From contig NZ_CP060828.1 of NCBI RefSeq assembly GCF_014489635.1, positions 6,284,001 through 6,348,000 of the forward strand: a stretch of DNA of 64,000 bases. Direction: 5' to 3'. The notes under the pieces were generated by a model that ran no database searches, was not told the origin of the DNA, and saw only the letters and a program-made list of their open reading frames with translations. Below, piece after piece: positions 1 to 64,000 of this stretch. This DNA comes from Streptomyces roseirectus. GTDB taxonomy: Bacteria > Actinomycetota > Actinomycetes > Streptomycetales > Streptomycetaceae. The translations under genes and the position numbers were made by a program. The first letter of the stretch is position 1. Each line of letters starts with the position of its first letter.

Positions 1-917
1 CGTACATGGACATCGCCGCCCGGCGAGGCTACGAGGCCGTCATCACGCTCTCGAACGACGTAGCCCTCGAAGGCAGCCCCCTGGTGGACGTCAAGGTCGA
101 CGGCCGCCGCAAGCACAAGGTCGCCCTGCGGCACCTGTCGTGGGCCGAAGTCGCCCACCAGGCCCAGATGTTGATCCGCCACGAGGGCGTCGGCGACAAG
201 GCGCACGCCTGGCTGCTCCTGGAACTCCTGCACTACCTGCGCCACGACAACTCCGGCTGCCACGGCTTCCAGAACATGGGCGCGGCCTGGGTCCCCGTCC
301 GCAACGGCATCGACGACGAGACCCTGTGCGCCGGCGACCCGCGCGCCCTGGACGTCGTTGAGAGCTGGGAACGGCTCGTCCGGCAGATCTGCCTGAGCCT
401 CGGCGGTGAACTCGGCCAGAAGGTCCTGCCGGTGCAGCGGGCCAGACGCGGCGCCGACCCGAAGGAGCGCCGCAGCCGCCTCGCCGACCAACTCTGCCTG
501 GACGGACGACTTTTGGCCGAACTGCGGATCGAGGGCGCCCCCGGCATCCTGACCGTCTGCGCCGACCTGCGCACGGCCAGGATCCGGACGTCCGTCGAGA
601 TCCCGGCCCCCGCCAAGGGCTACCCCCTCAGCTGGGCCAAGCGCCTGGTCCGCCGCCTGGCCGACGCCCCGGCCGACCTCCACGTCGAAACCCTCGTCGA
701 GGGGGACACCGGCGGGCCGAGGGGCACGCTGGAACGCCTGCGCCCGGAACCCGCCGACCTGCTCCCCAAGAACGCCGACACCCGCATCACCGGCTTCCGC
801 CTGTCCCTGTTCAAGAGCATGGGCGGCGGCCGGGGCAACGCGGAGACCGGCTTCATCCGCAGCGTCGACGACGCCGTGACCCGCTTCCGCACGGCCGTCG
901 TGGCCCACCTGGAGTGA
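1..917 (+). CDS. Conserved protein with nuclease-like family features, 5' end outside window
   Basis: The frame is open to the left edge, so this is the C-terminal part of a larger protein; the ATG at 6 is probably internal. The visible 303 residues have the pattern I associate with a group of actinobacterial hypothetical proteins carrying a PD-(D/E)XK-like N-terminal domain: an AVITLSND strand near residue 12, RHLSW near 41, a helix LLLELLHYLRH near 70, and a DNSGCHGFQNMG loop followed by WVPVR. No catalytic residues of a nuclease can be checked because the N-terminus is missing. It converges on pepN across a shared terminator. The family assignment is inference from memory of sequence style and no function should be read from it. 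Confidence 0.6.
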   Translation, partial: YMDIAARRGYEAVITLSNDVALEGSPLVDVKVDGRRKHKVALRHLSWAEVAHQAQMLIRHEGVGDKAHAWLLLELLHYLRHDNSGCHGFQNMGAAWVPVRNGIDDETLCAGDPRALDVVESWERLVRQICLSLGGELGQKVLPVQRARRGADPKERRSRLADQLCLDGRLLAELRIEGAPGILTVCADLRTARIRTSVEIPAPAKGYPLSWAKRLVRRLADAPADLHVETLVEGDTGGPRGTLERLRPEPADLLPKNADTRITGFRLSLFKSMGGGRGNAETGFIRSVDDAVTRFRTAVVAHLE

Positions 918-955
918 CGCGAGGCGCCCAGCGCCGTACGAGCCGCACAGACGAA

Positions 956-985
956 AGGCGCCCGGAGCCACAACTCCGGGCGCCT
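956..985. terminator. Bidirectional hairpin between the first gene and pepN
   Basis: A perfect 12-bp stem, AGGCGCCCGGAG, with loop CCACAA and its complement. It lies 39 bases after the + strand stop and 21 bases past the stop of the converging pepN. It could serve both transcripts. Confidence 0.7.
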
Positions 986-1006
986 CAAAGCCGTTTAGGC
1001 GCCTGC

Positions 1007-3571
1007 TTACGCGTCAGCGGCCTGCGCCTTCAGCGCCCGCTCGATCCCCGACCGCGACTCCGAGACGAGCCGCCGCAGAGCGGCGTTGGGCTCGGCGGAG
1101 GAGAGCCAGGCGTCGGTGCGGTCCAGGGTGTCCTGGGTGACCTGGACCGACGGGTAGAGGCCGATGGCGACCTGCTGGGCGATCTCGTGGGAACGGGAGT
1201 CCCAGATCCCCTTGACGACCTCGAAGTACTTCTCCGTGTACGGCGCGAGGAGTTCACGCTGATCGGTCTGGACGAAGCCCCCGATGACCGCTTCCTGAAG
1301 CGCGTTGGGAAGGTCGGCGGAGTCGATGACGGAGGCCCAGGCGGCGGCCTTCGCCTCGGGGGTGGGCCGGGAGGCCCGCGCCGTGAGAGCGTGCCGCTCA
1401 CCCGCCGCCGTCTTGTCGCGCTCGTACTCGGCGTCGATCTCCGCGTCGCCGAACCGCCCGACGGACGCGAGGCGTTGGACGAACGCCCAGCGCAGCTCGG
1501 TGTCCACGGCGAGCCCGTCGATCGTCGACGTCCCGTCCAACAGGCCCTCAAGAAGGGAGAGTTGGGATTCGGTACGGGCCGCCGCCGCGAACGCGCGGGC
1601 CCACGCCAGCTGGTGGTCGCCACCGGGAGCCGCCGCACGCAGGTGCTCCAGCGCCGCCTCGGTCCAACGCGCCAGCAGATCCTCACGCTTGGCCGGCGCC
1701 GCGTACAGCTCAAGCGCCAGCTTCACCTGCCGCTGGAGGGACTGGACGACGCCGATGTCCGACTCCTTGCCGATGCCGGACAGCACCAGCGAGAGGTAGT
1801 CGCTGGTCGCCAGCTCCGCGTCCCGCGTCATGTCCCAGGCCGAGGCCCAGCACAGCGCGCGCGGCAGCGAGGACTCGAAGTCGCCGAGGTGCTGAGTGAC
1901 GACCGCGAGGGAGTCCGCGTCGAGGCGGACCTTGGCGTACGAGAGGTCGTCGTCGTTGAGCAGGAACACCGCCGGGCGGCGCTTGCCGACGAGCTGCGGG
2001 ACGGCCGTCAGCTCGCCGTCGATGTCCAGCTCGACGCGCTCGTCGCGCACCAACTTGCCGCTCTCGTCGTCGAGTTCGTACAGGCCGACAGCGATGCGGT
2101 GCGGGCGGAGCGTGGCCTCGCCCTTCGCGCCGGCCGGCAGCGCGGGAGCCTCCTGGCGGACCGCGAACGAGGTGATGACGCCCTGCGCGTCCACCTCGAT
2201 CTCCGGGCGCAGGATGTTGATCCCAGCCGTCTCCAGCCACGCCTTCGACCAGGACTTCAGGTCACGCCCGGAGGTCTCCTCCAGCGCGCCCAGCAGATCG
2301 GACAGACGCGTGTTGCCGAACGCGTGCCGCTTGAAATAAGCCTGCACGCCCGTGAAGAACGCGTCCTCGCCGACATACGCGACGAGCTGCTTCAGCACCG
2401 ACGCGCCCTTCGCGTACGTGATCCCGTCGAAGTTGACGAGGACGTCGTCGAGGTCGCGGATGTCCGCCATGATCGGGTGCGTGGACGGCAGTTGGTCCTG
2501 GCGGTAGGCCCACGTCTTCATCTGGTTGGCGAACGTCGTCCAGGAGTGCGGCCAGCGCGAACCCGGCGCGTACGCCTGGCAGGCGGCCTCCGCGTACGTC
2601 GCGAACGACTCGTTCAGCCACAGGTCGTTCCACCACTCCATGGTGACCAGGTCGCCGAACCACATGTGCGCCAGCTCGTGCAGGATCGTCGCCGCGCGCG
2701 TCTCGTACGCCGCGTCCGTCGTCTTCGACCGGAACACGTACTGGTCGCGGATCGTCACCGCGCCCGCGTTCTCCATCGCGCCCGCGTTGAACTCCGGGAC
2801 GAAGAGCTGGTCGTACTTCTTGAACGGGTACGCGTAGTCGAACTTCTCCTGGAACCAGTCGAATCCCTGCCGGGTCACCTCGAAGATGGCGTCGGAGTCG
2901 AGGAATTCGGCCAGCGAGGGGCGGCAGTAGATGCCGAGCGGCACCGACTGGCCGTCCTTCTCGTACACGCTGTGCACCGAGTGGTACGGGCCGACGATCA
3001 GCGCCGTGACGTACGTCGAGATGCGCGGCGTCGGCTCGAACTCCCAGACGTCGTCCTTCGGTTCGGGCGTCGGCGAGTTGGAGATCACCGTCCAGCCGGT
3101 CGGCGCCTTCACCGTGAACCTGAACGTCGCCTTCAGGTCCGGCTGTTCGAAGGACGCGAACACGCGGCGGGCGTCCGGCACCTCGAACTGCGTGTAGAGG
3201 TACGCCTGCTGGTCGACCGGGTCGACGAACCGGTGCAGGCCCTCACCGGTGTTGGTGTACGCGCAGTCCGCGACGACCCGCAGGATGTTCGGGCCCTCGA
3301 GCAGGCCCGGCAGCGCGATCCGGGAGTCCTTGAACACCTCGTCCGGGTCCAGCGCGTCCCCGTTGAGCGTCACCTCCGAGACGGCCGGGGCGACCAGGTC
3401 GATGAACGACGAGGTGTCGCCCTCGGCGACGTCGAAGCGCACCGTGGTCACGGACCGGTAGGTGCCGCCCTCCTGCGCTCCGGAGAGGTCGAGATCGATC
3501 TCGTACGAGTCAACGGTGAGCAGCTTCGCCCGCTGCTGCGCCTCTTCGCGAGTCAGGTTTGTGCCAGGCAC
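1007..3571 (-). CDS. pepN: Aminopeptidase N, M1 family (first copy)
   Basis: Cytosolic zinc aminopeptidase of 854 residues that removes N-terminal amino acids from peptides. The exopeptidase motif GAMEN is at residues 264-268. The zinc site HELAH is at 298-302 with the third ligand Glu in NESFA near 321. The length matches actinobacterial PepN with the C-terminal ERAP1-like helical domain. The start is GTG: GAGGAG lies about 9 bases upstream and the N-terminus MPGTNLTREEA matches that of the paralog at 20659-23217. No signal peptide is present. It is a single-gene unit, converging on the upstream partial gene. Confidence 0.95.
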   Translation of the reverse strand: MPGTNLTREEAQQRAKLLTVDSYEIDLDLSGAQEGGTYRSVTTVRFDVAEGDTSSFIDLVAPAVSEVTLNGDALDPDEVFKDSRIALPGLLEGPNILRVVADCAYTNTGEGLHRFVDPVDQQAYLYTQFEVPDARRVFASFEQPDLKATFRFTVKAPTGWTVISNSPTPEPKDDVWEFEPTPRISTYVTALIVGPYHSVHSVYEKDGQSVPLGIYCRPSLAEFLDSDAIFEVTRQGFDWFQEKFDYAYPFKKYDQLFVPEFNAGAMENAGAVTIRDQYVFRSKTTDAAYETRAATILHELAHMWFGDLVTMEWWNDLWLNESFATYAEAACQAYAPGSRWPHSWTTFANQMKTWAYRQDQLPSTHPIMADIRDLDDVLVNFDGITYAKGASVLKQLVAYVGEDAFFTGVQAYFKRHAFGNTRLSDLLGALEETSGRDLKSWSKAWLETAGINILRPEIEVDAQGVITSFAVRQEAPALPAGAKGEATLRPHRIAVGLYELDDESGKLVRDERVELDIDGELTAVPQLVGKRRPAVFLLNDDDLSYAKVRLDADSLAVVTQHLGDFESSLPRALCWASAWDMTRDAELATSDYLSLVLSGIGKESDIGVVQSLQRQVKLALELYAAPAKREDLLARWTEAALEHLRAAAPGGDHQLAWARAFAAAARTESQLSLLEGLLDGTSTIDGLAVDTELRWAFVQRLASVGRFGDAEIDAEYERDKTAAGERHALTARASRPTPEAKAAAWASVIDSADLPNALQEAVIGGFVQTDQRELLAPYTEKYFEVVKGIWDSRSHEIAQQVAIGLYPSVQVTQDTLDRTDAWLSSAEPNAALRRLVSESRSGIERALKAQAADA

Positions 3572-3603
3572 GCGGTCATCTCCTCGTTATGCGTGGGTTG
3601 TGG

Positions 3604-4491
3604 TCATCTTTCCACGGGGCAGGTGCCCCGGGCGACGTTCGGGTGGCCTTGGGCCCTCTCCGCCAGGGCCCGCGCCAGCGCCCGCACCCCGGCCCCCTCG
3701 CCGCCCCGCGTCCACACCAGCCCCAGCGCGGACTCCGCCACCCCCTCCACCGGCACGAACACCACGTCGTCCCGCCGGTGCGCCGTCGCCGTCGGCTCGC
3801 ACAGCAGCATCGCGCCGCGCCCCGTCGCGACCAGCGTCAGCCCCTCCTGGAGGGTGCCCGCCTCGGGCCCGGACGCCGCCGGGGCCTGCGCGGCGCGCCA
3901 GTACGCGGGGGCCGGGGGAGCGGGCCTGACCAGCGGCTGCGCCGCGACCTCCGGCGCCGACACGGACGTCCGCGTCGCGAAGGGATGACCGGCCGGGACC
4001 CCGAGGCGCTGGGGGCGGCGGGAGAAGACGGGGCCGAGGACGAGGTCCGGCTCGCGGACGGGCAGCAGGACGACGGCCGCGTCGACGCTCCCGGCGCGCA
4101 GCGCGCCGAACGGGTCGGACAGCGGCAGCTCGACGAGATCGATATCCCCCAACTCGCGCAGGACACCGGCGAGTTCGGTACTGACGGCGCCCTGGAAGCC
4201 GAGCCTGAGGCCGGTCCCGCCCGCCTCCTCGACGGCGGCCACCAGCTCCTCGTACGCCGGACGCAGGCGGGCCAGGAAGCGCTCGCCCAGCGGTGTCAGG
4301 GCCACCCGGCGGCTCGTCCGGCTGACCAGCCGGCCCCCGATCCGGCGCTCCAGAGCGCGCAGCAACTGGCTGACGCGGGCCTGCGACACGTACATCCGCT
4401 CGCCGGTCCTGCCGAAGTGCAGTTCCTCGGCGAGGGTCAGGAAGCACTCCAGCTCACGCAGGTCGGGGGGCGATCGATAAGCCACGTTCAT
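3604..4491 (-). CDS. LysR-family transcriptional regulator
   Basis: A 295-residue LysR-type regulator. The N-terminal winged HTH covers about residues 10-70 (RELECFLTLAEELHFGRT, then VSQARVSQLLRALERRIG), and the rest is a periplasmic-binding-like effector domain. It is divergent from the MFS transporter at 4548 with only 56 bases between starts. That arrangement is typical of a LysR protein controlling a neighbouring efflux gene, so the transporter is the likely target; this is inference. No convincing ribosome site precedes the ATG, whose upstream sequence is pyrimidine-rich, so translation may start on a very short leader. The effector is unknown. Confidence 0.88.
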   Translation of the reverse strand: MNVAYRSPPDLRELECFLTLAEELHFGRTGERMYVSQARVSQLLRALERRIGGRLVSRTSRRVALTPLGERFLARLRPAYEELVAAVEEAGGTGLRLGFQGAVSTELAGVLRELGDIDLVELPLSDPFGALRAGSVDAAVVLLPVREPDLVLGPVFSRRPQRLGVPAGHPFATRTSVSAPEVAAQPLVRPAPPAPAYWRAAQAPAASGPEAGTLQEGLTLVATGRGAMLLCEPTATAHRRDDVVFVPVEGVAESALGLVWTRGGEGAGVRALARALAERAQGHPNVARGTCPVER

Positions 4492-4547
4492 GGAAGGGCG
4501 AGAGGTTCGCCGTTGTTCCCGGCGGGCCCGGCGCGAAGGGTGGAGGC

Positions 4548-5747
4548 ATGTCCGCCAACCCCTCCACAGACACCGGCACCTGGCCCGCCGTTCTCGCTCT
4601 CGCCGCCGCCACCTTCGCCGTCGTCACCACCGAGATGCTTCCCGTCGGCCTCCTCACCTCGCTCGGGGCGTCGCTGGGGGTCTCGGCCGGAACGGCGGGG
4701 CTCGCCGTCACGCTCCCCGGGCTCGTCGCGGCCGGTACGGCACCGCTCTTGCCGGTCGTCGTACGCCGCAGCGACCGCCGGCACGTCCTCGTCGCCCTCC
4801 TGCTGCTCCTCGCCGTCGCCGGGCTGCTGTCCGCGCTCACCCCCGGGCTGGCCGTCCTGCTCGTCGCCCGTGCGCTGGTCGGCGTGTGCATCGGCGGGGT
4901 GTGGGCGATCGCGGCGGGGCTGCCGGCGCGGCTGGTGCCCGGTGAGCGGGCCGGGCGCGCGACGGCCGTCGTCTTCTCCGGCATCGCCGTCGCCTCTGTC
5001 ATCGGCGTCCCGGCGGGCACGTTCCTCGGCGAGGCCGCGGGCTGGCGCTGGGCGTTCGCGGCGCCGGCTTTCCTCGCGACGGCCGTGGCGGCGGCCCTGT
5101 ACGCCACGCTGCCCCCGCTGCCGGCAGAAACCCCCGTCCGCCTCACCGTCTTCCCCCAACTCCTGCGCGACGCCCGCCTCCGGCGCGGCCTCACCGCCGT
5201 CGCCCTCCTCGTCACCGGCCACTTCGCCGCGTACACCTACGTCCGCCCGCTCCTGGAACGCGTCCCGGGACTCGCGGAGGGACAGATCGGCCTGCTACTT
5301 CTGGCCTACGGGACGTCAGGGGTGGCCGGCACCTTCCTCATCGGCACCAGAGCCCCCCGTAACCCCACCCGTACCCTCCTCCTGATCGCCACGACCCTGA
5401 CAACAACCCTGACCCTCCTGGCCCCCTCCTCCCACTCCCTCCCCCTCACCACGACCCTCCTACTCCTCTGGGGCCTCCTCTACGGCGGCGTCTCCGTCAC
5501 GGCCCAGACCTGGCTGACCTCAGCAGCCCCCCACACCAAAGAAGCCGCCTCCGCCCTCTTCGCCGGCGTCTTCAACGCGGCCATCGCCGCAGGCGCCTTC
5601 GCAGGCGGCCGCACAGCAGACACCCACGGCCCCACCGCCGTCCTCTACCTGGGCGCCACCCTCACCCTCCTCGCCGCCCCCACCCTCCTCACCGCAACGC
5701 GACGCCGCGACCTCGCCGGCAACCCCGAACACCGGGCACGAGCCTGA
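4548..5747 (+). CDS. MFS transporter, DHA1/AraJ-like efflux
   Basis: A 399-residue major facilitator protein with about 12 hydrophobic segments. The conserved first-half pattern includes TTEMLPVGLL near residue 25 and an RALVGVCIGGVWAIAAGL segment near 105, as in the DHA1 drug and sugar efflux group (YdhP/AraJ-like). The ATG has GGTGGAGG close upstream. It is divergent from the LysR gene and probably regulated by it. In the second half, codons shift towards CCC, CTC and ACC runs from about 5350 on. The substrate cannot be inferred from sequence. Confidence 0.88.
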   Translation: MSANPSTDTGTWPAVLALAAATFAVVTTEMLPVGLLTSLGASLGVSAGTAGLAVTLPGLVAAGTAPLLPVVVRRSDRRHVLVALLLLLAVAGLLSALTPGLAVLLVARALVGVCIGGVWAIAAGLPARLVPGERAGRATAVVFSGIAVASVIGVPAGTFLGEAAGWRWAFAAPAFLATAVAAALYATLPPLPAETPVRLTVFPQLLRDARLRRGLTAVALLVTGHFAAYTYVRPLLERVPGLAEGQIGLLLLAYGTSGVAGTFLIGTRAPRNPTRTLLLIATTLTTTLTLLAPSSHSLPLTTTLLLLWGLLYGGVSVTAQTWLTSAAPHTKEAASALFAGVFNAAIAAGAFAGGRTADTHGPTAVLYLGATLTLLAAPTLLTATRRRDLAGNPEHRARA

Positions 5748-5827
5748 GGTTTTCAAGGGCACGGGGCTGCATACATGCGCGGCTCCGCCACGTGCCGGTC
5801 TTCTGCGGCGGCGATGCGCGGGGTGCC

Positions 5828-5990
5828 CCCCGAACGAGGCCCAGCCGCAGGTCTTTCAGGGGCGCGGGGAACTGCGCGACCAGCCACGACGGTGCCGCAG
5901 CCGCACGACGCGCAGTTCCCTCACGGCGCCTAGGCGTTGAGCTCGGCCGCCACCAACTCGGCGATCTGGACGGCGTTGAGGGCGGCGCCC
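5828..5990. repeat. Direct repeat copy 1, including dead asd 3' end
   Basis: This copy is nearly identical to 6068-6230 at an exact offset of 240 bases. I count 3 mismatches in 163 bases, all between 5921 and 5927. It comprises the dispersed intergenic element (about 5849-5905) plus the last 20 or so codons of asd. Confidence 0.9.
5930..5990 (-). pseudogene. Duplicated 3' end of asd
   Basis: Reading leftward, these 61 bases encode the C-terminal residues of Asd ([16 protein letters not shown]) and the same TAG stop. The sequence upstream of residue -20 is unrelated, so this fragment has no start or catalytic core. It arose with the surrounding direct repeat. Confidence 0.88.
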
Positions 5991-6067
5991 CCTCCGCTGC
6001 TGCCTCGCGGTACACGTACGCTCGGTGATCCACGGCTGCTTCTTGTACGTGGCGGAACGCCGGATCG

Positions 6068-7977
<1,910 letters not shown>

Positions 7978-7978
7978 G

Positions 7979-8638
7979 ATGCCCGACGACGACGCGCTCC
8001 TGCACGCGATCACCGGCGAACCCGCCCCCGACACCCCCGAACTCCGCGCCGCCCACGCGGACATCGCCGTCCTGCGCCACCAACTCGCCCTCATCGCCGA
8101 GGAACTGGACGCCGGCCCGGTGGCCGTTCCCCCACGCCGCCGCTCCTGTCGCGGGGTGCTGTACGGCCTCGCGGCGACCGGCGTGCTCGGCCTGCTCGGC
8201 GGCACCCTCACCCTGCTGGCCGGGACCGGCGGCGCCGGCGACGCGGGGGACGCCGACAAGTCCGCTGCCTCCGCAGTTGGCGGTACCGCTGAGGAGGCAG
8301 CGGACGCCCTCACCGACCCCGAGTACCTGGCCTGCGCCGCCACGGTCGTCGAGGGCACCGTCATCTCCGTACACCCCCAGGGGGACGCGACGGAGGTCAC
8401 CCTGAGAGTGACGCGGTCCTACAAGCCGGTGCCGGGCCCCTCCGACGTCACGTTCGCGGTGGACGCGGTGGACGCGGTGGACACTGAGGTCGTGCGGGGG
8501 GAGGCGCTGCTGGTCGCGCTCGGGCCGGACTCGGCGTCCCCGGACGCGCTGGTGGTGGGGGAGCCCGGCGTCGCGGCTCAGCGCCCGTCGCTCGTGCGGG
8601 CGTTGGAGGAGTCGCGCGAGACGGCGTGCCCCGGCTGA
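7979..8638 (+). CDS. Membrane-anchored protein, candidate anti-sigma partner
   Basis: 219 residues: an N-terminal acidic, predicted cytosolic segment of about 58 residues, one membrane segment at about 59-82 preceded by PPRRRSCR, then an exported domain of about 130 residues with two or more Cys. The stop of the sigma gene and this ATG are one base apart, so the two are co-translated. Topology and position fit an anti-sigma or sigma-modulating role, but I see no HxxxCxxC zinc motif. The exported part contains a short valine/aspartate duplication (VDAVDAVD) near residue 160. Function is inferred only from context. Confidence 0.75.
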   Translation: MPDDDALLHAITGEPAPDTPELRAAHADIAVLRHQLALIAEELDAGPVAVPPRRRSCRGVLYGLAATGVLGLLGGTLTLLAGTGGAGDAGDADKSAASAVGGTAEEAADALTDPEYLACAATVVEGTVISVHPQGDATEVTLRVTRSYKPVPGPSDVTFAVDAVDAVDTEVVRGEALLVALGPDSASPDALVVGEPGVAAQRPSLVRALEESRETACPG

Positions 8639-8646
8639 GACGCGAA

Positions 8647-8676
8647 AGGCGGGCGCCCCTTCAACGGCGCCCGCCT
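8647..8676. terminator. Hairpin between convergent genes
   Basis: An 11-bp stem, AGGCGGGCGCC, with an 8-base loop and complement. It lies just after the stop of the anti-sigma-like gene and upstream of the converging small gene's stop. Confidence 0.65.
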
Positions 8677-8716
8677 CTGTCTCGTCGTACGCGTCAGGTA
8701 CTACGCGTCGTACCGC

Positions 8717-8938
8717 CTACTCCCAGCCGTCCCAGACCCAGCTGCCGGTGTCGTCCCCGCTGGGCTTCGTCGGCTTGGTGACGACCGGGTCGTCGAGGCC
8801 GTCGGCCGCCACGACCCGCTTGTCCTGCGCGGGCGAGGCGCCGTGCTGGCCGGCGAGGCCCAGCGGGAGCGCCAGCGTCGCGGTGACAGCCAGGGCGGCG
8901 AGTGCGGTGCGGACGGCTCGGCCGGTGATTCGTCTCAT
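8717..8938 (-). CDS. Small secreted or membrane-anchored protein, unknown function
   Basis: 73 residues starting MRRITGRAVRTALAALAV, a classic n-region plus hydrophobic core followed by GLAGQHGA, so exported. The mature part is short and acidic (ADGLDDPVVTKPTKPSGDD) and ends in an aromatic tail WVWDGWE. I chose the ATG at 8938 because AGAGG lies just upstream and the signal sequence begins there; the longer open frame has no such support. I do not recognise a family. It converges on the sigma operon. Confidence 0.6.
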   Translation of the reverse strand: MRRITGRAVRTALAALAVTATLALPLGLAGQHGASPAQDKRVVAADGLDDPVVTKPTKPSGDDTGSWVWDGWE

Positions 8939-9109
8939 TCTCTGCCTCTGCAATTCTTCGTTCCCGGGGAGTGCCCGGCGTGGTGCCGGTGCCCCGGGGC
9001 GGCGAGCGTGTGCCGGAAACGATGATGGTTCGGCGGCCATGCCGCTGTCATGTTCCTTCGCTGGCCTCAGGAGGCCATGGCAGGCTCTTGCCAATTCCGG
9101 TCACGCGTA

Positions 9110-9433
9110 TCACGCGACCCGGCCGCCTCTTGGTTCCCCGTACAGGTAACGGTCCGGACGGCAGTCGCCCAGCTCCCAGTCCGGCAGCAGTCCGGGGAGG
9201 CTCAGCCACTCGGCCCAGCCGTCGCGCGCGCGGTCCAGTGCCTCGTCCAGGCTGCCGGCCTCCACGAACGTCATCCCGACCAGCCGTCTGCCCCACCTCG
9301 CGAGCGAGACGTGGGCGATGCCTGGGCGGGGGTCGGTTCTCGTGTGCTCGGCAACGGCGCTCAGCCGCTGGTCGCTGGGCATCGCGACGGGCGGCGCGGC
9401 CGACGGCAGGAGAACGACCTTGACTGCGTACAC
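9110..9433 (-). CDS. Hypothetical protein
   Basis: 107 residues, soluble, no signal peptide or membrane segment. It has a mixed alpha/beta look: a strand YAVKVVLLP at the start, AHVSLARWGRRLVGMTFV mid-protein, and a helix SLDEALDRARDGWAEWL at about 60-77. I do not recognise the family. Its codon usage is typical of the neighbourhood (GC-rich third positions), which favours a real gene. It stands alone between a small secreted protein and a regulator, both on the same strand. Confidence 0.6.
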   Translation of the reverse strand: MYAVKVVLLPSAAPPVAMPSDQRLSAVAEHTRTDPRPGIAHVSLARWGRRLVGMTFVEAGSLDEALDRARDGWAEWLSLPGLLPDWELGDCRPDRYLYGEPRGGRVA

Positions 9434-9573
9434 GGTGTGACCTTAGGCACGGCCTGTGCGGATATCGGCCGCGTCCAGCTGTCATCCCCCGGTCATGGCA
9501 GGGAGCGGCCAGCAACGTGAAAGTGGCCCGGTGGCCGAAAGGCCGAGTGGCTGAGCCACTGATCCATCACCCC

Positions 9574-10554
9574 TCACAGCCACCCCCGTCTCACCGCCTC
9601 CGCCCCCGCCTGGAACCGGCTCTGCACCCCCAGCCGCCGTTGCAGATCCGCCGTGTTGCGCCGAACCGTCCGCAGCGAGACGCCCATCTTCCGGGCGATC
9701 CCCTCGTCCGTGAGCCCCGCCGCCAGCATCTTCAGCAGCGCCGCCTCACGGTCCGTCGGCGCGTCCTCCGGTATCTCCTGCGGCGCGGAGCCCAGCGGGA
9801 CGGCGTTCTCCCACACCATGTCGAACAGCTCGCCCAGCGCCCGCACCATCCCGGGGTAGCGGATGAGCAGCGCCCCCTTGCGGCTGTCGTCGATGTCGAT
9901 GGGGATGACGGCGGTGGTGTGGTCGGAGAGGATCATCCGCATCGGCAGCGCCGGCACCGTACGCGTCTCCCCGCCCCGCGACGCGAGCCAGTTCGCGTAC
10001 TCCACGGTCGGCGGATCGTTGCGGACGCTGTCGAGATACACCGTCCGCATCCGCACCCCACGGGACAGATGCTGCTCGTCGAGCGGCCGCCCGGCGTCGA
10101 GGGCCGCCGCGCTCAGCGCCCCGCCCGGCACGAACGTCCGCACGTCGACCCGTGCCTGATGAGCCAACTCCATGAGCCGCACCCGCACCGCGTCGACGCC
10201 TTCGAGACGCTCGACGCCGCTGTCCACGCGGTGCGCCGCCATGTTGGCGTAATCCGAGGTCAGCGCCGCGAGAGCGGCCCGTTCCTGGGAGAGCCGGGCG
10301 CGCTGCTCGTCCAGCTCGGCCTCCCGGCGCTGGAGCAGCGGCGAGAGGACGATTTCCGGACTCACGGGAACGAACTGGTGGCCCGCGGCCTCATGGAGGA
10401 GCGAGAGTTGGGTCAGCCGGTCGAGCGCGCCGCGCACCTCGGTCTCCGCGAGCCCGGTCTCGCGGGCGATGTCCTCCAGGGTCCAGGAGGGGTGCAGCAG
10501 CAAAGACCGGTAGACGTCGTGGGTCGACTGGTCGATGCCGATGGTCTCCAGCAT
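9574..10554 (-). CDS. Regulator with TrmB-like N-terminal and LuxR C-terminal HTH
   Basis: 326 residues. The N-terminus (residues 1-70) is a winged-helix of the TrmB type (STHDVYRSLLLHPSWTLEDIA, ETEVRGALDRL). A helical linker follows (85-110), then a sensor-like middle, and a C-terminal LuxR/GerE HTH (about 260-320: LLKMLAAGLTDEGIARKMG, SLRTVRRNTADLQRRLG). Many such TrmB/LuxR hybrids occur in Streptomyces. The ATG at 10554 is preferred over longer starts because AGGGGGAG precedes it. It is monocistronic and the target genes are unknown. Confidence 0.85.
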   Translation of the reverse strand: MLETIGIDQSTHDVYRSLLLHPSWTLEDIARETGLAETEVRGALDRLTQLSLLHEAAGHQFVPVSPEIVLSPLLQRREAELDEQRARLSQERAALAALTSDYANMAAHRVDSGVERLEGVDAVRVRLMELAHQARVDVRTFVPGGALSAAALDAGRPLDEQHLSRGVRMRTVYLDSVRNDPPTVEYANWLASRGGETRTVPALPMRMILSDHTTAVIPIDIDDSRKGALLIRYPGMVRALGELFDMVWENAVPLGSAPQEIPEDAPTDREAALLKMLAAGLTDEGIARKMGVSLRTVRRNTADLQRRLGVQSRFQAGAEAVRRGWL

Positions 10555-10843
10555 GGCTCCCCCTGCGCGGGCCGTTCTGCGGCCGAGATCTGTCGGTGGT
10601 GTCGGAACTGTGGCTGACGGTATCCGATCCGCCATTTCGGCGTACCTGCGTTCGAGTCACCCGGCGTGACCTCCTGGCATCTCCCGGCCATGGCCACGTG
10701 GTGCCACAACCGGAACCCCCCAACCCCCGACCACCCCGCCTAATGTCATTGATCGCCGGGTGGTGCTCCCTCGGGGGAGGGCATCACCCGGCAACCGGAC
10801 ACCGGCCGGCGCCGTCACGGGGGTGGGCGCCGGCCGGAAAAAC

Positions 10844-10891
10844 GGGGTGGGGAAAAGGGGGAAAACGGGGGGAAGGTGGGGAAACCGGGGG
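10844..10891 (+). other. Guanine-tract array with G-quadruplex potential
   Basis: Six tracts of four to six Gs within 48 bases, separated by 1-5 base, mostly A-rich loops. Any four consecutive tracts satisfy the usual G4 rule. The G-rich strand is +, which is the template strand for the protease and regulator genes. Confidence 0.7.
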
Positions 10892-10896
10892 AAAGC

Positions 10897-10934
10897 GAAG
10901 AGGCGGGCGCTCTTGGGGGAGCGCCCGCCTCTTC
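10897..10934 (-). terminator. Strong hairpin downstream of the S8 protease gene
   Basis: A 16-bp perfect stem, GAAGAGGCGGGCGCTC, with loop TTGGGG. It lies about 100 bases past the protease stop. On the minus strand it is followed by GCTTTCCCCC rather than a long T run, as is common in Streptomyces terminators. Confidence 0.65.
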
Positions 10935-10941
10935 AATTCAG

Positions 10942-11010
10942 GCCCCGCGCAGGTCTTTTAGGGGCGCGGGGAACTGCGCGACAAGCCACAACGAACCCGC
11001 AGCCGACACA
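10942..11010 (+). repeat. Dispersed intergenic element
   Basis: Shares the core AGGTCTTTTAGGGGCGCGGG followed by GAACTGCGCGAC, then AGCCAC, with 5849-5905 and 6089-6145. Divergence increases towards the right end. Confidence 0.8.
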
Positions 11011-11037
11011 CAACTCCCCACCCCACCCCCTTAGTCG

Positions 11038-14000
11038 CTAACCCACGACCTTCTCGATCACCACGGTCCCAACCCCCGCAGCGGTCCCCCTGGCATTCAC
11101 CAGCCGAACCTCCCCGAAGAACTCCCGCCCTTCAGGCCCAGCGGCCTTCACAAGGACGTTCCCCGAGATGGTCGCCGAGGCCCCGCTCGCGATGGAGACG
11201 GTCGCCCCGGAGTCCACGGACACACTCCCGAGCCCAGCGGCGAAGTACACGTCCTTGTACTGGAACGTCGTAGTCCCGGCAGGAACGCTGTACCCGTCCA
11301 CGACAACCGTGTAGGTCCCCGCAGCCGGCTTCACGACGCTCACCGATTCCTCGGAGTCCCCGTCCGCCGACTTCGCGACCTCCACCCCGTCGCGGTACAC
11401 CACGAGGTCCAGATCCGCGGCGGCGTCGGAAACCCCACCGATGGACACGTCGAACCGCTCGACCCCGGCCGGCACCACAACGGTCGACGTCTGCGAAGCA
11501 CCGTGCGCGATCGTCGGCGTACCCAGCTTCGCCGACCCCAGCGACCCGCCCTCCAGCTTCGCGGTGAGCGGCGCGAACCCGTTCTTCACCGTCCAGTCGA
11601 CGGCGACAGGCGTCCCGACCTTCGCCTCGGCCACCGTCCGCACGGCCGGCGAGAACTCGGTACCGAGCACCGACACATCGAGCGTGTACGGGTTGTCGAG
11701 GTGCGGCGACGTCCGCCGCGACTCGACCTCGATCTCCCACACACCCGGCGTCGGGTTGGTGTAGGTCCGCAGATCCGGGCGGCAGTTGTTGGGCAGATCG
11801 GGGTTGGAGTAGTCGCTGTAGCAGTAGACCGTCGCGGAGTCCTCCATCTGCGTCCCGTACGGGTGCAGCGAGATGAACCGCGTCTGGCTCTTGTCCTTCA
11901 GCCCACCGAGCGCGACCTCAAGGGTCTTTGCACCCTGCGGCACGGTCACGAAGTACGAGTGGCTGCTGTTGCGCTGCACGCTCGCGGCCTTGGAGAAGGT
12001 GTACGACGGCGTGACGAGCGCGTGGGAGACGACGACGGTGGAGAGGATCTGCCGGTCCACGCCGACGGTCGACCGGTCGTCGAGTTCGACGATCGCGCTG
12101 TGCACGCCCGCCGACTTGGCCCGCGCCTGCACCTTGAGCGTCACCGGCGTGTTCAGCGGCAGCTTGACGCGCTTGCCGCCGAGCAGCTTGAACGTCCCGT
12201 CGTTCGTGACGAGCGAGACACGGTGCTCAACCGCCTTGGCGGGCCCGGAGGTCCGGGTGACGACGACGTCGTAGGTCCGCTTCTCGCCGACCTTCAGCCC
12301 GCCCTCGCGGTCGTAGATGCCGGTACCGAACCCGGGCTCCTTCAGCGCGCCCGAGAGCGCGGTGCTGACCGGCGCCTTGACGGTGTAGTCGTGCGCGGTC
12401 GCGCCCTTCTTGATCGCGTCCCACGCCTGCACGATGCGGATCAGCCCCGCGCCCTGCACATGCGCGGGAACGCCCTTGATCTCACGCGCGGTGCTGGTCA
12501 GCGCCGTGCGCAGGGTCAGCGGCGACAGCTCGATACCGCGCTGCTTCGCGGCGGACAGCAGCAGCGCGCTCGCGCCCGCGGCCTGCGGCGACGCCATCGA
12601 CGTCCCCTGGAGCATCGCGTACCCGGCGGGCAGGCTGTAGCCGGCCTCGGCGGTCGGCGCGCCCGGCGACCAGGTCTGCATCGTGTTGACGGCGGCGCCC
12701 GGCGCGACGAGCGTCGGCACGAACCCGCCGTCCTCGCGCGGCCCGGCGGAGGAGAACGGCAGCATCGCGTACTTCTTGGTCACCTGGGACCCGTAGTTCG
12801 CGGCCCAGGTCTCCTTGGAGATGGACGCGCCGACGCTGATGACCTTGTCGGCGAGGCCGGGGTCACCGATCGTGTTGATGCCCGGACCCTCGTTGCCGGC
12901 CGCGATGACGAGCTGCACGCCGTAGGTGTCGATGAGGCGCGTGTAGAGCTGCGCGCGGGCGTTGTTGCCGTCGTTCAGCGGGGGCAGCCCGCCGATGGAC
13001 ATGTTGACGATGTCGACGCCGCGCTTGGTGACGAGGTCGATCATGCCCTCGGTGAGCGCGACGTTGGTGCAGCCGCCGGTCCAGGTGCAGGCGCGCGACG
13101 ACACGATCTTGGCGCCCGGCGCCGCGCCGTTCATGCGGCCGCCGAACAGGGAGTTGGCGGCGGTGATCCCGGCGACGTGGCTGCCGTGCCGGGACTCGAC
13201 GACGCCGATGCTGACGTAGTCGGACTTGTCGCCGGCGCCGTTGAAGACGACGTCCTTGCGGATCTCGACGACGAACGGGATGCGCTCGGCGACCTCGGTC
13301 GCCGGGTTGTCGGTCCCGAAGTACCCGATCTGGAAACCGTCCTTGTACGGCTTCAGCGCCTCTTCGTCGGTGAAGTCGCCGTCGTTGTCGAGGTCGACGC
13401 GGACGGTACCGGCGGCGGCGTCGTAAAGGACGCCCCACACGTCGGACTTGTCGCCGTCGCGGTTCAAGTCCCCGGCCATGTCACCGCCGTTGGTGGCGGA
13501 CTCGGCGAAGGTCTGGAACCGGAAGTCCCCGGCGGGGGCCTTCCAACTCCGGCCGGCGGCGGTGAACGTGGGCCCCGCGACAGGGGAGTTCATCCGCAGC
13601 CAGGTGCCGTCGCGGTCGACCACCGGGTCGGTCGCGGTGACCCAGTCGACGATCTTCCGCTCACCGGTCGTCGTCTTCTGCAGCGCCGGGTGGCCGAGGT
13701 CGACGCCGGAGTCGAGGACGCCGATGGTGACGCCACGGCCGTCGTAGGTCGGGTGGTCCTCGACGAAGGAGACGGCGCCCGTTTCGAAGGACGGGTTGTA
13801 CGGGTTCGTCGCCGGGGTGTTCTTGCCCGGCGCGGGGTAACTCCCGGCCTTGGGGGCGGAGTCGCCCTTCGAGGTGCCCGGTGTCGGGTCGTCCAGGGCG
13901 ATCTCCTGGCGGAGGTCGATCGCCTGGACCGACGTCAGCTTCGACGCGGCGGCGATGGCCGCGTCCGCCTTGCCGGTGGGGACGGTCGCGCGGACGTAGC

Positions 14001-14313
14001 CGAGCTTGTCGTCCTTGCGGCCGATGAACCCGCCGTCCAGGCCGTCGAGTTGCTTCGCGACCTGGGCGGTGGCGCCCGGGGTGGTGGCGACCATCATCGT
14101 GACGGTCTTGTCCCCCTCGGTCTTCGCGTCCGCGAGCGCCGCCGCGTCGTCCGCGCCCAGCTTGTCGGCCTTGTCCGGCGACGACTTGGGGGCGACGGTG
14201 GAGTGCTGGTCCCCGGCGAACGCCAGCGGCACGGGACCGGCGGCCGACAGCGCGGCGACGAGCCCCGCCGCGACGGCTATTCGGACCGTACGTCTGTGGG
14301 GGGTGTGGGTCAT
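11038..14313 (-). CDS. Large secreted subtilisin-family (S8) serine protease
   Basis: 1091 residues. A signal peptide covers residues 1-33 (HRRTVRIAVAAGLVAALSAA, ending AFA). A pro-region with an I9-like inhibitor pattern runs to about 140. The S8 catalytic domain has Asp201 in GVLDSGVD, His376 in SRHGSHVAG, oxyanion Asn474 in AAGNEGPG and Ser572 in GTSMASPQAAG. A long insertion between Asp and His contains an acidic calcium-site-like DLDNDGDFTDEE near 308. The C-terminal 450 residues are beta-rich domains of the pre-peptidase type and are probably extracellular accessory modules. I chose ATG 14313 because AGGG precedes it by about 7 bases; 14319 is the alternative. It is divergent from the NUDIX gene. 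Confidence 0.93.
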   Translation of the reverse strand: MTHTPHRRTVRIAVAAGLVAALSAAGPVPLAFAGDQHSTVAPKSSPDKADKLGADDAAALADAKTEGDKTVTMMVATTPGATAQVAKQLDGLDGGFIGRKDDKLGYVRATVPTGKADAAIAAASKLTSVQAIDLRQEIALDDPTPGTSKGDSAPKAGSYPAPGKNTPATNPYNPSFETGAVSFVEDHPTYDGRGVTIGVLDSGVDLGHPALQKTTTGERKIVDWVTATDPVVDRDGTWLRMNSPVAGPTFTAAGRSWKAPAGDFRFQTFAESATNGGDMAGDLNRDGDKSDVWGVLYDAAAGTVRVDLDNDGDFTDEEALKPYKDGFQIGYFGTDNPATEVAERIPFVVEIRKDVVFNGAGDKSDYVSIGVVESRHGSHVAGITAANSLFGGRMNGAAPGAKIVSSRACTWTGGCTNVALTEGMIDLVTKRGVDIVNMSIGGLPPLNDGNNARAQLYTRLIDTYGVQLVIAAGNEGPGINTIGDPGLADKVISVGASISKETWAANYGSQVTKKYAMLPFSSAGPREDGGFVPTLVAPGAAVNTMQTWSPGAPTAEAGYSLPAGYAMLQGTSMASPQAAGASALLLSAAKQRGIELSPLTLRTALTSTAREIKGVPAHVQGAGLIRIVQAWDAIKKGATAHDYTVKAPVSTALSGALKEPGFGTGIYDREGGLKVGEKRTYDVVVTRTSGPAKAVEHRVSLVTNDGTFKLLGGKRVKLPLNTPVTLKVQARAKSAGVHSAIVELDDRSTVGVDRQILSTVVVSHALVTPSYTFSKAASVQRNSSHSYFVTVPQGAKTLEVALGGLKDKSQTRFISLHPYGTQMEDSATVYCYSDYSNPDLPNNCRPDLRTYTNPTPGVWEIEVESRRTSPHLDNPYTLDVSVLGTEFSPAVRTVAEAKVGTPVAVDWTVKNGFAPLTAKLEGGSLGSAKLGTPTIAHGASQTSTVVVPAGVERFDVSIGGVSDAAADLDLVVYRDGVEVAKSADGDSEESVSVVKPAAGTYTVVVDGYSVPAGTTTFQYKDVYFAAGLGSVSVDSGATVSIASGASATISGNVLVKAAGPEGREFFGEVRLVNARGTAAGVGTVVIEKVVG

Positions 14314-14526
14314 GGGCATCCCTAGCTCATGTCTTCGGTGAAGGGGACCGAAACTGATCCCGAACGATCGCCCAGCTTTACCCACGGGACGATCGTTTGG
14401 GGAGAGTTGACCGGGAGGCGGTGAATGTATGGGGAAAACCCGCGATGGACTTTAGTGAGTTGACCGCTACTTCCGGACAAAACGCCCACCAGGGTGCCCG
14501 CTACGACAGGGAGCTGTGAACCGCCC

Positions 14527-14979
14527 GTGAGAAAGACCAGGAGAACGGCGGCCTACGCCGTGATCGTCCAGGACGACCGCATCCTCCTCGCCCGCTTCCG
14601 CGCCCCCACCGGCGGCGGCAGCTGGATCATGCCGGGCGGCGGCGTCGAACACGGCGAGGACCCGTACGACACGGTCGTCCGCGAACTGCGCGAGGAGACC
14701 GGCTACGAGGTCGAGGTCACGGCCCTGCTCGGTGCCGTCTCCCGCCACGCCCCCGTCCCCCGCCGGGGCCTGCGCCGCCCCGCCGACCACCACGGCCTGG
14801 CCCTGATCTACGAGGCGAAGGTCACCGGCGGCGAACTGCGCCCCGAGGAGAACGGCTCGACGGACCTGGCGGCCTGGCACGCCCTCGCGGACCTCCCGGA
14901 CCTGCGGACGGGCGGCATCGTCGAGGCGGCCGTCCGCCTCTGGCGTCAACGCCCGCCCACGGGTCACCTGATTGACTGA
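14527..14979 (+). CDS. NUDIX hydrolase
   Basis: About 150 residues. The NUDIX box is complete: GGGVEHGEDPYDTVVRELRE continuing into ETGYEV (pattern GX5EX7REUXEEXGU), residues about 36-60. Such enzymes cleave nucleoside diphosphates linked to another moiety; the substrate is not predictable. The GTG at 14527 gives the N-terminus VRKTRRTAAYAV, which begins just before the first beta strand, and GGGAG lies 13 bases upstream. A GTG at 14494 would add 11 residues with weak ribosome-site support. It is followed after 91 bases by a serine hydrolase gene on the same strand. Confidence 0.88.
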   Translation: MRKTRRTAAYAVIVQDDRILLARFRAPTGGGSWIMPGGGVEHGEDPYDTVVRELREETGYEVEVTALLGAVSRHAPVPRRGLRRPADHHGLALIYEAKVTGGELRPEENGSTDLAAWHALADLPDLRTGGIVEAAVRLWRQRPPTGHLID

Positions 14980-15070
14980 AACAGGCTCAACCCCTCTCAG
15001 CAGGGACAACTCCGCCTGAACCGAGGGCGTCCTTCCCCCTGACCGAACGATCACGAGCAGGGGGAACCAC

Positions 15071-16252
15071 ATGAAGACACTCCGTACGACGGCCCTCACG
15101 GCGACGGCCCTCACGGCGACACTCGCGCTCGCGGCCCCGGCGCTGGCCGCCGCACCGGCCCACGAGGCCACGCGCAAGGCCGTCGAGGGCGTCGTCCGCG
15201 AGGGCGTACCGGGCGTCACGCTGACCGCCCGGGAAGGCGGCAAGACGTGGTCGACGACGGCCGGAGTCGGCAACCTCCACACCGGCAAGCCGCGCTCGGC
15301 GGGCGACCACTACCGCGTCGGCTCGATCACCAAGACGTTCGTGGCGACCGTGCTGCTGCAACTGGAGGCGGAGGGCAAGCTGTCGCTGGACGACACGGTG
15401 GAGAAGTGGCTGCCGGGCGTGGTGCGCGGAAACGGCCACGACGGCAGCCGCATCACCCTCCGCCAGCTCCTCAACCACACCAGCGGGATAGCGAATTACA
15501 CGGACGACGCGGGGTTCGCCCAGGACTACTTCCTCAAGGACGGCTTCTTCAAGAACCGCTACACGCCGCGTACCCCGGCCTACGCGGTGGGCATCGCGAT
15601 GTCCCACGCCCCCGACTTCCCGCCGGGCACCGGCTGGAACTACTCCAACACGAATTACGTCGTCGCCGGAATGGTCATCGAAAAGGCGACCGGCCGGCCG
15701 TACGGCCAGGAGATCCGTACCCGCGTCCTGAATCCTCTCCACCTCAAGGACACCTCGGTCCCCGGCAACCGGGCGACCCTTCCCAAGCCGTCCAGCCGCG
15801 CGTACGGCAAGCTCGCGGAGACCGCCGACGGTCCGACGTACGACGTCACCGAGCTGAACCCCTCGGCGGCGGGCGCGGCGGGCGAGATGGTCTCCACCTC
15901 GTCCGACCTGAACCGCTTCTACAGCGCCCTGCTGCGCGGCAAGCTGCTCCCGCCCGCCCAGCTCAAGGAGATGAAGACCACCGCCCTGAACTCCGACTAC
16001 GGCCTCGGTCTCCTCACCGCCACCCTCTCCTGCGGCGTCACCGTCTGGGGCCACAGCGGCGGTATCCACGGCTCCGAATCCATCGCGCTCACCACCACCG
16101 ACGGGAAGCACTCCCTCGCCGCGAATCTGAACGGCGACTGGACGGGCGACATCGTCTCGGTCGTAGAAGCGGAATTCTGTGGAAACCCCGCCCCGAGCGC
16201 AAGCCGTTCGGGTGAAACCGACCTCTCCGTCATCCAGGATGCGGCGAAATAA
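15071..16252 (+). CDS. Secreted serine hydrolase, beta-lactamase/DD-carboxypeptidase family
   Basis: 393 residues. A signal peptide covers about residues 1-27 (TATLALAAPALA). The three motifs of the class C beta-lactamase/DD-peptidase (S12) fold are present: SITK at 85-88, YSN at 191-193 and HSGG at 328-331. The likely role is extracytoplasmic D-Ala-D-Ala carboxypeptidase or esterase activity; true beta-lactamase activity is not implied. GGGGGAA precedes the ATG by about 6 bases. There is no C-terminal membrane anchor, so it is probably released. Confidence 0.88.
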   Translation: MKTLRTTALTATALTATLALAAPALAAAPAHEATRKAVEGVVREGVPGVTLTAREGGKTWSTTAGVGNLHTGKPRSAGDHYRVGSITKTFVATVLLQLEAEGKLSLDDTVEKWLPGVVRGNGHDGSRITLRQLLNHTSGIANYTDDAGFAQDYFLKDGFFKNRYTPRTPAYAVGIAMSHAPDFPPGTGWNYSNTNYVVAGMVIEKATGRPYGQEIRTRVLNPLHLKDTSVPGNRATLPKPSSRAYGKLAETADGPTYDVTELNPSAAGAAGEMVSTSSDLNRFYSALLRGKLLPPAQLKEMKTTALNSDYGLGLLTATLSCGVTVWGHSGGIHGSESIALTTTDGKHSLAANLNGDWTGDIVSVVEAEFCGNPAPSASRSGETDLSVIQDAAK

Positions 16253-16353
16253 AACACCCAGTTCATCCCCCGGAAATATCCGTCGCGCCTGATATCGGCT
16301 AACCCGCACTTCACGGGGATGGCTTGATACATGTGCAAGGCGGGTGAGCGCGA

Positions 16354-17526
16354 ATGCTCCGTGTGCTGTCTGTCTACGAGGGCTTCTTCTCCGGGGGCGC
16401 CCGGATCGTCCACAGCGACGTGGTGCTGGGCCTCCGCGAGGGGGGCCAGCACCACCGCGTGCTCAGCATGCACGCGGAGGTCCACCGCGAGGCGACGCGC
16501 CAGCGCATGGAGAACGACACGTGCTACCGCCGCCTGACGGCGGCGGGCATCCCGGTGACGGCACTGGGGCGGACTTTCGAGGGGGGTGTTCCGGCCACGG
16601 CCTTCACGGGCGAGGAACTGGCCGACACGGCACGCGCGATGGCCGAGGCGGACGTCATCCTGTCGCTGAAGGAACAGCCCCTGGCGCTGCTGAACCAGGC
16701 CGGCCTCCCACGCCGCCCGATCGTCGTCGGCCTCCACCGCTCCGACCCCGAGAACCAGTCCCTGGACGAGCTGCTGACCGGCATCGCGGACGGCAAGGTC
16801 GCGGCGGCGGTCTGCTGCGCGGAGTCGACACGGGCGGCGTACGAGGCGGCGGGCGTGCCGGGCGAGCTGCTGCACGTCATCCCCAACGGCGTCGACCTGA
16901 TCCGCTTCCGCCCGGACGCGGCGCGACGGCTGTCCGTCCGCGCGGAACTCGGTCTGCCGGAGACGGCCCCGGTCGTCGTCTTCGCCGCCCGCTACGACGG
17001 CATGAAGAACGTCCCGCTGTTCCTGCGGGCGGCGGCGGAATGGCTGGCGCGCGAGCCCGAGGGTCACGTCCTGATGTGCGGGGCGGGGATGAGCGAGGAG
17101 AACGCGTCACTCCTCGCGGACGTGCGGGAGGCGGGCGTACAGGACGTTGGGCGCCTCCACATGCTCGGCGTCCGCCGGGACATGGAGGCGCTGTACGCGG
17201 CGTCCGACGTCGTCGCGCTGACGTCGGCCTGGGGCGAGGCGGCGCCGCTCTGCCTCATCGAAGGCATGATGTGCGGCGCGATCCCGGTCACGACGGACGT
17301 CGGCGACAGCGCGTCGATCGTCGCGGGCCACGGCCTCGTGACCCCCTTCGACCCTCGCCTGATCGCCGCGGCCTGGTCCGAGGCGGCCTCGGCGAGGGCG
17401 GAGCTGGGCCCCACCCTCGCCGCGAGCCGCGAACGCTTCAGCCGGACCCGGATGATCGCGTCCTACGCGGCGCTGTTGGACCGGGTGAGCGGTCGCACTA
17501 CGCCGAGGTCTCACGCAGGTGCGTGA
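16354..17526 (+). CDS. Glycosyltransferase family 4
   Basis: 390 residues with the two-domain GT-B layout. The N-terminal acceptor domain begins MLRVLSVYEGFFSGGAR. The linker IPNGVDLIRFRP is near residue 175. The C-terminal nucleotide-sugar domain has VVFAARYDGMKNVPLFLRA and the E-x7-E motif (EAAPLCLIEGMMCG near 300). It uses a nucleotide-activated sugar as donor; the acceptor is unknown. It stands alone, with no other polysaccharide genes nearby. Its last 29 bases overlap the convergent DUF397 gene. Confidence 0.88.
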   Translation: MLRVLSVYEGFFSGGARIVHSDVVLGLREGGQHHRVLSMHAEVHREATRQRMENDTCYRRLTAAGIPVTALGRTFEGGVPATAFTGEELADTARAMAEADVILSLKEQPLALLNQAGLPRRPIVVGLHRSDPENQSLDELLTGIADGKVAAAVCCAESTRAAYEAAGVPGELLHVIPNGVDLIRFRPDAARRLSVRAELGLPETAPVVVFAARYDGMKNVPLFLRAAAEWLAREPEGHVLMCGAGMSEENASLLADVREAGVQDVGRLHMLGVRRDMEALYAASDVVALTSAWGEAAPLCLIEGMMCGAIPVTTDVGDSASIVAGHGLVTPFDPRLIAAAWSEAASARAELGPTLAASRERFSRTRMIASYAALLDRVSGRTTPRSHAGA

Positions 17527-17710
17527 GGAAGGGCGTCCAGGAGGAGAGGGGGAGGAGGAGGGCGGGACCGGTGGGGTTCTTGGAGTCGCGGACGCCGATG
17601 TGGGGGGCGAGGGGGGCGACTTCGAGGCAGTTCTGGCCGGCTGTGCTGTAGGACGACTTGAACCATGCCTGGTCGGCGGCGAGTTCGGGGGCGGTGTAAC
17701 GCTTGTGCAT
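17498..17710 (-). CDS. DUF397 protein, partner of the adjacent XRE regulator
   Basis: 70 residues with the DUF397 hallmarks: WFKSSYSTAGQNCLEVAP near residues 16-33, then GVRDSKNP and the hydrophobic end WTPFLTHLR. It starts three bases after the stop of the XRE gene, so the two are one operon. XRE/DUF397 pairs such as Scr1/Scr2 and the WhiJ group are known regulatory pairs affecting antibiotic production and development in Streptomyces. A toxin-antitoxin-like relation has been suggested for some but cannot be judged here. The stop overlaps the convergent glycosyltransferase by 29 bases. Confidence 0.9.
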   Translation of the reverse strand: MHKRYTAPELAADQAWFKSSYSTAGQNCLEVAPLAPHIGVRDSKNPTGPALLLPLSSWTPFLTHLRETSA

Positions 17711-17713
17711 GGA

Positions 17714-18595
17714 CTACAGCTCTCGTTCTAGTCGGTGCAGGAAAGCGGGAGTGTCCTCAGGGGACAGTGCTGATGCTGTCATGGCGTTGAACCGCCGCAT
17801 GAACCGGTTGACTTCGCGAGGCTTGTCGGAGGTGGAGACGGGGCCCCAGGCGCTGTCCACCTGGACACGCGGCGGAAAGTTGTTGCCGAAGTCGAGGATC
17901 GCGAAGTCGTCGGGGGACCGGTAGCTCGGCCTGAACGGCAGTACTTGGACCGTGACGTGGTCCCATGAAGCCATCTCCTCGATCCGCGCGTACTGCTCAC
18001 GCATGACGTCCGCACCCCCGATCGGATACCGGAGGGCAGCTTCCCCGAGGATGGCGTGAAGCTCAACAGGGTTGTCGCGGGTGAGGACTTCCTGCCGCCG
18101 CATCCGCAACTCCACGCTCTGGCTGACGAACTCGGAGGTGTGCTCCTCGATCGGCTTGTGCAGTTCGTGCACGGCGACCGCATATCGCTCGGTCTGGAGC
18201 AACCCGTAGACCAGCGAGGGGTGGTACACCTTCATGGAGCGGGCCTCGGGCTCGATGCCGACGAAGGCGGGCATCCCCGTAGGCGTCAGCCCCCGGAACT
18301 GGGTCAGCCAATCCTGCTTGTTGGACTCCTTGTTGAGGCTGATCAGGCCGTCGATGATGTCGGGGTCGGTGACCCCGTACTTGTCCAGCAGCTTGCGCAG
18401 ATCACCGACGTTGCGGAAGTTCAGCGAGCCCGACTCGATCCGTTGTAGCGACGCCTCGGAGATCTTCAGCCCCACGACGGCCTGCTTCCGCGAGAGGGGT
18501 CCGCCCCGGTCGCCGAGACCGCAGTTCTCCCGGAAATGCCGCATCTGAAGACCGAGTTCGAGTCGTTGGGCGGTGCGCCCGCGCTTCGCAGCCAT
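17714..18595 (-). CDS. XRE-family regulator with DUF5753 domain (WhiJ/Scr1-like)
   Basis: 293 residues. The N-terminal helix-turn-helix (about 5-75) contains LSRKQAVVGLKISEASLQRI. The C-terminal DUF5753 ligand-like domain (about 100-285) contains EARSMKVYHPSLVYGLLQTE and a WDHVTVQVLPF segment. The ATG at 18595 is preferred to the GTG two codons upstream because AGAGG is spaced correctly for it. It is followed by the DUF397 gene and is divergent from a HATPase gene across 206 bases, the usual three-gene arrangement of this paralogous set. Confidence 0.92.
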   Translation of the reverse strand: MAAKRGRTAQRLELGLQMRHFRENCGLGDRGGPLSRKQAVVGLKISEASLQRIESGSLNFRNVGDLRKLLDKYGVTDPDIIDGLISLNKESNKQDWLTQFRGLTPTGMPAFVGIEPEARSMKVYHPSLVYGLLQTERYAVAVHELHKPIEEHTSEFVSQSVELRMRRQEVLTRDNPVELHAILGEAALRYPIGGADVMREQYARIEEMASWDHVTVQVLPFRPSYRSPDDFAILDFGNNFPPRVQVDSAWGPVSTSDKPREVNRFMRRFNAMTASALSPEDTPAFLHRLEREL

Positions 18596-18801
18596 GTGCA
18601 CCTCTCTGTGCGCTTGTGCGTACGGCTAGTGACCGTGTGCAGAGTGTGGCACCGGGTGCGCGACCGCCGCAGGCGAATGCTCAGATTCGGGCATAGTCCA
18701 CTTTCCCCATCCCTGATGATTCAGCGGACTTTCGATTGCAACCGAACGCCCCGCCCCGCCACGGTGATCCCACAGCCGCAACGGAAAGGGGCCGACCCCA
18801 C

Positions 18802-19239
18802 ATGACCACCCCCGCTCCCACTCCCACCACCCCCCACACCGAATCCTGGAACATGAGCTACCCCATGACGCTGCGAAGCGTCCCCCTCGCCCGCCGCCAA
18901 ACCCTCCGCCGCCTCACCCTCTGGTCCTGGCCCGGCAACACCTACGACGCCACCCTGATCGTCTCCGAACTCGTCGCCAACGCCATCCGCCACGCCCACC
19001 GCCCCGGCCACGAACTCTGGCTCCACCTGGCCCTGTTGGAGAACCCCACCAACACCCTCCTGATCGAAGTCTCCGACCCCACCACCACCTTCCCCACCCT
19101 CCCCGCCCACCCCACCCCCGAAGCCGGCCGCGGCCTCCAGGTGGTCAACTCCCTCACCACCCACCTCGACTGGCACCTCCGCCCCCACATCGGCAAAACG
19201 GTAGCCACCCACCTCCCCTGCGCCCCCGCACCCCGCTGA
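18802..19239 (+). CDS. HATPase-domain protein, RsbW/anti-sigma-like
   Basis: 145 residues of the GHKL ATP-binding fold without a histidine phosphoacceptor domain. The N-box is ELVANAIRHA (near residue 55) and the G2 box is GRGLQVVNSL (near 112). This is the regulatory kinase-like protein that accompanies XRE/DUF397 pairs in Streptomyces and resembles anti-sigma kinases. ATG 18802 is chosen because GGAAAGGGG lies about 10 bases upstream; a longer frame from 18736 is poorly supported. The 3' end runs into a copy of a C-rich repeat. Confidence 0.85.
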   Translation: MTTPAPTPTTPHTESWNMSYPMTLRSVPLARRQTLRRLTLWSWPGNTYDATLIVSELVANAIRHAHRPGHELWLHLALLENPTNTLLIEVSDPTTTFPTLPAHPTPEAGRGLQVVNSLTTHLDWHLRPHIGKTVATHLPCAPAPR

Positions 19240-19275
19240 CCCCCGTGCCCCGCCCCCCTGCTCTCCCGCGCCCGC
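19218..19275. repeat. C-rich dispersed repeat at the HATPase 3' end
   Basis: About 50 bases match 20146-20203 at roughly 9 in 10 positions, sharing CCCCCGCACC, CGCTG, CCCCCG and GCCCCCCTG blocks in the same order. This copy overlaps the last codons and stop of the HATPase gene. Confidence 0.75.
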
Positions 19276-19369
19276 GAAGAAACGAGGACCCACGCGGAGG
19301 AGGGGCCACCCGGCAGCACCAGGCGACCCCTCCTCTCCCCCCGAGTACCGCCCCGGTTCCCCTCCTGAC

Positions 19370-20431
19370 CTACCGGGGCAGTACCACGACATAGGCGGAC
19401 GGCGGACGATCGGCGGCGGCCAGCAGCGCCGTGCGGATCACCATCGCCTGCTGCTCCATCGACTCCCGCAGCTTGCGCGGCGTGATGTGGACGACCGTGA
19501 TGCCGAGCCGTTCCAGCGTCTCCCGCTTGCGCGCGTACTCGGCCCAGAGGACGTCGTCCTCCTGACGGGGCGCGCGGACGTCCAGCTCCAACGCCACCGC
19601 GTGATCGGGCCAGTACGCGTCGAGCCCGCCGAGGTGAGGCCCGCCGGGAAGGCGGAGGTCGACGTTCCACAGCGGATCCGGCAGCGCGTGATCGCGGACG
19701 AGCCGGTACAGCCGGTTCTCCGCGAGCGCCCGCCCCTCCGCGAGCAACGCGTCCACCGCGTCCATCACATGCGGCCGGCTCAGCAGCTTCGCCCGGCTCA
19801 ACTCCCGCACCGCGACCGCCGGTTCACAGTGCCCGTCCCGAACGGCCTCCGCCATCAGCCGCCGCACGACCCCGGCGTCGTCGAGTTCCGCGACCGCGTC
19901 CGCGAGCGCACGGGCCGCCGGCGCGACCGGCACCCCGTTGACCAGCACGGGAGCCGGCAGCGAGGCCGCACGGACGATCCGGACGTACCCCGTGGACCGC
20001 AGCCGGCGCAGCCGGGGGACGAGGACGTCGACGAACTCCTGGTCCGGCAACGGGGGAGGGGCGCTGAAACCGTGCAGCGCCAGCGCCGCGAGCCCGGTGA
20101 TCATCGCGTCACCGCCGGTCGCCCCCTGCGGGGGAACCGCGACCTCCCGCACCCCCGCACCTCGCTGGCCCCCGCGCCCAGCCCCCCTGTTCCCCCGCGC
20201 CGCATACCGCAACGCGCCCCGCACCCGCTCCTCACCGCTCACCGCGCAGGAGTGCAACGCGTAGACCCCGGGCAGCAGTTGCTGCCAGGGCCCACCGGGA
20301 CGGCACCGCTCGTTCGTCTCGGCCTGGGAGACACCTTGGGCCCGGAGTTGAGCCGCCGTCAGGACGAGATCGCGGTCGGCGTGGAAGAGGGAGCGCTGCG
20401 AGAGAGGCGTGTCCGAGTTCATGCGGTTCAT
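19370..20431 (-). CDS. DUF559-like protein with AbiEi-type N-terminal region, carrying a repeat-derived insertion
   Basis: About 353 residues. The N-terminus (LTAAQLRAQGVSQAETNERC, then WQQLLPGVYALHS) resembles the winged-helix domain of AbiEi-type antitoxin-like proteins. The C-terminus resembles DUF559/Vsr-like endonuclease folds (LGGLDAYWPDHAVALELDVR, then RKRETLERLGITVVHITPRKL). These families are widespread in actinobacteria; function is unproven. About 26 residues (roughly 79-104 from this start) are Gly/Arg-rich and encoded by a repeat found elsewhere in the window, splitting an otherwise smooth join RYAARG to TGGDAM. Start at 20431 or 20422; ribosome-site evidence is weak. Confidence 0.75.
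   Translation of the reverse strand: MNRMNSDTPLSQRSLFHADRDLVLTAAQLRAQGVSQAETNERCRPGGPWQQLLPGVYALHSCAVSGEERVRGALRYAARGNRGAGRGGQRGAGVREVAVPPQGATGGDAMITGLAALALHGFSAPPPLPDQEFVDVLVPRLRRLRSTGYVRIVRAASLPAPVLVNGVPVAPAARALADAVAELDDAGVVRRLMAEAVRDGHCEPAVAVRELSRAKLLSRPHVMDAVDALLAEGRALAENRLYRLVRDHALPDPLWNVDLRLPGGPHLGGLDAYWPDHAVALELDVRAPRQEDDVLWAEYARKRETLERLGITVVHITPRKLRESMEQQAMVIRTALLAAADRPPSAYVVVLPR
20138..20205. repeat. C-rich repeat inserted in frame inside a coding sequence
   Basis: Matches the repeat at 19218-19275 and lies wholly within the DUF559-like gene without breaking its frame. The translation of this stretch is Gly/Arg-rich and unlike the flanking protein. Confidence 0.7.
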
Positions 20432-20540
20432 GCGATCGGAATTCCCGCGCCCGCCCGGCCCGCTAACCGGCGTTACACGCCTGTCGACAAACGCGGACAA
20501 CACCGCACTAAAGGACGGGTGTTCGGATGCCGATAAGCGC

Positions 20541-20577
20541 CGAAAACCCCTGGTCCCAGGGGAGGGAGCCAGGGGTT
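20541..20577 (-). terminator. Hairpin downstream of pepN paralog
   Basis: AACCCCTGG pairs with CCAGGGGTT across a 19-base loop that itself contains an alternative CCTGG/CCAGG pairing. It lies about 80 bases past the stop of the second aminopeptidase N on the minus strand. A smaller TTGGCC/GGCCAA hairpin sits nearer the stop, at about 20626-20641. Confidence 0.5.
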
Positions 20578-20658
20578 ACGGGGCCGATTGAACGTATTTC
20601 GTAACGCTCACCGAACGCCTAATCATTGGCCAAAGGGCCAAAGCTAAACCTTCAGGCC

Positions 20659-23217
20659 CTAGCCCTGTGAAATCACCCCCTGCGCCCGCAACGCCCGAGC
20701 CAGATCGTCCCGCCCCTCCAGCACCAGACGACGCAACGCCGGCGCCGCCCCCTCATGCCCCGCCAACCACGCGTCGGCCGCCTCCAGCACCGACAACTCC
20801 GCCCCCGCCACGGGATACGCCGGGAACAGCCCCGACACCACATCCACCCCGATCTGGATCGACCGCTCCGCCCACACCCGCTCGATCGCGGCGAAGTACT
20901 TCTCGACGTACGGCGCCGTCAACTCCCGCTGCGACGCCCGCGCGAACCCGGCGATCGTCGCCTCCACGAGCGCGTTGGACAACGTGTCCGCCTCGACGAC
21001 CTGCGCCCACGCCTGCGCCTTCACCGCGGCGGACGGCCGGGCCGCGAGGCACCGCACGTGATGCCGCTTCCCCGACGCCGTGTCGTCCCGCACCAGCTCC
21101 GCCGCCAACTCGGCCTCCCCGACCGCCCCGTGAGAGGCGAGCGCGTCGAGGAAGGTCCACCGCAGCTCCTGGTCCACATCGAGCCCGGCGACCTTCTCGG
21201 TCCCGTCCAGCAGCCCCCGCAGCAGCCCCAGATCCTCCGCCGACGAAGCGGACGACGCGAAGAACCGGGCCCACGCCAGCTGAGGCTCACTCCCCGGCTC
21301 GGCCGCCCGCAGATCCCGCAGCGCCACCTGCGCCACCAACGCCTCACCGGTGGCCCGCCAGTCCGACGGCACATAGTTGACCAGCGCCGACCCGGTCCAC
21401 GCGAGCACCATCTGCAGCACCCCGATGTCCGACTCGCGGTGCGCGAACCGCGTCGCCAGCTCCACGAAGTCGGCGGCCGGCAGCAGTCCGTCCCGCGTCA
21501 GATTCCACAGCGCCGACCAGCACAGGGCGCGCGCGAGGGGATCCGTGATGTCCCCCAGCGACTCGGTCAGCGTCGCGAGCGACCGCTCGTCGAAACGGAT
21601 CTTGCAGTACGTCAGGTCGTCGTCGTTGACGAGCACCAGATCCGGCGCCTCCGCCCCCGCCAGCTCCGCGACGACCGTCCGCTCACCGGTGACGTCCACC
21701 TCGGCGCGCGCGTACCGCACGACACCCGAGTCCGTCCGCCGGTAGAGCCCCACCGCCACCCGGTGCGGACGGGACGGCACGCCCTCCTGGACGACCGTCA
21801 GCTCAAGGACCCGGCCCTCACCGACGCGCACCTCGGGCGTCAGGGAGTTCAGCCCCGCCGTCTGGAGCCAGGAGCGGGCCCAGGCCGCCATGTCCCGCCC
21901 GCTGGTCTCCTCAAGGACCGACAGCAGGTCACCGAGGCGCGTGTTCCCGTACGCGTGCCGCTTGAAGTAACGCCGCGCACCCTCCAGGAACGCGTCCTGG
22001 CCGACGTACGCGACGAGCTGCTTCAGGACCGAGGCGCCCTTCGCGTACGTGATCCCGTCGAAGTTGAGCTTCGCGTCCTGGAGGTCGCGGATGTCGGCGG
22101 TCACCGGGTGCGTCGAGGGGAGCTGGTCCGCGCGGTAGGCCCAGGACTTGCGGCGGTTGGCGAAGGTGATCCAGCCGTCGGTGAAACGCGTCGCGCCGAC
22201 GAGGGAGAAGCTGCCCATGAAGTCCGCGAAGGACTCCTTCAGCCACAGGTCGTCCCACCACTCCATGGTGACGAGGTCGCCGAACCACATGTGGGCCATC
22301 TCGTGCAGGATCACGTTCGCCCGCGCCTCGTACGACGCCCGCGTCACCTTGCCCCGGAAGATGTACTCCTCCCGGAACGTCACCAGACCCGGGTTCTCCA
22401 TCGCGCCGAGGTTGTACTCGGGCACGAACGCCTGGTCGTACTTCCCGAACGGGTACGGGTAGTCGAAGTGGTCGTGGAAGAAGTCCAGGCCCTGCTTGGT
22501 GACCAGGAAGACGTCGTCCGCGTCGAAGTGCGGGGCCAGCCCCTTGCGGCACATCGCGCCGAGGGGGATCTCCAGCGTCGTGCCGTCCGCGAACTCGCGG
22601 CGGTAGGAGTCCGTCACGTAGTGGTACGGGCCCGCGACCACGCACGTGATGTACGTGGAGATCGGCTTCGTCTCCGCGAACCGCCACACGCCGTCCGTGA
22701 GCGTCCCCACGCCGTTGCTCCACACCGTCCACCCCTCGGGCGCGCGGACCTCGAAGCGGAACGGGGCCTTGAGGTCGGGCTGCTCGAAGTTGGCGAAGAC
22801 CCGCCGGGAGTCGGCCGGTTCGTACTGGGTGTAGAGGTACACCTCGCCGTCCTGCGGGTCGACGAAGCGGTGCAGGCCCTCACCCGTACGCGAGTACGCG
22901 CACCGCGCGTCCACGATCAGCTCGTTCTCCGCGGCCAGGTCCTCCAGCGTGATCCGCGAGCCGTCGAACACCTCGCCCGGGTCCAGGTCACGGCCGTTCA
23001 GCGAGACCGCCGTGACACTCGGGGCGATCAGGTCGGCGAAGCTCGTGGCGCCCACCTCGCCGCAGCGGAACCGGATCGTCGTCACCGAACGGAACGTGCG
23101 GTCACCGACCGGGTCGCCCACCGCCGAACGCAGGTCGAGCGAGACCTCGTACGCGTCGACCGACAGCAGCGCGGCCCTCTCCCTGGCTTCGTCGCGGGAC
23201 AGATTCTCACCGGGCAC
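20659..23217 (-). CDS. pepN: Aminopeptidase N, M1 family (second copy)
   Basis: 852 residues, paralogous along its whole length to the aminopeptidase at 1007-3571. Exopeptidase motif GAMEN is at 271-275, zinc site HEMAH at 305-309, third ligand Glu near 328 in KESFA. It starts MPGENLSRDEARERAALL, as in its paralog. Its C-terminal helical domain is more divergent than the catalytic domain. Both copies keep all catalytic residues, so both are probably active and may differ in substrate range. It is divergent from the DsbA-like gene across 262 bases. Confidence 0.94.
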   Translation of the reverse strand: MPGENLSRDEARERAALLSVDAYEVSLDLRSAVGDPVGDRTFRSVTTIRFRCGEVGATSFADLIAPSVTAVSLNGRDLDPGEVFDGSRITLEDLAAENELIVDARCAYSRTGEGLHRFVDPQDGEVYLYTQYEPADSRRVFANFEQPDLKAPFRFEVRAPEGWTVWSNGVGTLTDGVWRFAETKPISTYITCVVAGPYHYVTDSYRREFADGTTLEIPLGAMCRKGLAPHFDADDVFLVTKQGLDFFHDHFDYPYPFGKYDQAFVPEYNLGAMENPGLVTFREEYIFRGKVTRASYEARANVILHEMAHMWFGDLVTMEWWDDLWLKESFADFMGSFSLVGATRFTDGWITFANRRKSWAYRADQLPSTHPVTADIRDLQDAKLNFDGITYAKGASVLKQLVAYVGQDAFLEGARRYFKRHAYGNTRLGDLLSVLEETSGRDMAAWARSWLQTAGLNSLTPEVRVGEGRVLELTVVQEGVPSRPHRVAVGLYRRTDSGVVRYARAEVDVTGERTVVAELAGAEAPDLVLVNDDDLTYCKIRFDERSLATLTESLGDITDPLARALCWSALWNLTRDGLLPAADFVELATRFAHRESDIGVLQMVLAWTGSALVNYVPSDWRATGEALVAQVALRDLRAAEPGSEPQLAWARFFASSASSAEDLGLLRGLLDGTEKVAGLDVDQELRWTFLDALASHGAVGEAELAAELVRDDTASGKRHHVRCLAARPSAAVKAQAWAQVVEADTLSNALVEATIAGFARASQRELTAPYVEKYFAAIERVWAERSIQIGVDVVSGLFPAYPVAGAELSVLEAADAWLAGHEGAAPALRRLVLEGRDDLARALRAQGVISQG

Positions 23218-23479
23218 GGCGGCACTCCCTCATGGCATCGTGGAACTCGGCGCGCCCCGTGAACCCCCTGGCCACCGCGCTACGCCTGGACAGCACCGAT
23301 CCTGCCACGCCCCCCTGACCCGGCACATCGGGGAACACCCCCGATCCACCCCTACGGCCGAACGGGTGAGCGAACCCCGAGGCACCCCTGACATCCCGGA
23401 AACCGGGAATGGCGGACGCGGCCCGGACGTTGCCACGGCAATACTCGAACTTTCACGCGCCCCGCTCACGAGGAGAGAC

Positions 23480-24145
23480 ATGTCCGAGCAGTCCACCGAA
23501 GCGACGACCGCTGAGAAGACCCCGGTCGACTTCTGGTTCGACCCCCTCTGCCCCTGGGCCTGGATGACCTCCCGCTGGGTCCTCGAAGTCCAGAAGCAGC
23601 GCGACCTCGACATCCGCTGGCACCCCTTCAGCCTCGCCGTGCTCAACGAGGACAAGCTCGACCAGCTCCCGGAGGAGTACCGCGAGCTGCTGGAGACGCA
23701 GGCGTGGAAGCCGATCCGCGTGGTCGCCGCCGCCTGGCAGAAGCACGGCGACGAGATCGTGGGCCCCCTCTACACCGCGCTCGGCACCCGCTTCCACAAC
23801 AACGGCGAGGGCCCCACCCTCGAAGCCATCTCCGCCGCCCTGGAAGAGGTCGGCCTCCCCGCCGACCTCATCGACTACGCCGAGCAGGACGACTTCGAGT
23901 TCGACGCCGAACTGCGCGCCTCCCACAAGGAGGGCATCGACAAGGTCGGCCAGGACGTCGGCACGCCGATCATCGCGGTCCCCGGCCCCGAGGGTAAGGA
24001 GGTCGCCTTCTTCGGCCCGGTCGTCACCCCGGCCCCCAAGGGCGAGGCCGCCCTCCGCCTCTGGGACGGCACGATCGCCGTCGCCTCGGTCCCCGGCTTC
24101 TACGAGATCAAGCGCACCCGCACCCAGGGCCCGAGCTTCGAGTGA
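23480..24145 (+). CDS. DsbA-family protein, mycothiol-dependent nitroreductase homolog
   Basis: 221 residues, cytosolic, no signal peptide. The thioredoxin-fold N-terminus VDFWFDPLCPWAWMTSRW and the C-terminus with GTPIIAVPG and YEIKRTRT match the Mycobacterium Rv2466c family from memory, a mycothiol-dependent oxidoreductase that activates nitro prodrugs. In Rv2466c the active site is CPWC; here it is CPWA (Cys24, Ala27), so the protein is monothiol. AGGAGAG at 23471 sets the ATG. It is divergent from the pepN paralog. Confidence 0.88.
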   Translation: MSEQSTEATTAEKTPVDFWFDPLCPWAWMTSRWVLEVQKQRDLDIRWHPFSLAVLNEDKLDQLPEEYRELLETQAWKPIRVVAAAWQKHGDEIVGPLYTALGTRFHNNGEGPTLEAISAALEEVGLPADLIDYAEQDDFEFDAELRASHKEGIDKVGQDVGTPIIAVPGPEGKEVAFFGPVVTPAPKGEAALRLWDGTIAVASVPGFYEIKRTRTQGPSFE

Positions 24146-24155
24146 GCCACCGGGA

Positions 24156-24413
24156 TCACGTACCGGCCGGAGGAGGGCTCGCGAACTCCTCCGGCAGGTT
24201 CCCGCCCATCTTCCAGTTGTCCTTCCGCTGCACCCGACGGCACCCCGTCCCCGTGCACCGGTGATACGCCGACGGCCTGAAACGCGCACCGCGCTCGCTC
24301 GCACAGTGGCCCATCACCTCCGCCGCGGCGGCGATCTCGTCCCCCTCCAGCTCCCGGAACCGCCGCAGCGGCCCCGCATCACAGGTCGGGTTCGGGCATC
24401 GGACGTCGGACAC
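24156..24413 (-). CDS. Small cysteine-rich hypothetical protein
   Basis: 85 residues beginning VSDVRCPNPTCDAG. Cys pairs CPNPTC (near 6-11) and CTGTGC (near 55-60), with further Cys and His between, suggest a zinc ribbon-like fold. I chose the GTG at 24413 because GGAGG is spaced 5-6 bases upstream; an ATG overlapping that region is out of frame. It converges on the DsbA-like gene with a 10-base gap and is divergent from the methyltransferase gene. Function unknown. Confidence 0.65.
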   Translation of the reverse strand: MSDVRCPNPTCDAGPLRRFRELEGDEIAAAAEVMGHCASERGARFRPSAYHRCTGTGCRRVQRKDNWKMGGNLPEEFASPPPAGT

Positions 24414-24535
24414 GCATACCTCCTCGCACCGGAAGGAGGAGCATAAAGCGACCCGGCGCCCGCGCGGGAGCCCGGAACCGGACCTTCCGCCCGCCAACGC
24501 GAAGTGCTCGCGCACCAGTTCACCCAGAGGGCACC

Positions 24536-25321
24536 ATGGACCGCATGACGAAGATCGACAGCACGGTGCCGCACTCGGCCCGGATCTGGAACTACTGGCT
24601 CGGCGGCAAGGACAACTACCCGGTGGACGAGGCGGCGGGCGACGCCTACACGGCCGTCTTCCCCGGCATCGTCACCATCGCGCGCAGCAGCCGCGCCTTC
24701 CTCGGCCGCTCCATCCGCCACCTCGTCGAGGAGGCCGGCATCCGCCAGTTCCTGGACGTCGGCACCGGCCTGCCCACGGCCGACAACACGCACGAGGTCG
24801 CCCAGCGGTACGCCCCCGAGTCGAAGATCGTGTACGTCGACAACGACCCCCTGATCCTCGCGCACGCCCGCACGCTGCTCTACTCCTCCCCGGAGGGCAA
24901 GACCGCGTACGAACACCTCGACCTGTACGACCCGGAGCGCATCGTCGAGGCGGCGGGCAAGACCCTCGACCTCACTCAGCCCGTCGCCCTGATCCTCAGC
25001 GGCATCCTCGGCCACGTCGACGGCTACGACCGCGCCCGCGACCTGGTCCGCGCCTTCCTCGCACAGCTCCCCTCGGGCAGCTACCTCTGCCTCAACGAGG
25101 GCTCGCGCGGCACCGACCCGGCGTACGAGCACGCCCAGGACGGCTACAACGAGACCGGCGCCGTCCCCTACTTCCTGCGCCCCATCGCCGAGATCGAGGG
25201 CTACTTCGAGGGCCTGGAACTCGTCGAACCGGGCGTCGTCTCCGTCCCCCTGTGGCGCCCCGAGCCCGGCGCGGACACGACCCCGATCGGCCAGCACGGC
25301 GGCGTCGGCCGTAAGCCGTAA
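24536..25321 (+). CDS. SAM-dependent methyltransferase, DUF574 type
   Basis: 261 residues of the Streptomyces-amplified S-adenosylmethionine methyltransferase family. Hallmarks are the N-terminal HSARIWNYWLGGKDNYPVDE at about 13-32 and the SAM loop FLDVGTGLPTADNTHEV at about 72-88, followed by VYVDNDPLILAHAR. These proteins occur in many paralogs and substrates are largely unknown. The ATG at 24536 is followed by a second at 24545; AGAGGG lies upstream. A strong terminator follows 16 bases after the stop. Confidence 0.9.
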   Translation: MDRMTKIDSTVPHSARIWNYWLGGKDNYPVDEAAGDAYTAVFPGIVTIARSSRAFLGRSIRHLVEEAGIRQFLDVGTGLPTADNTHEVAQRYAPESKIVYVDNDPLILAHARTLLYSSPEGKTAYEHLDLYDPERIVEAAGKTLDLTQPVALILSGILGHVDGYDRARDLVRAFLAQLPSGSYLCLNEGSRGTDPAYEHAQDGYNETGAVPYFLRPIAEIEGYFEGLELVEPGVVSVPLWRPEPGADTTPIGQHGGVGRKP

Positions 25322-25337
25322 GCGCCCGCACATACAG

Positions 25338-25372
25338 GAAGCCCCCGTGAGTCACGTCCTCACGGGGGCTTC
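25338..25372 (+). terminator. Perfect hairpin after the methyltransferase
   Basis: A 14-bp stem, GAAGCCCCCGTGAG, loop TCACGTC and perfect complement. It lies between the convergent methyltransferase and sodF genes and may act in both directions. Confidence 0.85.
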
Positions 25373-25436
25373 CCTCAATCCGCCCGCCCCACGTGACAGT
25401 TGAGAAGACGATCACGAGGCAGGACGCTCAGAAAAA

Positions 25437-26084
25437 TCACGCACCCAGCAGCAGCACGTCCGCCCGCGCCTTCGTGGCCGCGTAACGCCGCGCCACGTCC
25501 TGCCAGTTGACGACCGCCCACATCGCGTCGATGAAGTCGACCTTCTGGTTCTTGTACTGGAGATAGAAGGCGTGCTCCCACGCGTCGAACACGAGGACCG
25601 GCACCGACCCCTGCCCCACGTTCCCCTGGTGGTCGTAGACCTGCTCGACGACGAGCCGCCCGCTGAGCGGTTCGTACGCGAGGACGCCCCACCCGGACCC
25701 CTGCGTCGTCGCGGCGGCCTTGGTGAGCTGCGCCTTGAACCCGGCGAACGACCCGAACGACTCGGTGATGGCGTCCGCCAGCTCGCCCACGCCGTCGGCG
25801 GCCAGCGGCTCGCCGCCGCCGTCCTTGGGGCCGGTCATGTTCTGCCAGTAGATGCTGTGCAGGATGTGCCCGGAGAGGTGGAACGCGAGGTTCTTCTCCA
25901 GCCCGTTGATCGAGCCCCAGCTCTCCTTGTCCCGGGCCTCCGCGAGCTGTTCCAGCGTGTCGTTCGCACCCTTCACGTACGCCGCGTGGTGCTTGTCGTG
26001 GTGCAGCTCGATGATCTCCGGGCTGATCACGGGGGCCAGCGCGGAGTAGTCGTACGGGAGTTCAGGCAGCGTGTAGACGGGCAT
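25437..26084 (-). CDS. sodF: Superoxide dismutase, Fe/Zn type
   Basis: 215 residues. Metal ligands His28 (ELHHDKHH), His76 (ILHSIYW), Asp167 and His171 ([10 protein letters not shown]) match the iron/manganese family; Streptomyces SodF is an iron-containing enzyme. It detoxifies superoxide in the cytosol. ATG 26084 is chosen because GAGAGGA precedes it and [16 protein letters not shown] is the family N-terminus. A Nur-type operator lies 40-57 bases upstream, so nickel is expected to repress it, with the nickel enzyme SodN taking over. Monocistronic. Confidence 0.96.
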
Positions 26085-26124
26085 GGGGGGTCCTCTCAGA
26101 ACCTTTCCTGCGCACCACTTCTTA

Positions 26125-26141
26125 TTGCAACTAGCTTGCAG
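26125..26141. promoter_or_regulatory. Nur operator (nickel-responsive) in the sodF promoter
   Basis: TTGCAA-CTAGC-TTGCAG fits the published Nur box tTGCaa-N5-ttGCAA at 11 of 12 defined positions. It lies just upstream of sodF. A second related half-site pattern (TGCAGGCTAGCAAG) follows immediately, giving a longer interrupted palindrome. Nur is a Fur-family repressor of sodF when nickel is present. Confidence 0.85.
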
Positions 26142-26180
26142 GTGCAGGCTAGCAAGGGGAACCCGCCCCCGCGCAAGAAA

Positions 26181-26217
26181 GGGCCCCCTTACACGCACTC
26201 AGCGCGCAAGGGGGCCC
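26181..26217 (-). terminator. Terminator of the first permease gene
   Basis: A 10-bp stem, GGGCCCCCTT, pairs with AAGGGGGCCC across 17 bases. On the minus strand it is followed by TTTCTT, giving a textbook intrinsic terminator 11 bases past the permease stop. Confidence 0.8.
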
Positions 26218-26228
26218 GAAAGAAACGA

Positions 26229-27590
26229 TCAGCGCGAAGCCCGCGCCCGCTGCCACCCGTACCCGGCTCCGGCCAGCACCACCGTCATCGCCCCCGTCCA
26301 CACCAACTGCGTCCGCGTGTCCGCCTCCCGCGCCATCAGCACGAACACCCCGACCATCCCCGCGAGCGCGACCCACGTCAGCCACGGGAACCCCCACATC
26401 CGCACGACCAGCTTCTCCGGCGCCGTCCGCCGCCGCAGCAGCAGTTGCGAGACGGCGATGAAGAACCAGACGACGAGGATGACCGCGCCGATCATGTTCA
26501 GCAGCCACATGAAGACGTCGTCCGGCCGCCAGTAGCTCAGCAGCACGCACCCGAACCCGACGACCGATGAGACGAGGACGGCGACCCGGGGCACCCCGCC
26601 GGAGACGGCGCCCAGCGCGCGCGGCGCCTGCCCCCGCTCGACCAGCGAGTACGCCATGCGCGAGGCCCCGTAGATGTTCGCGTTCATCGCGGACAGCAGC
26701 GCGACCAGCACGATGACGTTCATCAGCTGACCGGCACCCGGGATGCCGAGGTGGTCGAGCGCGGCGACGTACGGGCCCTTCTCGACGACGTCCTTCGAGT
26801 CCCACGGCACCAGCGTCACGATGACGGCCATCGAGCCGACGTAGAACAGCGCGATCCGCCACATCGCCGTCCGCACCGCGCTCGCCACCCCCTTCACCGG
26901 GTCCTCGGACTCGGCCGCCGCGATGGTGACCGTCTCCAGACCGCCGTACGCGAAGACGGTCGCGAGGAGGCCGACGACGAAGCCCTCGCCGCCGCCCGGC
27001 AGGAGGTCACCGAGGTTGGCGGTGCCCGGGGCGTCCGTACCGGGCAGGAGCCCCGCTATCGCGAGCACGCCGAGGATCAGGAACAGGGAGATCGCCCCGA
27101 CCTTCAGCGCCGCGAACCAGAACTCGAACTCGCCGAAGTTCTTCACGGCCGCCAGGTTCATCCCGCAGAACACGACCATGAACAGCGCGACCCAGGCCCA
27201 CTCCGGCGTCCCCGGCAGCCACCCCGTCACGATCTTCGCGGCACCGATCCCCTCCAGGCCGACGACCGTGCAGAGCAGGATCCAGAACGCCCAGCCGACC
27301 GTGAACCCGGCCCACGGGCCGATCGCCCGCTCGGCGTGCGCCGAGAACGAGCCCGACGACGGATGCGCCGCCGACATCTCGCCCAGCATCCGCATCACCA
27401 GCATCACGAGGATCCCGGAGAGGGCGTAGGCGAGGACGATCGACGGACCGGCGGCGGCGATACCGGACCCCGACCCGACGAAGAGACCGGCGCCGATGAC
27501 GCCGCCGAGGGCGATCATCGACAGATGGCGCTGTTTGAGAGCGTGGGTGAGGCCGGGCGCGGTGGCGCGGGACTCGGTACTGGTGGGCAT
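26229..27590 (-). CDS. Amino acid permease, APC family (first)
   Basis: 453 residues, about 12 membrane segments. The first helix carries the APC signature MIALGGVIGAGLFVGSGSG at about 23-41, and GFTVGWAFWILL and EFEFWFAALKV follow as in the GABA/aromatic amino acid transporter group. It probably imports an amino acid by proton symport; the substrate is unresolved. I chose ATG 27590; a TTG at 27623 would add 11 residues without support. It is similar in sequence along its length to the permease at 31003-32436. Confidence 0.9.
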   Translation of the reverse strand: MPTSTESRATAPGLTHALKQRHLSMIALGGVIGAGLFVGSGSGIAAAGPSIVLAYALSGILVMLVMRMLGEMSAAHPSSGSFSAHAERAIGPWAGFTVGWAFWILLCTVVGLEGIGAAKIVTGWLPGTPEWAWVALFMVVFCGMNLAAVKNFGEFEFWFAALKVGAISLFLILGVLAIAGLLPGTDAPGTANLGDLLPGGGEGFVVGLLATVFAYGGLETVTIAAAESEDPVKGVASAVRTAMWRIALFYVGSMAVIVTLVPWDSKDVVEKGPYVAALDHLGIPGAGQLMNVIVLVALLSAMNANIYGASRMAYSLVERGQAPRALGAVSGGVPRVAVLVSSVVGFGCVLLSYWRPDDVFMWLLNMIGAVILVVWFFIAVSQLLLRRRTAPEKLVVRMWGFPWLTWVALAGMVGVFVLMAREADTRTQLVWTGAMTVVLAGAGYGWQRARASR

Positions 27591-27828
27591 GGGCGCGGCT
27601 CGTCCAATGCGTGAGGTGGGCAAAGAGACCCAGCGTACCGACGGGCATCACATCCGGTCCGTGACCGGAGTCACGTTATGGGGCGGCCCTTTGTCCGGAG
27701 CCCACCAACCCCCTGACCTGCCGTTTGTCGACGAGTGACGGTTCTCGGACGCGGGCGCCTGGGATAGCGTCCTTTAGGTCCCTCTTATCAGCCCCGGATT
27801 CATTCGTCCCCGAGCCCGCGGAGTCCCC

Positions 27829-28410
27829 ATGAGCACCCTCGCCGCCTCGTCCGCCCCCGGGCGGGTCCTCGCCGACCTCCTCCCGGCCGGCCGCGTCCGT
27901 GACATCGCCCTCGTCGCCGGCGGTGCCGCCCTCACCGGCGTCGCCGCGCAGCTCGCCGTCCCGGTCCCCGGCTCGCCCGTCCCGGTCACCGGCCAGACCT
28001 TCGCCGCGCTGCTCGTCGGCACCTCGCTCGGCGCCGGGCGCGGCTTCCTCTCCCTCGCGCTGTACGCCCTCGCCGGCGTCGTCGGCGTGCCGTGGTTCGC
28101 CGAGGGCGGCTCCGGCGCGGGCATGGTGTCGTTCGGGTACGTCCTCGGGCTGATGCTGGCGGCCACCGTCGTCGGCGCGCTCGCCCGCCGGGGCGCCGAC
28201 CGTAACGTCTGGCGCATGGCCGGCGCGGTCCTGCTCGGCGAGGCCCTGATCTACGCCGTCGGCGTCCCCTACCTCGCGTACGCCGCCGACATGTCCGCCT
28301 CCCAGGCCATCGCCGCCGGCCTCACCCCGTACCTCCTCGGCGACGCCCTCAAGGCGGCCCTCGCGATGGGCCTGGTCCCGGCTGTGTGGAAGCTGCTCGA
28401 CCGACGCTGA
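27829..28410 (+). CDS. bioY: Biotin transporter, BioY family
   Basis: 193 residues, five or six membrane segments. The BioY signatures PVPVTGQTFAALLVGTSLG (about 49-67) and ALYALAGVVGVPWFAEG are present. BioY is the substrate-binding S component of energy-coupling factor transporters and can act with a shared ECF module; no bioMN genes lie next to it here. GGAG sits five bases before the ATG. It is transcribed alone, and its downstream region holds a dispersed repeat and a strong terminator. Confidence 0.93.
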   Translation: MSTLAASSAPGRVLADLLPAGRVRDIALVAGGAALTGVAAQLAVPVPGSPVPVTGQTFAALLVGTSLGAGRGFLSLALYALAGVVGVPWFAEGGSGAGMVSFGYVLGLMLAATVVGALARRGADRNVWRMAGAVLLGEALIYAVGVPYLAYAADMSASQAIAAGLTPYLLGDALKAALAMGLVPAVWKLLDRR

Positions 28411-28440
28411 GCGCTCCGCTGGAAGTGCCGCGACGGCCGT

Positions 28441-28500
28441 CAGCCGGCTGCGGCGCCGTCGTGGCTGGTCGCGCAGTTCCCCGCGCCCCTTCAGGGCGCT
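28441..28500 (-). repeat. Dispersed intergenic element, inverted copy
   Basis: Read on the minus strand it gives CTGAAGGGGCGCGGGGAACT, then GCGCGACCAGCCACGACGGC, the same core as the copies at 5849, 6089 and 10942. It lies just after bioY. Confidence 0.85.
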
Positions 28501-28566
28501 GCCGAACCGCCGAGCCTTCGCCCGCCCCGCTCAGCCCCGGATGCCGGCGCCGGCCCCGGATACGCA

Positions 28567-28594
28567 GGGCCGTACCGCTCAGACGGTACGGCCC
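28567..28594. terminator. Terminator between bioY and the LPXTG gene
   Basis: An 11-bp perfect stem, GGGCCGTACCG, loop CTCAGA, then complement and TTT on the + strand. It sits between two convergent genes. Confidence 0.85.
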
Positions 28595-28604
28595 TTTCGT
28601 GTGC

Positions 28605-29315
28605 TCACCCCGTGCGGCGCCTCGACCACCACACGCCCGCCGCCCCCGCTGCCAGCAGCGCGGCGCCCGTCGCGCCCAGGGGGAGGAGGTCTTCCGCCGG
28701 TCCGGTGCTGGGGAGTTGGCCGGTGCCGGGGGTGACCGGCTTGTTGTCGGTGCCGAGCAGGAGCGGGGTGGCAGGGGCGTTCGGGGCCGGGTTGACGGTG
28801 CCGAAGGGGACCGGACCCTGCTGCCAGAACGTCTTCGAACCGTCCGCCGCCTGAACCGGAAGGCAGATCCTCCCCTTTTTCGTCAGGTCGTAGCTCGCGT
28901 CGACCGCGTACGACTTCGTGGCGCCCGCCGCGAGATTGTCCAGCGGGCAGTTGAAACCACTGTTCGAACCCTCGGGGAGGTTTTCTTTCGTGAGTGGCGT
29001 GCAGCCTTCGACTTTGTTGATCGAAAGGCCGTCGAAACCGACGACCAAGAGCCTGATCTTTCCGCTCTCCTTCGTTCCCTCGTTTTTCACGGTGGCGGTG
29101 AGAGAGGTTTTCCTGGTGCTGTTGTCGACCGAGATACGGACGGGCAGTGTGGTCGTGAGTTTCACCCCGGCCGGCGCCGGATCGACCGCCTTGCCGCCCT
29201 GCGCACTGCCCGGCTCCTGCCCGTTGGCACCCGCCTGCGGCGCCAGGACCAGCGCCGATACCAGCCCTGCCGAGACAAGGACCCCGGCGACGGCCGCACT
29301 GCGACGAGAACTCAT
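28605..29315 (-). CDS. LPXTG-anchored cell-surface protein
   Basis: 236 residues. A signal peptide covers 1-30 (VAGVLVSAGLVSALVLAP, ending AGA). The extracellular domain is Ig-like, with Cys105, Cys123 and Cys151. At the C-terminus, LPSTG at 201-205 is followed by a hydrophobic stretch (218-229) and the basic tail SRRRTG, the sortase sorting signal. The protein should be covalently linked to peptidoglycan by a class E or similar sortase. GGGGGA lies upstream of the ATG. It is divergent from the Ser/Thr kinase gene. Ligand unknown. Confidence 0.88.
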   Translation of the reverse strand: MSSRRSAAVAGVLVSAGLVSALVLAPQAGANGQEPGSAQGGKAVDPAPAGVKLTTTLPVRISVDNSTRKTSLTATVKNEGTKESGKIRLLVVGFDGLSINKVEGCTPLTKENLPEGSNSGFNCPLDNLAAGATKSYAVDASYDLTKKGRICLPVQAADGSKTFWQQGPVPFGTVNPAPNAPATPLLLGTDNKPVTPGTGQLPSTGPAEDLLPLGATGAALLAAGAAGVWWSRRRTG

Positions 29316-29462
29316 GTTCGTCCCCCTTTGACTCCCCCTGAGCCGCGCCTGAATTCGCGGTACTTGAAGAGGTACCACAAGATTTCTCCGCACTATGCTG
29401 GTACGGCCTGAAGTGTGACCATTGTGTTTCCGGTGGTACGACCGGTGAAAGGGAGCAGTGGA

Positions 29463-30992
29463 TTGCCGGGGAACAGCAGCAGCGGCGGTGTTGCCGGGCT
29501 TTTGGTGGCCGGGCGTTATCGGTTGGTCGAAAGCATCGGGCAGGGAGGAATGGGGCGGGTGTGGCGGGCCGCCGACGAAATACTCGACCGGCTGGTCGCG
29601 GTGAAGGAAATACGCATCGACGGCCCCGACGCCGAGGACACCAGGACCCGCCGCGAACGCACCCTGCGCGAGGCCCGCGCCACCGCCCGCATCGACCACC
29701 CCAACGTGGTGCGCGTCTACGACGTCGTCGACGAGGGCGAACTCCTGTGGATCATCATGGAGTTGGTCCGCGGCCGCTCCCTGGAACGGGTCACCGCCGA
29801 CGACGGCCCGCTCGGCCCCGTCGCCGCCGCCCGCGTCGGCCTCGGCCTCGTCGCCGCGCTCCAGCAGGTCCACGCGCGCGGCGTCCTGCACCGGGACATC
29901 AAACCCGGGAACGTGCTGGTGGAGGGGGCCGGCGAGCGGATCGTCCTCACCGACTTCGGGATCGCCGCGATGCAGGACGCCAAGGCGCTCACCATGGTCG
30001 GGATGCTGGTCGGCTCGCCCGACTACATGGCCCCCGAGCGCGTCGCCGGGCGCCCCCAGGGACCGCCGTCCGACATCTGGTCCGTCGGCGCGACCCTGTG
30101 CGCCGCCCTCGCCGGACACTCGCCCTTCGCCCGCGACACGACGCTGGCCACCCTGCACGCCGTCCTCCACGAGGAACCCCGACTCCCCGACAACGTCGGG
30201 ACGCTGCGCGGCGTCCTGACCGGACTCCTCGCCAAGGACCCCGAACTCCGCCCGGACCTCGCCGAGTTGGAGACGGAACTGAGGCGCACGGCCTTCCCGG
30301 AACCGACGCCGACGGTACGGGTGGGGGAGATGCCGCGCGCGGAGCTGCGATCACCCCCGCCCGACCTCGCCACCACCCCCCTCCCACGTCTGCCGGAACA
30401 CCCCCGGCACCGGCGCACAACAGCCCTCGCCGCGGCAGGAGTCGCCGCGGTCATCGCCATCGTCGTCACCGCCGTCCTCCTCACCTCGGGCGGCACACCC
30501 CCCGCCCACGAAGCCGCCGTCACACCCACCCCCACCCCCACCGTCGAAGGCACCGCCCGCACCCGCACCCTGCCGCCCGGCGCCCACGAGGAAGCCGGCG
30601 GCTACGCCTGGAAGACCCCGGACGGCTGGCGGCGGGACGTGAAGACCGGCGCCGAGGTGCACTACACGTCCCCCGACGGCACACAGGAACTCCTCGCCAA
30701 GTCCTCCCTCGCGCGCGGCAAGTTGATCGACGCGTGGCGCAAGTCCGAGCTGGACGCGCACCGTGGCGAGGACTACCGCAAACTCCGCCTGGCCGAGACC
30801 GAGTTCAGGGGGAACCCGGCGGTCGAGTGGGAGTACACGTTCACACTGAAGGGCACCCCCTGGCACGCCCGGCTGCTCGGGTTCGACCAGGACGGGAAGT
30901 CGTTCCAGGTGAACACGTGGTACCGGCCGGACGTGGAAGAGAGTGCCCTCAGGGTCTACGCGGAGGTGAAGGCAAGCTTCACGGTGCTGTGA
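29463..30992 (+). CDS. Membrane Ser/Thr protein kinase, PASTA-less
   Basis: About 509 residues. A cytosolic Hanks-type kinase domain carries GQGGMGRV (P-loop), the invariant Lys in VAVKE, HRDIKPGN, DFG and APE. A proline-rich linker, one membrane segment (TTALAAAGVAAVIAIVVTAV, about 320-340) and an extracellular domain of about 165 residues follow, with no PASTA repeats. A GTG at 29415 also opens the frame, but AGGGAG is well placed only for the TTG at 29463. It is divergent from the LPXTG gene and its stop is 10 bases from that of the convergent permease. The extracellular ligand is unknown. Confidence 0.88.
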   Translation: MPGNSSSGGVAGLLVAGRYRLVESIGQGGMGRVWRAADEILDRLVAVKEIRIDGPDAEDTRTRRERTLREARATARIDHPNVVRVYDVVDEGELLWIIMELVRGRSLERVTADDGPLGPVAAARVGLGLVAALQQVHARGVLHRDIKPGNVLVEGAGERIVLTDFGIAAMQDAKALTMVGMLVGSPDYMAPERVAGRPQGPPSDIWSVGATLCAALAGHSPFARDTTLATLHAVLHEEPRLPDNVGTLRGVLTGLLAKDPELRPDLAELETELRRTAFPEPTPTVRVGEMPRAELRSPPPDLATTPLPRLPEHPRHRRTTALAAAGVAAVIAIVVTAVLLTSGGTPPAHEAAVTPTPTPTVEGTARTRTLPPGAHEEAGGYAWKTPDGWRRDVKTGAEVHYTSPDGTQELLAKSSLARGKLIDAWRKSELDAHRGEDYRKLRLAETEFRGNPAVEWEYTFTLKGTPWHARLLGFDQDGKSFQVNTWYRPDVEESALRVYAEVKASFTVL

Positions 30993-31002
30993 CGCCCCCG
31001 CG

Positions 31003-32436
31003 TCACGGCGTGGTGACGCCCTTGCGCACCTTGTCCTTGACCAGCGACACGACCAGCACGCCCGCCGCGACCAACAGCGACAACAGCACCGTCGTCCGCC
31101 CGTCATGCTCCGTGTCGGTCAGCATGTAACCCAGCACGAAGACGATCAACCCGGCCGTCGCCCAGGTCAGATACGGGTACAGCCACATCTTCACGACCAG
31201 CTTCTCCGGCGCCTCCGCCTGGATGATCTTCCGCATCCGCAGCTGCGAGAAGCAGATCACCAGCCACACGAACAGGGCCACCGCACCGGAGGAGTTGACC
31301 AGGAACAGGAACACCGAGTCCGGGTACTGGTAGTTGAAGAACACCGCGACGAACCCGAACACCACGGACGACAGGATCGCCGCCATCGGCACGCCCCGCG
31401 AGGTGGTCCGCGCGAACGACTTCGGCGCGTCCCCGCGCTGCCCGAGCGAGAACGCCATCCGCGAGGCCGTGTAGAGACCGGAGTTGAGGCAGGACAGCAC
31501 CGACGTCAGCACGATGAAGTTCATGATCTGCCCGGCGTGCGCGATGCCGAGCGAGTCCAGGGCCGCGACGTACGAGCCCTCCTCCTTGATCGACGGGTCG
31601 TCCCACGGCAGCAGGGTCACCACGACGAAGATCGACCCCAGGTAGAACACCGCGATCCGCCAGATCACACTGTTCGTCGACTTCGTCACCGCCCGCTGCG
31701 GGTTCTCAGACTCGCCCGCCGCCAGCGTCGCGATCTCACTGCCCATGAAGGAGAAGACGACGAGCAGGACGCCGGTGAGGATCGCGCCCGGCCCGTTCGG
31801 CAGGAAGCCGCCGTGGTCCGTGAGGTTGCCGAGCCCCGCCTTGTCGCTGTCCACCCCGGGCAGCACCCCGAACACGGCCAGCCCGCCGATCACGATGAAC
31901 GCGGCGATCGCGACGACCTTGATACCGGCGAACCAGAACTCGAACTCGCCGTAGGAGCCGACGGAGACCAGGTTCGTCGCCGTCAGCACGATCATCACGA
32001 TCAGCGCCCAGCCCCACTGCGGGACGGCCGGGATCCACGACTCCAGGATCGCCGCGCCCGCGGTCGCCTCGACCGCCAGCACCACGACCCAGAAGAACCA
32101 GTACAGCCAGCCGATCGTGAACCCCGCCCACGGGCCGAGCGCGCGGTCGGCGTGCGCCGAGAAGGAGCCGGACGTCGGGTTCGCGGCCGACATCTCACCC
32201 AGCATCCGCATCACCAGCACCACGAGCGTGCCGACGAGGAAGTACGACAGGAGGATGCCGGGACCGGCGGTCGCGATGCCCGAGCTGGAGCCGACGAACA
32301 GACCGGCGCCGATCACGCCACCGATCGCGATCATGGAAAGGTGCCGGTTCTTCAGGCCCGCCTGCAGGCCGGGCCCGGGTTCCTCGGGATTCTCCTGGCC
32401 GGAACCGGCCGGTGACAGGGTCGGAGGCGATGCCAT
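31003..32436 (-). CDS. Amino acid permease, APC family (second; GabP-like)
   Basis: 477 residues, about 12 membrane segments. The APC signature MIAIGGVIGAGLFVGSSSG is near residue 35, and the helix-3 region TIGWLYWFFWVVVLAVEATA matches the GABA permease subgroup. It resembles the permease at 26229-27590 throughout, pointing to an old duplication with four genes between the copies. AAGGACG precedes the ATG. It converges on the kinase gene with only 10 bases between stops, so no separate terminator fits there. Confidence 0.9.
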   Translation of the reverse strand: MASPPTLSPAGSGQENPEEPGPGLQAGLKNRHLSMIAIGGVIGAGLFVGSSSGIATAGPGILLSYFLVGTLVVLVMRMLGEMSAANPTSGSFSAHADRALGPWAGFTIGWLYWFFWVVVLAVEATAGAAILESWIPAVPQWGWALIVMIVLTATNLVSVGSYGEFEFWFAGIKVVAIAAFIVIGGLAVFGVLPGVDSDKAGLGNLTDHGGFLPNGPGAILTGVLLVVFSFMGSEIATLAAGESENPQRAVTKSTNSVIWRIAVFYLGSIFVVVTLLPWDDPSIKEEGSYVAALDSLGIAHAGQIMNFIVLTSVLSCLNSGLYTASRMAFSLGQRGDAPKSFARTTSRGVPMAAILSSVVFGFVAVFFNYQYPDSVFLFLVNSSGAVALFVWLVICFSQLRMRKIIQAEAPEKLVVKMWLYPYLTWATAGLIVFVLGYMLTDTEHDGRTTVLLSLLVAAGVLVVSLVKDKVRKGVTTP

Positions 32437-32628
32437 GGGGGACGTCCTTTGCGCGGCGTGGGGGAGGGGGGACAGGGGGTGCGGGTGCTGGCGGTCAGTG
32501 AAACGGAGGTGAAGGATTTCGTGTACCCGCCATTAAGGATCGGTGACGCCGGTTTTCTCGACGTTTCGTCGAGTTTCCCGATGTGACCGGGGCCCGCACC
32601 CCTTCCTCCCTGCCCGCAACCCGCATGT

Positions 32629-32634
32629 CACACT
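32629..32634 (+). promoter_or_regulatory. Possible -10 element of a leaderless rpiB transcript
   Basis: CACACT ends 6 bases before the rpiB ATG, and no ribosome-binding sequence is visible. The geometry fits transcription starting at or next to the ATG. The hexamer is a weak match. Confidence 0.3.
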
Positions 32635-32640
32635 CGTCCC

Positions 32641-33126
32641 ATGCGCGTGTACCTCGGCTCCGACCATGCCGGCTACGAACTCAAGAACCACCTCGTCGAA
32701 TGGCTCAAGGCGGCCGGGCACGACCCCGTCGACTGCGGCCCGCACATCTACGACGCCCAGGACGACTACCCCCCCTTCTGCCTCCGCGCCGCCGAACGCA
32801 CCGCCGCCGACCCCGACTCCCTCGGCATCGTCATCGGCGGCTCCGGCAACGGCGAACAGATCGCCGCGAACAAGGTGAAGGGGGTGCGGGCCGCTCTGGC
32901 GTGGAGCGAGGAAACGGCGTCTCTGGGCCGCCAGCACAACAACGCCAACGTCGTCGCCGTGGGCGCCCGCATGCACACCCAGGACGAAGCGACGAAGTTT
33001 GTGGAGACCTTCCTCGCAACTCCCTTCTCCGGTGACGAACGCCACATCCGCCGCATCGACATGCTGAGTGGGTACGAGACGACGGGCGTCCTGCCGGAAA
33101 TCCCGGCACACCACCCGAAGCAGTAA
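32641..33126 (+). CDS. rpiB: Ribose-5-phosphate isomerase B
   Basis: 161 residues. It interconverts ribose 5-phosphate and ribulose 5-phosphate in the pentose phosphate pathway. The N-terminus VYLGSDHAGYELK is the family signature. The phosphate and catalytic loop reads GGSGNGEQIAANK (near 71-83), the mycobacterial-type version in which a Glu replaces the Cys base of the E. coli enzyme. The C-terminal tail is a little longer than in E. coli RpiB. Probably leaderless. A repeat element and hairpin follow the gene. Confidence 0.95.
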   Translation: MRVYLGSDHAGYELKNHLVEWLKAAGHDPVDCGPHIYDAQDDYPPFCLRAAERTAADPDSLGIVIGGSGNGEQIAANKVKGVRAALAWSEETASLGRQHNNANVVAVGARMHTQDEATKFVETFLATPFSGDERHIRRIDMLSGYETTGVLPEIPAHHPKQ

Positions 33127-33138
33127 CTCCAAAACGCT

Positions 33139-33262
33139 GGCCGGCATCTCAGCCCGTCCGGCGTTTGAGGACGAGGCCCCTTCAGGGCCGAAGCGGGGTC
33201 GAAGGGGCGGCAGCCCCTTCAAAGGATGGGACGGGTAGGGGCGGCGGGGGCGAGAAACCCCC
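33139..33262. repeat. Dispersed Streptomyces-type intergenic repeat with terminator hairpin
   Basis: Contains the block CAGCCCGTCCGGCGTTTGAG and GACGAGGCC that I recall as a very common Streptomyces intergenic repeat. Inside it, GAAGGGGC-GGCA-GCCCCTTC (33201-33220) is a perfect 8-bp hairpin that may terminate rpiB. Confidence 0.75.
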
Positions 33263-33284
33263 CGCCCCGACGAGAGGAGCCACC

Positions 33285-34094
33285 GTGCCGGAGGGCCACA
33301 CAATCCACCGCCTGGCCCAGGACTACGCGTCCCACTTCCAAGGCACACCCCCCGAAGTGACCAGCCCTCAGGGCAAGTTCTCCGACGCCGCCGCCCTCCT
33401 CACCGGCACGGAACTCACCACCACCGAAGCCCACGGCAAACACCTCTTCCTGGGCTTCGCACAAACCGGCTGGGTCCACATCCACCTCGGCCTCTTCGGC
33501 AAGGTCACCTTCGGCGACACCCCCGCGCCCCCACCCACGGACACCACCCGCCTCCGCCTGCGCAACACCACCTCGTACGTCGACCTCAAGGGCCCCACGA
33601 CCTGCGCGTTGATCACCCCGGAGGAGAAGCGGGCGATACACACCCGCCTGGGCCCCGACCCCCTGCGCCCCGACGCCGACCCGGCGCAGGCGTACGCCCG
33701 CATCCACCGCAGCCGCACGACGATCGCCGCCCTCCTCCTGGACCAGAAGATCATCGCCGGCGTCGGGAACGTCTACCGGGCGGAAGTCCTGTTCCGCCAC
33801 CACATCGACCCGTACCGCCCCGGCAAGGACCTCACCGAGCAGGAGTGGACGGCGATCTGGACGGACCTGGTCGCGCTGATGCGCGAGGGCGTCCGCAACA
33901 ACCGCATCGACACGGTCCGCCCGGAACACACCCCCGAGGCCATGAACCGCCCCCCGAGGGTGGACGACCACGGCGGCGAGGTCTACGTCTACCGCCGCAC
34001 GAACCAGCCCTGCCACCTGTGCGCCACCCCGGTCCGCACGGCGGACCTGGCCGCCCGCAACCTCTTCTGGTGCCCGACCTGCCAGCCGAGCTGA
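33285..34094 (+). CDS. nei: DNA glycosylase/AP lyase, Fpg/Nei family (endonuclease VIII-like)
   Basis: 269 residues. After removal of the initiator, Pro2-Glu3 (PEGHTIHRL) form the catalytic N-terminus. The H2TH region (about 150-200) holds the DNA-binding helix motif IIAGVGNVYRAEVLF. The C-terminal zinc finger is CHLC then CPTC with 16 residues between. The enzyme excises oxidised pyrimidines or purines and cuts the abasic site. GTG 33285 is chosen because GAGAGGAG precedes it and it restores the essential PE start. Monocistronic. Confidence 0.94.
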   Translation: MPEGHTIHRLAQDYASHFQGTPPEVTSPQGKFSDAAALLTGTELTTTEAHGKHLFLGFAQTGWVHIHLGLFGKVTFGDTPAPPPTDTTRLRLRNTTSYVDLKGPTTCALITPEEKRAIHTRLGPDPLRPDADPAQAYARIHRSRTTIAALLLDQKIIAGVGNVYRAEVLFRHHIDPYRPGKDLTEQEWTAIWTDLVALMREGVRNNRIDTVRPEHTPEAMNRPPRVDDHGGEVYVYRRTNQPCHLCATPVRTADLAARNLFWCPTCQPS

Positions 34095-34287
34095 CCCCCG
34101 ACCCGCCGGCCGAGTCGACACCCCGCACCCACCCGTAACCCCCCAACTCCGGACGACCGAGCGAATTTCTCCCTCCTCTCCCGGAGAGCGCTTTCCATGA
34201 AGTTCACTGTGAAGTCGAACCTCGGACGGGGGACAAGTGGGACCTCCCGTGCCAAGCGGCGGGTTGGATGGATAGGGTCCCGAACTA

Positions 34288-35469
34288 ATGACAGCAGGAC
34301 GACAACGGCGCGCGGAAGCCGAGACGTTCACGGCCCGGTTGCGGCACCTCATGCACCGGGTCCGCACCGGCCTGCGCAGAAGCGCCGTGGACTACTTCCG
34401 GGGCGACGGCTCGGACTGGGTCGCCCTGGCCGGCCTCCTGCTCACCGTCCCGGTCATCACGACGGCCACCCTCGCGAACTCCGTCTGGTTCTCCCCGGCC
34501 GCCCTGGTCCTCCCGATCGTCGCCGGCGGCCTCCTGCTGCGCCCCTCCAGCCTGCTCGCCCTGTACGCGGCGGCGGCGACCGCGCTGATCGTCGAGTCCG
34601 TCCAGCTGGGCCCGTACACCGAGGGCCCCTCCCGGGTCACCCCGGGCGTCGTCCTGGTCGTCGCCGCGTGCGGGTTCTTCGGCCTGCTGATCGCCCAGTT
34701 CCGCAGCCGCGTCGGCGTCCCCTGGAGACGCGGCGGCACGATGCTCTTCGACCTGCGCGAACGCATCCGCGTCCAGAGCAAGCTGCCGAAGCTCCCGCCG
34801 GGCTGGCACCGCGAGATGGCGCTGCGCCCGGCCGGCGGCCAGTCCTTCTCCGGTGACTTCGTCGTCGCGGCCCGCACGAACGGCGGCCGCACGCTGGAGG
34901 TCGTCCTCACCGACGTCTCCGGCAAGGGCATGGACGCCGGCTCGCGCGCCCTCCTGCTCTCCGGCGCCTTCGGCGGCCTCCTCGGCTCCCTGCCCCCGCA
35001 CGCCTTCCTCCCCGCCGCCAACGGCTACCTGCTGCGCCAGGACTGGGACGAGGGCTTCGCGACCTCCATCCACCTCGTCCTCGACCTCGACTCCGGCGAC
35101 TACGAGCTGTACTCGGCCGGCCATCCCCCGGGCCTCCAGCTCAGCGCCGGCAGCGGCCGCTGGGAGGAGAAGGCGGCCGAGGGCCCGCTGCTCGGCGTCT
35201 ACGAGGGCGCCCAGTTCGACCCCGTCAAGGGCTCGCTGCGCCCCGGCGACGTCCTCATGCTGTTCACCGACGGCCTCGTCGAGACGTCCGACCGGGACAT
35301 CGTCGAGGGCATCGACCGGCTGACCGGCGAGGCGGACCGGTACGTCGCCGGCGGCTTCCAGGGCGCGGCCTGGCATCTGATCGAGGCCGTCGCGAAGGAC
35401 GTCAACGACGACCGGGCGCTGCTGCTGGTGTGCCGGGAGGGTCCCACGGCGTCGTCGGTCCGCTACTGA
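34288..35469 (+). CDS. Membrane SpoIIE-type PP2C serine phosphatase
   Basis: 393 residues. Three to four membrane segments occupy about 44-145 (WVALAGLLLTVPVITTATL, PAALVLPIVAGGLLL, VVLVVAACGFFGLL). The SpoIIE/RsbU phosphatase domain spans about 170-385, with metal-site motifs SGDF, LTDVSGKGMDAG, LFTDGLVE and a final DDRALLLV. Such enzymes dephosphorylate anti-anti-sigma proteins. No antagonist gene is adjacent, although the HATPase at 18802 is of the matching kinase class. A TAGGGT -10-like element lies 10 bases before the ATG, so the leader is minimal. Confidence 0.9.
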   Translation: MTAGRQRRAEAETFTARLRHLMHRVRTGLRRSAVDYFRGDGSDWVALAGLLLTVPVITTATLANSVWFSPAALVLPIVAGGLLLRPSSLLALYAAAATALIVESVQLGPYTEGPSRVTPGVVLVVAACGFFGLLIAQFRSRVGVPWRRGGTMLFDLRERIRVQSKLPKLPPGWHREMALRPAGGQSFSGDFVVAARTNGGRTLEVVLTDVSGKGMDAGSRALLLSGAFGGLLGSLPPHAFLPAANGYLLRQDWDEGFATSIHLVLDLDSGDYELYSAGHPPGLQLSAGSGRWEEKAAEGPLLGVYEGAQFDPVKGSLRPGDVLMLFTDGLVETSDRDIVEGIDRLTGEADRYVAGGFQGAAWHLIEAVAKDVNDDRALLLVCREGPTASSVRY

Positions 35470-35556
35470 TTGATTCCCAACACCCCGATTGACGGGCCCT
35501 TGTTGGTGGCACGATGGTCTCGGGAGAGCGAACCGAACGAGGGTGTGTGATCAGTC

Positions 35557-35751
35557 GTGGCCATTTCACTGTCAGTGGTGCTGCTGTTGGCGATCATCCT
35601 GGTGGTCATGATCAGGGGCGGCAGCATCAAGGGAGGCCCCGCGGTCGTCGCCGTCCTCTTCGGCTTCTTCCTCGCCTCGACCGGCCTCGCGCCGACGATA
35701 AACGACCTCATGGACTCGATCACCAAGGCGATCGCCGACATCGATTTCTGA
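35557..35751 (+). CDS. Small membrane protein, unknown function
   Basis: 64 residues with two hydrophobic segments (SLSVVLLLAIILVVMI at 4-19; AVVAVLFGFFLASTGLA at 29-45) separated by the basic-glycine turn RGGSIKGG. The C-terminal tail is acidic and amphipathic (INDLMDSITKAIADIDF). It starts at GTG 35557; the upstream sequence has no strong ribosome site. I believe this is a conserved Streptomyces protein but cannot assign a role. A bidirectional terminator separates it from tRNA-Gly. Confidence 0.7.
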   Translation: MAISLSVVLLLAIILVVMIRGGSIKGGPAVVAVLFGFFLASTGLAPTINDLMDSITKAIADIDF

Positions 35752-35789
35752 CGGCGGCCCGGCGCGAACAACCGCGCCGCATACGACAA

Positions 35790-35825
35790 GAGCCGGACTC
35801 GGAGGGTCAACCTCCGGTCCGGCTC
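35790..35825. terminator. Hairpin between the small membrane protein and tRNA-Gly
   Basis: GAGCCGGAC-T-CGGAGG pairs with CCTCCG-GTCCGGCTC, a 15-bp stem with one bulged T and loop GTCAA. It is placed to end both the + strand gene and the minus-strand tRNA. Confidence 0.7.
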
Positions 35826-35839
35826 GGGCCGTTGAAGAG

Positions 35840-35910
35840 AGCGGGCGACGGGAATCGAACCCGCGTAGCCAGTTTGGAAGACTGGGGCTCTACCATTGAG
35901 CTACGCCCGC
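35840..35910 (-). tRNA. tRNA-Gly (anticodon TCC)
   Basis: 71 bases fold into a full cloverleaf: acceptor GCGGGCG/CGCCCGC, D stem GCTC/GAGC, anticodon stem CCAGT/ACTGG with loop CTTCCAA (anticodon TCC), and T arm with GTTCGATTC. The CCA end is not encoded. Confidence 0.96.
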
Positions 35911-36054
35911 ACCAAGCACGCCGCAGGTCAGAGCTCCCCGCGACACAAGACGCATCGTAGCCGCTGAACCCCCTCCGGCGCACACCGCATACCCGCGTAC
36001 GGAATGCGGCAGCCGGAGCGCGTGCGGCCATGTACCCTACGTGTCGCACCAGCA

Positions 36055-36131
36055 CGGGGTATGGCGCAGCTTGGTAGCGCGTCCGCTTTGGGAGCGGAAG
36101 GCCGTGGGTTCAAATCCCGCTACCCCGACCA
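36055..36131 (+). tRNA. tRNA-Pro (anticodon TGG), CCA encoded
   Basis: 74 bases plus an encoded CCA (36129-36131). Acceptor CGGGGTA/TACCCCG, D arm GCGCAGCTTGGTAGCGC, anticodon loop CTTTGGG (anticodon TGG) on stem TCCGC/GCGGA, T loop GTTCAAATC. It lies head-to-head with tRNA-Gly and upstream of tig. Confidence 0.96.
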
Positions 36132-36158
36132 GCTACGCGATCACTGTCGTGATCGGCT

Positions 36159-36188
36159 TTGGGGCGTCTCGGCGGCTGCGGTTACTAT
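36159..36188 (+). promoter_or_regulatory. Probable tig promoter
   Basis: TTGGGG (36159-36164) and TACTAT (36183-36188) are separated by 18 bases and resemble a housekeeping sigma promoter. The predicted leader is about 105 bases. Confidence 0.4.
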
Positions 36189-36301
36189 GCAGGCTGCACG
36201 CCCGTGTCTCTCTACTCTCTGGAAGTCTCCGGGCGGCGATCGGCGGACCATTCGAGGTCCCGCCGGCAAACCAAGAAGTCAGCCACCAAGGAGACCGAAC
36301 C

Positions 36302-37690
36302 GTGAAGAGCGCCGTGGAGACCCTGAACCCGACTCGGGTTCGGCTCACTGTCGAGGTGCCCTTCGAGGAGCTCAAGGACAGCCTCGACGCGGCGTACAAG
36401 AAGATCAACCAGCAGGTCACGGTCAAGGGCTTCCGCAAGGGCAAGATCCCGGCCCGGGTCATCGACCAGCGCTTCGGCCGCGGTGCGGTGCTGGAGGAGG
36501 CCGTCAACGACGCCCTCCCGAAGTTCTACACGGACGCGGTCAACGAGGCCGAGCTGAGCGTCCTGGGCCAGCCCGAGGTCGACATCACCGAGCTGAAGGA
36601 CGGCGAGACGCTGAACTTCACCGCCGAGGTCGACGTCCGCCCCGCCCTTGAGCTCCCCGAGGACTTCTCCTCCATCGAGGTCGAGGTCGACGCGGTCGAG
36701 GTCACCGACGAGGACGTCGAGAAGTCGGTCGAGCAGCTGCGCGAGCGCTTCGCCTCCACCTCGCCGGTCGAGCGCGCCGCCGAGGAGGGCGACGTCGTCA
36801 CCGTCGACCTGGAGGCCAAGGTCGACGGCGAGGTGCTGGAGGACGGCATCGCCAGCGGCGTCTCCTACACCATCGGCTCCGGCGAACTGCTCGAAGGCAT
36901 CGACGACGCCGTGAAGGGCCTGGAGGCCGGTGGCGAGGCCACCTTCACCTCCGAGCTGAAGGGCGGCACCGGCGCGGGCAAGGAGGCCGAGGTCACCGTC
37001 AAGGTCACCCAGGTCGCCGCCCGTGAACTGCCCGAGCTGGACGACGAGTTCGCGCAGCTCGCCTCCGAGTTCGACACGCTGGAGGAGCTGAAGGCGGACA
37101 GCCGCAAGCGCCTGGCGAACATGAAGCAGTACGACCAGGCCACGCAGGCCCAGGAGCGCGTCCTGGAGAAGCTGCTGGAGCTCGTCGAGGTCCCCGTCCC
37201 CGAGAAGCTTCTCGAGGACGAGGTCAACACCCGCAAGCACAACCTGGAGCACCACCAGCTCCCGCAGATGGGCCTCGACCTCGACAAGTACCTGGAGCTC
37301 CAGGGCAAGACCGCCGAGGAGTTCGAGACCGAGACGCGTGACGCCGCGGTCAAGGGCATCAAGACCCAGTTCGTCCTGGACGAGCTGACCAAGCGCGAGA
37401 AGCTTTCCGTGAACCAGGAAGAGCTGACCGAGCACCTGATGCGCCGTGCCGCCTCCTCCGGCATGTCCCCCGACCAGTTCGCGCAGGCCGTCGTCGAGGG
37501 CAACCAGGTCCAGCTGCTCGTCGGCGAGGTCGCCCGCGGCAAGGCCCTGGCCCTGGTCGTCGAGTCCGCCACGGTGAAGGACACCAACGGCGAGGTCATC
37601 GACCTGGACGACGAGGACGAGGACGAGGAGGGCGCCGAGGCGTCCGCCGAGACCGCCGACGCCGCCGCCGAGGAGAAGGCCGACGCCTGA
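36302..37690 (+). CDS. tig: Trigger factor (ribosome-associated chaperone)
   Basis: 462 residues. The ribosome-docking motif GFRKGKIP is at 43-50. An FKBP-type prolyl isomerase domain follows (about 160-245, [17 protein letters not shown]), then the helical C-terminal chaperone arms and a very acidic tail ([13 protein letters not shown]) typical of actinobacterial proteins. It binds nascent chains at the exit tunnel. GTG 36302 is preceded by AAGGAG. It stands directly upstream of the clp cluster but is separated from it by a terminator and a ClgR-type site. Confidence 0.97.
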
Positions 37691-37715
37691 GCCTGACGGC
37701 CGGTAGCAGACAGAC

Positions 37716-37746
37716 GGCGAGCCCCGAGCGCACCTCGGGGCTCGCC
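37716..37746 (+). terminator. Terminator of tig
   Basis: A 13-bp perfect stem, GGCGAGCCCCGAG, loop CGCAC, complement, then GCCGTTTT. It isolates tig from the clpP promoter. Confidence 0.88.
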
Positions 37747-37769
37747 GCCGTTTTCCGGGCCCCGGTCTA

Positions 37770-37783
37770 CGCCCCCGGCGAAC
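37770..37783 (-). promoter_or_regulatory. ClgR operator upstream of clpP1
   Basis: On the minus strand the sequence reads GTTCGC-CGGGG-GCG, an exact match to the GTTCGC-N5-GCG motif reported for the Streptomyces activator ClgR, which controls clpP1clpP2, clpC and lon. It lies about 50-60 bases before the expected transcription start. Confidence 0.8.
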
Positions 37784-37821
37784 ACTGACCTTTGCGGGAT
37801 TCTCTGAACGGAGCGGCGCGT

Positions 37822-37827
37822 TAGGGT
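37822..37827 (+). promoter_or_regulatory. Possible clpP1 -10 box
   Basis: TAGGGT with no clear -35 hexamer at the right distance, as expected of an activator-dependent promoter. The predicted start is near 37834, with a leader of about 93 bases. Confidence 0.4.
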
Positions 37828-37926
37828 CCATTGATACGGGGCCGGAGATCTCGGCTGGACCGCCGAGGGCCCCCGCAGGGAAACGTGAGACGGCCCGGCG
37901 CCGTCGTAAGACGAGCAGGTGGATAC

Positions 37927-38547
37927 GTGACGAATCTGATGCCCTCCGCCGCCGGCGAGCCCTCCATCGGCGGTGGCCTCGGCGACCATGTCTACAACCG
38001 ACTGCTCAACGAGCGGATCATCTTCCTCGGCCAGCCGGTCGACGACGACATCGCGAACCGGATCACCGCGCAGTTGCTCCTCCTCGCGGCGGCTGACCCC
38101 GCCAAGGACATCAACCTCTACATCAACAGCCCCGGCGGCTCGATCACCGCGGGCATGGCGATCTACGACACCATGCAGTTCATCAAGAACGACGTGGTGA
38201 CGATCGCGATGGGCCTCGCCGCCTCCATGGGCCAGTTCCTGCTCAGCGCGGGCACCCCCGGCAAGCGGTTCGCGCTGCCGAACGCCGAGATCCTGATCCA
38301 CCAGCCCTCCGCCGGCCTCGCCGGCTCGGCCTCGGACATCAAGATCCACGCCGAGCGCCTGCTGCACACCAAGAAGCGCATGGCCGAGCTGACCTCCCTG
38401 CACACCGGCCAGACGGTCGAGCAGATCACCCGCGACTCGGACCGCGACCGCTGGTTCGACGCGCACGAGGCCAAGGAGTACGGCCTCATCGACGACGTCA
38501 TCGCCACGGCCGCCGGCATGCCGGGCGGCGGCGGCACCGGAGCGTAG
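37927..38547 (+). CDS. clpP1: ATP-dependent Clp protease proteolytic subunit 1
   Basis: 206 residues. The serine protease triad Ser100 (GLAASMG), His125 (ILIHQPS) and Asp174 (SDRDRW) is complete, and the handle region [16 protein letters not shown] is conserved. It forms the ClpP barrel, probably mixed with ClpP2, and works with ClpX or ClpC. GTG 37927 gives [12 protein letters not shown]; an ATG at 37939 is an alternative. In Streptomyces clpP1 and clpP2 are normally an operon; here their coding regions are 1035 bases apart. Confidence 0.96.
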
Positions 38548-38570
38548 CCCTCCGGGGGTCACCCAGGGTT

Positions 38571-39240
38571 TGGCCCGGCCCCGCAAGGGGCCGACCCGGA
38601 ACGCCGTCCCGGCGGGGCCGGCCTCGGAAGGGCCGGGAACCTCGGAGGGACACGAACCCGGCGGGGCCGGTCTCGAAGAAGGGGCCGATTGTCCCGAAGG
38701 GACGCGAACCCCGATGGGGCCGGTCCGGAAGGGCCGGGAACCCGGAGGGCCGCGAATCCCGGAGGGGCCAGCCCTGAAGGGGCCGGGAACCCCGAAGGGG
38801 TGCGAACCCGATGAGGCCGGTCTCGAAAGGGTCGGGGCCTCGGAGGGGCGCGGACCCGGCGGGGCCGGGCCCTCAAGGGGCCGGGAACCTGAAGGGGCCG
38901 TATCCGGAGGGGACTTGCTTCCCCGCCGGCCCGGTCCCGAGGGGTCACGACTCCGAGGGGACGTTCCGGAGGGGCCGAAACTCCGACGGGGCGGTCCGGA
39001 AGGGTCGTCGTCCGAGGAGGCCGGTCCGGAAGGGTCGTCGTCCGAGGAGGCCGGTCCGGAAGGGTCGTCGTCCGAGGAGGCCGGTCCGGAAGGGTCGTCG
39101 TCCGAGGGAGCCGGTCCGGAAGGGTCGTCGTCCGAGGAGGCCGGTCCGGAAGGGTCGTCGTCCGAGGGAGCCGGTCCGGAAGGGTCGTCGTCCGAGGGAG
39201 CCGGTCCGGAAGGGTCGTCGTCCGAGGGAGCCGGGCCGGA
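38571..39240. repeat. Degenerate 15-18 base tandem repeat tract
   Basis: Successive segments begin GGGGCCGG or GGGGCGCG and end CCGAA, CCGGA or CTGAA. Divergence is greatest at the left and least at the right, where the tract passes into the homogeneous 30-base array, consistent with recent expansion at that end. Confidence 0.8.
39001..39240. repeat. Eight tandem 30-base repeats
   Basis: Copies begin at 39001, 39031, 39061, 39091, 39121, 39151, 39181 and 39211. Each reads AGGGTCGTCGTCCGAGGAGG or ...GGGAG, then CCGGTCCGGA. Copies 1, 2, 3 and 5 have the AGGAGG form; 4, 6, 7 and 8 have AGGGAG. There are no spacers between copies. Confidence 0.97.
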
Positions 39241-39582
39241 CAGGGCCGGATCCCCGCAGGGCGGCCCGGACGGTTCGGGGTCCCTGGGAGGATGCCCTCG
39301 GCGGACGCGGAGTCCCGGCGAGGCCCCCGGTCCCGGCGGAGCCCTTGTGGTCTCTGGGAGGCCGGCAAGGCCCCGCGAGGGGCCGTGTGGCCAGCCGGAC
39401 CCCGTAGGCCCCATAGGAACCCCGGAGGACCCCGTGTCCGACGGCCCGCAGGATCCCGTCCCAGCCCTCCGGCCCAGGCCCGTACGCCCCGTACGCCCCA
39501 CGGTCCCGGCCCCCGAAGACGACGCCCGACGCACCCCCGCCCCACCAGCCACCGCCCAGCACAGCTTTCTCAGGAGAACACC

Positions 39583-40263
39583 GTGAACAGCTTCCCCGGC
39601 AGCGGACTGTACGACCGCGCGCAGGCCGAGTACACCGGCCCCAAGGCCGAGTCCCGCTACGTCATCCCGCGCTTCGTCGAGCGCACCTCGCAGGGCGTCC
39701 GTGAGTACGACCCGTACGCGAAGCTCTTCGAGGAGCGCGTCATCTTCCTCGGCGTGCAGATCGACGACGCCTCCGCGAACGACGTCATGGCGCAGCTCCT
39801 GTGCCTGGAGTCGATGGACCCGGACCGGGACATCTCGGTCTACATCAACAGCCCCGGCGGCTCCTTCACCGCGCTGACCGCGATCTACGACACGATGCAG
39901 TTCGTGAAGCCGGACATCCAGACGGTCTGCATGGGCCAGGCGGCCTCCGCCGCCGCGATCCTGCTCGCCGCCGGTACCCCCGGCAAGCGCATGGCCCTGC
40001 CGAACGCCCGCGTCCTGATCCACCAGCCCTACAGCGAGACCGGCCGCGGCCAGGTCTCCGACCTGGAGATCGCCGCCAACGAAATCCTCCGGATGCGCGG
40101 CCAGCTGGAGGACATGCTCGCCAAGCACTCCACCACGCCGATCGAGAAGATCCGCGAGGACATCGAGCGCGACAAGATCCTGACCGCCGAGGACGCCCTG
40201 TCCTACGGTCTGATCGACCAGATCATCTCCACCCGGAAGATGAACAACTCGTCCATCCGTTGA
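39583..40263 (+). CDS. clpP2: ATP-dependent Clp protease proteolytic subunit 2
   Basis: 226 residues, longer at the N-terminus than ClpP1. Catalytic Ser122 (GQAASAAA), His147 (VLIHQPY) and probably Asp197 (ERDKIL) are present, as is [16 protein letters not shown]. It is the second barrel subunit of the actinobacterial mixed ClpP1P2 protease. GTG 39583 follows CAGGAGA by 7 bases. The gene is normally co-transcribed with clpP1; the intervening repeat tract makes that uncertain here. clpX follows after 180 bases. Confidence 0.96.
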
Positions 40264-40443
40264 CGGCCGGACGCATTCGTCCGGCGCCCCTTGGCACGGT
40301 TTGACCCGGTCCACGGCAAAGTGAACCGTGCCAAGGGGGGCCCGAACGGGGGGCCAGGCAAGGTACCGTCGACATAAGGCAGCACCAGGAGCCGCTGGAC
40401 TCGTAGCGTCCAGTCGTCTCCCATGGCGAAGGGGAAGCACACC

Positions 40444-41733
40444 GTGGCACGCATCGGTGACGGCGGCGATCTGCTCAAGTGCTCGTTCTGCGGCAAGAGC
40501 CAGAAGCAGGTCAAGAAGCTCATCGCAGGGCCTGGTGTGTACATCTGCGACGAGTGCATCGATCTCTGCAACGAGATCATCGAGGAGGAGCTCGCCGAGA
40601 CGAGCGAGGTGCGCTGGGAGGAACTGCCCAAGCCCCGCGAGATCTACGAGTTCCTGGAGGGCTACGTCGTCGGCCAGGAGGCCGCGAAGAAGGCCCTCTC
40701 GGTAGCGGTCTACAACCACTACAAGCGCGTCCAGGCCGGCGAGAACGGCGGCGGCCAGGGCCGCGAGGACGCCATCGAGCTGGCCAAGTCCAACATCCTC
40801 CTGCTCGGCCCCACCGGCTCGGGCAAGACGCTCCTCGCCCAGACCCTCGCGCGCATGCTGAACGTCCCGTTCGCCATCGCCGACGCGACGGCGCTCACCG
40901 AGGCCGGGTACGTCGGCGAGGACGTCGAGAACATCCTGCTGAAGCTGATCCAGGCGGCCGACTACGACGTCAAGAAGGCCGAGACCGGGATCATCTACAT
41001 CGACGAGATCGACAAGGTCGCCCGCAAGAGCGAGAACCCGTCGATCACGCGTGACGTGTCCGGTGAGGGCGTCCAGCAGGCCCTGCTGAAGATCCTGGAG
41101 GGCACCACCGCCTCCGTGCCCCCGCAGGGCGGACGCAAGCACCCGCACCAGGAGTTCATCCAGATCGACACGACGAACGTCCTGTTCATCGTGGGCGGCG
41201 CCTTCGCGGGCCTGGAGAAGATCATCGAGTCCCGGGCCGGCGCGAAGGGCATCGGCTTCGGCGCGACGATCCGCTCCAAGCGCGAGCTGCAGTCCAAGGA
41301 CCAGTTCGAGGAGGTCATGCCGGAAGACCTCGTCAAGTTCGGCATGATCCCCGAGTTCATCGGCCGCCTGCCCGTCATCACCTCGGTGCACAACCTCGAC
41401 CGCGAGGCCCTGCTCCAGATCCTCATCGAGCCGCGCAACGCGCTGGTGAAGCAGTACCAGCGCCTCTTCGAACTCGACGGCGTGGAGCTGGACTTCGAGC
41501 GCGAGGCGCTGGAGGCCATCGCCGACCAGGCGATCCTGCGCCAGACCGGCGCCCGCGGCCTGCGCGCCATCATGGAAGAGGTCCTGCAGGGCGTGATGTA
41601 CGAGGTCCCGTCCCGCAAGGACGTCGCCCGCGTCGTCATCACCGCCGACGTCGTCCTCTCCAACGTCAACCCGACGCTCATCCCGCGCGACTCGCGCGGC
41701 GGACGCGGGCCGGGGGAGCAGAAGTCCGCGTGA
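40444..41733 (+). CDS. clpX: Clp protease ATP-binding unfoldase ClpX
   Basis: 429 residues. The N-terminal zinc-binding domain has CSFC (13-16) and CDEC (35-38). The AAA+ core has Walker A GPTGSGKT (122-129), Walker B IIYIDEID (183-190), and the GAR-type sensor region [15 protein letters not shown] near 365. It unfolds tagged substrates and feeds them to ClpP. I chose GTG 40444 ([16 protein letters not shown]) with GAAGGGGA upstream; an ATG at 40423 adds seven residues and has no ribosome site. The clpP2-clpX gap of 180 bases may hold its own promoter. Confidence 0.96.
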
Positions 41734-41753
41734 GCGAACGCCAGTTGTGACGC

Positions 41754-41790
41754 CGAAGGGCCCCCGGAATCCACGTCCGGGGGCCCTTCG
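41754..41790. terminator. Bidirectional terminator after clpX
   Basis: A 15-bp perfect stem, CGAAGGGCCCCCGGA, with loop ATCCACG. It lies between clpX and the convergent membrane protein gene. Confidence 0.9.
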
Positions 41791-41805
41791 TCATCACCGC
41801 ACGCC

Positions 41806-42864
41806 TCACACCTTGACGCGGACTTCCTTGCGCAGCTTGTTCGTCAGGTCGACCGCCGTCGCCTTGTCGGTGCTCTTCGTGTTGTCGCCGGGGGAGACCA
41901 TCGCGACCGTGCTGTAGTCCGCCCAGACGCAGAACCAGTCCGTGGAGACCTTCTTCGTCAGGGCGTTGACGCTCGACGCCGCCTGGCACTTGGCCACGGC
42001 CCCGTCGATGTCGACCTCCTCCGGCTGCCCCTCAAGCGTCGTCTTCGACGCCGTGGCGGACGAGGTGCCGCCCGACTCGGCCTTCTTGTTGTTCGCCTCG
42101 ATCTGCGCCGAGATCGCCACGAAGTACTTGTCGAGCGTCGTCTTCGGGTCGGCTATCTCGCCGTAACCGCCGAGCAGCGTCACGCCCCGCGCGGTCAGCA
42201 GCTCACTCTGCGGCGGGAGGTCGGCCGGGTCGGGGTTCTGCGGGTCGTAGTCCCCGAAGTCCGCCGTCGACCACTGCCCGACGACGGCCTTGCCGTTCTT
42301 GACGCCGCTGGTCTGGAGGTATTTGACGGTGTCCCCGTCCGACGTCTCGCCGCCCTTGCCGACCCGCTTGTACTCGCCGACGACCGTCTGCGGGGTGTCC
42401 AGCCGGTGCGCCCCGTCGTCCGCCAGCCCGCTCCCACCGCTCCCGCTGGTCACGACGTACGCGCCCACGGCGACCGCCACGACGACGGCGGCGACCCCGA
42501 CGATCAGTCCCGCGCGCTTCTTCTTGGGCGCCGGGGCGGGCGGCGGCTGCATCGGGGGAGTCCCGTAGGGGGCCTGCCCGTAAGGGGGTTGCTGCCCGTA
42601 GGGGGCCTGACCGTACGGCGCCTGCGGGGCCTGGACGCTGCCCATCGGCTGCGTCGGCTGGTTGTACGGGTTGGCCTGCGGCGGGAAACCCTGCGGCGCG
42701 CCCTGGGGGGACGGCTGGGGGGACTGCTGGGGGTACCCGTAGCCGGGCTGCGGCGCCTGCGGCGCCTGGCCGTACGGACCCGGCTGCCCGTAGGGGCCCG
42801 GCGAGCCGTACGGACCGGGCTGCTGCGGCTGACCGCCGTACGGTCCCGGCTGGTTGTTGCTCAT
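41806..42864 (-). CDS. Membrane-anchored protein with PYGQ-rich cytosolic tail
   Basis: 352 residues. Residues 1-110 are a low-complexity Pro/Gly/Tyr/Gln region with repeated PGPYG and APYGQ units. KKKR (114-117) precedes one membrane segment (about 118-138). The external domain of about 210 residues has a Cys pair. This N-terminal style is common in actinobacterial membrane proteins, including kinase targets. ATG 42864 is chosen because GGAGGGG is well placed; an in-frame start nine codons upstream lacks support. Divergent from valS. Function unknown. Confidence 0.82.
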
Positions 42865-42989
42865 CCCTGGGTTCCCCTCCAGATGTCTCACGTGTTCCTG
42901 ACATCCTGGCCGAGCCGCGGCCCGCCCACGGCATCGGGGTCCCGGCCGTTACAGAACAATCGCGTTTCTGGACCGCCCGGTGACACCCC

Positions 42990-42995
42990 TAAACT
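42990..42995 (+). promoter_or_regulatory. Probable -10 box of a leaderless valS transcript
   Basis: TAAACT ends 6 bases before the valS GTG, so transcription should begin at or within a base or two of the start codon. No ribosome-binding sequence is present upstream. No T-box-like leader fits in the available space. Confidence 0.45.
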
Positions 42996-43001
42996 GGGCC
43001 C

Positions 43002-45623
43002 GTGACCGAGAACGCTCAGCAGCACCCAGCGCCCACCACCGACCTGCCGACCCAGTACGCGCCGGCCGAGGTAGAGGGGCCGCTGTACGAGCGCTGGGTG
43101 GAGCGGGGCTACTTCGAGGCACACGCGGACAGCGACAAGCCGCCGTACACGATCGTCATCCCCCCGCCGAACGTCACCGGCTCCCTGCACCTGGGCCACG
43201 CCTTCCAGCACACGCTGATGGACGCCCTGGCCCGCCGCAAGCGCATGCAGGGCTTCGAGTCCCTGTGGCTGCCCGGCATGGACCACGCCGGCATCGCCAC
43301 TCAGAACAAGGTCGAGCAGCAGCTCGCCGAGGAGGGCAAGTCCCGCCACGACCTGGGCCGCGAGGAGTTCACCGCGCGCGTGTGGCAGTGGAAGGACGAG
43401 TACGGCGGCAAGATCCTCGGCCAGATGCGCCGCCTCGGCGACGGCGTCGACTGGTCCCGCGAACGCTTCACCATGGACGAGGGCCTGTCCAAGGCCGTCC
43501 AGACCATCTTCAAGCGCCTCTACGACGACGAGCTGATCTACCGCGCCGAGCGCATCATCAACTGGTGCCCGCGCTGCCTCACGGCGATCTCCGACATCGA
43601 GGTCGAGTACCAGGAGGACGCCGGCGAGCTGGTCTCCATCCGGTACGGCGAGGGCGAGGACAGCCTCGTCGTCGCCACGACCCGCGCCGAGACGATGCTC
43701 GGCGACACGGCCGTCGCCGTCCACCCCGACGACGAGCGGTACCAGCACCTCGTCGGCAAGCGGATCAAGCTGCCCCTGACCGACCGCACGATCCCGGTCG
43801 TCGCGGACGCGCACGTCGACCCCGAGTTCGGCACCGGCGCCGTCAAGGTGACCCCGGCGCACGACCCGAACGACTTCGAGATCGGCCGCCGGCACGACCT
43901 GCCGAACATGACGATCATGGACGAGCACGGGATCATCACCGTCCACGGTCCTTTCCTCGGCCTCGACCGCTTCGAGGCGCGCTCGGCGGTCGTCGGCGCG
44001 CTCAAGGAGCAGGGGCGGATCGTCGCCGAGAAGCGGCCGTACATGCACTCCGTGGGCCACTGCTCGCGCTGCAGGACGACCGTCGAGCCCCGGCTGTCCA
44101 TGCAGTGGTGGGTCAAGGTCGCGCCGCTCGCGAAGGCCGCCGGGGACGCCGTCCGGGACGGGCGCGTCGCGATCCACCCCGAGGACATGTCGAAGCGGTA
44201 CTTCGACTGGGTCGACAACATGCACGACTGGTGCATCTCGCGCCAGCTGTGGTGGGGCCACCGCATCCCGATCTGGTACGGCCCTGACGGCGAGGTCGTC
44301 TGCGTCGGCCCCGACGAGGAGCCGCCCACCGGCGAGGGCTGGACGCAGGACTCCGACGTCCTCGACACCTGGTTCTCCTCCGGCCTGTGGCCCTTCTCCA
44401 CGCTCGGCTGGCCCGAGAAGACGCCCGACCTGGAGAAGTTCTACTCGACGGACGTCCTGCTCACCGGCCACGACATCATCTTCTTCTGGGTCGCCCGGAT
44501 GATGATGTTCGGCCTGTACGCGATGGACGGCGAGGTCCCCTTCAAGACCATCGCGCTGACCGGTCTCGTCCGCGACGAGTTCGGCAAGAAGATGTCCAAG
44601 TCGAACCCCAACGCCGTCGACCCCCTGGTCTGGATGGACAAGTACGGCTCCGACGCCGTCCGCTTCACCCTCGCCAAGGGCGCCAACCCCGGCGCGGACG
44701 TGCCCATCGGCGAGGACTGGGTCCAGGCGTCCCGCAACTTCACCAACAAGGTGTGGAACGCGACGCGGTTCGCCCTCATGAACGGCGCGACCGTCGAGGG
44801 CGACCTCCCGCCGGTCGAGCAACTGTCGGCGACCGACCGCTGGATCCTCTCCCGTCTCAACAAGACGGTCGCCGAAGTCGACGCCTTCTACGACGACTTC
44901 CAGTTCGCCAAGCTCAGCGAGTCCCTGTACCACTTCGCGTGGGACGAGGTCTTCGACTGGTACGTCGAACTCTCCAAGCCCACCTTCTTCGCGGGCGGCG
45001 AGCAGGCGAAGGTCTCGGCCCGCGTCCTGGGCGAGGTCCTGGACGTCATGCTGCGCATCCTGCACCCGGTGATCCCGTTCGTCACGGACACCCTGTGGAC
45101 GACGCTGACCGGCGGCGAAACCCTGGTCACGGCCGCCTGGCCGGCCGACTCGGGCTTCCGCGACGACGCCGCCGAGCAGGAGATCGCCCTCGTCCAGCAG
45201 GTCGTCACCGAGGTCCGCCGCTTCCGCAAGGACCAGGGCCTCAAGGACGGCCAGAAGGTCCCGGCCCGCCTCGACCTCACCGGCACGCCTCTGTCGGCCC
45301 ACGAGCCCGCCATCCGCCAACTCCTCCGTCTCCAGCCGGAGACCGAAGAGTTCGCGGCCACGGCGACCCTCCCCGTGGCCGGCGCCACGGTCGCCCTCGA
45401 CCTCTCCGGCACGATCGACGTCGAGGCGGAGCGCAAGCGCCTGACCAAGGATCTGGGGGCGGCCGAGAAGGAGAAGGCCGAGGCCGAGAAGAAGCTCGGC
45501 AACGAGGCGTTCGTGGGCAAGGCCCCGGAGCAGGTCGTCGAGAAGATCAAGGCCCGCCTGACCAAGGCGGACGCGGACATCGCGCGGATCACGGCCCAGC
45601 TGGAGAACCTGCCGAAGGCGTGA
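43002..45623 (+). CDS. valS: Valyl-tRNA synthetase
   Basis: 873 residues, class I. ATP-binding motifs HLGH (63-66, in [15 protein letters not shown]) and KMSKS (about 530-534) are intact. The editing domain (about 190-340) and anticodon-binding helices follow. The C-terminus is the ValS-type coiled coil (about 806-870, [20 protein letters not shown]). It charges tRNA-Val and edits Thr. Likely leaderless. A strong terminator follows 5 bases after the stop. Confidence 0.97.
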
Positions 45624-45628
45624 ACGAC

Positions 45629-45665
45629 CGAGGGCCCCGGTGCTGCGGAAGCACCGGGGCCCTCG
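45629..45665. terminator. Terminator after valS
   Basis: A 15-bp perfect stem, CGAGGGCCCCGGTGC, with loop TGCGGAA. It sits between valS and the convergent small secreted protein gene. Confidence 0.9.
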
Positions 45666-45679
45666 TCGTGCGCGGACGG

Positions 45680-45931
45680 TCAGCGCATCATGTCGTCCAG
45701 GTCGTACGGGGACACCCACCAGCCGTTGCGGCAGATGCGGCCCTCGGGGTCGTGGTCGCCCTCCCGGTACTCGCCGGAGCCCGTCTTCTCGCCGTTGGGA
45801 CCGGTGAAGTACGACGTGTAGTAGTAGCGGCAGCCCGCGGCGGCGGAGGCGGAGGCCAGGGGAGCGACCGCCACGGTGAGGGTCGTGGCGGCGAAGGACG
45901 CGGCCAGCAGCGCGGGGACGAATCTGCGCAT
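45680..45931 (-). CDS. Small secreted protein with Cys pair
   Basis: 83 residues. A signal peptide covers about 1-31 (LLAASFAATTLTVAVAPLAS, ending AAA). The mature part, about 50 residues, begins GCRYYYTSYFTGPNGEKTG and contains Cys33 and one more Cys near 67, probably a disulfide, and is rich in Tyr and Trp. AAAGGA precedes the ATG. It converges on valS and is divergent from folC across 156 bases. I do not recognise the family. Confidence 0.75.
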   Translation of the reverse strand: MRRFVPALLAASFAATTLTVAVAPLASASAAAGCRYYYTSYFTGPNGEKTGSGEYREGDHDPEGRICRNGWWVSPYDLDDMMR

Positions 45932-46074
45932 GACTGTTCCTTTCTCGAAAAAGGGAACGAACGGGACTGCCGGTGAGCATGGCGGACCGCGTCCCCGCCA
46001 CGCCCGGGGACGCGCCCGGCGTTCACCGCACTGGGCGATACGCCCCGGACCCACCCGTTGTCGGACCCCGTCCG

Positions 46075-46080
46075 TAGACT
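46075..46080 (+). promoter_or_regulatory. Probable -10 box of a leaderless folC transcript
   Basis: TAGACT ends 7 bases before the folC GTG and no ribosome site is present, so the mRNA probably begins at or near the start codon. Confidence 0.4.
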
Positions 46081-46087
46081 GGACCGC

Positions 46088-47575
46088 GTGACAGACAGCG
46101 ACCCGTTCGACGAGATCATCGCCGCCGAGACCGACCGTGACCCCGACCTCGCGGTCATCGAGGCGGGGAGCCGCACACTCCGCACCCAAGGCGCGGGCCA
46201 GGCCCAGGCCGACGTCCCGGCACGCCCCGCGGACCCCGAGGTCGAGAAGGCTCTGCGCGAGGTCGAGACGGAGCTGGCCACGCGCTGGGGCGAGACGAAG
46301 CTGGAGCCGTCGGTCAAGAGGATCGCCGCGCTGATGGACGTCCTGGGGGAGCCCCAGAACGCGTACCCGTCGATCCACGTCACGGGCACGAACGGCAAGA
46401 CGTCCACGGCCCGCATGATCGAGTCGCTGCTCGGCGCGTTCGAACTGCGCACCGGCCGCTACACGTCCCCCCACGTCCAGTCGATCACCGAACGCATCAG
46501 CCTGGACGGCGCCCCCCTCTCGGCGGAGCGCTTCGTCGAGACGTACCAGGACATCAAGCCGTACGTCGAGATGGTCGACGCCCAGCAGGAGTTCCGCCTC
46601 TCCTTCTTCGAGATCCTGACGGCCATGGCGTACGCGGCGTTCGCGGACGCCCCGGTGGACGTCGCGGTCGTCGAGGTCGGCATGGGCGGCACCTGGGACG
46701 CGACGAACGTGATCGACGCGGACGTCGCCGTGATCACCCCCATCTCCCTGGACCACACGGACCGCCTGGGCTCCACCCCCGCCGAGATCGCCGGCGAGAA
46801 GGGCGGCGTCATCAAGGCGGACGCGACGGTGATCCTGGCCCAGCAGCCGGTGGACGCCGCGCAGGTCCTGCTGAAGCGCGCGGTCGAGGTCGACGCGACG
46901 GTCGCGCGCGAGGGCCTGGAGTTCGGGGTCGTCGAGCGGCAGGTCGCCGTCGGCGGCCAGCTGATGACCCTGCGGGGCCTGGGCGGCGAGTACCCCGAGG
47001 TCTTCCTCCCGCTGCACGGCGCCCACCAGGCGCACAACGCGGCCGTGGCCCTCGCCGCCGTCGAGGCGTTCTTCGGCGTCGGCGCCGCCCGCGCGGAACC
47101 CCTCGACCTCGACGTCGTCCGCAAGGCGTTCGCGGCCGTCACCTCGCCGGGCCGCCTGGAGGTCGTCCGCCGCTCGCCGACGGTCGTCCTGGACGCCGCG
47201 CACAACCCGGCGGGCGCGCGCGTGACGGCCGACGCGATCAGTGAGGTGTTCGACTTCAGCCGGCTCATCGGCGTCGTCGGCGCGAGCGGCGACAAGGACG
47301 TCCGGGGGCTCCTGGAGGCGTTCGAGCCGATCTTCGCGGAGATTGTCGTCACGCAGAACTCGACGGCGCGCGCGATGGACGCGGACGAGCTGGCGGCGAT
47401 CGCCGTCGAGGTCTTCGGCGAGGACCGCGTCCAGGTCGAACCCCGCCTCCCCGACGCCCTGGAGGCCGCGATCACGCTGGCCGAGGAGGACGGCGAGTTC
47501 TCCGGCGGCGGCGTGCTGGTCACCGGTTCCGTCATCACCGTGGGCGAGGCCCGCGTGCTGCTGGGAGGTCGCTGA
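46088..47575 (+). CDS. folC: Folylpolyglutamate/dihydrofolate synthase
   Basis: 495 residues, including an N-terminal extension of about 50 acidic residues before the Mur-ligase-like fold. P-loop TGTNGKTS is at 99-106. GRYTSPHVQSITERI and the C-terminal DAAHNPAGA are family signatures. The enzyme adds glutamate to folates. GTG 46088 is used because it directly follows a -10-like element. Its stop is two bases from the next ATG, so folC and the DUF4233 gene are co-translated. Confidence 0.94.
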   Translation: MTDSDPFDEIIAAETDRDPDLAVIEAGSRTLRTQGAGQAQADVPARPADPEVEKALREVETELATRWGETKLEPSVKRIAALMDVLGEPQNAYPSIHVTGTNGKTSTARMIESLLGAFELRTGRYTSPHVQSITERISLDGAPLSAERFVETYQDIKPYVEMVDAQQEFRLSFFEILTAMAYAAFADAPVDVAVVEVGMGGTWDATNVIDADVAVITPISLDHTDRLGSTPAEIAGEKGGVIKADATVILAQQPVDAAQVLLKRAVEVDATVAREGLEFGVVERQVAVGGQLMTLRGLGGEYPEVFLPLHGAHQAHNAAVALAAVEAFFGVGAARAEPLDLDVVRKAFAAVTSPGRLEVVRRSPTVVLDAAHNPAGARVTADAISEVFDFSRLIGVVGASGDKDVRGLLEAFEPIFAEIVVTQNSTARAMDADELAAIAVEVFGEDRVQVEPRLPDALEAAITLAEEDGEFSGGGVLVTGSVITVGEARVLLGGR

Positions 47576-47577
47576 GG

Positions 47578-47934
47578 ATGCGCACGCTCTGTTCCTCGAC
47601 GCTGATCGGCGAGTTCTTCCTCATCGGTTTCGCGGGCCTGGTCGCGATGAAGGACCCGGACCTGTCGATGGGGACGGTCTGGACGGTCTGCGGCGTCCTG
47701 ATGGGGCTGAGCCTCCTGCTGTGCGGGTTCGTCACCCGCCCCGGCGGCGTCGCCCTCGGCTGGGCCCTGCAGATCGCCCTGATCGTCTCGGGCCTCTTCG
47801 TCCCGCTGATGTTCTTCATGGGCGCGGTCTTCGCGGGCCTGTGGTGGGCGTCGGTCCACTACGGCCGCAAGGTGGACGAGGCGAAGGCGAGGTTCGCCGC
47901 GCAGGCTGCCCCCACTACACCTGACGCTGCGTGA
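47578..47934 (+). CDS. DUF4233 membrane protein, folC partner
   Basis: 118 residues with four membrane segments (about 9-25, 33-52, 60-78, 80-97) and a basic/acidic C-terminal tail. It has the DUF4233 pattern (STLIGEFFLIGFAGLVAMK). It follows folC by two bases and precedes ndk by 63, an arrangement conserved in actinobacteria by my recollection. Function unknown; a role linked to folate or nucleotide metabolism is only contextual. Confidence 0.85.
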   Translation: MRTLCSSTLIGEFFLIGFAGLVAMKDPDLSMGTVWTVCGVLMGLSLLLCGFVTRPGGVALGWALQIALIVSGLFVPLMFFMGAVFAGLWWASVHYGRKVDEAKARFAAQAAPTTPDAA

Positions 47935-47997
47935 CGGCGGTACCGACACGCCCTGTAACCTCGTGGCACCGCACCTCAGCAGCGAAGGAGCCCATCC

Positions 47998-48411
47998 GTG
48001 AGCCAGCGCACCCTCGTCCTCCTCAAGCCCGACGCCGTCCGTCGTGGCCTGACCGGCGAGATCATCAGCCGTATCGAGCGCAAGGCCGACTGGCGGATCA
48101 CCGCGCTGGAGCTGCGGACGCTGGGCCGGGAGATCCTGGAGCAGCACTACGGGGAGCACGTGGGGCGGCCGTTCTACGAGCCGCTGATGGAGTTCATGGC
48201 GTCCGGTCCGGTCGTCGCGCTGATCGTCGAGGGCGAGCGGGTCATCGAGGGCGTGCGGCAGCTGGCCGGCCCGACGGACCCGATCGCCGCCGCGCCGGGC
48301 TCGATCCGGGGTGACTTCGGGGTCATCGTCCGGGAGAACCTGATCCACGCCTCGGACTCGGCGGAGTCGGCGGAGCGCGAGGTCAAGCTGTTCTTCCCGG
48401 GCCTCGCCTGA
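47998..48411 (+). CDS. ndk: Nucleoside diphosphate kinase
   Basis: 137 residues. It transfers the gamma phosphate between nucleotides through His117 in NLIHASDS. The N-terminus TLVLLKPDAVRRG is the family signature. Length is typical. GTG 47998 follows AAGGAG by 8 bases. It lies in a folC-DUF4233-ndk run with short gaps, so it is probably transcribed at least partly with them. A terminator-like hairpin lies about 85 bases downstream. Confidence 0.96.
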   Translation: MSQRTLVLLKPDAVRRGLTGEIISRIERKADWRITALELRTLGREILEQHYGEHVGRPFYEPLMEFMASGPVVALIVEGERVIEGVRQLAGPTDPIAAAPGSIRGDFGVIVRENLIHASDSAESAEREVKLFFPGLA

Positions 48412-48730
48412 GCGTCTGGATGAACGCGGACCCGCTCACGCGGAGGTTTCGCGGATTTTTCTGAGGGTCAGTCAGAACGCCTGTCCGTCAGCCCGGGGAC
48501 GGCCGTACATTTTCGGCCGTCCTTCGGCATATGCGATGCCGATCGGGGGAACGCGTGCCCCCGATGGACCGTCTCCACAAGCGAGGCGGGTCGGCACGTG
48601 CTGACAATGGCGAAGACCCTCGCGCGGTGTCCGTGAAGGCGCGTCTACGATGTAATCCTTCACGTCACCGCACCCACTTCGCCGTCCTGAGAAGCTGTCG
48701 CCAGCTCGTGGGAAGGCCAGACGAATCCTG
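48412..48730. other. 319-base gap upstream of mreB
   Basis: Contains a terminator-like hairpin for ndk (48497-48522), a small CGGCA/TGCCG hairpin at about 48526-48542, and presumably the mreB promoter (a TACGAT at 48646-48651 is a possible -10). Short open frames here have no ribosome sites and I do not support them. Confidence 0.6.
48497..48522 (+). terminator. Hairpin downstream of ndk
   Basis: A 9-bp perfect stem, GGACGGCCG, with loop TACATTTT and a following TT. Confidence 0.65.
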
Positions 48731-49762
48731 ATGGGGAACTCAATGTCGTTCATCGGCCGTGACATGGCTGTCGACCTCGGGACCGCCAACACGCTGGTGT
48801 ACGTCAGGGGTCGCGGGATCGTCCTCAACGAGCCGTCCGTGGTCGCGATCAACACCAACACCGGTGGGATCCTCGCGGTCGGCGCCGAGGCGAAGAAGAT
48901 GATCGGTCGCACCCCCGGCAACATCGTCGCCGTGCGTCCGCTCAAGGACGGCGTCATCGCCGACTTCGAGATCACCGAGCGGATGCTGCGTTACTTCATC
49001 CTGAAGATCCACAAGCGCCGCTACCTCGCCCGGCCCCGCGTCGTCGTGTGCGTGCCCAGCGGTATCACCGGCGTCGAGCGCCGCGCCGTCATCGAGGCGT
49101 CCACGCAGGCCGGTGCCCGTCAGGTGCACATCATCGAGGAGCCCATGGCCGCGGCCATCGGCTCGGGCCTGCCGGTCCACGAGGCGACCGGCAACATGGT
49201 CGTCGACATCGGCGGCGGCACCACCGAGGTCGCCGTCATCTCGCTCGGCGGCATCGTCACCGCCCAGTCCATCCGCGTCGCGGGCGACGAGCTGGACAAC
49301 GCGATCATCCAGCACATCAAGAAGGAGTACTCCCTCCTCCTCGGTGAGCGCACCGCCGAGCAGATCAAGATCACGATCGGTTCCGCGTACGACCTCGACG
49401 ACGACGAGCACACCGAGATCCGCGGCCGCGACCTCGTCTCCGGCCTGCCCAAGACGGTCGTCATCTCGGCCGCCGAGGTCCGCAAGGCCATCGAGGAACC
49501 GGTCAACGCGATCGTCGACGCCGTCAAGACGACCCTCGACAAGTGCCCGCCCGAACTCTCCGGCGACATCATGGACCGCGGCATCGTCCTCACCGGCGGC
49601 GGCGCCCTGCTGCGCGGCCTCGACGAGCGGCTGCGCCGCGAGACCGGCATGCCGATCCACATCGCCGAGGACCCGCTGGACAGCGTCGCCCTCGGCTCCG
49701 GCAAGTGCGTCGAGGAGTTCGAGGCGCTCCAGCAGGTGCTGGACGCCGCGCCGCGCAGATGA
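48731..49762 (+). CDS. mreB: Cell-shape actin homolog MreB
   Basis: 343 residues, actin fold. Phosphate-1 loop [11 protein letters not shown], phosphate-2 [16 protein letters not shown] (about 157-172) and adenosine loop [11 protein letters not shown] are present. In Streptomyces MreB acts in spore-wall thickening rather than vegetative elongation. ATG 48731 gives [11 protein letters not shown]; the ATG at 48743 has GGGGA spaced correctly and may be the true start. First gene of the mreB-mreC-mreD-pbp2-rodA cluster; a hairpin after it may reduce read-through. Confidence 0.96.
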
Positions 49763-49777
49763 CGTAACGCTTCGATT

Positions 49778-49811
49778 CCGCCGTACGAGACGATCCCCTC
49801 TCGTGCGGCGG
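49778..49811 (+). terminator. Hairpin between mreB and mreC
   Basis: CCGCCGTACGAG pairs with CTCGTGCGGCGG (12 bp, one G-U) around a 10-base loop. Partial termination here would let mreB be expressed above the rest of the cluster; this is inference. Confidence 0.5.
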
Positions 49812-49932
49812 ATCGTTGATATAGAGGCATAAGCTCCCCCAAAGACCCCTGTTCCCGAACGACTTCGGGGCAGGGCTCCCGGATTTCCACGCATCTCCAC
49901 GCATCACTACGAGGAAGGCACGGCCGCCGCAC

Positions 49933-50892
49933 GTGAGGGACACACGAGAGAGCCGGCTGCTCCTGGTACTCCTGGTCGCCGTCTCGTTCGCGCTGATCAC
50001 GGTCGACATCAGGGGAGGTGAGGACTCTCCGGTCGACGGCGCCCGGCAGGCCGCCGCGACGGTCTTCGGCCCCATCGAGAACGGCCTCGCCTCCGCCGTC
50101 GACCCCGTCGGCAACGCGGTCTCCGCCGTACGCGACTCCGGCAAGCGCCACGACCGGCTCGCGGCCCTGGAGAAGGAGAACGCCGCCCTCAAGGCCAAGC
50201 TCGGCAGCGACGACCGCAACCGCAGCCGCCTCAGCCAGCTCGACAAGATGCTCAAGATCGCCGGCGAGGGCCAGTACGGCATCAAGGGCGCCCAGGTCAT
50301 CGCCATAGGAGCGGCCCAGGGCTTCTCCTGGACGATCACCATCGACGTCGGCGCGAGCGACGGCATCCAGCGCGACATGACGGTCCTCAACGGCGACGGC
50401 CTGGTCGGCCGGGTGACGACCGTCGGCCCCCACACCTCGACCGTGCTGCTCGCCAGCGACCCCGACTTCACCGTCGGCACCCGCATGGAGGCCAGCGACG
50501 AACTCGGCTTCGCCTCGGGCCAGGGAGACCGCCCGCTGCGCGTCGAACTCCTCAACGGCAAGGCCGAGGTGAAGAAGGGCGACCGGCTCGTCACCTTCGG
50601 CTCCCAGGCCGACAAACCCTTCGTACCGGGCGTCCCCGTGGGCATCGTGTCCCGCGTCGACCCCTCCGGCGGCGACCTCACGCGGACGCTGTACGTCACG
50701 CCCTACGTCAGCTTCACCAAGCTCGACATCGTCGGCGTCGTCGTCGAGGCCCCGAAGAAGGACCCGCGCGACACGGTCCTCCCGGCGAAGCCCAAGCCCG
50801 TCCCGACGCCCACGGTGACGGTCACGGTGACCCCGGGCGCGAACCCGCCGGACCAGGGCGGGCCGGACGACCCGCAGCAAGAGCAGCAGTAG
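49933..50892 (+). CDS. mreC: Rod shape-determining protein MreC
   Basis: 319 residues: one N-terminal membrane segment (about 7-24), a coiled coil (about 70-105, LAALEKENAALKAKLGSDD), and the two beta-barrel MreC core domains (about 115-270). The C-terminal tail is proline-rich with a threonine-valine run (PTVTVTVTPG). It links the membrane cell-wall machinery to MreB. It starts at GTG 49933, with AGGAAGG about 14 bases upstream. mreD follows after 14 bases. Confidence 0.95.
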   Translation: MRDTRESRLLLVLLVAVSFALITVDIRGGEDSPVDGARQAAATVFGPIENGLASAVDPVGNAVSAVRDSGKRHDRLAALEKENAALKAKLGSDDRNRSRLSQLDKMLKIAGEGQYGIKGAQVIAIGAAQGFSWTITIDVGASDGIQRDMTVLNGDGLVGRVTTVGPHTSTVLLASDPDFTVGTRMEASDELGFASGQGDRPLRVELLNGKAEVKKGDRLVTFGSQADKPFVPGVPVGIVSRVDPSGGDLTRTLYVTPYVSFTKLDIVGVVVEAPKKDPRDTVLPAKPKPVPTPTVTVTVTPGANPPDQGGPDDPQQEQQ

Positions 50893-50906
50893 GAGCTGAC
50901 GATCCC

Positions 50907-51581
50907 ATGCGCCTCAACCGCGTCCTGCTCGCCACGACCCTCGTCGTCGTGGCCCTGGTCGTCCAGGTCAGCGTCCTCGCCCGGCTCCACCTGCCCGGCG
51001 CGGTCCCCGACCTCCTCCTCCTGACGGTCCTCGGCCTCGCGATGGTCTACGGCCACACCAGCGGCGCCCTCGTCGGCTTCGGCGCCGGGCTCCTCGCCGA
51101 CCTCGCGCCGCCCGCCGACCACGCCGCCGGCCGGTACGCCCTCGTCCTCAGCGTCATCGGGTACGCGGCCGGGCTGATCAAACCCGAGACCGGGCGCCTG
51201 AAGTCGGCGACCGCTCCGATGCTGGTCGTCGTCGCCTCCGCGCTCGGCTCGACGCTGCTGTACGCGGGCGTCGGCGCGCTCGTCGGCGACACGACCGCGC
51301 GACACGTCGGCCTCGGGGGGCTGCTGTTCAGCGCCGCTCTGTACGACCTGCTGCTCGCGCCGTTCGTCGTCCCCGCGGTGATGTTCCTCGCCCGGCGCGC
51401 CGACAACGACCCGCTCGCGGAGGCGAGTTCGGCGTCCAAGGCCGCCGACATCTCCTCGGGCTGGCTGTCCTCGGGAACCGGGCTGCGGATCGGGGGGCAG
51501 CGGGGGAGCGGGCTGAAGATGAAGGCGGCGAAGCGGTCGGCCGCGCGGACGGGGCGGATCAAAGGGGTGAAGCGGCTGTGA
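50907..51581 (+). CDS. mreD: Rod shape-determining protein MreD
   Basis: 224 residues, five or six membrane segments in the first 165, with a basic C-terminal tail (KMKAAKRSAARTGRIKGVKR). The N-terminus MRLNRVLLATTLVVVALVVQ and the ADLAPPADHAAGRYALVLS loop fit MreD. AGGAG overlaps the mreC stop region. It acts with MreC and RodA in wall synthesis. pbp2 starts 115 bases downstream. Confidence 0.93.
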   Translation: MRLNRVLLATTLVVVALVVQVSVLARLHLPGAVPDLLLLTVLGLAMVYGHTSGALVGFGAGLLADLAPPADHAAGRYALVLSVIGYAAGLIKPETGRLKSATAPMLVVVASALGSTLLYAGVGALVGDTTARHVGLGGLLFSAALYDLLLAPFVVPAVMFLARRADNDPLAEASSASKAADISSGWLSSGTGLRIGGQRGSGLKMKAAKRSAARTGRIKGVKRL

Positions 51582-51696
51582 GGCCGGGGGCATGGAATTC
51601 ACCCGCAGGGGTGAACGCCGGCGGAACGCGGGCCGGGGGCCCGGCCGTTCATGAGGCGTACGGATTTTCGAATCGGGGCGTCGGAAGGGGGAGGCA

Positions 51697-54039
51697 GTGA
51701 CGAACATCCCGGAGACCGGGCGGACGCCAAGGGTCCAGACGCGGCTCGTGGTGATCCAGATCCTGGTCCTGTCCCTGCTCGCGACGCTCGGCGGGCGCCT
51801 GTGGTACCTCCAGATCCGCGAGGGCGACGAGTACGCGAAAGAAGCGTCTGGCAACCACGTCCAGCAGGTCGTCCAGCCGGCGGTGCGCGGCTCGATCCTG
51901 GACGCGCGCGGAGTCCCCCTCGCCGACAACGAGACCCGCCTCGTGGTCTCCGCGTCCCGCACGGAACTGCTGAAGCAGAAGGACGACGGCAAGGCGGTCC
52001 TCGCCAAGCTCGCCGGCGTCCTCGGGATGACCCCCGAGGAGGTCCAGCAGAAGGTCCGCCTCTGCGACAGCGTGACCCCGAAGCCCTGCTGGAACGGCTC
52101 CCCGTACCAGCCCATCCCGATCACCGACGAGGCGACGGCCAAACAGGCGCTCCAGATCCGCGAGCGCGCCGAGGACTTCCCCGGCATCACCGCCGAGCCC
52201 GAGGCCGTCCGCCGCTACCCGGCCCCCGGCCAGTCCAACACCGCCCAGGTCCTCGGCTACCTCTCCCCGGTCACGGACGACGAGATCCAGCAGGCCAAGG
52301 ACAGCGACTCGCCCTACCTGCGCTCCGACCAGGTCGGCCGCTCGGGCCTTGAGCGGGAGTACGACAAGGAACTGCGCGGCAAGGCGGGCGTCACGCGCTA
52401 CGAGGTCGACAACCTCGGCCGCGTCATCGGCCAGGCCGAGGCGACCCCGGCCGAGCCCGGCGCCAACCTCGTCACCAGCATCGACGCCCGGGTGCAGCGC
52501 GTCGCGGAGTACGAGCTGAACGACGCGATGAAAGAGGCCCGCAAGCAGTGGGACCGCAACACCAATGAGAGGTACAAGGCGGACTCCGGCGCCGTCGTCG
52601 TGATGGAGGCCAAGACCGGGCGCATCGTCGCCATGGCCTCGAACCCGACGTACGACCCGAACGCCTGGGTCGGCGGCATCTCCGCCAAGGACTACCAGCG
52701 GCTCACCGGCAAGGACTCCAACTACCCGCTGCTCAACAGGGCCATACAGGGTCAGTCCGCGCCGGGCTCCATCTTCAAGGTGGTCCCCACCGCCGCCGCC
52801 GTGAACGCCGGCTACTCCTTCAACGGCCCCTACGAATGCTCCAGTTCGTACTCCATCGGCGGCCAGGTCTTCAAGAACTTCGAGTCCAAGGGATACGGCC
52901 CGATCAGCCTCGGCCGCGCCCTGGAGGTCTCCTGCGACACCGTCTTCTATCGCCTCTCCCACGAGGAGTGGAAGAAGGACGGCGGCCTCAAGCCGAAGAA
53001 GGACGCCAACAACTGGTTCTACAAGACCGCCCGCCAGTTCGGCCTCGGCGCCACCACCGGCATCGACCTGCCCAACGAGGTCACCGGCCGCATCCCCGAC
53101 CGCCAGTGGAAGCAGGACTACTGGAAGGCCAACAAGGACGCCTGGTGCAAGTACGGCAAGAAGGGCGGCAGCTACGCCGAGCAGATCGCGTACGAGAACT
53201 GCCTCGAAGGCAACCTGATGCGCGCCGGTGACTCCGTCAACTACTCCATCGGCCAGGGCGACACCCTCGTCACCCCCATCCAGATGGCCACCATCTACGC
53301 GGCGATCTCCAACGGCGGCACCCTCTACACCCCCTCCGTCGGCAAGGCCGTCGTCAGCCCCGACGGCAAGACCGTCGACGAGATCAAGCCCAAGGCGCAC
53401 GGCAAGCTGCCCATAGACGGCAAGACGCTCGCCGAGATGGACGACGCCCTCGCCGGCGTCGCCACCCGGGGCACCGCCGCCTGGCGCTTCGCCCAGGTCG
53501 GCTGGCCCCAGGCGAAGATCCCCATGCACGCGAAGACGGGTACCGCCGAGGTCTACGGCAAGCAGACGACGTCCTGGTTCGCGACCTACACCAAGGACTA
53601 CTCGATCGTCATGACGATCTCCCAGGGCGGCACCGGCTCCGGCGCCTCCGGCCCCGCCGTCCGCAACATCTACGACGCCCTGTACGGCGTCGCCGACGAC
53701 GGCACCATCAACCCCAAGAACGCCCTCCTCCCCACCCCCCAGAAAACCCTCCCCAAGGTCCAGCCCGACGGCACGATCACCTCCCCGAAGCTCCCGAAGG
53801 ACCCGGCGAAGGACCAGAGGGCAAGCCAGACGGAACAGCCGAAGCAGGACGGAGGCACACTCCCGGCAGGAACGGTGCCGACGAACACGGGTGGCAACCA
53901 GGACACACGCCGTCGCCGGAGAAACGGGCCTAAGGGCAGCGGACCCAAGGGGCGCGGGGCCGTATCCATCAGCGGCTCCGCCGCGGGGCGCGACCAGCCA
54001 CGACGGCGCCGCACCCGAGCTCGGAGGGAAGCCAAATGA
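51697..54039 (+). CDS. pbp2: Penicillin-binding protein 2 (class B transpeptidase)
   Basis: 780 residues. One membrane segment lies at about 17-40, then the dimerisation domain, then the transpeptidase with Ser358-I-F-K361, an SCD motif (EVSCDTVFYRL) in place of SxN, and KTG at 613-615. It cross-links peptidoglycan with RodA, whose ATG overlaps its stop by four bases (ATGA). GGGGGAGG precedes the GTG. The last 85 residues are a low-complexity tail; the final 25 or so are encoded by the dispersed intergenic element and are basic (RDQPRRRRTRARREAK). Confidence 0.95.
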   Translation: MTNIPETGRTPRVQTRLVVIQILVLSLLATLGGRLWYLQIREGDEYAKEASGNHVQQVVQPAVRGSILDARGVPLADNETRLVVSASRTELLKQKDDGKAVLAKLAGVLGMTPEEVQQKVRLCDSVTPKPCWNGSPYQPIPITDEATAKQALQIRERAEDFPGITAEPEAVRRYPAPGQSNTAQVLGYLSPVTDDEIQQAKDSDSPYLRSDQVGRSGLEREYDKELRGKAGVTRYEVDNLGRVIGQAEATPAEPGANLVTSIDARVQRVAEYELNDAMKEARKQWDRNTNERYKADSGAVVVMEAKTGRIVAMASNPTYDPNAWVGGISAKDYQRLTGKDSNYPLLNRAIQGQSAPGSIFKVVPTAAAVNAGYSFNGPYECSSSYSIGGQVFKNFESKGYGPISLGRALEVSCDTVFYRLSHEEWKKDGGLKPKKDANNWFYKTARQFGLGATTGIDLPNEVTGRIPDRQWKQDYWKANKDAWCKYGKKGGSYAEQIAYENCLEGNLMRAGDSVNYSIGQGDTLVTPIQMATIYAAISNGGTLYTPSVGKAVVSPDGKTVDEIKPKAHGKLPIDGKTLAEMDDALAGVATRGTAAWRFAQVGWPQAKIPMHAKTGTAEVYGKQTTSWFATYTKDYSIVMTISQGGTGSGASGPAVRNIYDALYGVADDGTINPKNALLPTPQKTLPKVQPDGTITSPKLPKDPAKDQRASQTEQPKQDGGTLPAGTVPTNTGGNQDTRRRRRNGPKGSGPKGRGAVSISGSAAGRDQPRRRRTRARREAK
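53950..54022 (+). repeat. Dispersed intergenic element embedded in the pbp2 3' coding end
   Basis: GGGGCGCGGGGCCGTATC, GCGGCTCCGCCGCGGGGCGC and GACCAGCCACGACGGCGCCG follow one another as in the long form of the element seen between genes at 5750-5905. Here it is translated, in frame, as the C-terminus of PBP2. Confidence 0.75.
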
Positions 54040-55232
54040 CCGGCAACTCCTTCTCCGTCTCGGGCTACGGCCCAGAACGCGCCGGCTGGACGAGACTCTT
54101 CGCCCGCGACTCCCTCGCGAGGCGCCTCGACTGGCCGATACTCCTCTCGGCCCTGGCCCTCTCCTGTATCGGCTCCCTCCTGGTCTTCTCCGCGACGCGA
54201 AACCGCACGGAGATCAACCAGGGCGACCAGTACTACTTCCTGCTCCGCCACCTCATGAACACCGGCATCGGCCTCGCGCTGATGATCGCCACGGTCTGGC
54301 TCGGCCACCGCACCCTGCGCAACGCGGTCCCGATCCTGTACGGCCTGTCGGTGTTCGGCATCCTCCTGGTGCTGACCCCCCTGGGGTCGACGGTGAACGG
54401 CGCCCACTCATGGATCGTGCTGGGCGGCGGCTTCTCCCTCCAGCCCTCGGAGTTCGTGAAGATCACGATCATCCTGGGCATGGCGATGCTGCTCGCGGCG
54501 CGGGTGGACGCCGGCGACAAGCCGTACCCCGACCACCGCACGGTGCTCCAGGCCCTGGGCCTCGCCTCGGTGCCGATGCTGGTCGTCATGCTGATGCCGG
54601 ACCTGGGTTCGGTGATGGTGATGGTGATGATCGTGCTGGGCGTGCTGCTCGCGTCCGGCGCGTCGAACCGGTGGATCTTCGGCCTGCTCGGCGCGGGCGC
54701 CGCCGGCGCGCTCGCGGTGTGGCAGCTGGGGATTCTCGACGAGTACCAGATCGCGCGGTTCGCGGCGTTCGCCAACCCCGAGCTGGACCCCGCGGGCGTC
54801 GGCTACAACACGAACCAGGCCCGCATCGCGATCGGCTCCGGCGGCCTCACCGGCGCGGGCCTCTTCCACGGCTCCCAGACGACCGGCCAGTTCGTCCCCG
54901 AGCAGCAGACCGACTTCGTCTTCACGGTCGCCGGCGAGGAGCTGGGCTTCGTGGGGGCCGGGCTGATCGTCGTCCTCCTCGGCGTCGTCCTCTGGCGGGC
55001 CTGCAAGATCGCCCGTGAGACGACGGAGCTGTACGGCACGATCGTCGCCGCCGGGATCGTCGCCTGGTTCGCCTTCCAGTCGTTCGAGAACATCGGGATG
55101 ACCCTGGGCATCATGCCGGTCACGGGTCTGCCGCTGCCGTTCGTGTCCTACGGGGGGTCGTCGATGTTCGCGGTGTGGGTCGCGGTGGGGCTCCTCCAGT
55201 CCATCAAGGTCCAGAGACCGATGTCGGCGTGA
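54036..55232 (+). CDS. rodA: SEDS-family peptidoglycan glycosyltransferase RodA
   Basis: 398 residues, about 10 membrane segments. SEDS signatures: NGAHSWIVLGGGFSLQPSEF (about 121-140), with the catalytic Asp probably in the extracellular loop near FANPELDPAGVGYN, and GLPLPFVSYGGSSM near 370. It polymerises glycan from lipid II with PBP2 as cross-linker. Translationally coupled to pbp2. In S. coelicolor the homolog is called Sfr and functions in sporulation. Confidence 0.95.
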   Translation: MTGNSFSVSGYGPERAGWTRLFARDSLARRLDWPILLSALALSCIGSLLVFSATRNRTEINQGDQYYFLLRHLMNTGIGLALMIATVWLGHRTLRNAVPILYGLSVFGILLVLTPLGSTVNGAHSWIVLGGGFSLQPSEFVKITIILGMAMLLAARVDAGDKPYPDHRTVLQALGLASVPMLVVMLMPDLGSVMVMVMIVLGVLLASGASNRWIFGLLGAGAAGALAVWQLGILDEYQIARFAAFANPELDPAGVGYNTNQARIAIGSGGLTGAGLFHGSQTTGQFVPEQQTDFVFTVAGEELGFVGAGLIVVLLGVVLWRACKIARETTELYGTIVAAGIVAWFAFQSFENIGMTLGIMPVTGLPLPFVSYGGSSMFAVWVAVGLLQSIKVQRPMSA

Positions 55233-55329
55233 GCCTCCGGCGGCGGGGCCGCGTCCGACGTGCGCTTATCCCGCCGTTCGGCGTGAATTCACCCTTCGTC
55301 TCCCTCTGCCGCTCTGCCCCGGGTGGCAC

Positions 55330-55335
55330 TAGATT
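55330..55335 (+). promoter_or_regulatory. Probable -10 box of a leaderless CYTH-CHAD transcript
   Basis: TAGATT ends 6 bases before the ATG at 55342 and no ribosome site is present. The spacing is the same as for valS. Confidence 0.4.
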
Positions 55336-55341
55336 CAATTC

Positions 55342-57048
55342 ATGGCGGAGACGAAACGCGAGATCGAGCGCAAGTACGAATCCGATGAGAGCGGACTGCC
55401 GGACCTGACGGGGGTCGGGGAGATCGAGAGGGTCCTCGACCGGGGCGTGGCCGAGCTGGACGCGACCTACTACGACACGGCGGACGGGCGGCTCGCGGCG
55501 GCGTCGATCACGCTGCGGCGGCGGACCGGGGGCTCGGACGCGGGGTGGCATCTGAAGTTCCCCGTGTCGCCGGGCGTGCGGGACGAGGTGCGGGCGCCGC
55601 TCTCGGCCGGCCTGCCGCGCAGCCTCGCGGGGCTGGTCAGGTCACGGGTGCGGGACGCCGAGCTGGTCCCGGTGGTGCGGCTGAGGTCGGCGCGGGACGT
55701 ACGGGAGCTGGTCGACGGCGAGGGCAGGCTCCTCGCCGAGGTCAGCGTGGACGCGGTGCGCGCGGAGCGGCTGAGCGGGGGAGACGGGGCCGCGCAGTGG
55801 TCCGAGATCGAGGTGGAGCTGGCCGACGGCGCCGATCCCGTCCTCCTCGACCAGGTCGAGAAACGCCTCCGCAAGGCCGGCGTGCGCCGCTCGGCGTCCG
55901 AGTCGAAGCTCGCGCGGGCCCTCGCGGAGACGAGCGGGACCGGGACCGGGGCCGCGAAGAGCCCCGGCAAGCAGGCCAAGTCCGCCGGGCCGGCGTCGTC
56001 CGCGAAGTCCGGGAAGGCTGACAAGGGCGCGAAGGCGTCCGGCAAGGTCGGCAAGTCCGGCAAGGTCGAGAAGTCGTCCGGCAAGGCCGGTGAGCCCGTG
56101 CCGTCCGCCGAGCCCGTGTCTTCCGCCGGGCCCGGCGAAACCCCCGGCGCGACCCCCGGTAGAACCCCCGCCCACCACACCGCCGCCCACCACGTCCTCG
56201 CCTACCTCAGTGCTCAGCGGGACGCGATCGTCGCGCTGGATCCTGCTGTCCGGCAGGACGAGTTCGACTCGGTGCACCGGATGCGGGTGGCCACGCGCAG
56301 GGCGCGCAGCGCGTTCCGGTCGTTCGGGAAGGTGCTGGACAGGGCGGTCACGGATCCGATCGGGGAGGAGCTGAAGTGGCTCGCGGGGGAGCTGGGCGTC
56401 GACCGGGACCAGGAGGTGCTGGCCGAGCGGATCACCGGCGGGCTGGAGAAGCTGCCGAGGCATCTGGTCGTCGGCCCGGTCCGCACCCGTCTGCGCACCT
56501 GGTCCCACGCCCGCCGGGGCGGTTCGCGCAGGCGCCTCATCGCCGTCCTGGACGGCAGGCGGTACCTGGCCCTGCTCGACACGCTGGACGCGCTGATCGC
56601 CGGACCCCCGCTGCTGAAGGCCGCGTCCGGTGAGCCGGAGAAGGTGATCGCCGCCGCCGTCCGCAAGGACTTCGCGCGGGTCGCGGCGCTGATCGAGGAG
56701 GCGCTGGCGCAGCCGTCGTCCGGGCCCGAGCGGGACTTCGCGTTGCACGAGGCCCGTAAGAAGGCGAAGCGGACCAGGTATTCGGCGGAGGCCGCGCAGT
56801 CCGCGCTCGGGGATCCCGCGACCGCGATGGTGAAGGTCGCCCGCTCCCTCCAGAACCTCCTCGGCGACCACCAGGACAGCGTGATGGCCCGCGAAGCGTT
56901 GCGAGAGATCGCAGGTCAGGCGCACGCGGCGGGCGAGAGCGGGTTCACGTACGGGCTGCTGTACGGCCGCGAGGAACGCCGCTCGGCGGACGACGAGGCG
57001 GAGCTGCCGGGCCTGTGGGAGCGGGTGAAGGGCGGGACCGGGATCTGA
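55342..57048 (+). CDS. CYTH-CHAD domain protein
   Basis: 568 residues. The N-terminal CYTH triphosphate tunnel domain (1-200) begins with the EIERKYE hallmark. A Lys/Ser/Gly-rich low-complexity linker follows (about 205-280, SGKADKGAKASGKVGKSGKV). The C-terminal CHAD domain (about 285-540) is helical with conserved His and Arg (SVHRMRVATRRARSAFRSF; LHEARKKAKRTRYSAEA), which binds polyphosphate. The combination suggests polyphosphate or triphosphate metabolism. The lysine-rich linker resembles those that receive lysine polyphosphorylation, but that is inference. Probably leaderless; single gene. Confidence 0.92.
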   Translation: MAETKREIERKYESDESGLPDLTGVGEIERVLDRGVAELDATYYDTADGRLAAASITLRRRTGGSDAGWHLKFPVSPGVRDEVRAPLSAGLPRSLAGLVRSRVRDAELVPVVRLRSARDVRELVDGEGRLLAEVSVDAVRAERLSGGDGAAQWSEIEVELADGADPVLLDQVEKRLRKAGVRRSASESKLARALAETSGTGTGAAKSPGKQAKSAGPASSAKSGKADKGAKASGKVGKSGKVEKSSGKAGEPVPSAEPVSSAGPGETPGATPGRTPAHHTAAHHVLAYLSAQRDAIVALDPAVRQDEFDSVHRMRVATRRARSAFRSFGKVLDRAVTDPIGEELKWLAGELGVDRDQEVLAERITGGLEKLPRHLVVGPVRTRLRTWSHARRGGSRRRLIAVLDGRRYLALLDTLDALIAGPPLLKAASGEPEKVIAAAVRKDFARVAALIEEALAQPSSGPERDFALHEARKKAKRTRYSAEAAQSALGDPATAMVKVARSLQNLLGDHQDSVMAREALREIAGQAHAAGESGFTYGLLYGREERRSADDEAELPGLWERVKGGTGI

Positions 57049-57120
57049 GCGGGCGGGCGGACCCTTCCGGCCGCGTTAGGCTGGGAGGCCACCCATATCA
57101 GCTCACGAAAGTTCGCCGCG

Positions 57121-59049
57121 ATGTCTGTCGAGTCGGTGTTCCCGCAGCTCGAAGCCCTGCTCCCGCATGTGCAGAAGCCGATCCAGTACGTGGGCGGCGA
57201 GCTGAACTCCACCGTCAAGCCCTGGGACGAGTGCGACGTCCACTGGGCCCTGATGTACCCGGACGCCTACGAGGTCGGGCTGCCCAACCAGGGCGTCATG
57301 ATCCTCTACGAGGTGCTGAACGAGCGGGACGGCGTCCTCGCCGAGCGCACGTACAGCGTGTGGCCGGACCTGGAGGCGCTGATGCGGGAGCACGGCGTCC
57401 CGCAGTTCACGGTGGACTCGCACCGCCCGGTGAAGGCGTTCGACGTGTTCGGGCTGTCCTTCTCCACCGAGCTCGGCTACACCAACATGCTCACGGCCCT
57501 CGACCTCGCGGGCATCCCGCTGGAGGCGAAGGACCGCGGCCTCGACGACCCGATCGTCCTCGCGGGCGGCCACGCCGCGTTCAACCCCGAGCCGATCGCC
57601 GACTTCATCGACGCGGCGGTCATCGGGGACGGCGAGCAGGCCGTCCTCGACATCACGGACATCGTCCGCCAGTGGAAGGCGGAGGGACGCCCCGGCGGCC
57701 GCGAGGAGGTGCTGTTCCGCCTCTCGAAGACCGGCAACGTCTACATCCCCCGGTTCTACGACGTCGAGTACCTGGCGGACGGCCGGATCGCCCGCGTCGT
57801 CCCCAACCGCAGCGGCGTCCCGTGGCGGGTCTCGAAGCACACCGTCATGGACCTCGACGAGTGGCCCTACCCGAAGCAGCCGCTCGTGCCGCTCGCGGAG
57901 ACGGTCCACGAGCGGATGTCCGTCGAGATCTTCCGGGGCTGCACGCGCGGCTGCCGGTTCTGCCAGGCCGGGATGATCACGCGGCCCGTGCGGGAGCGGT
58001 CGATCACCGGGATCGGCGAGATGGTCGACAAGGGCCTCAAGGCGACCGGCTTCGAGGAGGTCGGCCTGCTGTCCCTGTCCTCCGCCGACCACAGCGAGAT
58101 CGGCGAGATCGCCAAGGGCCTCGCCGACCGCTACACCGAGGACAAGATCGGCCTCTCCCTGCCGTCCACCCGTGTGGACGCCTTCAACGTCGACCTCGCC
58201 AACGAGCTGACCCGCAACGGCCGCCGCTCCGGCCTCACCTTCGCCCCCGAGGGCGGGTCCGAGCGCATGCGCAAGGTCATCAACAAGATGGTCTCCGAGG
58301 ACGACCTCATCCGTACCGTCGCCACCGCGTACGGCAACGGCTGGCGCCAGGTCAAGCTGTACTTCATGTGCGGCCTGCCGACCGAGACCGACGAGGACGT
58401 CCTCCAGATCGCCGACATGGCCGCGAACGTCATCGCCAAGGGCCGTCAGGTCTCCGGCGCGAACGACATCCGCTGCACCGTCTCCATCGGCGGCTTCGTC
58501 CCCAAGCCCCACACCCCCTTCCAGTGGGCGCCCCAGCTCTCCGCCGAGGAGACCGACGCCCGCCTCGAAAAGCTCCGCGACAAGATCCGCGGCGACAAGA
58601 AGTACGGCCGCTCCATCGGCTTCCGCTACCACGACGGCAAGCCCGGCATCGTCGAGGGCCTGCTGTCGCGCGGCGACCGCCGCGTGGGCGCCGTCATCCG
58701 CGCCGTCTACGAGGACGGCGGCCGCTTCGACGGCTGGCGCGAGCACTTCTCCTACGACCGCTGGATGGCCTGCGCCGCCAAGTCCCTCGCCGAGTTCGAC
58801 CTCGACGTCGACTGGTACACCACCCGCGAGCGCACCTACGAGGAAGTCCTCCCCTGGGACCACCTCGACTCCGGCCTCGACAAGGACTGGCTCTGGGAGG
58901 ACTGGCAGGACGCCCTCGACGAGACCGAGGTCGACGACTGCCGGTGGACGCCGTGCTTCGACTGCGGGGTGTGCCCGGCGATGGACACGCACATCCAAGT
59001 CGGGCCTACGGGCAAGAAGTTGCTGCCGCTGAGCGTCGTCAACAAGTAA
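57121..59049 (+). CDS. B12-binding-like radical SAM protein, TIGR03960 family
   Basis: 642 residues. The N-terminal region (about 20-210) resembles a cobalamin-binding Rossmann domain (HWALMYPDAYEVGLPNQGVM). The radical SAM cluster Cys are C274, C278 and C281 in CTRGCRFCQAG. A C-terminal region has further Cys (WTPCFDCGVCPAM). In many bacteria it is fused or adjacent to TIGR03936; here its partner is at 62367-63176, separated by two genes. The substrate is not established. A TAGGCT -10-like element lies at 57077-57082. Confidence 0.92.
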   Translation: MSVESVFPQLEALLPHVQKPIQYVGGELNSTVKPWDECDVHWALMYPDAYEVGLPNQGVMILYEVLNERDGVLAERTYSVWPDLEALMREHGVPQFTVDSHRPVKAFDVFGLSFSTELGYTNMLTALDLAGIPLEAKDRGLDDPIVLAGGHAAFNPEPIADFIDAAVIGDGEQAVLDITDIVRQWKAEGRPGGREEVLFRLSKTGNVYIPRFYDVEYLADGRIARVVPNRSGVPWRVSKHTVMDLDEWPYPKQPLVPLAETVHERMSVEIFRGCTRGCRFCQAGMITRPVRERSITGIGEMVDKGLKATGFEEVGLLSLSSADHSEIGEIAKGLADRYTEDKIGLSLPSTRVDAFNVDLANELTRNGRRSGLTFAPEGGSERMRKVINKMVSEDDLIRTVATAYGNGWRQVKLYFMCGLPTETDEDVLQIADMAANVIAKGRQVSGANDIRCTVSIGGFVPKPHTPFQWAPQLSAEETDARLEKLRDKIRGDKKYGRSIGFRYHDGKPGIVEGLLSRGDRRVGAVIRAVYEDGGRFDGWREHFSYDRWMACAAKSLAEFDLDVDWYTTRERTYEEVLPWDHLDSGLDKDWLWEDWQDALDETEVDDCRWTPCFDCGVCPAMDTHIQVGPTGKKLLPLSVVNK

Positions 59050-59159
59050 GAAGCACCCATGAACGGGCCCTTCCCTCCGGGGGAGGGCCCGTGGCCGTTC
59101 CGAGCAGGGGTGATCGCTGGATAGAGTCGGTCAGGCACAGTGGGGAGGGGCGCGGTCCG

Positions 59160-61175
59160 ATGAGTCGTCGCAGGTCCGGAGCGGTCGGTGTCTGGGCCGA
59201 GATGCAGCGTCAGCAGCAGCGGCAGGCGCAGGCCGCCGCCCGGCAGGCCAGGGAGCGGGAGCGGCAGGAGCGCGCCTATCAGCGGCAGGCCGCGCAGGAC
59301 CACAAGGCGTACCGGCAGGCGGAGGCCGCGCGGCGGACCGCCGAGCTGGAGGCGCGGGTGGCCGCGTTGCAGGGGCTGCTGGCGACCGGGTGCCGTGCGG
59401 CGGGGTTCCGTCCGGACACGCTGCTGCGCACCGAGCAGGTGCCGCCCTTCGACCCCGGCGCGCTGGCCCAGCCGGTGCTGATGCCGGATCCGAGCCAGTT
59501 CCCGGCGCACGGCGGGTGGACCGCCAACGGGCGTGCGCAGGCGCAGGCCGAGGCCCGCGCCCGCTTCGAGCAGGCGTGGTACGCGGCCCAGGCCGCCGAG
59601 GCGCGGCGCCAGGAGCAACTTGCCGTCCAGCGGCGGCAGTACGAGCAGTGGGCCGAGGGCCTGCGGACCGAGGTGCGCCGCCACAACGCCGGCGTCACCG
59701 AAGCGGCCCGGGGCCTGGAGCGGGGCGAACCGGACGCCGTCGTCGAGTACTTCACCGCCGCGCTGTACGCCTCCCCGTCCTGGCCGGAGGAGTTCCCCCG
59801 GCAGCTCTCCGCCGCCTACGACCAGTCGGCACGCCAGCTCGTCCTGGACTGGGAACTCCCCGGCTACGGCGTCGTCCCCGAGGCGAAGGCGGTGCGGTGG
59901 TCGCCGGGCGAGGACCAGTTCCGGGAGACCGCGCGCCCCGTGACCCAGCGCCGGGCGCTGTACCGGGAGACGGTGGCGCAGTCCGCGCTGCTCGTCCTGC
60001 ACGAGCTGTACGCCGCCGACGCCGCCGGCGTGCTGGATTCCGTGGTGTTCAACGGCTTCGTCGACGGACCCGACCCCGCGACCGGCCTGCGCGCCCAGCA
60101 CGTCCTGGTCACCGCCTTGGCCCGGCGTTCCTCCTTCACGTCCCTGAACCTCGCGCAGGTCGACGCGGTCAGCTGCCTCACGGACGGGCTGCGCGGCCGG
60201 CTCTCCGCCAAGCCGGACCAGTTGACCGCCGTCCGCCCGGACCGCCGTCCCCAGGACGTCGGCAACCGCGTGGTCACCCACCAGGACGACGAGCCCGACC
60301 TGTACGCCATGGACCCGCTCGCCTTCGAAGACCTCGTCGCGCAGTTGTTCCGGGCGATGGGGATGGAGGCGGTGACGACACAGCGCTCGGGCGACGGCGG
60401 GGTGGACGTCGACGCGACCGACCCGGCGCCGATCCGGGGCGGGGCCATAGTCGTGCAGGTGAAGCGGTACCGGAACACGGTGTCGCCCACGGCCGTCCGG
60501 GACCTCTACGGCACGGTGCTCGACCGGGGCGCCAACAAGGGCGTCCTGGTCACGACGTCGTCCTTCGGACCCGGCTCGCGCGACTTCGCCACCGGCAAGC
60601 CCCTGGAGCTGATCTCAGGACCCGAACTCGTCGACCTCCTGCACCGGCACGGCCTGCGGGGCCGGTTGGGCGAGGGCACCCCATCGGACGACGGGCACAA
60701 CGTCCTCGGCATGTCCTGGTCCGGCACGGTCGCGCTCGACGTGTGCGCGCTGGTCTGCCGGGGCGGCCGGGTCTTGGACGACGACCACTTCGTCTTCTAC
60801 AACAACCCGGCGACCCCGGACGGTTCGGTACGCGCCCTGCCACCCACCGCCCCCGACCGGGCCTCCCTCCGCGTCGCCTTCGACGCGCTCCCCGCGACCG
60901 CCGACCGCCTCGTCCTCGTCGCCGCCGTCGACCCCGAGACCGACCCCCACGCCGACCTCTCCGGCTTCACCGACGCCCGCATCCGCCTCCTCGACGCCCG
61001 CGCCACCGAACTCGGCGTCCTGGAGGTCTCCGACGGCCGCCCCACCGAAACCGCCCTGGTCCTCGGCTCCTTCCGCCGCCGCGACACCGGCGACTGGGAC
61101 TTCGTCCTGGGCGGAAAGGGCTACCGGGGCGGACTGGAGGAACTGGTCCGCGACTTCGGTCTGGACGTGGAGTAG
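59160..61175 (+). CDS. Mrr-type restriction endonuclease fused to a TerD domain
   Basis: 671 residues. Residues 1-75 and 125-175 are Gln/Ala/Arg-rich coiled coils. An uncharacterised middle (about 185-370) follows. The Mrr-like PD-(D/E)XK nuclease spans about 383-495: Glu390 in FEDLVAQLF, Asp416 in GDGGVDVDA, Gln433-x-Lys435 in VVQVKRY, all catalytic positions kept. A TerD-like domain spans about 514-671 (LGMSWSGTVALDVCAL, DDDHFVFYNNP, and acidic DPETDPHADLSGF near 591-603). Such fusions have been described in computational surveys of ter stress systems. ATG 59160 is set by GGGGAGGGG. Likely role is defence or stress-induced DNA cleavage; inference only. Confidence 0.88.
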   Translation: MSRRRSGAVGVWAEMQRQQQRQAQAAARQARERERQERAYQRQAAQDHKAYRQAEAARRTAELEARVAALQGLLATGCRAAGFRPDTLLRTEQVPPFDPGALAQPVLMPDPSQFPAHGGWTANGRAQAQAEARARFEQAWYAAQAAEARRQEQLAVQRRQYEQWAEGLRTEVRRHNAGVTEAARGLERGEPDAVVEYFTAALYASPSWPEEFPRQLSAAYDQSARQLVLDWELPGYGVVPEAKAVRWSPGEDQFRETARPVTQRRALYRETVAQSALLVLHELYAADAAGVLDSVVFNGFVDGPDPATGLRAQHVLVTALARRSSFTSLNLAQVDAVSCLTDGLRGRLSAKPDQLTAVRPDRRPQDVGNRVVTHQDDEPDLYAMDPLAFEDLVAQLFRAMGMEAVTTQRSGDGGVDVDATDPAPIRGGAIVVQVKRYRNTVSPTAVRDLYGTVLDRGANKGVLVTTSSFGPGSRDFATGKPLELISGPELVDLLHRHGLRGRLGEGTPSDDGHNVLGMSWSGTVALDVCALVCRGGRVLDDDHFVFYNNPATPDGSVRALPPTAPDRASLRVAFDALPATADRLVLVAAVDPETDPHADLSGFTDARIRLLDARATELGVLEVSDGRPTETALVLGSFRRRDTGDWDFVLGGKGYRGGLEELVRDFGLDVE

Positions 61176-61262
61176 CCGGGGTCGAGCGGTTGTTGCCGGT
61201 TCGATACCGAGCACTGGGGGTTTGGGCGCATCCCTGCCGGTAGGCGTAGCGTCTATGCCGTT

Positions 61263-62360
61263 ATGGACCTGGAGAAGCGCGGACAGTCGCAGGGGGCTCG
61301 GCGGGATGCCGAGGGGTGTCTTGTGGTCGCGATCCGGATTCCGGTGCGGATCGTGGTACTGGTGCTGGTCGTGCCCGTGAGGGTGGTGTGGGACGGGCTC
61401 GTCGTGGTGGGGCGGGTGGTGCGGGATTCCGTGCTGCGGCCTGTGGGGCGGGGGTTGCTGTGGGTCGCGAAGGCCGTGTTCGTGTGGCCGGTGGTGGGGG
61501 TCTGGCGGTATGTCGTCGTGCCGGTGGGGGCGGGGCTCGGGTGGCTCGGGCGGGTGCTCGTCGTCGAGCCCGTTCTGTGGGTCCACCGGAATGTGCTGGT
61601 GCCGCTCGGGCGGGGCGTGGTGTGGGTGGTCGCGCCGGTCGGGCGCGGGGTGATGTGGGTGCTGCGCGGGATCGGTACGGGGATCGCCGCGCTCGGCGCC
61701 GGGGGCGCCTGGCTGACGCGGTGTCTGGTGGTCGCGCCCGCGCGCTGGTTGTACGCGTGGGTGCTCGCGCCGGTCGGGCGGGGGATCGGGTGGTGTGCCC
61801 GAGGGGTGTGGCGGGGGGCCGTGTTCGTCGCCGGCGGCCTGTGGCGTGGAGTCGTCCTGCTGGGTACGGGTGTGTGGCTCGCCCTCTACTGGACCGTCCG
61901 CGTGCTGCTCGTCCTGCCGGCCGTCGCGCTGTGGCGGTGGGTCCTCGCGCCGGTGGCGCGGGTGCTCGGGGTGGTCGCGCGGGAGGTGGGGGACGCGCTC
62001 GGGCACGCCTGGCGGATCGCCGGGTGGATCTCGCTCGCCGTGTGGCGGTTCCTGGTCGGGGTGTTCCGGTGGGTGTTCGTCGAGCCCGTCCGGTGGGTCT
62101 ACCGGACGGTGCTGACCCCCGTCGGTCACGTCGTGCGGGACGCCGTCCTGCGGCCCGCCGCCGAGGCCGCGCGGAGTGTGGGGAGGGTCACCCGGCAGGT
62201 CCTCGGCGCCGCGCGCGAGACGGTACGGCAGACGCGGGCCGATCTGCGGCGGGCGCTGTTCGGGGGGCCACGGGAGAGGGAAGCGGTGGCTCGGCGGGAA
62301 CCCGGGAGCGGCGAGGGACGTACTCTTGGTAGAAGTACGACCGCTCTCACTAAGGAATGA
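61263..62360 (+). CDS. Trp-rich internally repetitive membrane protein
   Basis: 365 residues. Residues 20-300 are a run of hydrophobic segments of about 27 or 56 residues with a recurring pattern: xPVGRGxxW, hydrophobic stretch, VxPxRWxYxxVL. Examples are LRPVGRGLLW, VPVGAGLGW, APVGRGIGW, APARWLYAWVL and EPVRWVYRTVL. About 25 Trp residues are regularly spaced, with Arg at segment edges. The C-terminus (about 305-365) is basic and amphipathic. No ribosome site is obvious. The stop precedes a possible CTG start of the next gene by zero bases. I do not recognise a family; function unknown. Confidence 0.75.
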   Translation: MDLEKRGQSQGARRDAEGCLVVAIRIPVRIVVLVLVVPVRVVWDGLVVVGRVVRDSVLRPVGRGLLWVAKAVFVWPVVGVWRYVVVPVGAGLGWLGRVLVVEPVLWVHRNVLVPLGRGVVWVVAPVGRGVMWVLRGIGTGIAALGAGGAWLTRCLVVAPARWLYAWVLAPVGRGIGWCARGVWRGAVFVAGGLWRGVVLLGTGVWLALYWTVRVLLVLPAVALWRWVLAPVARVLGVVAREVGDALGHAWRIAGWISLAVWRFLVGVFRWVFVEPVRWVYRTVLTPVGHVVRDAVLRPAAEAARSVGRVTRQVLGAARETVRQTRADLRRALFGGPREREAVARREPGSGEGRTLGRSTTALTKE

Positions 62361-62366
62361 CTGAAA

Positions 62367-63176
62367 CTGGCGAAGCGACAGCCCGAAGGCCCGCCGCCCG
62401 CTCCCGCGGTGCAGCGCATCCGACTGCGTTACACCAAGCGCGGCCGCCTCCGGTTCACCAGCCACCGTGACTTCCAGCGCGCCTTCGAGCGGGCGCTGCG
62501 CCGCGCCGAGGTGCCCATGGCGTACTCGGCGGGGTTCACCCCGCACCCGAAGGTGTCGTACGCCAATGCCGCCCCCACCGGCACGGGCAGCGAGGCGGAG
62601 TACCTGGAGATCGCGCTGACGGCGCGGCGGGACCCGCAGACCCTGCGGGAACTGCTCGACGAGTCGCTGCCGGACGGCCTCGACATCGTCGACGCCGTCG
62701 AGGCCCGGACCTCGGGCCTGGCCGACCGGCTCACCGCGTCCGTGTGGGAGCTGCGGCTGGACGGCGTGGACCCGGCGGACGCCGGGAAAGCGGTGGACGC
62801 GTTCAACGCGGCCGAGCTCGTCGAGGTCCAGCGGACCACCAAGAACGGCCTCAGGAATTTCGACGCCCGCGCCGCTGTCGTACACCTTGAAACAACACAG
62901 AGTGAAACGGCTGATAGGCCGACCGACCAGCCCTGTGCGATACTGCGGCTGGTTGTTCGGCACGTGACGCCTGCCGTTCGACCCGACGACGTCCTGTCCG
63001 GTCTCCGCGCCGTGGCCGACCTGGCGCCGCCGGTCCCCGCAGCGGTGACCAGGCTGGCGCAGGGGCTGCTCGATGAAGAGACCGGCACGGTGACCGACCC
63101 GCTCGCGCCCGACCGCGAGGCATCGGAGGCCGGCTCCACAGCCGCACCGACCGCCGCCGCGAAGGCGCCGGTGTAG
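62367..63176 (+). CDS. TIGR03936 family protein (DUF2344), radical SAM partner
   Basis: About 269 residues. Signatures: QRIRLRYTKRGRLRFTSHRD then FQRAFERALRRAEVPMAYS and FTPHPKVSYA. It is the C-terminal module of longer TIGR03960-TIGR03936 proteins and works with the radical SAM gene at 57121. The safe GTG start is 62409, but in-frame sequence upstream (LAKRQPEGPPPAPAVQRIRL) looks native, which implies a CTG start at 62367 or 62361, with AAGGA at 62352. RNase E/G follows. Confidence 0.82.
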   Translation: MAKRQPEGPPPAPAVQRIRLRYTKRGRLRFTSHRDFQRAFERALRRAEVPMAYSAGFTPHPKVSYANAAPTGTGSEAEYLEIALTARRDPQTLRELLDESLPDGLDIVDAVEARTSGLADRLTASVWELRLDGVDPADAGKAVDAFNAAELVEVQRTTKNGLRNFDARAAVVHLETTQSETADRPTDQPCAILRLVVRHVTPAVRPDDVLSGLRAVADLAPPVPAAVTRLAQGLLDEETGTVTDPLAPDREASEAGSTAAPTAAAKAPV

Positions 63177-63451
63177 GGAAGGTCCCGCGAAGGACGGACG
63201 TCGTAGCGCCGCCCTCGTACTCGGGAGCCACCTGGGTCGGGCAGCGCACCGACCACAAGACTTTCGCCAGGCCGTACGCAACACGGCGTACGGAACCGGC
63301 GAGACAGGACACGGAAAGCTCCCGTGCGGCGCCCGCGCCCCGGCGGCGGTGAACGCGACTCGCGTACCCGCGGACGTCAGCGGCGATCGGCCCTCATGGC
63401 TGACGCCGGACCAGGCGCGGCGCCCGGGAGCCTGACGGGAGAAACGCCCGC

Positions 63452-64000
63452 ATGCTCGAATCGACCGACCCCATCGAGGGTTCCGAACAGAACAACACCC
63501 CCAGCGACACCCTGCCGCCGCGTCGTCGGCGCCGTGCCGCGTCCCGCCCGGCGGGCCCGCCCACCGGCGCGGAGGGGGCCGCCCCGGCCATACAGGCCGA
63601 AGCCGAGACCGTCGTGGCCACGCCCGCGACGGAGACCGCCGCTGCTGCCGCTTCCGAGGAGCAGCCGGCCGAGGCCGCTCCCCGCGCCCGCCGCCGGGTC
63701 ACCCGCAAGGCGTCCGCGCCGGCCGGTGCCCCGAAGGCCGCCGAGGAGGCCGTGACGGCCACCGAGCCCACCGCTGAGCCCACCGCGCCCGTCGCGGTCG
63801 AGCCCGCTGTCGCAGAGGACGCTGAGACCCCCGCCCCGCGCACCCGGCGCCGGGCGACCCGCAAGGCGTCCGCGCCCGCCGGCGCCCCCAAGGCCGCCGG
63901 CGCCCCCAAGGCCGCCGACGTCACCGAGGCCCCCGCGCCTGTCGAGCCGCCCGTCGAGGTCCCCGCGCCCGCCGCCGTCGTCGAGGCGCCGGTCGTCGAG
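63452..64000 (+). CDS. rne: Ribonuclease E/G, N-terminal extension, 3' end outside window
   Basis: 183 codons are visible and the frame is open to the right edge. The sequence MLESTDPIEGSEQNNTPSDT opens a long Ala/Pro/Glu-rich, basic-patched disordered region with two near-identical modules (RRRVTRKASAPAGAPKAA near 88 and RRRATRKASAPAGAPKAA near 142). No S1 or catalytic domain is inside the window. Identification rests on the typical Streptomyces RNase E/G N-terminus and on position after TIGR03936, as in S. coelicolor by memory. ACGGGAG lies upstream of the ATG. Confidence 0.75.
   Translation, partial: MLESTDPIEGSEQNNTPSDTLPPRRRRRAASRPAGPPTGAEGAAPAIQAEAETVVATPATETAAAAASEEQPAEAAPRARRRVTRKASAPAGAPKAAEEAVTATEPTAEPTAPVAVEPAVAEDAETPAPRTRRRATRKASAPAGAPKAAGAPKAADVTEAPAPVEPPVEVPAPAAVVEAPVVE

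Follow-up and report, generated by a model that had tools for sequence, protein, structure and literature searches.

The 64,000-nucleotide stretch of Streptomyces roseirectus DNA analysed here (the window) encodes a 671-aa protein in which an Mrr-type PD-(D/E)XK nuclease is joined to a TerD domain. The fusion, proposed in a first-pass annotation of the sequence, is real: its open reading frame was delimited exactly, contains no internal stops, and matches the Mrr_cat and TerD profiles far above their cut-offs (Table 1). We give an even chance to the reading that the gene encodes a modular, single-gene anti-phage nuclease composed of a recognition module, an Mrr blade and a TerD regulator that does not work through calcium.

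Domain architecture of the fusion protein

The Mrr_cat match has an E-value of 6.6e-32 (110.5 bits against a curated cut-off of 21), and the TerD match (PF02342) an E-value of 4.8e-23 (82 bits against 25.3). The catalytic residues E390, D416, Q433 and K435, placed correctly from the start, are invariant in all 39 intact full-length copies from the same genus, in 72/72 full-length copies among 73 named loci and in 43/43 copies picked across the family. The nearest nuclease folds include MspJI and AspBHI. The C-terminal part is recognised as a TerD fold; its profile match covers positions 37-187 and the calcium loop is missing, so that the "full TerD-like domain" of the first-pass annotation stands as TerD but not as full. 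Most homologues share the N-terminal MSRR start.

The AlphaFold2 model of the protein has blockwise pLDDT values of ∼73-96 beyond residue 10. It renders the expected N-terminal coiled coils as two long helices forming a hairpin; the winged-helix Mrr_N domain of classical Mrr has no Pfam match in the fusion at E-values up to 10. The region between hairpin and nuclease, rightly described as uncharacterised, gave a confident model when predicted separately (residues 186-378, pLDDT 90.6, pTM 0.86): an alpha/beta domain without a confident fold match among PDB and viral structures. With a pTM of 0.51, the complete model does not show how the domains pack against each other. The PADLOC Type IV model mREase_IV (PDLC03663) spans residues 13-497 with an E-value of 5.3e-58 and leaves TerD outside; the name is an annotation and no proof of modification dependence. 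Pfam and PADLOC scans detected neither DUF4041 nor GIY-YIG domains in the fusion. The frame of the fusion is open over 57015-61175 (1386 aa) and so extends across the radical SAM gene, which is read in a different frame; this is common at such a G+C content.

Table 1. Features of the fusion gene and its surroundings in the window.
Feature	Position	Strand	Basis or remark
Second TerD protein, C-terminal part with PD-(16)-ExK motif	1..917	+	starts ∼1.08 kb before the window
TIGR03960 radical SAM protein (neighbour)	57121..59049	+	profile match
13-bp perfect hairpin, terminator-like, without T run, between radical SAM stop and fusion start	59063..59092	+	folding
CDS, Mrr-TerD fusion, 671 aa	59160..61175	+	helical hairpin, middle domain, Mrr_cat, TerD
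Helical hairpin / coiled coil, residues 7-188	59178..59723	+	AlphaFold2 model; long helices 7-71 and 122-188
Alpha/beta middle domain, residues 190-375	59727..60284	+	without Pfam family
Mrr_cat PD-(D/E)XK nuclease domain, residues 382-494	60303..60641	+	Pfam
Helix E390 of Mrr active site	60327..60329	+	invariant in copies
Catalytic D416 (60405-60407), Q433 (60456-60458), K435 (60462-60464)	60405..60464	+	invariant in copies
TerD domain, residues 513-670	60696..61169	+	Pfam match at residues 522-666
Site of missing GDN-TGEGDGDDE calcium loop of canonical TerD, residues 558-568	60831..60863	+	alignment
365-aa protein without significant family match (neighbour)	61263..62360	+	profile search

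The calcium site of the TerD part

The first-pass annotation had noted that TerD proteins bind calcium and suggested that the TerD part might gate the nuclease. In Klebsiella TerD, the reported ligands are residues 40, 41, 42, 78, 79 and 89 for the first calcium ion and 29, 82, 84 and 88 for the second (PMC8779313). We mapped these positions through an alignment of the fusion with the Klebsiella structure 2kxt, in which position 29 falls outside the aligned part. Position 40 corresponds to A525 and position 42 to D527; Pro and Thr stand at 78 and 79, the fusion has a deletion at 82-84, and R567 and A568 take the places of 88 and 89; position 41 is Leu in both proteins. D527 is thus the only one of the mapped acidic or Asn side-chain ligands left in the fusion, which differs from canonical TerD (PF02342; S. 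coelicolor 3ibz, Klebsiella 2kxt) in these residues, in the calcium loop and in the start of the profile. The loop is absent from 39/39 intact genus copies and from 43/43 family copies. A568 and D527 are invariant in the 39 genus copies, and D527 is kept in 38/43 family copies. Of 16 TerD domains found in the same genome, 14 others were compared with that of the fusion, and 6 of these keep the loop. With the ligand residues and the loop lost, calcium gating is not supported for the fusion.

One copy among the 72 full-length named ones does possess the loop. This copy, on a draft contig of S. niveiscabiei NRRL B-24457 (L177:2821-5085), is 89-95% like the window copy up to the TerD part; there it turns into a canonical TerD, which brings the loop with it. 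Its flanks do not match the window, nor the terD stretch of the S. roseirectus genome with which they were compared. The switch reflects either recombination or misassembly.

Distribution, descent and genomic neighbourhood

Among 121 genomes of the genus, the fusion is intact and full-length in 39 (31 copies matched in one piece, 8 split into two matches that share a frame), shortened in frame to 602 aa in one (G118), cut by a contig end in one (G112), broken in two (G072 by a stop, G013 leaving a TerD remnant) and missing in 78. Unfused relatives of 37-38% identity occur in 6/121 genomes, one of which (G054) carries the fusion too. The fusion is present in Streptomyces (S. cyaneus and S. seoulensis, for example), Actinacidiphila, Kitasatospora and Embleya, and all 120 relatives of the Kitasatospora protein among the matches listed have both domains. 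Outside the genus, it was seen neither in the order sample of 15 further genomes nor in the phylum sample; the whole-fusion model matched in 5 of 197 genomes of the class-wide sample, all of the same genus. Elsewhere in the class sample, where five candidates per genome were scored, the matches were limited to a core lacking TerD, and TerD lay in separate ORFs.

In the core tree, the 43 fused sequences lie on one side of a branch separating them from 27 unfused ones, with support of 100/100 and recovery in 100% of 200 bootstrap trees. As far as sampled, the fusion thus has a single origin, in Streptomycetaceae, and TerD is still attached in all 43 family copies examined. The unfused family (PDLC03663) shares the layout of hairpin, middle domain and Mrr with 34-43% identity, in alignments that span residues 17-505 at their longest, and keeps each catalytic position in at least 70/71 sequences, but has no TerD and ends soon after Mrr.

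The median dN/dS values over 12 chosen close pairs are 0.22 for the N-terminus, 0.17 for the middle domain, 0.08 for Mrr and 0.19 for TerD; purifying selection therefore acts on each of the four. Conservation between Streptomyces and Kitasatospora amounts to 0.44, 0.52, 0.63 and 0.34 for the same parts. TerD is the least conserved part between genera, except between Streptomyces and Embleya (TerD 0.46, N-terminus 0.44), and is not so within Streptomyces (0.75 vs 0.64 for the N-terminus).

Gene calls and flank clustering place the 39 intact fusions in at least seven neighbourhoods. Ten copies lie at a gyrA/parC-like gene (named by eye), 7, including the window copy, in the region of the radical SAM and DUF2344 genes, and 4 at a recQ-like gene (by eye), with which the 3 copies of context c11/c12 are counted since they have genes in common; four further contexts hold 5, 2, 2 and 1 copies, and 5 copies fall in none. 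Of the 73 named loci, taken with flanks of up to 3 kb, 47 could be assigned to no context in this list, and the parC-like context is absent from all 73. In the tree of the fusion, contexts mostly form clades: the parC-like copies group 10/10 with support of 100/100, and c11/c12 is not a clade. Distances between fusions and between the DUF2344 proteins of 36 genomes are correlated (Mantel r 0.67, against at most 0.22 in 2000 permutations). Since the gene tree tracks this housekeeping gene, descent of the fusion has been largely vertical between moves, and the overall pattern is mainly one of vertical inheritance with relocations and losses. Two plasmids carry the fusion, NZ_CP109170.1 (791 kb, typed mobilizable) and NZ_CP081497.1 (2.8 Mb), and the Kitasatospora plasmid NZ_CP108290.1 bears it at 45% identity. 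On NZ_CP109170.1, a Streptomyces plasmid, an AIPR family gene is the third gene upstream (L250:2655-4388 and 6773-8854). None of the 7 matching phage records covers 80% of the fusion.

In the window, the 365-aa gene downstream of the fusion adjoins the DUF2344 (TIGR03936) gene and an RNase E-like gene, the latter named by eye. The 56-nt stretch with the terminator-like hairpin upstream of the fusion folds at -31.3 kcal/mol (z -2.46), and 3 of 200 shuffles were equally stable. The five other window genes scanned around the fusion (RodA/FtsW-type, CYTH-CHAD, radical SAM, DUF2344 and one without family) include no TerB, TerC or biosynthesis genes. We sampled the same junction in 20 genomes, 15 without the fusion and 5 with it elsewhere (loci L106-L125). 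At 12/20 less than 0.5 kb follows the radical SAM gene, at 6/20 other DNA takes up 1.6-8.2 kb, and for 2/20 the radical SAM gene does not lie within the ∼8 kb fetched. This variable junction (window 59050-61262) holds a serine-recombinase-like fragment in L109 (by eye), and in two loci, L116 and L060, a TerD gene whose product has the GDN loop, in L060 as a reverse-strand ORF directly following the fusion (by eye). When 100 neighbour proteins were compared with PADLOC, 26 families matched at E ≤ 1e-8, a count made with no background set alongside, and each of the 25 families listed was matched by one neighbour protein. The immediate neighbours thus give little sign of defence.

Related proteins and candidate functions

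TerD is joined to nuclease-like sequences in other proteins as well. In three genomes of one genus from another actinomycete family, we found the reverse order of TerD, proline-rich linker and Mrr_cat (L264:985-2334, L265:994-2385 and L266:1818-3305), with E-values of about 1e-13 for TerD and about 1e-33 for Mrr. By eye, they have D...SxK in place of QxK at the active site and a TerD without the GDN loop. The second TerD protein of the window (L132:2918-4915) has 666 aa, with TerD at residues 1-172 followed by a linker and the motif P329-D330...E347-x-K349; all four motif residues (P, D, E, K) recur in a homologue of 41% identity from a Rhodococcus plasmid. No nuclease profile matches this protein, so that its identity as a nuclease is a motif-level suggestion. 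The best argument for a connection between TerD and cleavage is that TerD has been joined to nucleases more than once.

The hairpin and middle part also occurs without Mrr and behaves, as anticipated, as a separable unit. It was matched alone in the class search at E-values of 8e-32 to 6e-58, and the order sample adds one such match. We took seven of these loci (L255-L261) and detected no Mrr domain in any part of the stretches fetched. In 5/7 (G668, G672, G582, G122, G699) a PD-Lambda-1-like gene follows directly on the same strand, separated in four loci by -1 to 4 nt; in G602 and G616 there is no such gene within the stretch fetched. Pairs of the module gene and a DUF4041 gene lie at L267:3027-5827, L270:3366-5909, L268, L269 and L260. 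According to Pfam matches in three loci the partner gene encodes DUF4041 together with a GIY-YIG-type domain (T5orf172/MUG113). The PADLOC PD-Lambda-1 model matches the partner in two loci (E 1.3e-101 and 7.6e-107), and the partners share 58-64% identity. Phage defence by the SNIPE family is reported as proven, with defence lost on deletion of DUF4041, and SNIPE homologues are described there as widely varying in their N-terminal regions; plasmids in that source are named PD-lambda-1 (PMC13190303). The fusion resembles PD-Lambda-1/SNIPE (DUF4041 and GIY-YIG) in that the gene of the latter adjoins a homologue of its hairpin and middle module in five actinomycete loci, but contains neither of the two domains and has a nuclease of Mrr type. 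Its occurrence with two unrelated nucleases makes the module more likely to choose the target than to cut it.

We infer the cleavage of DNA, the role in defence, the target, the ligand and the gating of the nuclease by TerD as follows. The hairpin and middle module would find the target, which may be DNA entering the cell, probably in modified form, or some component of the phage, and the Mrr domain would act as the blade that cuts DNA. TerD would be a regulatory ligand-binding module, holding or releasing the blade in answer to signalling by the Ter stress network; the signal would most likely be of nucleotide type rather than calcium. TerD and TerB have been proposed as sensors of nucleotide-type signals in an anti-phage Ter network (PMC7824862, PMC7159879), and operons that combine TerD with restriction genes have been described (PMC3710099). 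In favour of the anti-phage reading are the invariant active site, the selection on every part, the mREase_IV match, the patchy occurrence in several places and on plasmids, the other TerD-nuclease proteins and the module beside PD-Lambda-1-like genes; against it stand the scant signs of defence among the neighbours, the mostly vertical descent, the absence of a phage record with 80% coverage and the middle domain without a fold match. A bolder version, which we hold to be unlikely, regards hairpin and middle domain as an unnamed phage-recognition module serving unrelated blades, Mrr in cis and the GIY-YIG nuclease of SNIPE/PD-Lambda-1 in trans; Streptomycetaceae would have added the calcium-free TerD as a switch reading nucleotide signals of the Ter network, making the fusion a nuclease effector of the Ter system.

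The strongest competitor of the anti-phage reading, in our view somewhat improbable, is an ordinary modification-dependent (Type IV) enzyme, in which the middle domain would read a modified base, Mrr would cut, and TerD would be no more than a part for dimerisation, stability or docking. The extent of the mREase_IV match, the unfused relatives without TerD in the genus and in other families, and the similarity to MspJI and AspBHI are consistent with it. Both of these enzymes have an SRA-like reader; none was found in the middle domain of the fusion, where one may still be present, and similarity in Mrr-cat alone is reported not to dictate modification preference (PMC3874153). A passive role of TerD also sits poorly with its retention in all 43 family copies since one origin, with the purifying selection on it, and with its renewed joining to Mrr in another family.

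The protein might instead be a stress switch: TerD would report stress and not phage, and cleavage of the cell's own DNA would bring about SOS, growth arrest or programmed death. E. coli Mrr is described as damaging its own chromosome at high pressure (PMC3874153) and TerD proteins as tied to stress (PMC8123226), but the absence of the fusion from 78/121 genomes, its several locations and the sharing of its module with SNIPE-type loci make this distinctly unlikely. Very improbable is a housekeeping factor of the radical SAM/rodA/rne region that is nuclease-like by chance: context calls put the window copy and 6 other intact copies at or near the radical SAM-DUF2344 junction, but DUF2344 is present in 118/121 genomes and the fusion intact in 39, 32 of them with the copy elsewhere or unplaced, a hairpin stands between radical SAM gene and fusion, and 8 of the 20 fusion-free junctions were counted as holding at least 1.6 kb of other DNA. 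The gene is thus not universal and has no tie to the radical SAM operon; the Mrr and TerD profiles both match as well, and neither of the two outcomes that would have weakened a defence role according to the first-pass annotation was obtained.

TerD proteins are widespread in bacteria, and to our knowledge their biochemical role is not settled. The covalent tie to a nuclease would offer a direct readout of it: cleavage with and without TerD, and with candidate ligands. Restriction hampers genetic work in antibiotic-producing actinomycetes. The recognition module shared with SNIPE-type loci points to a new anti-phage part in these bacteria.
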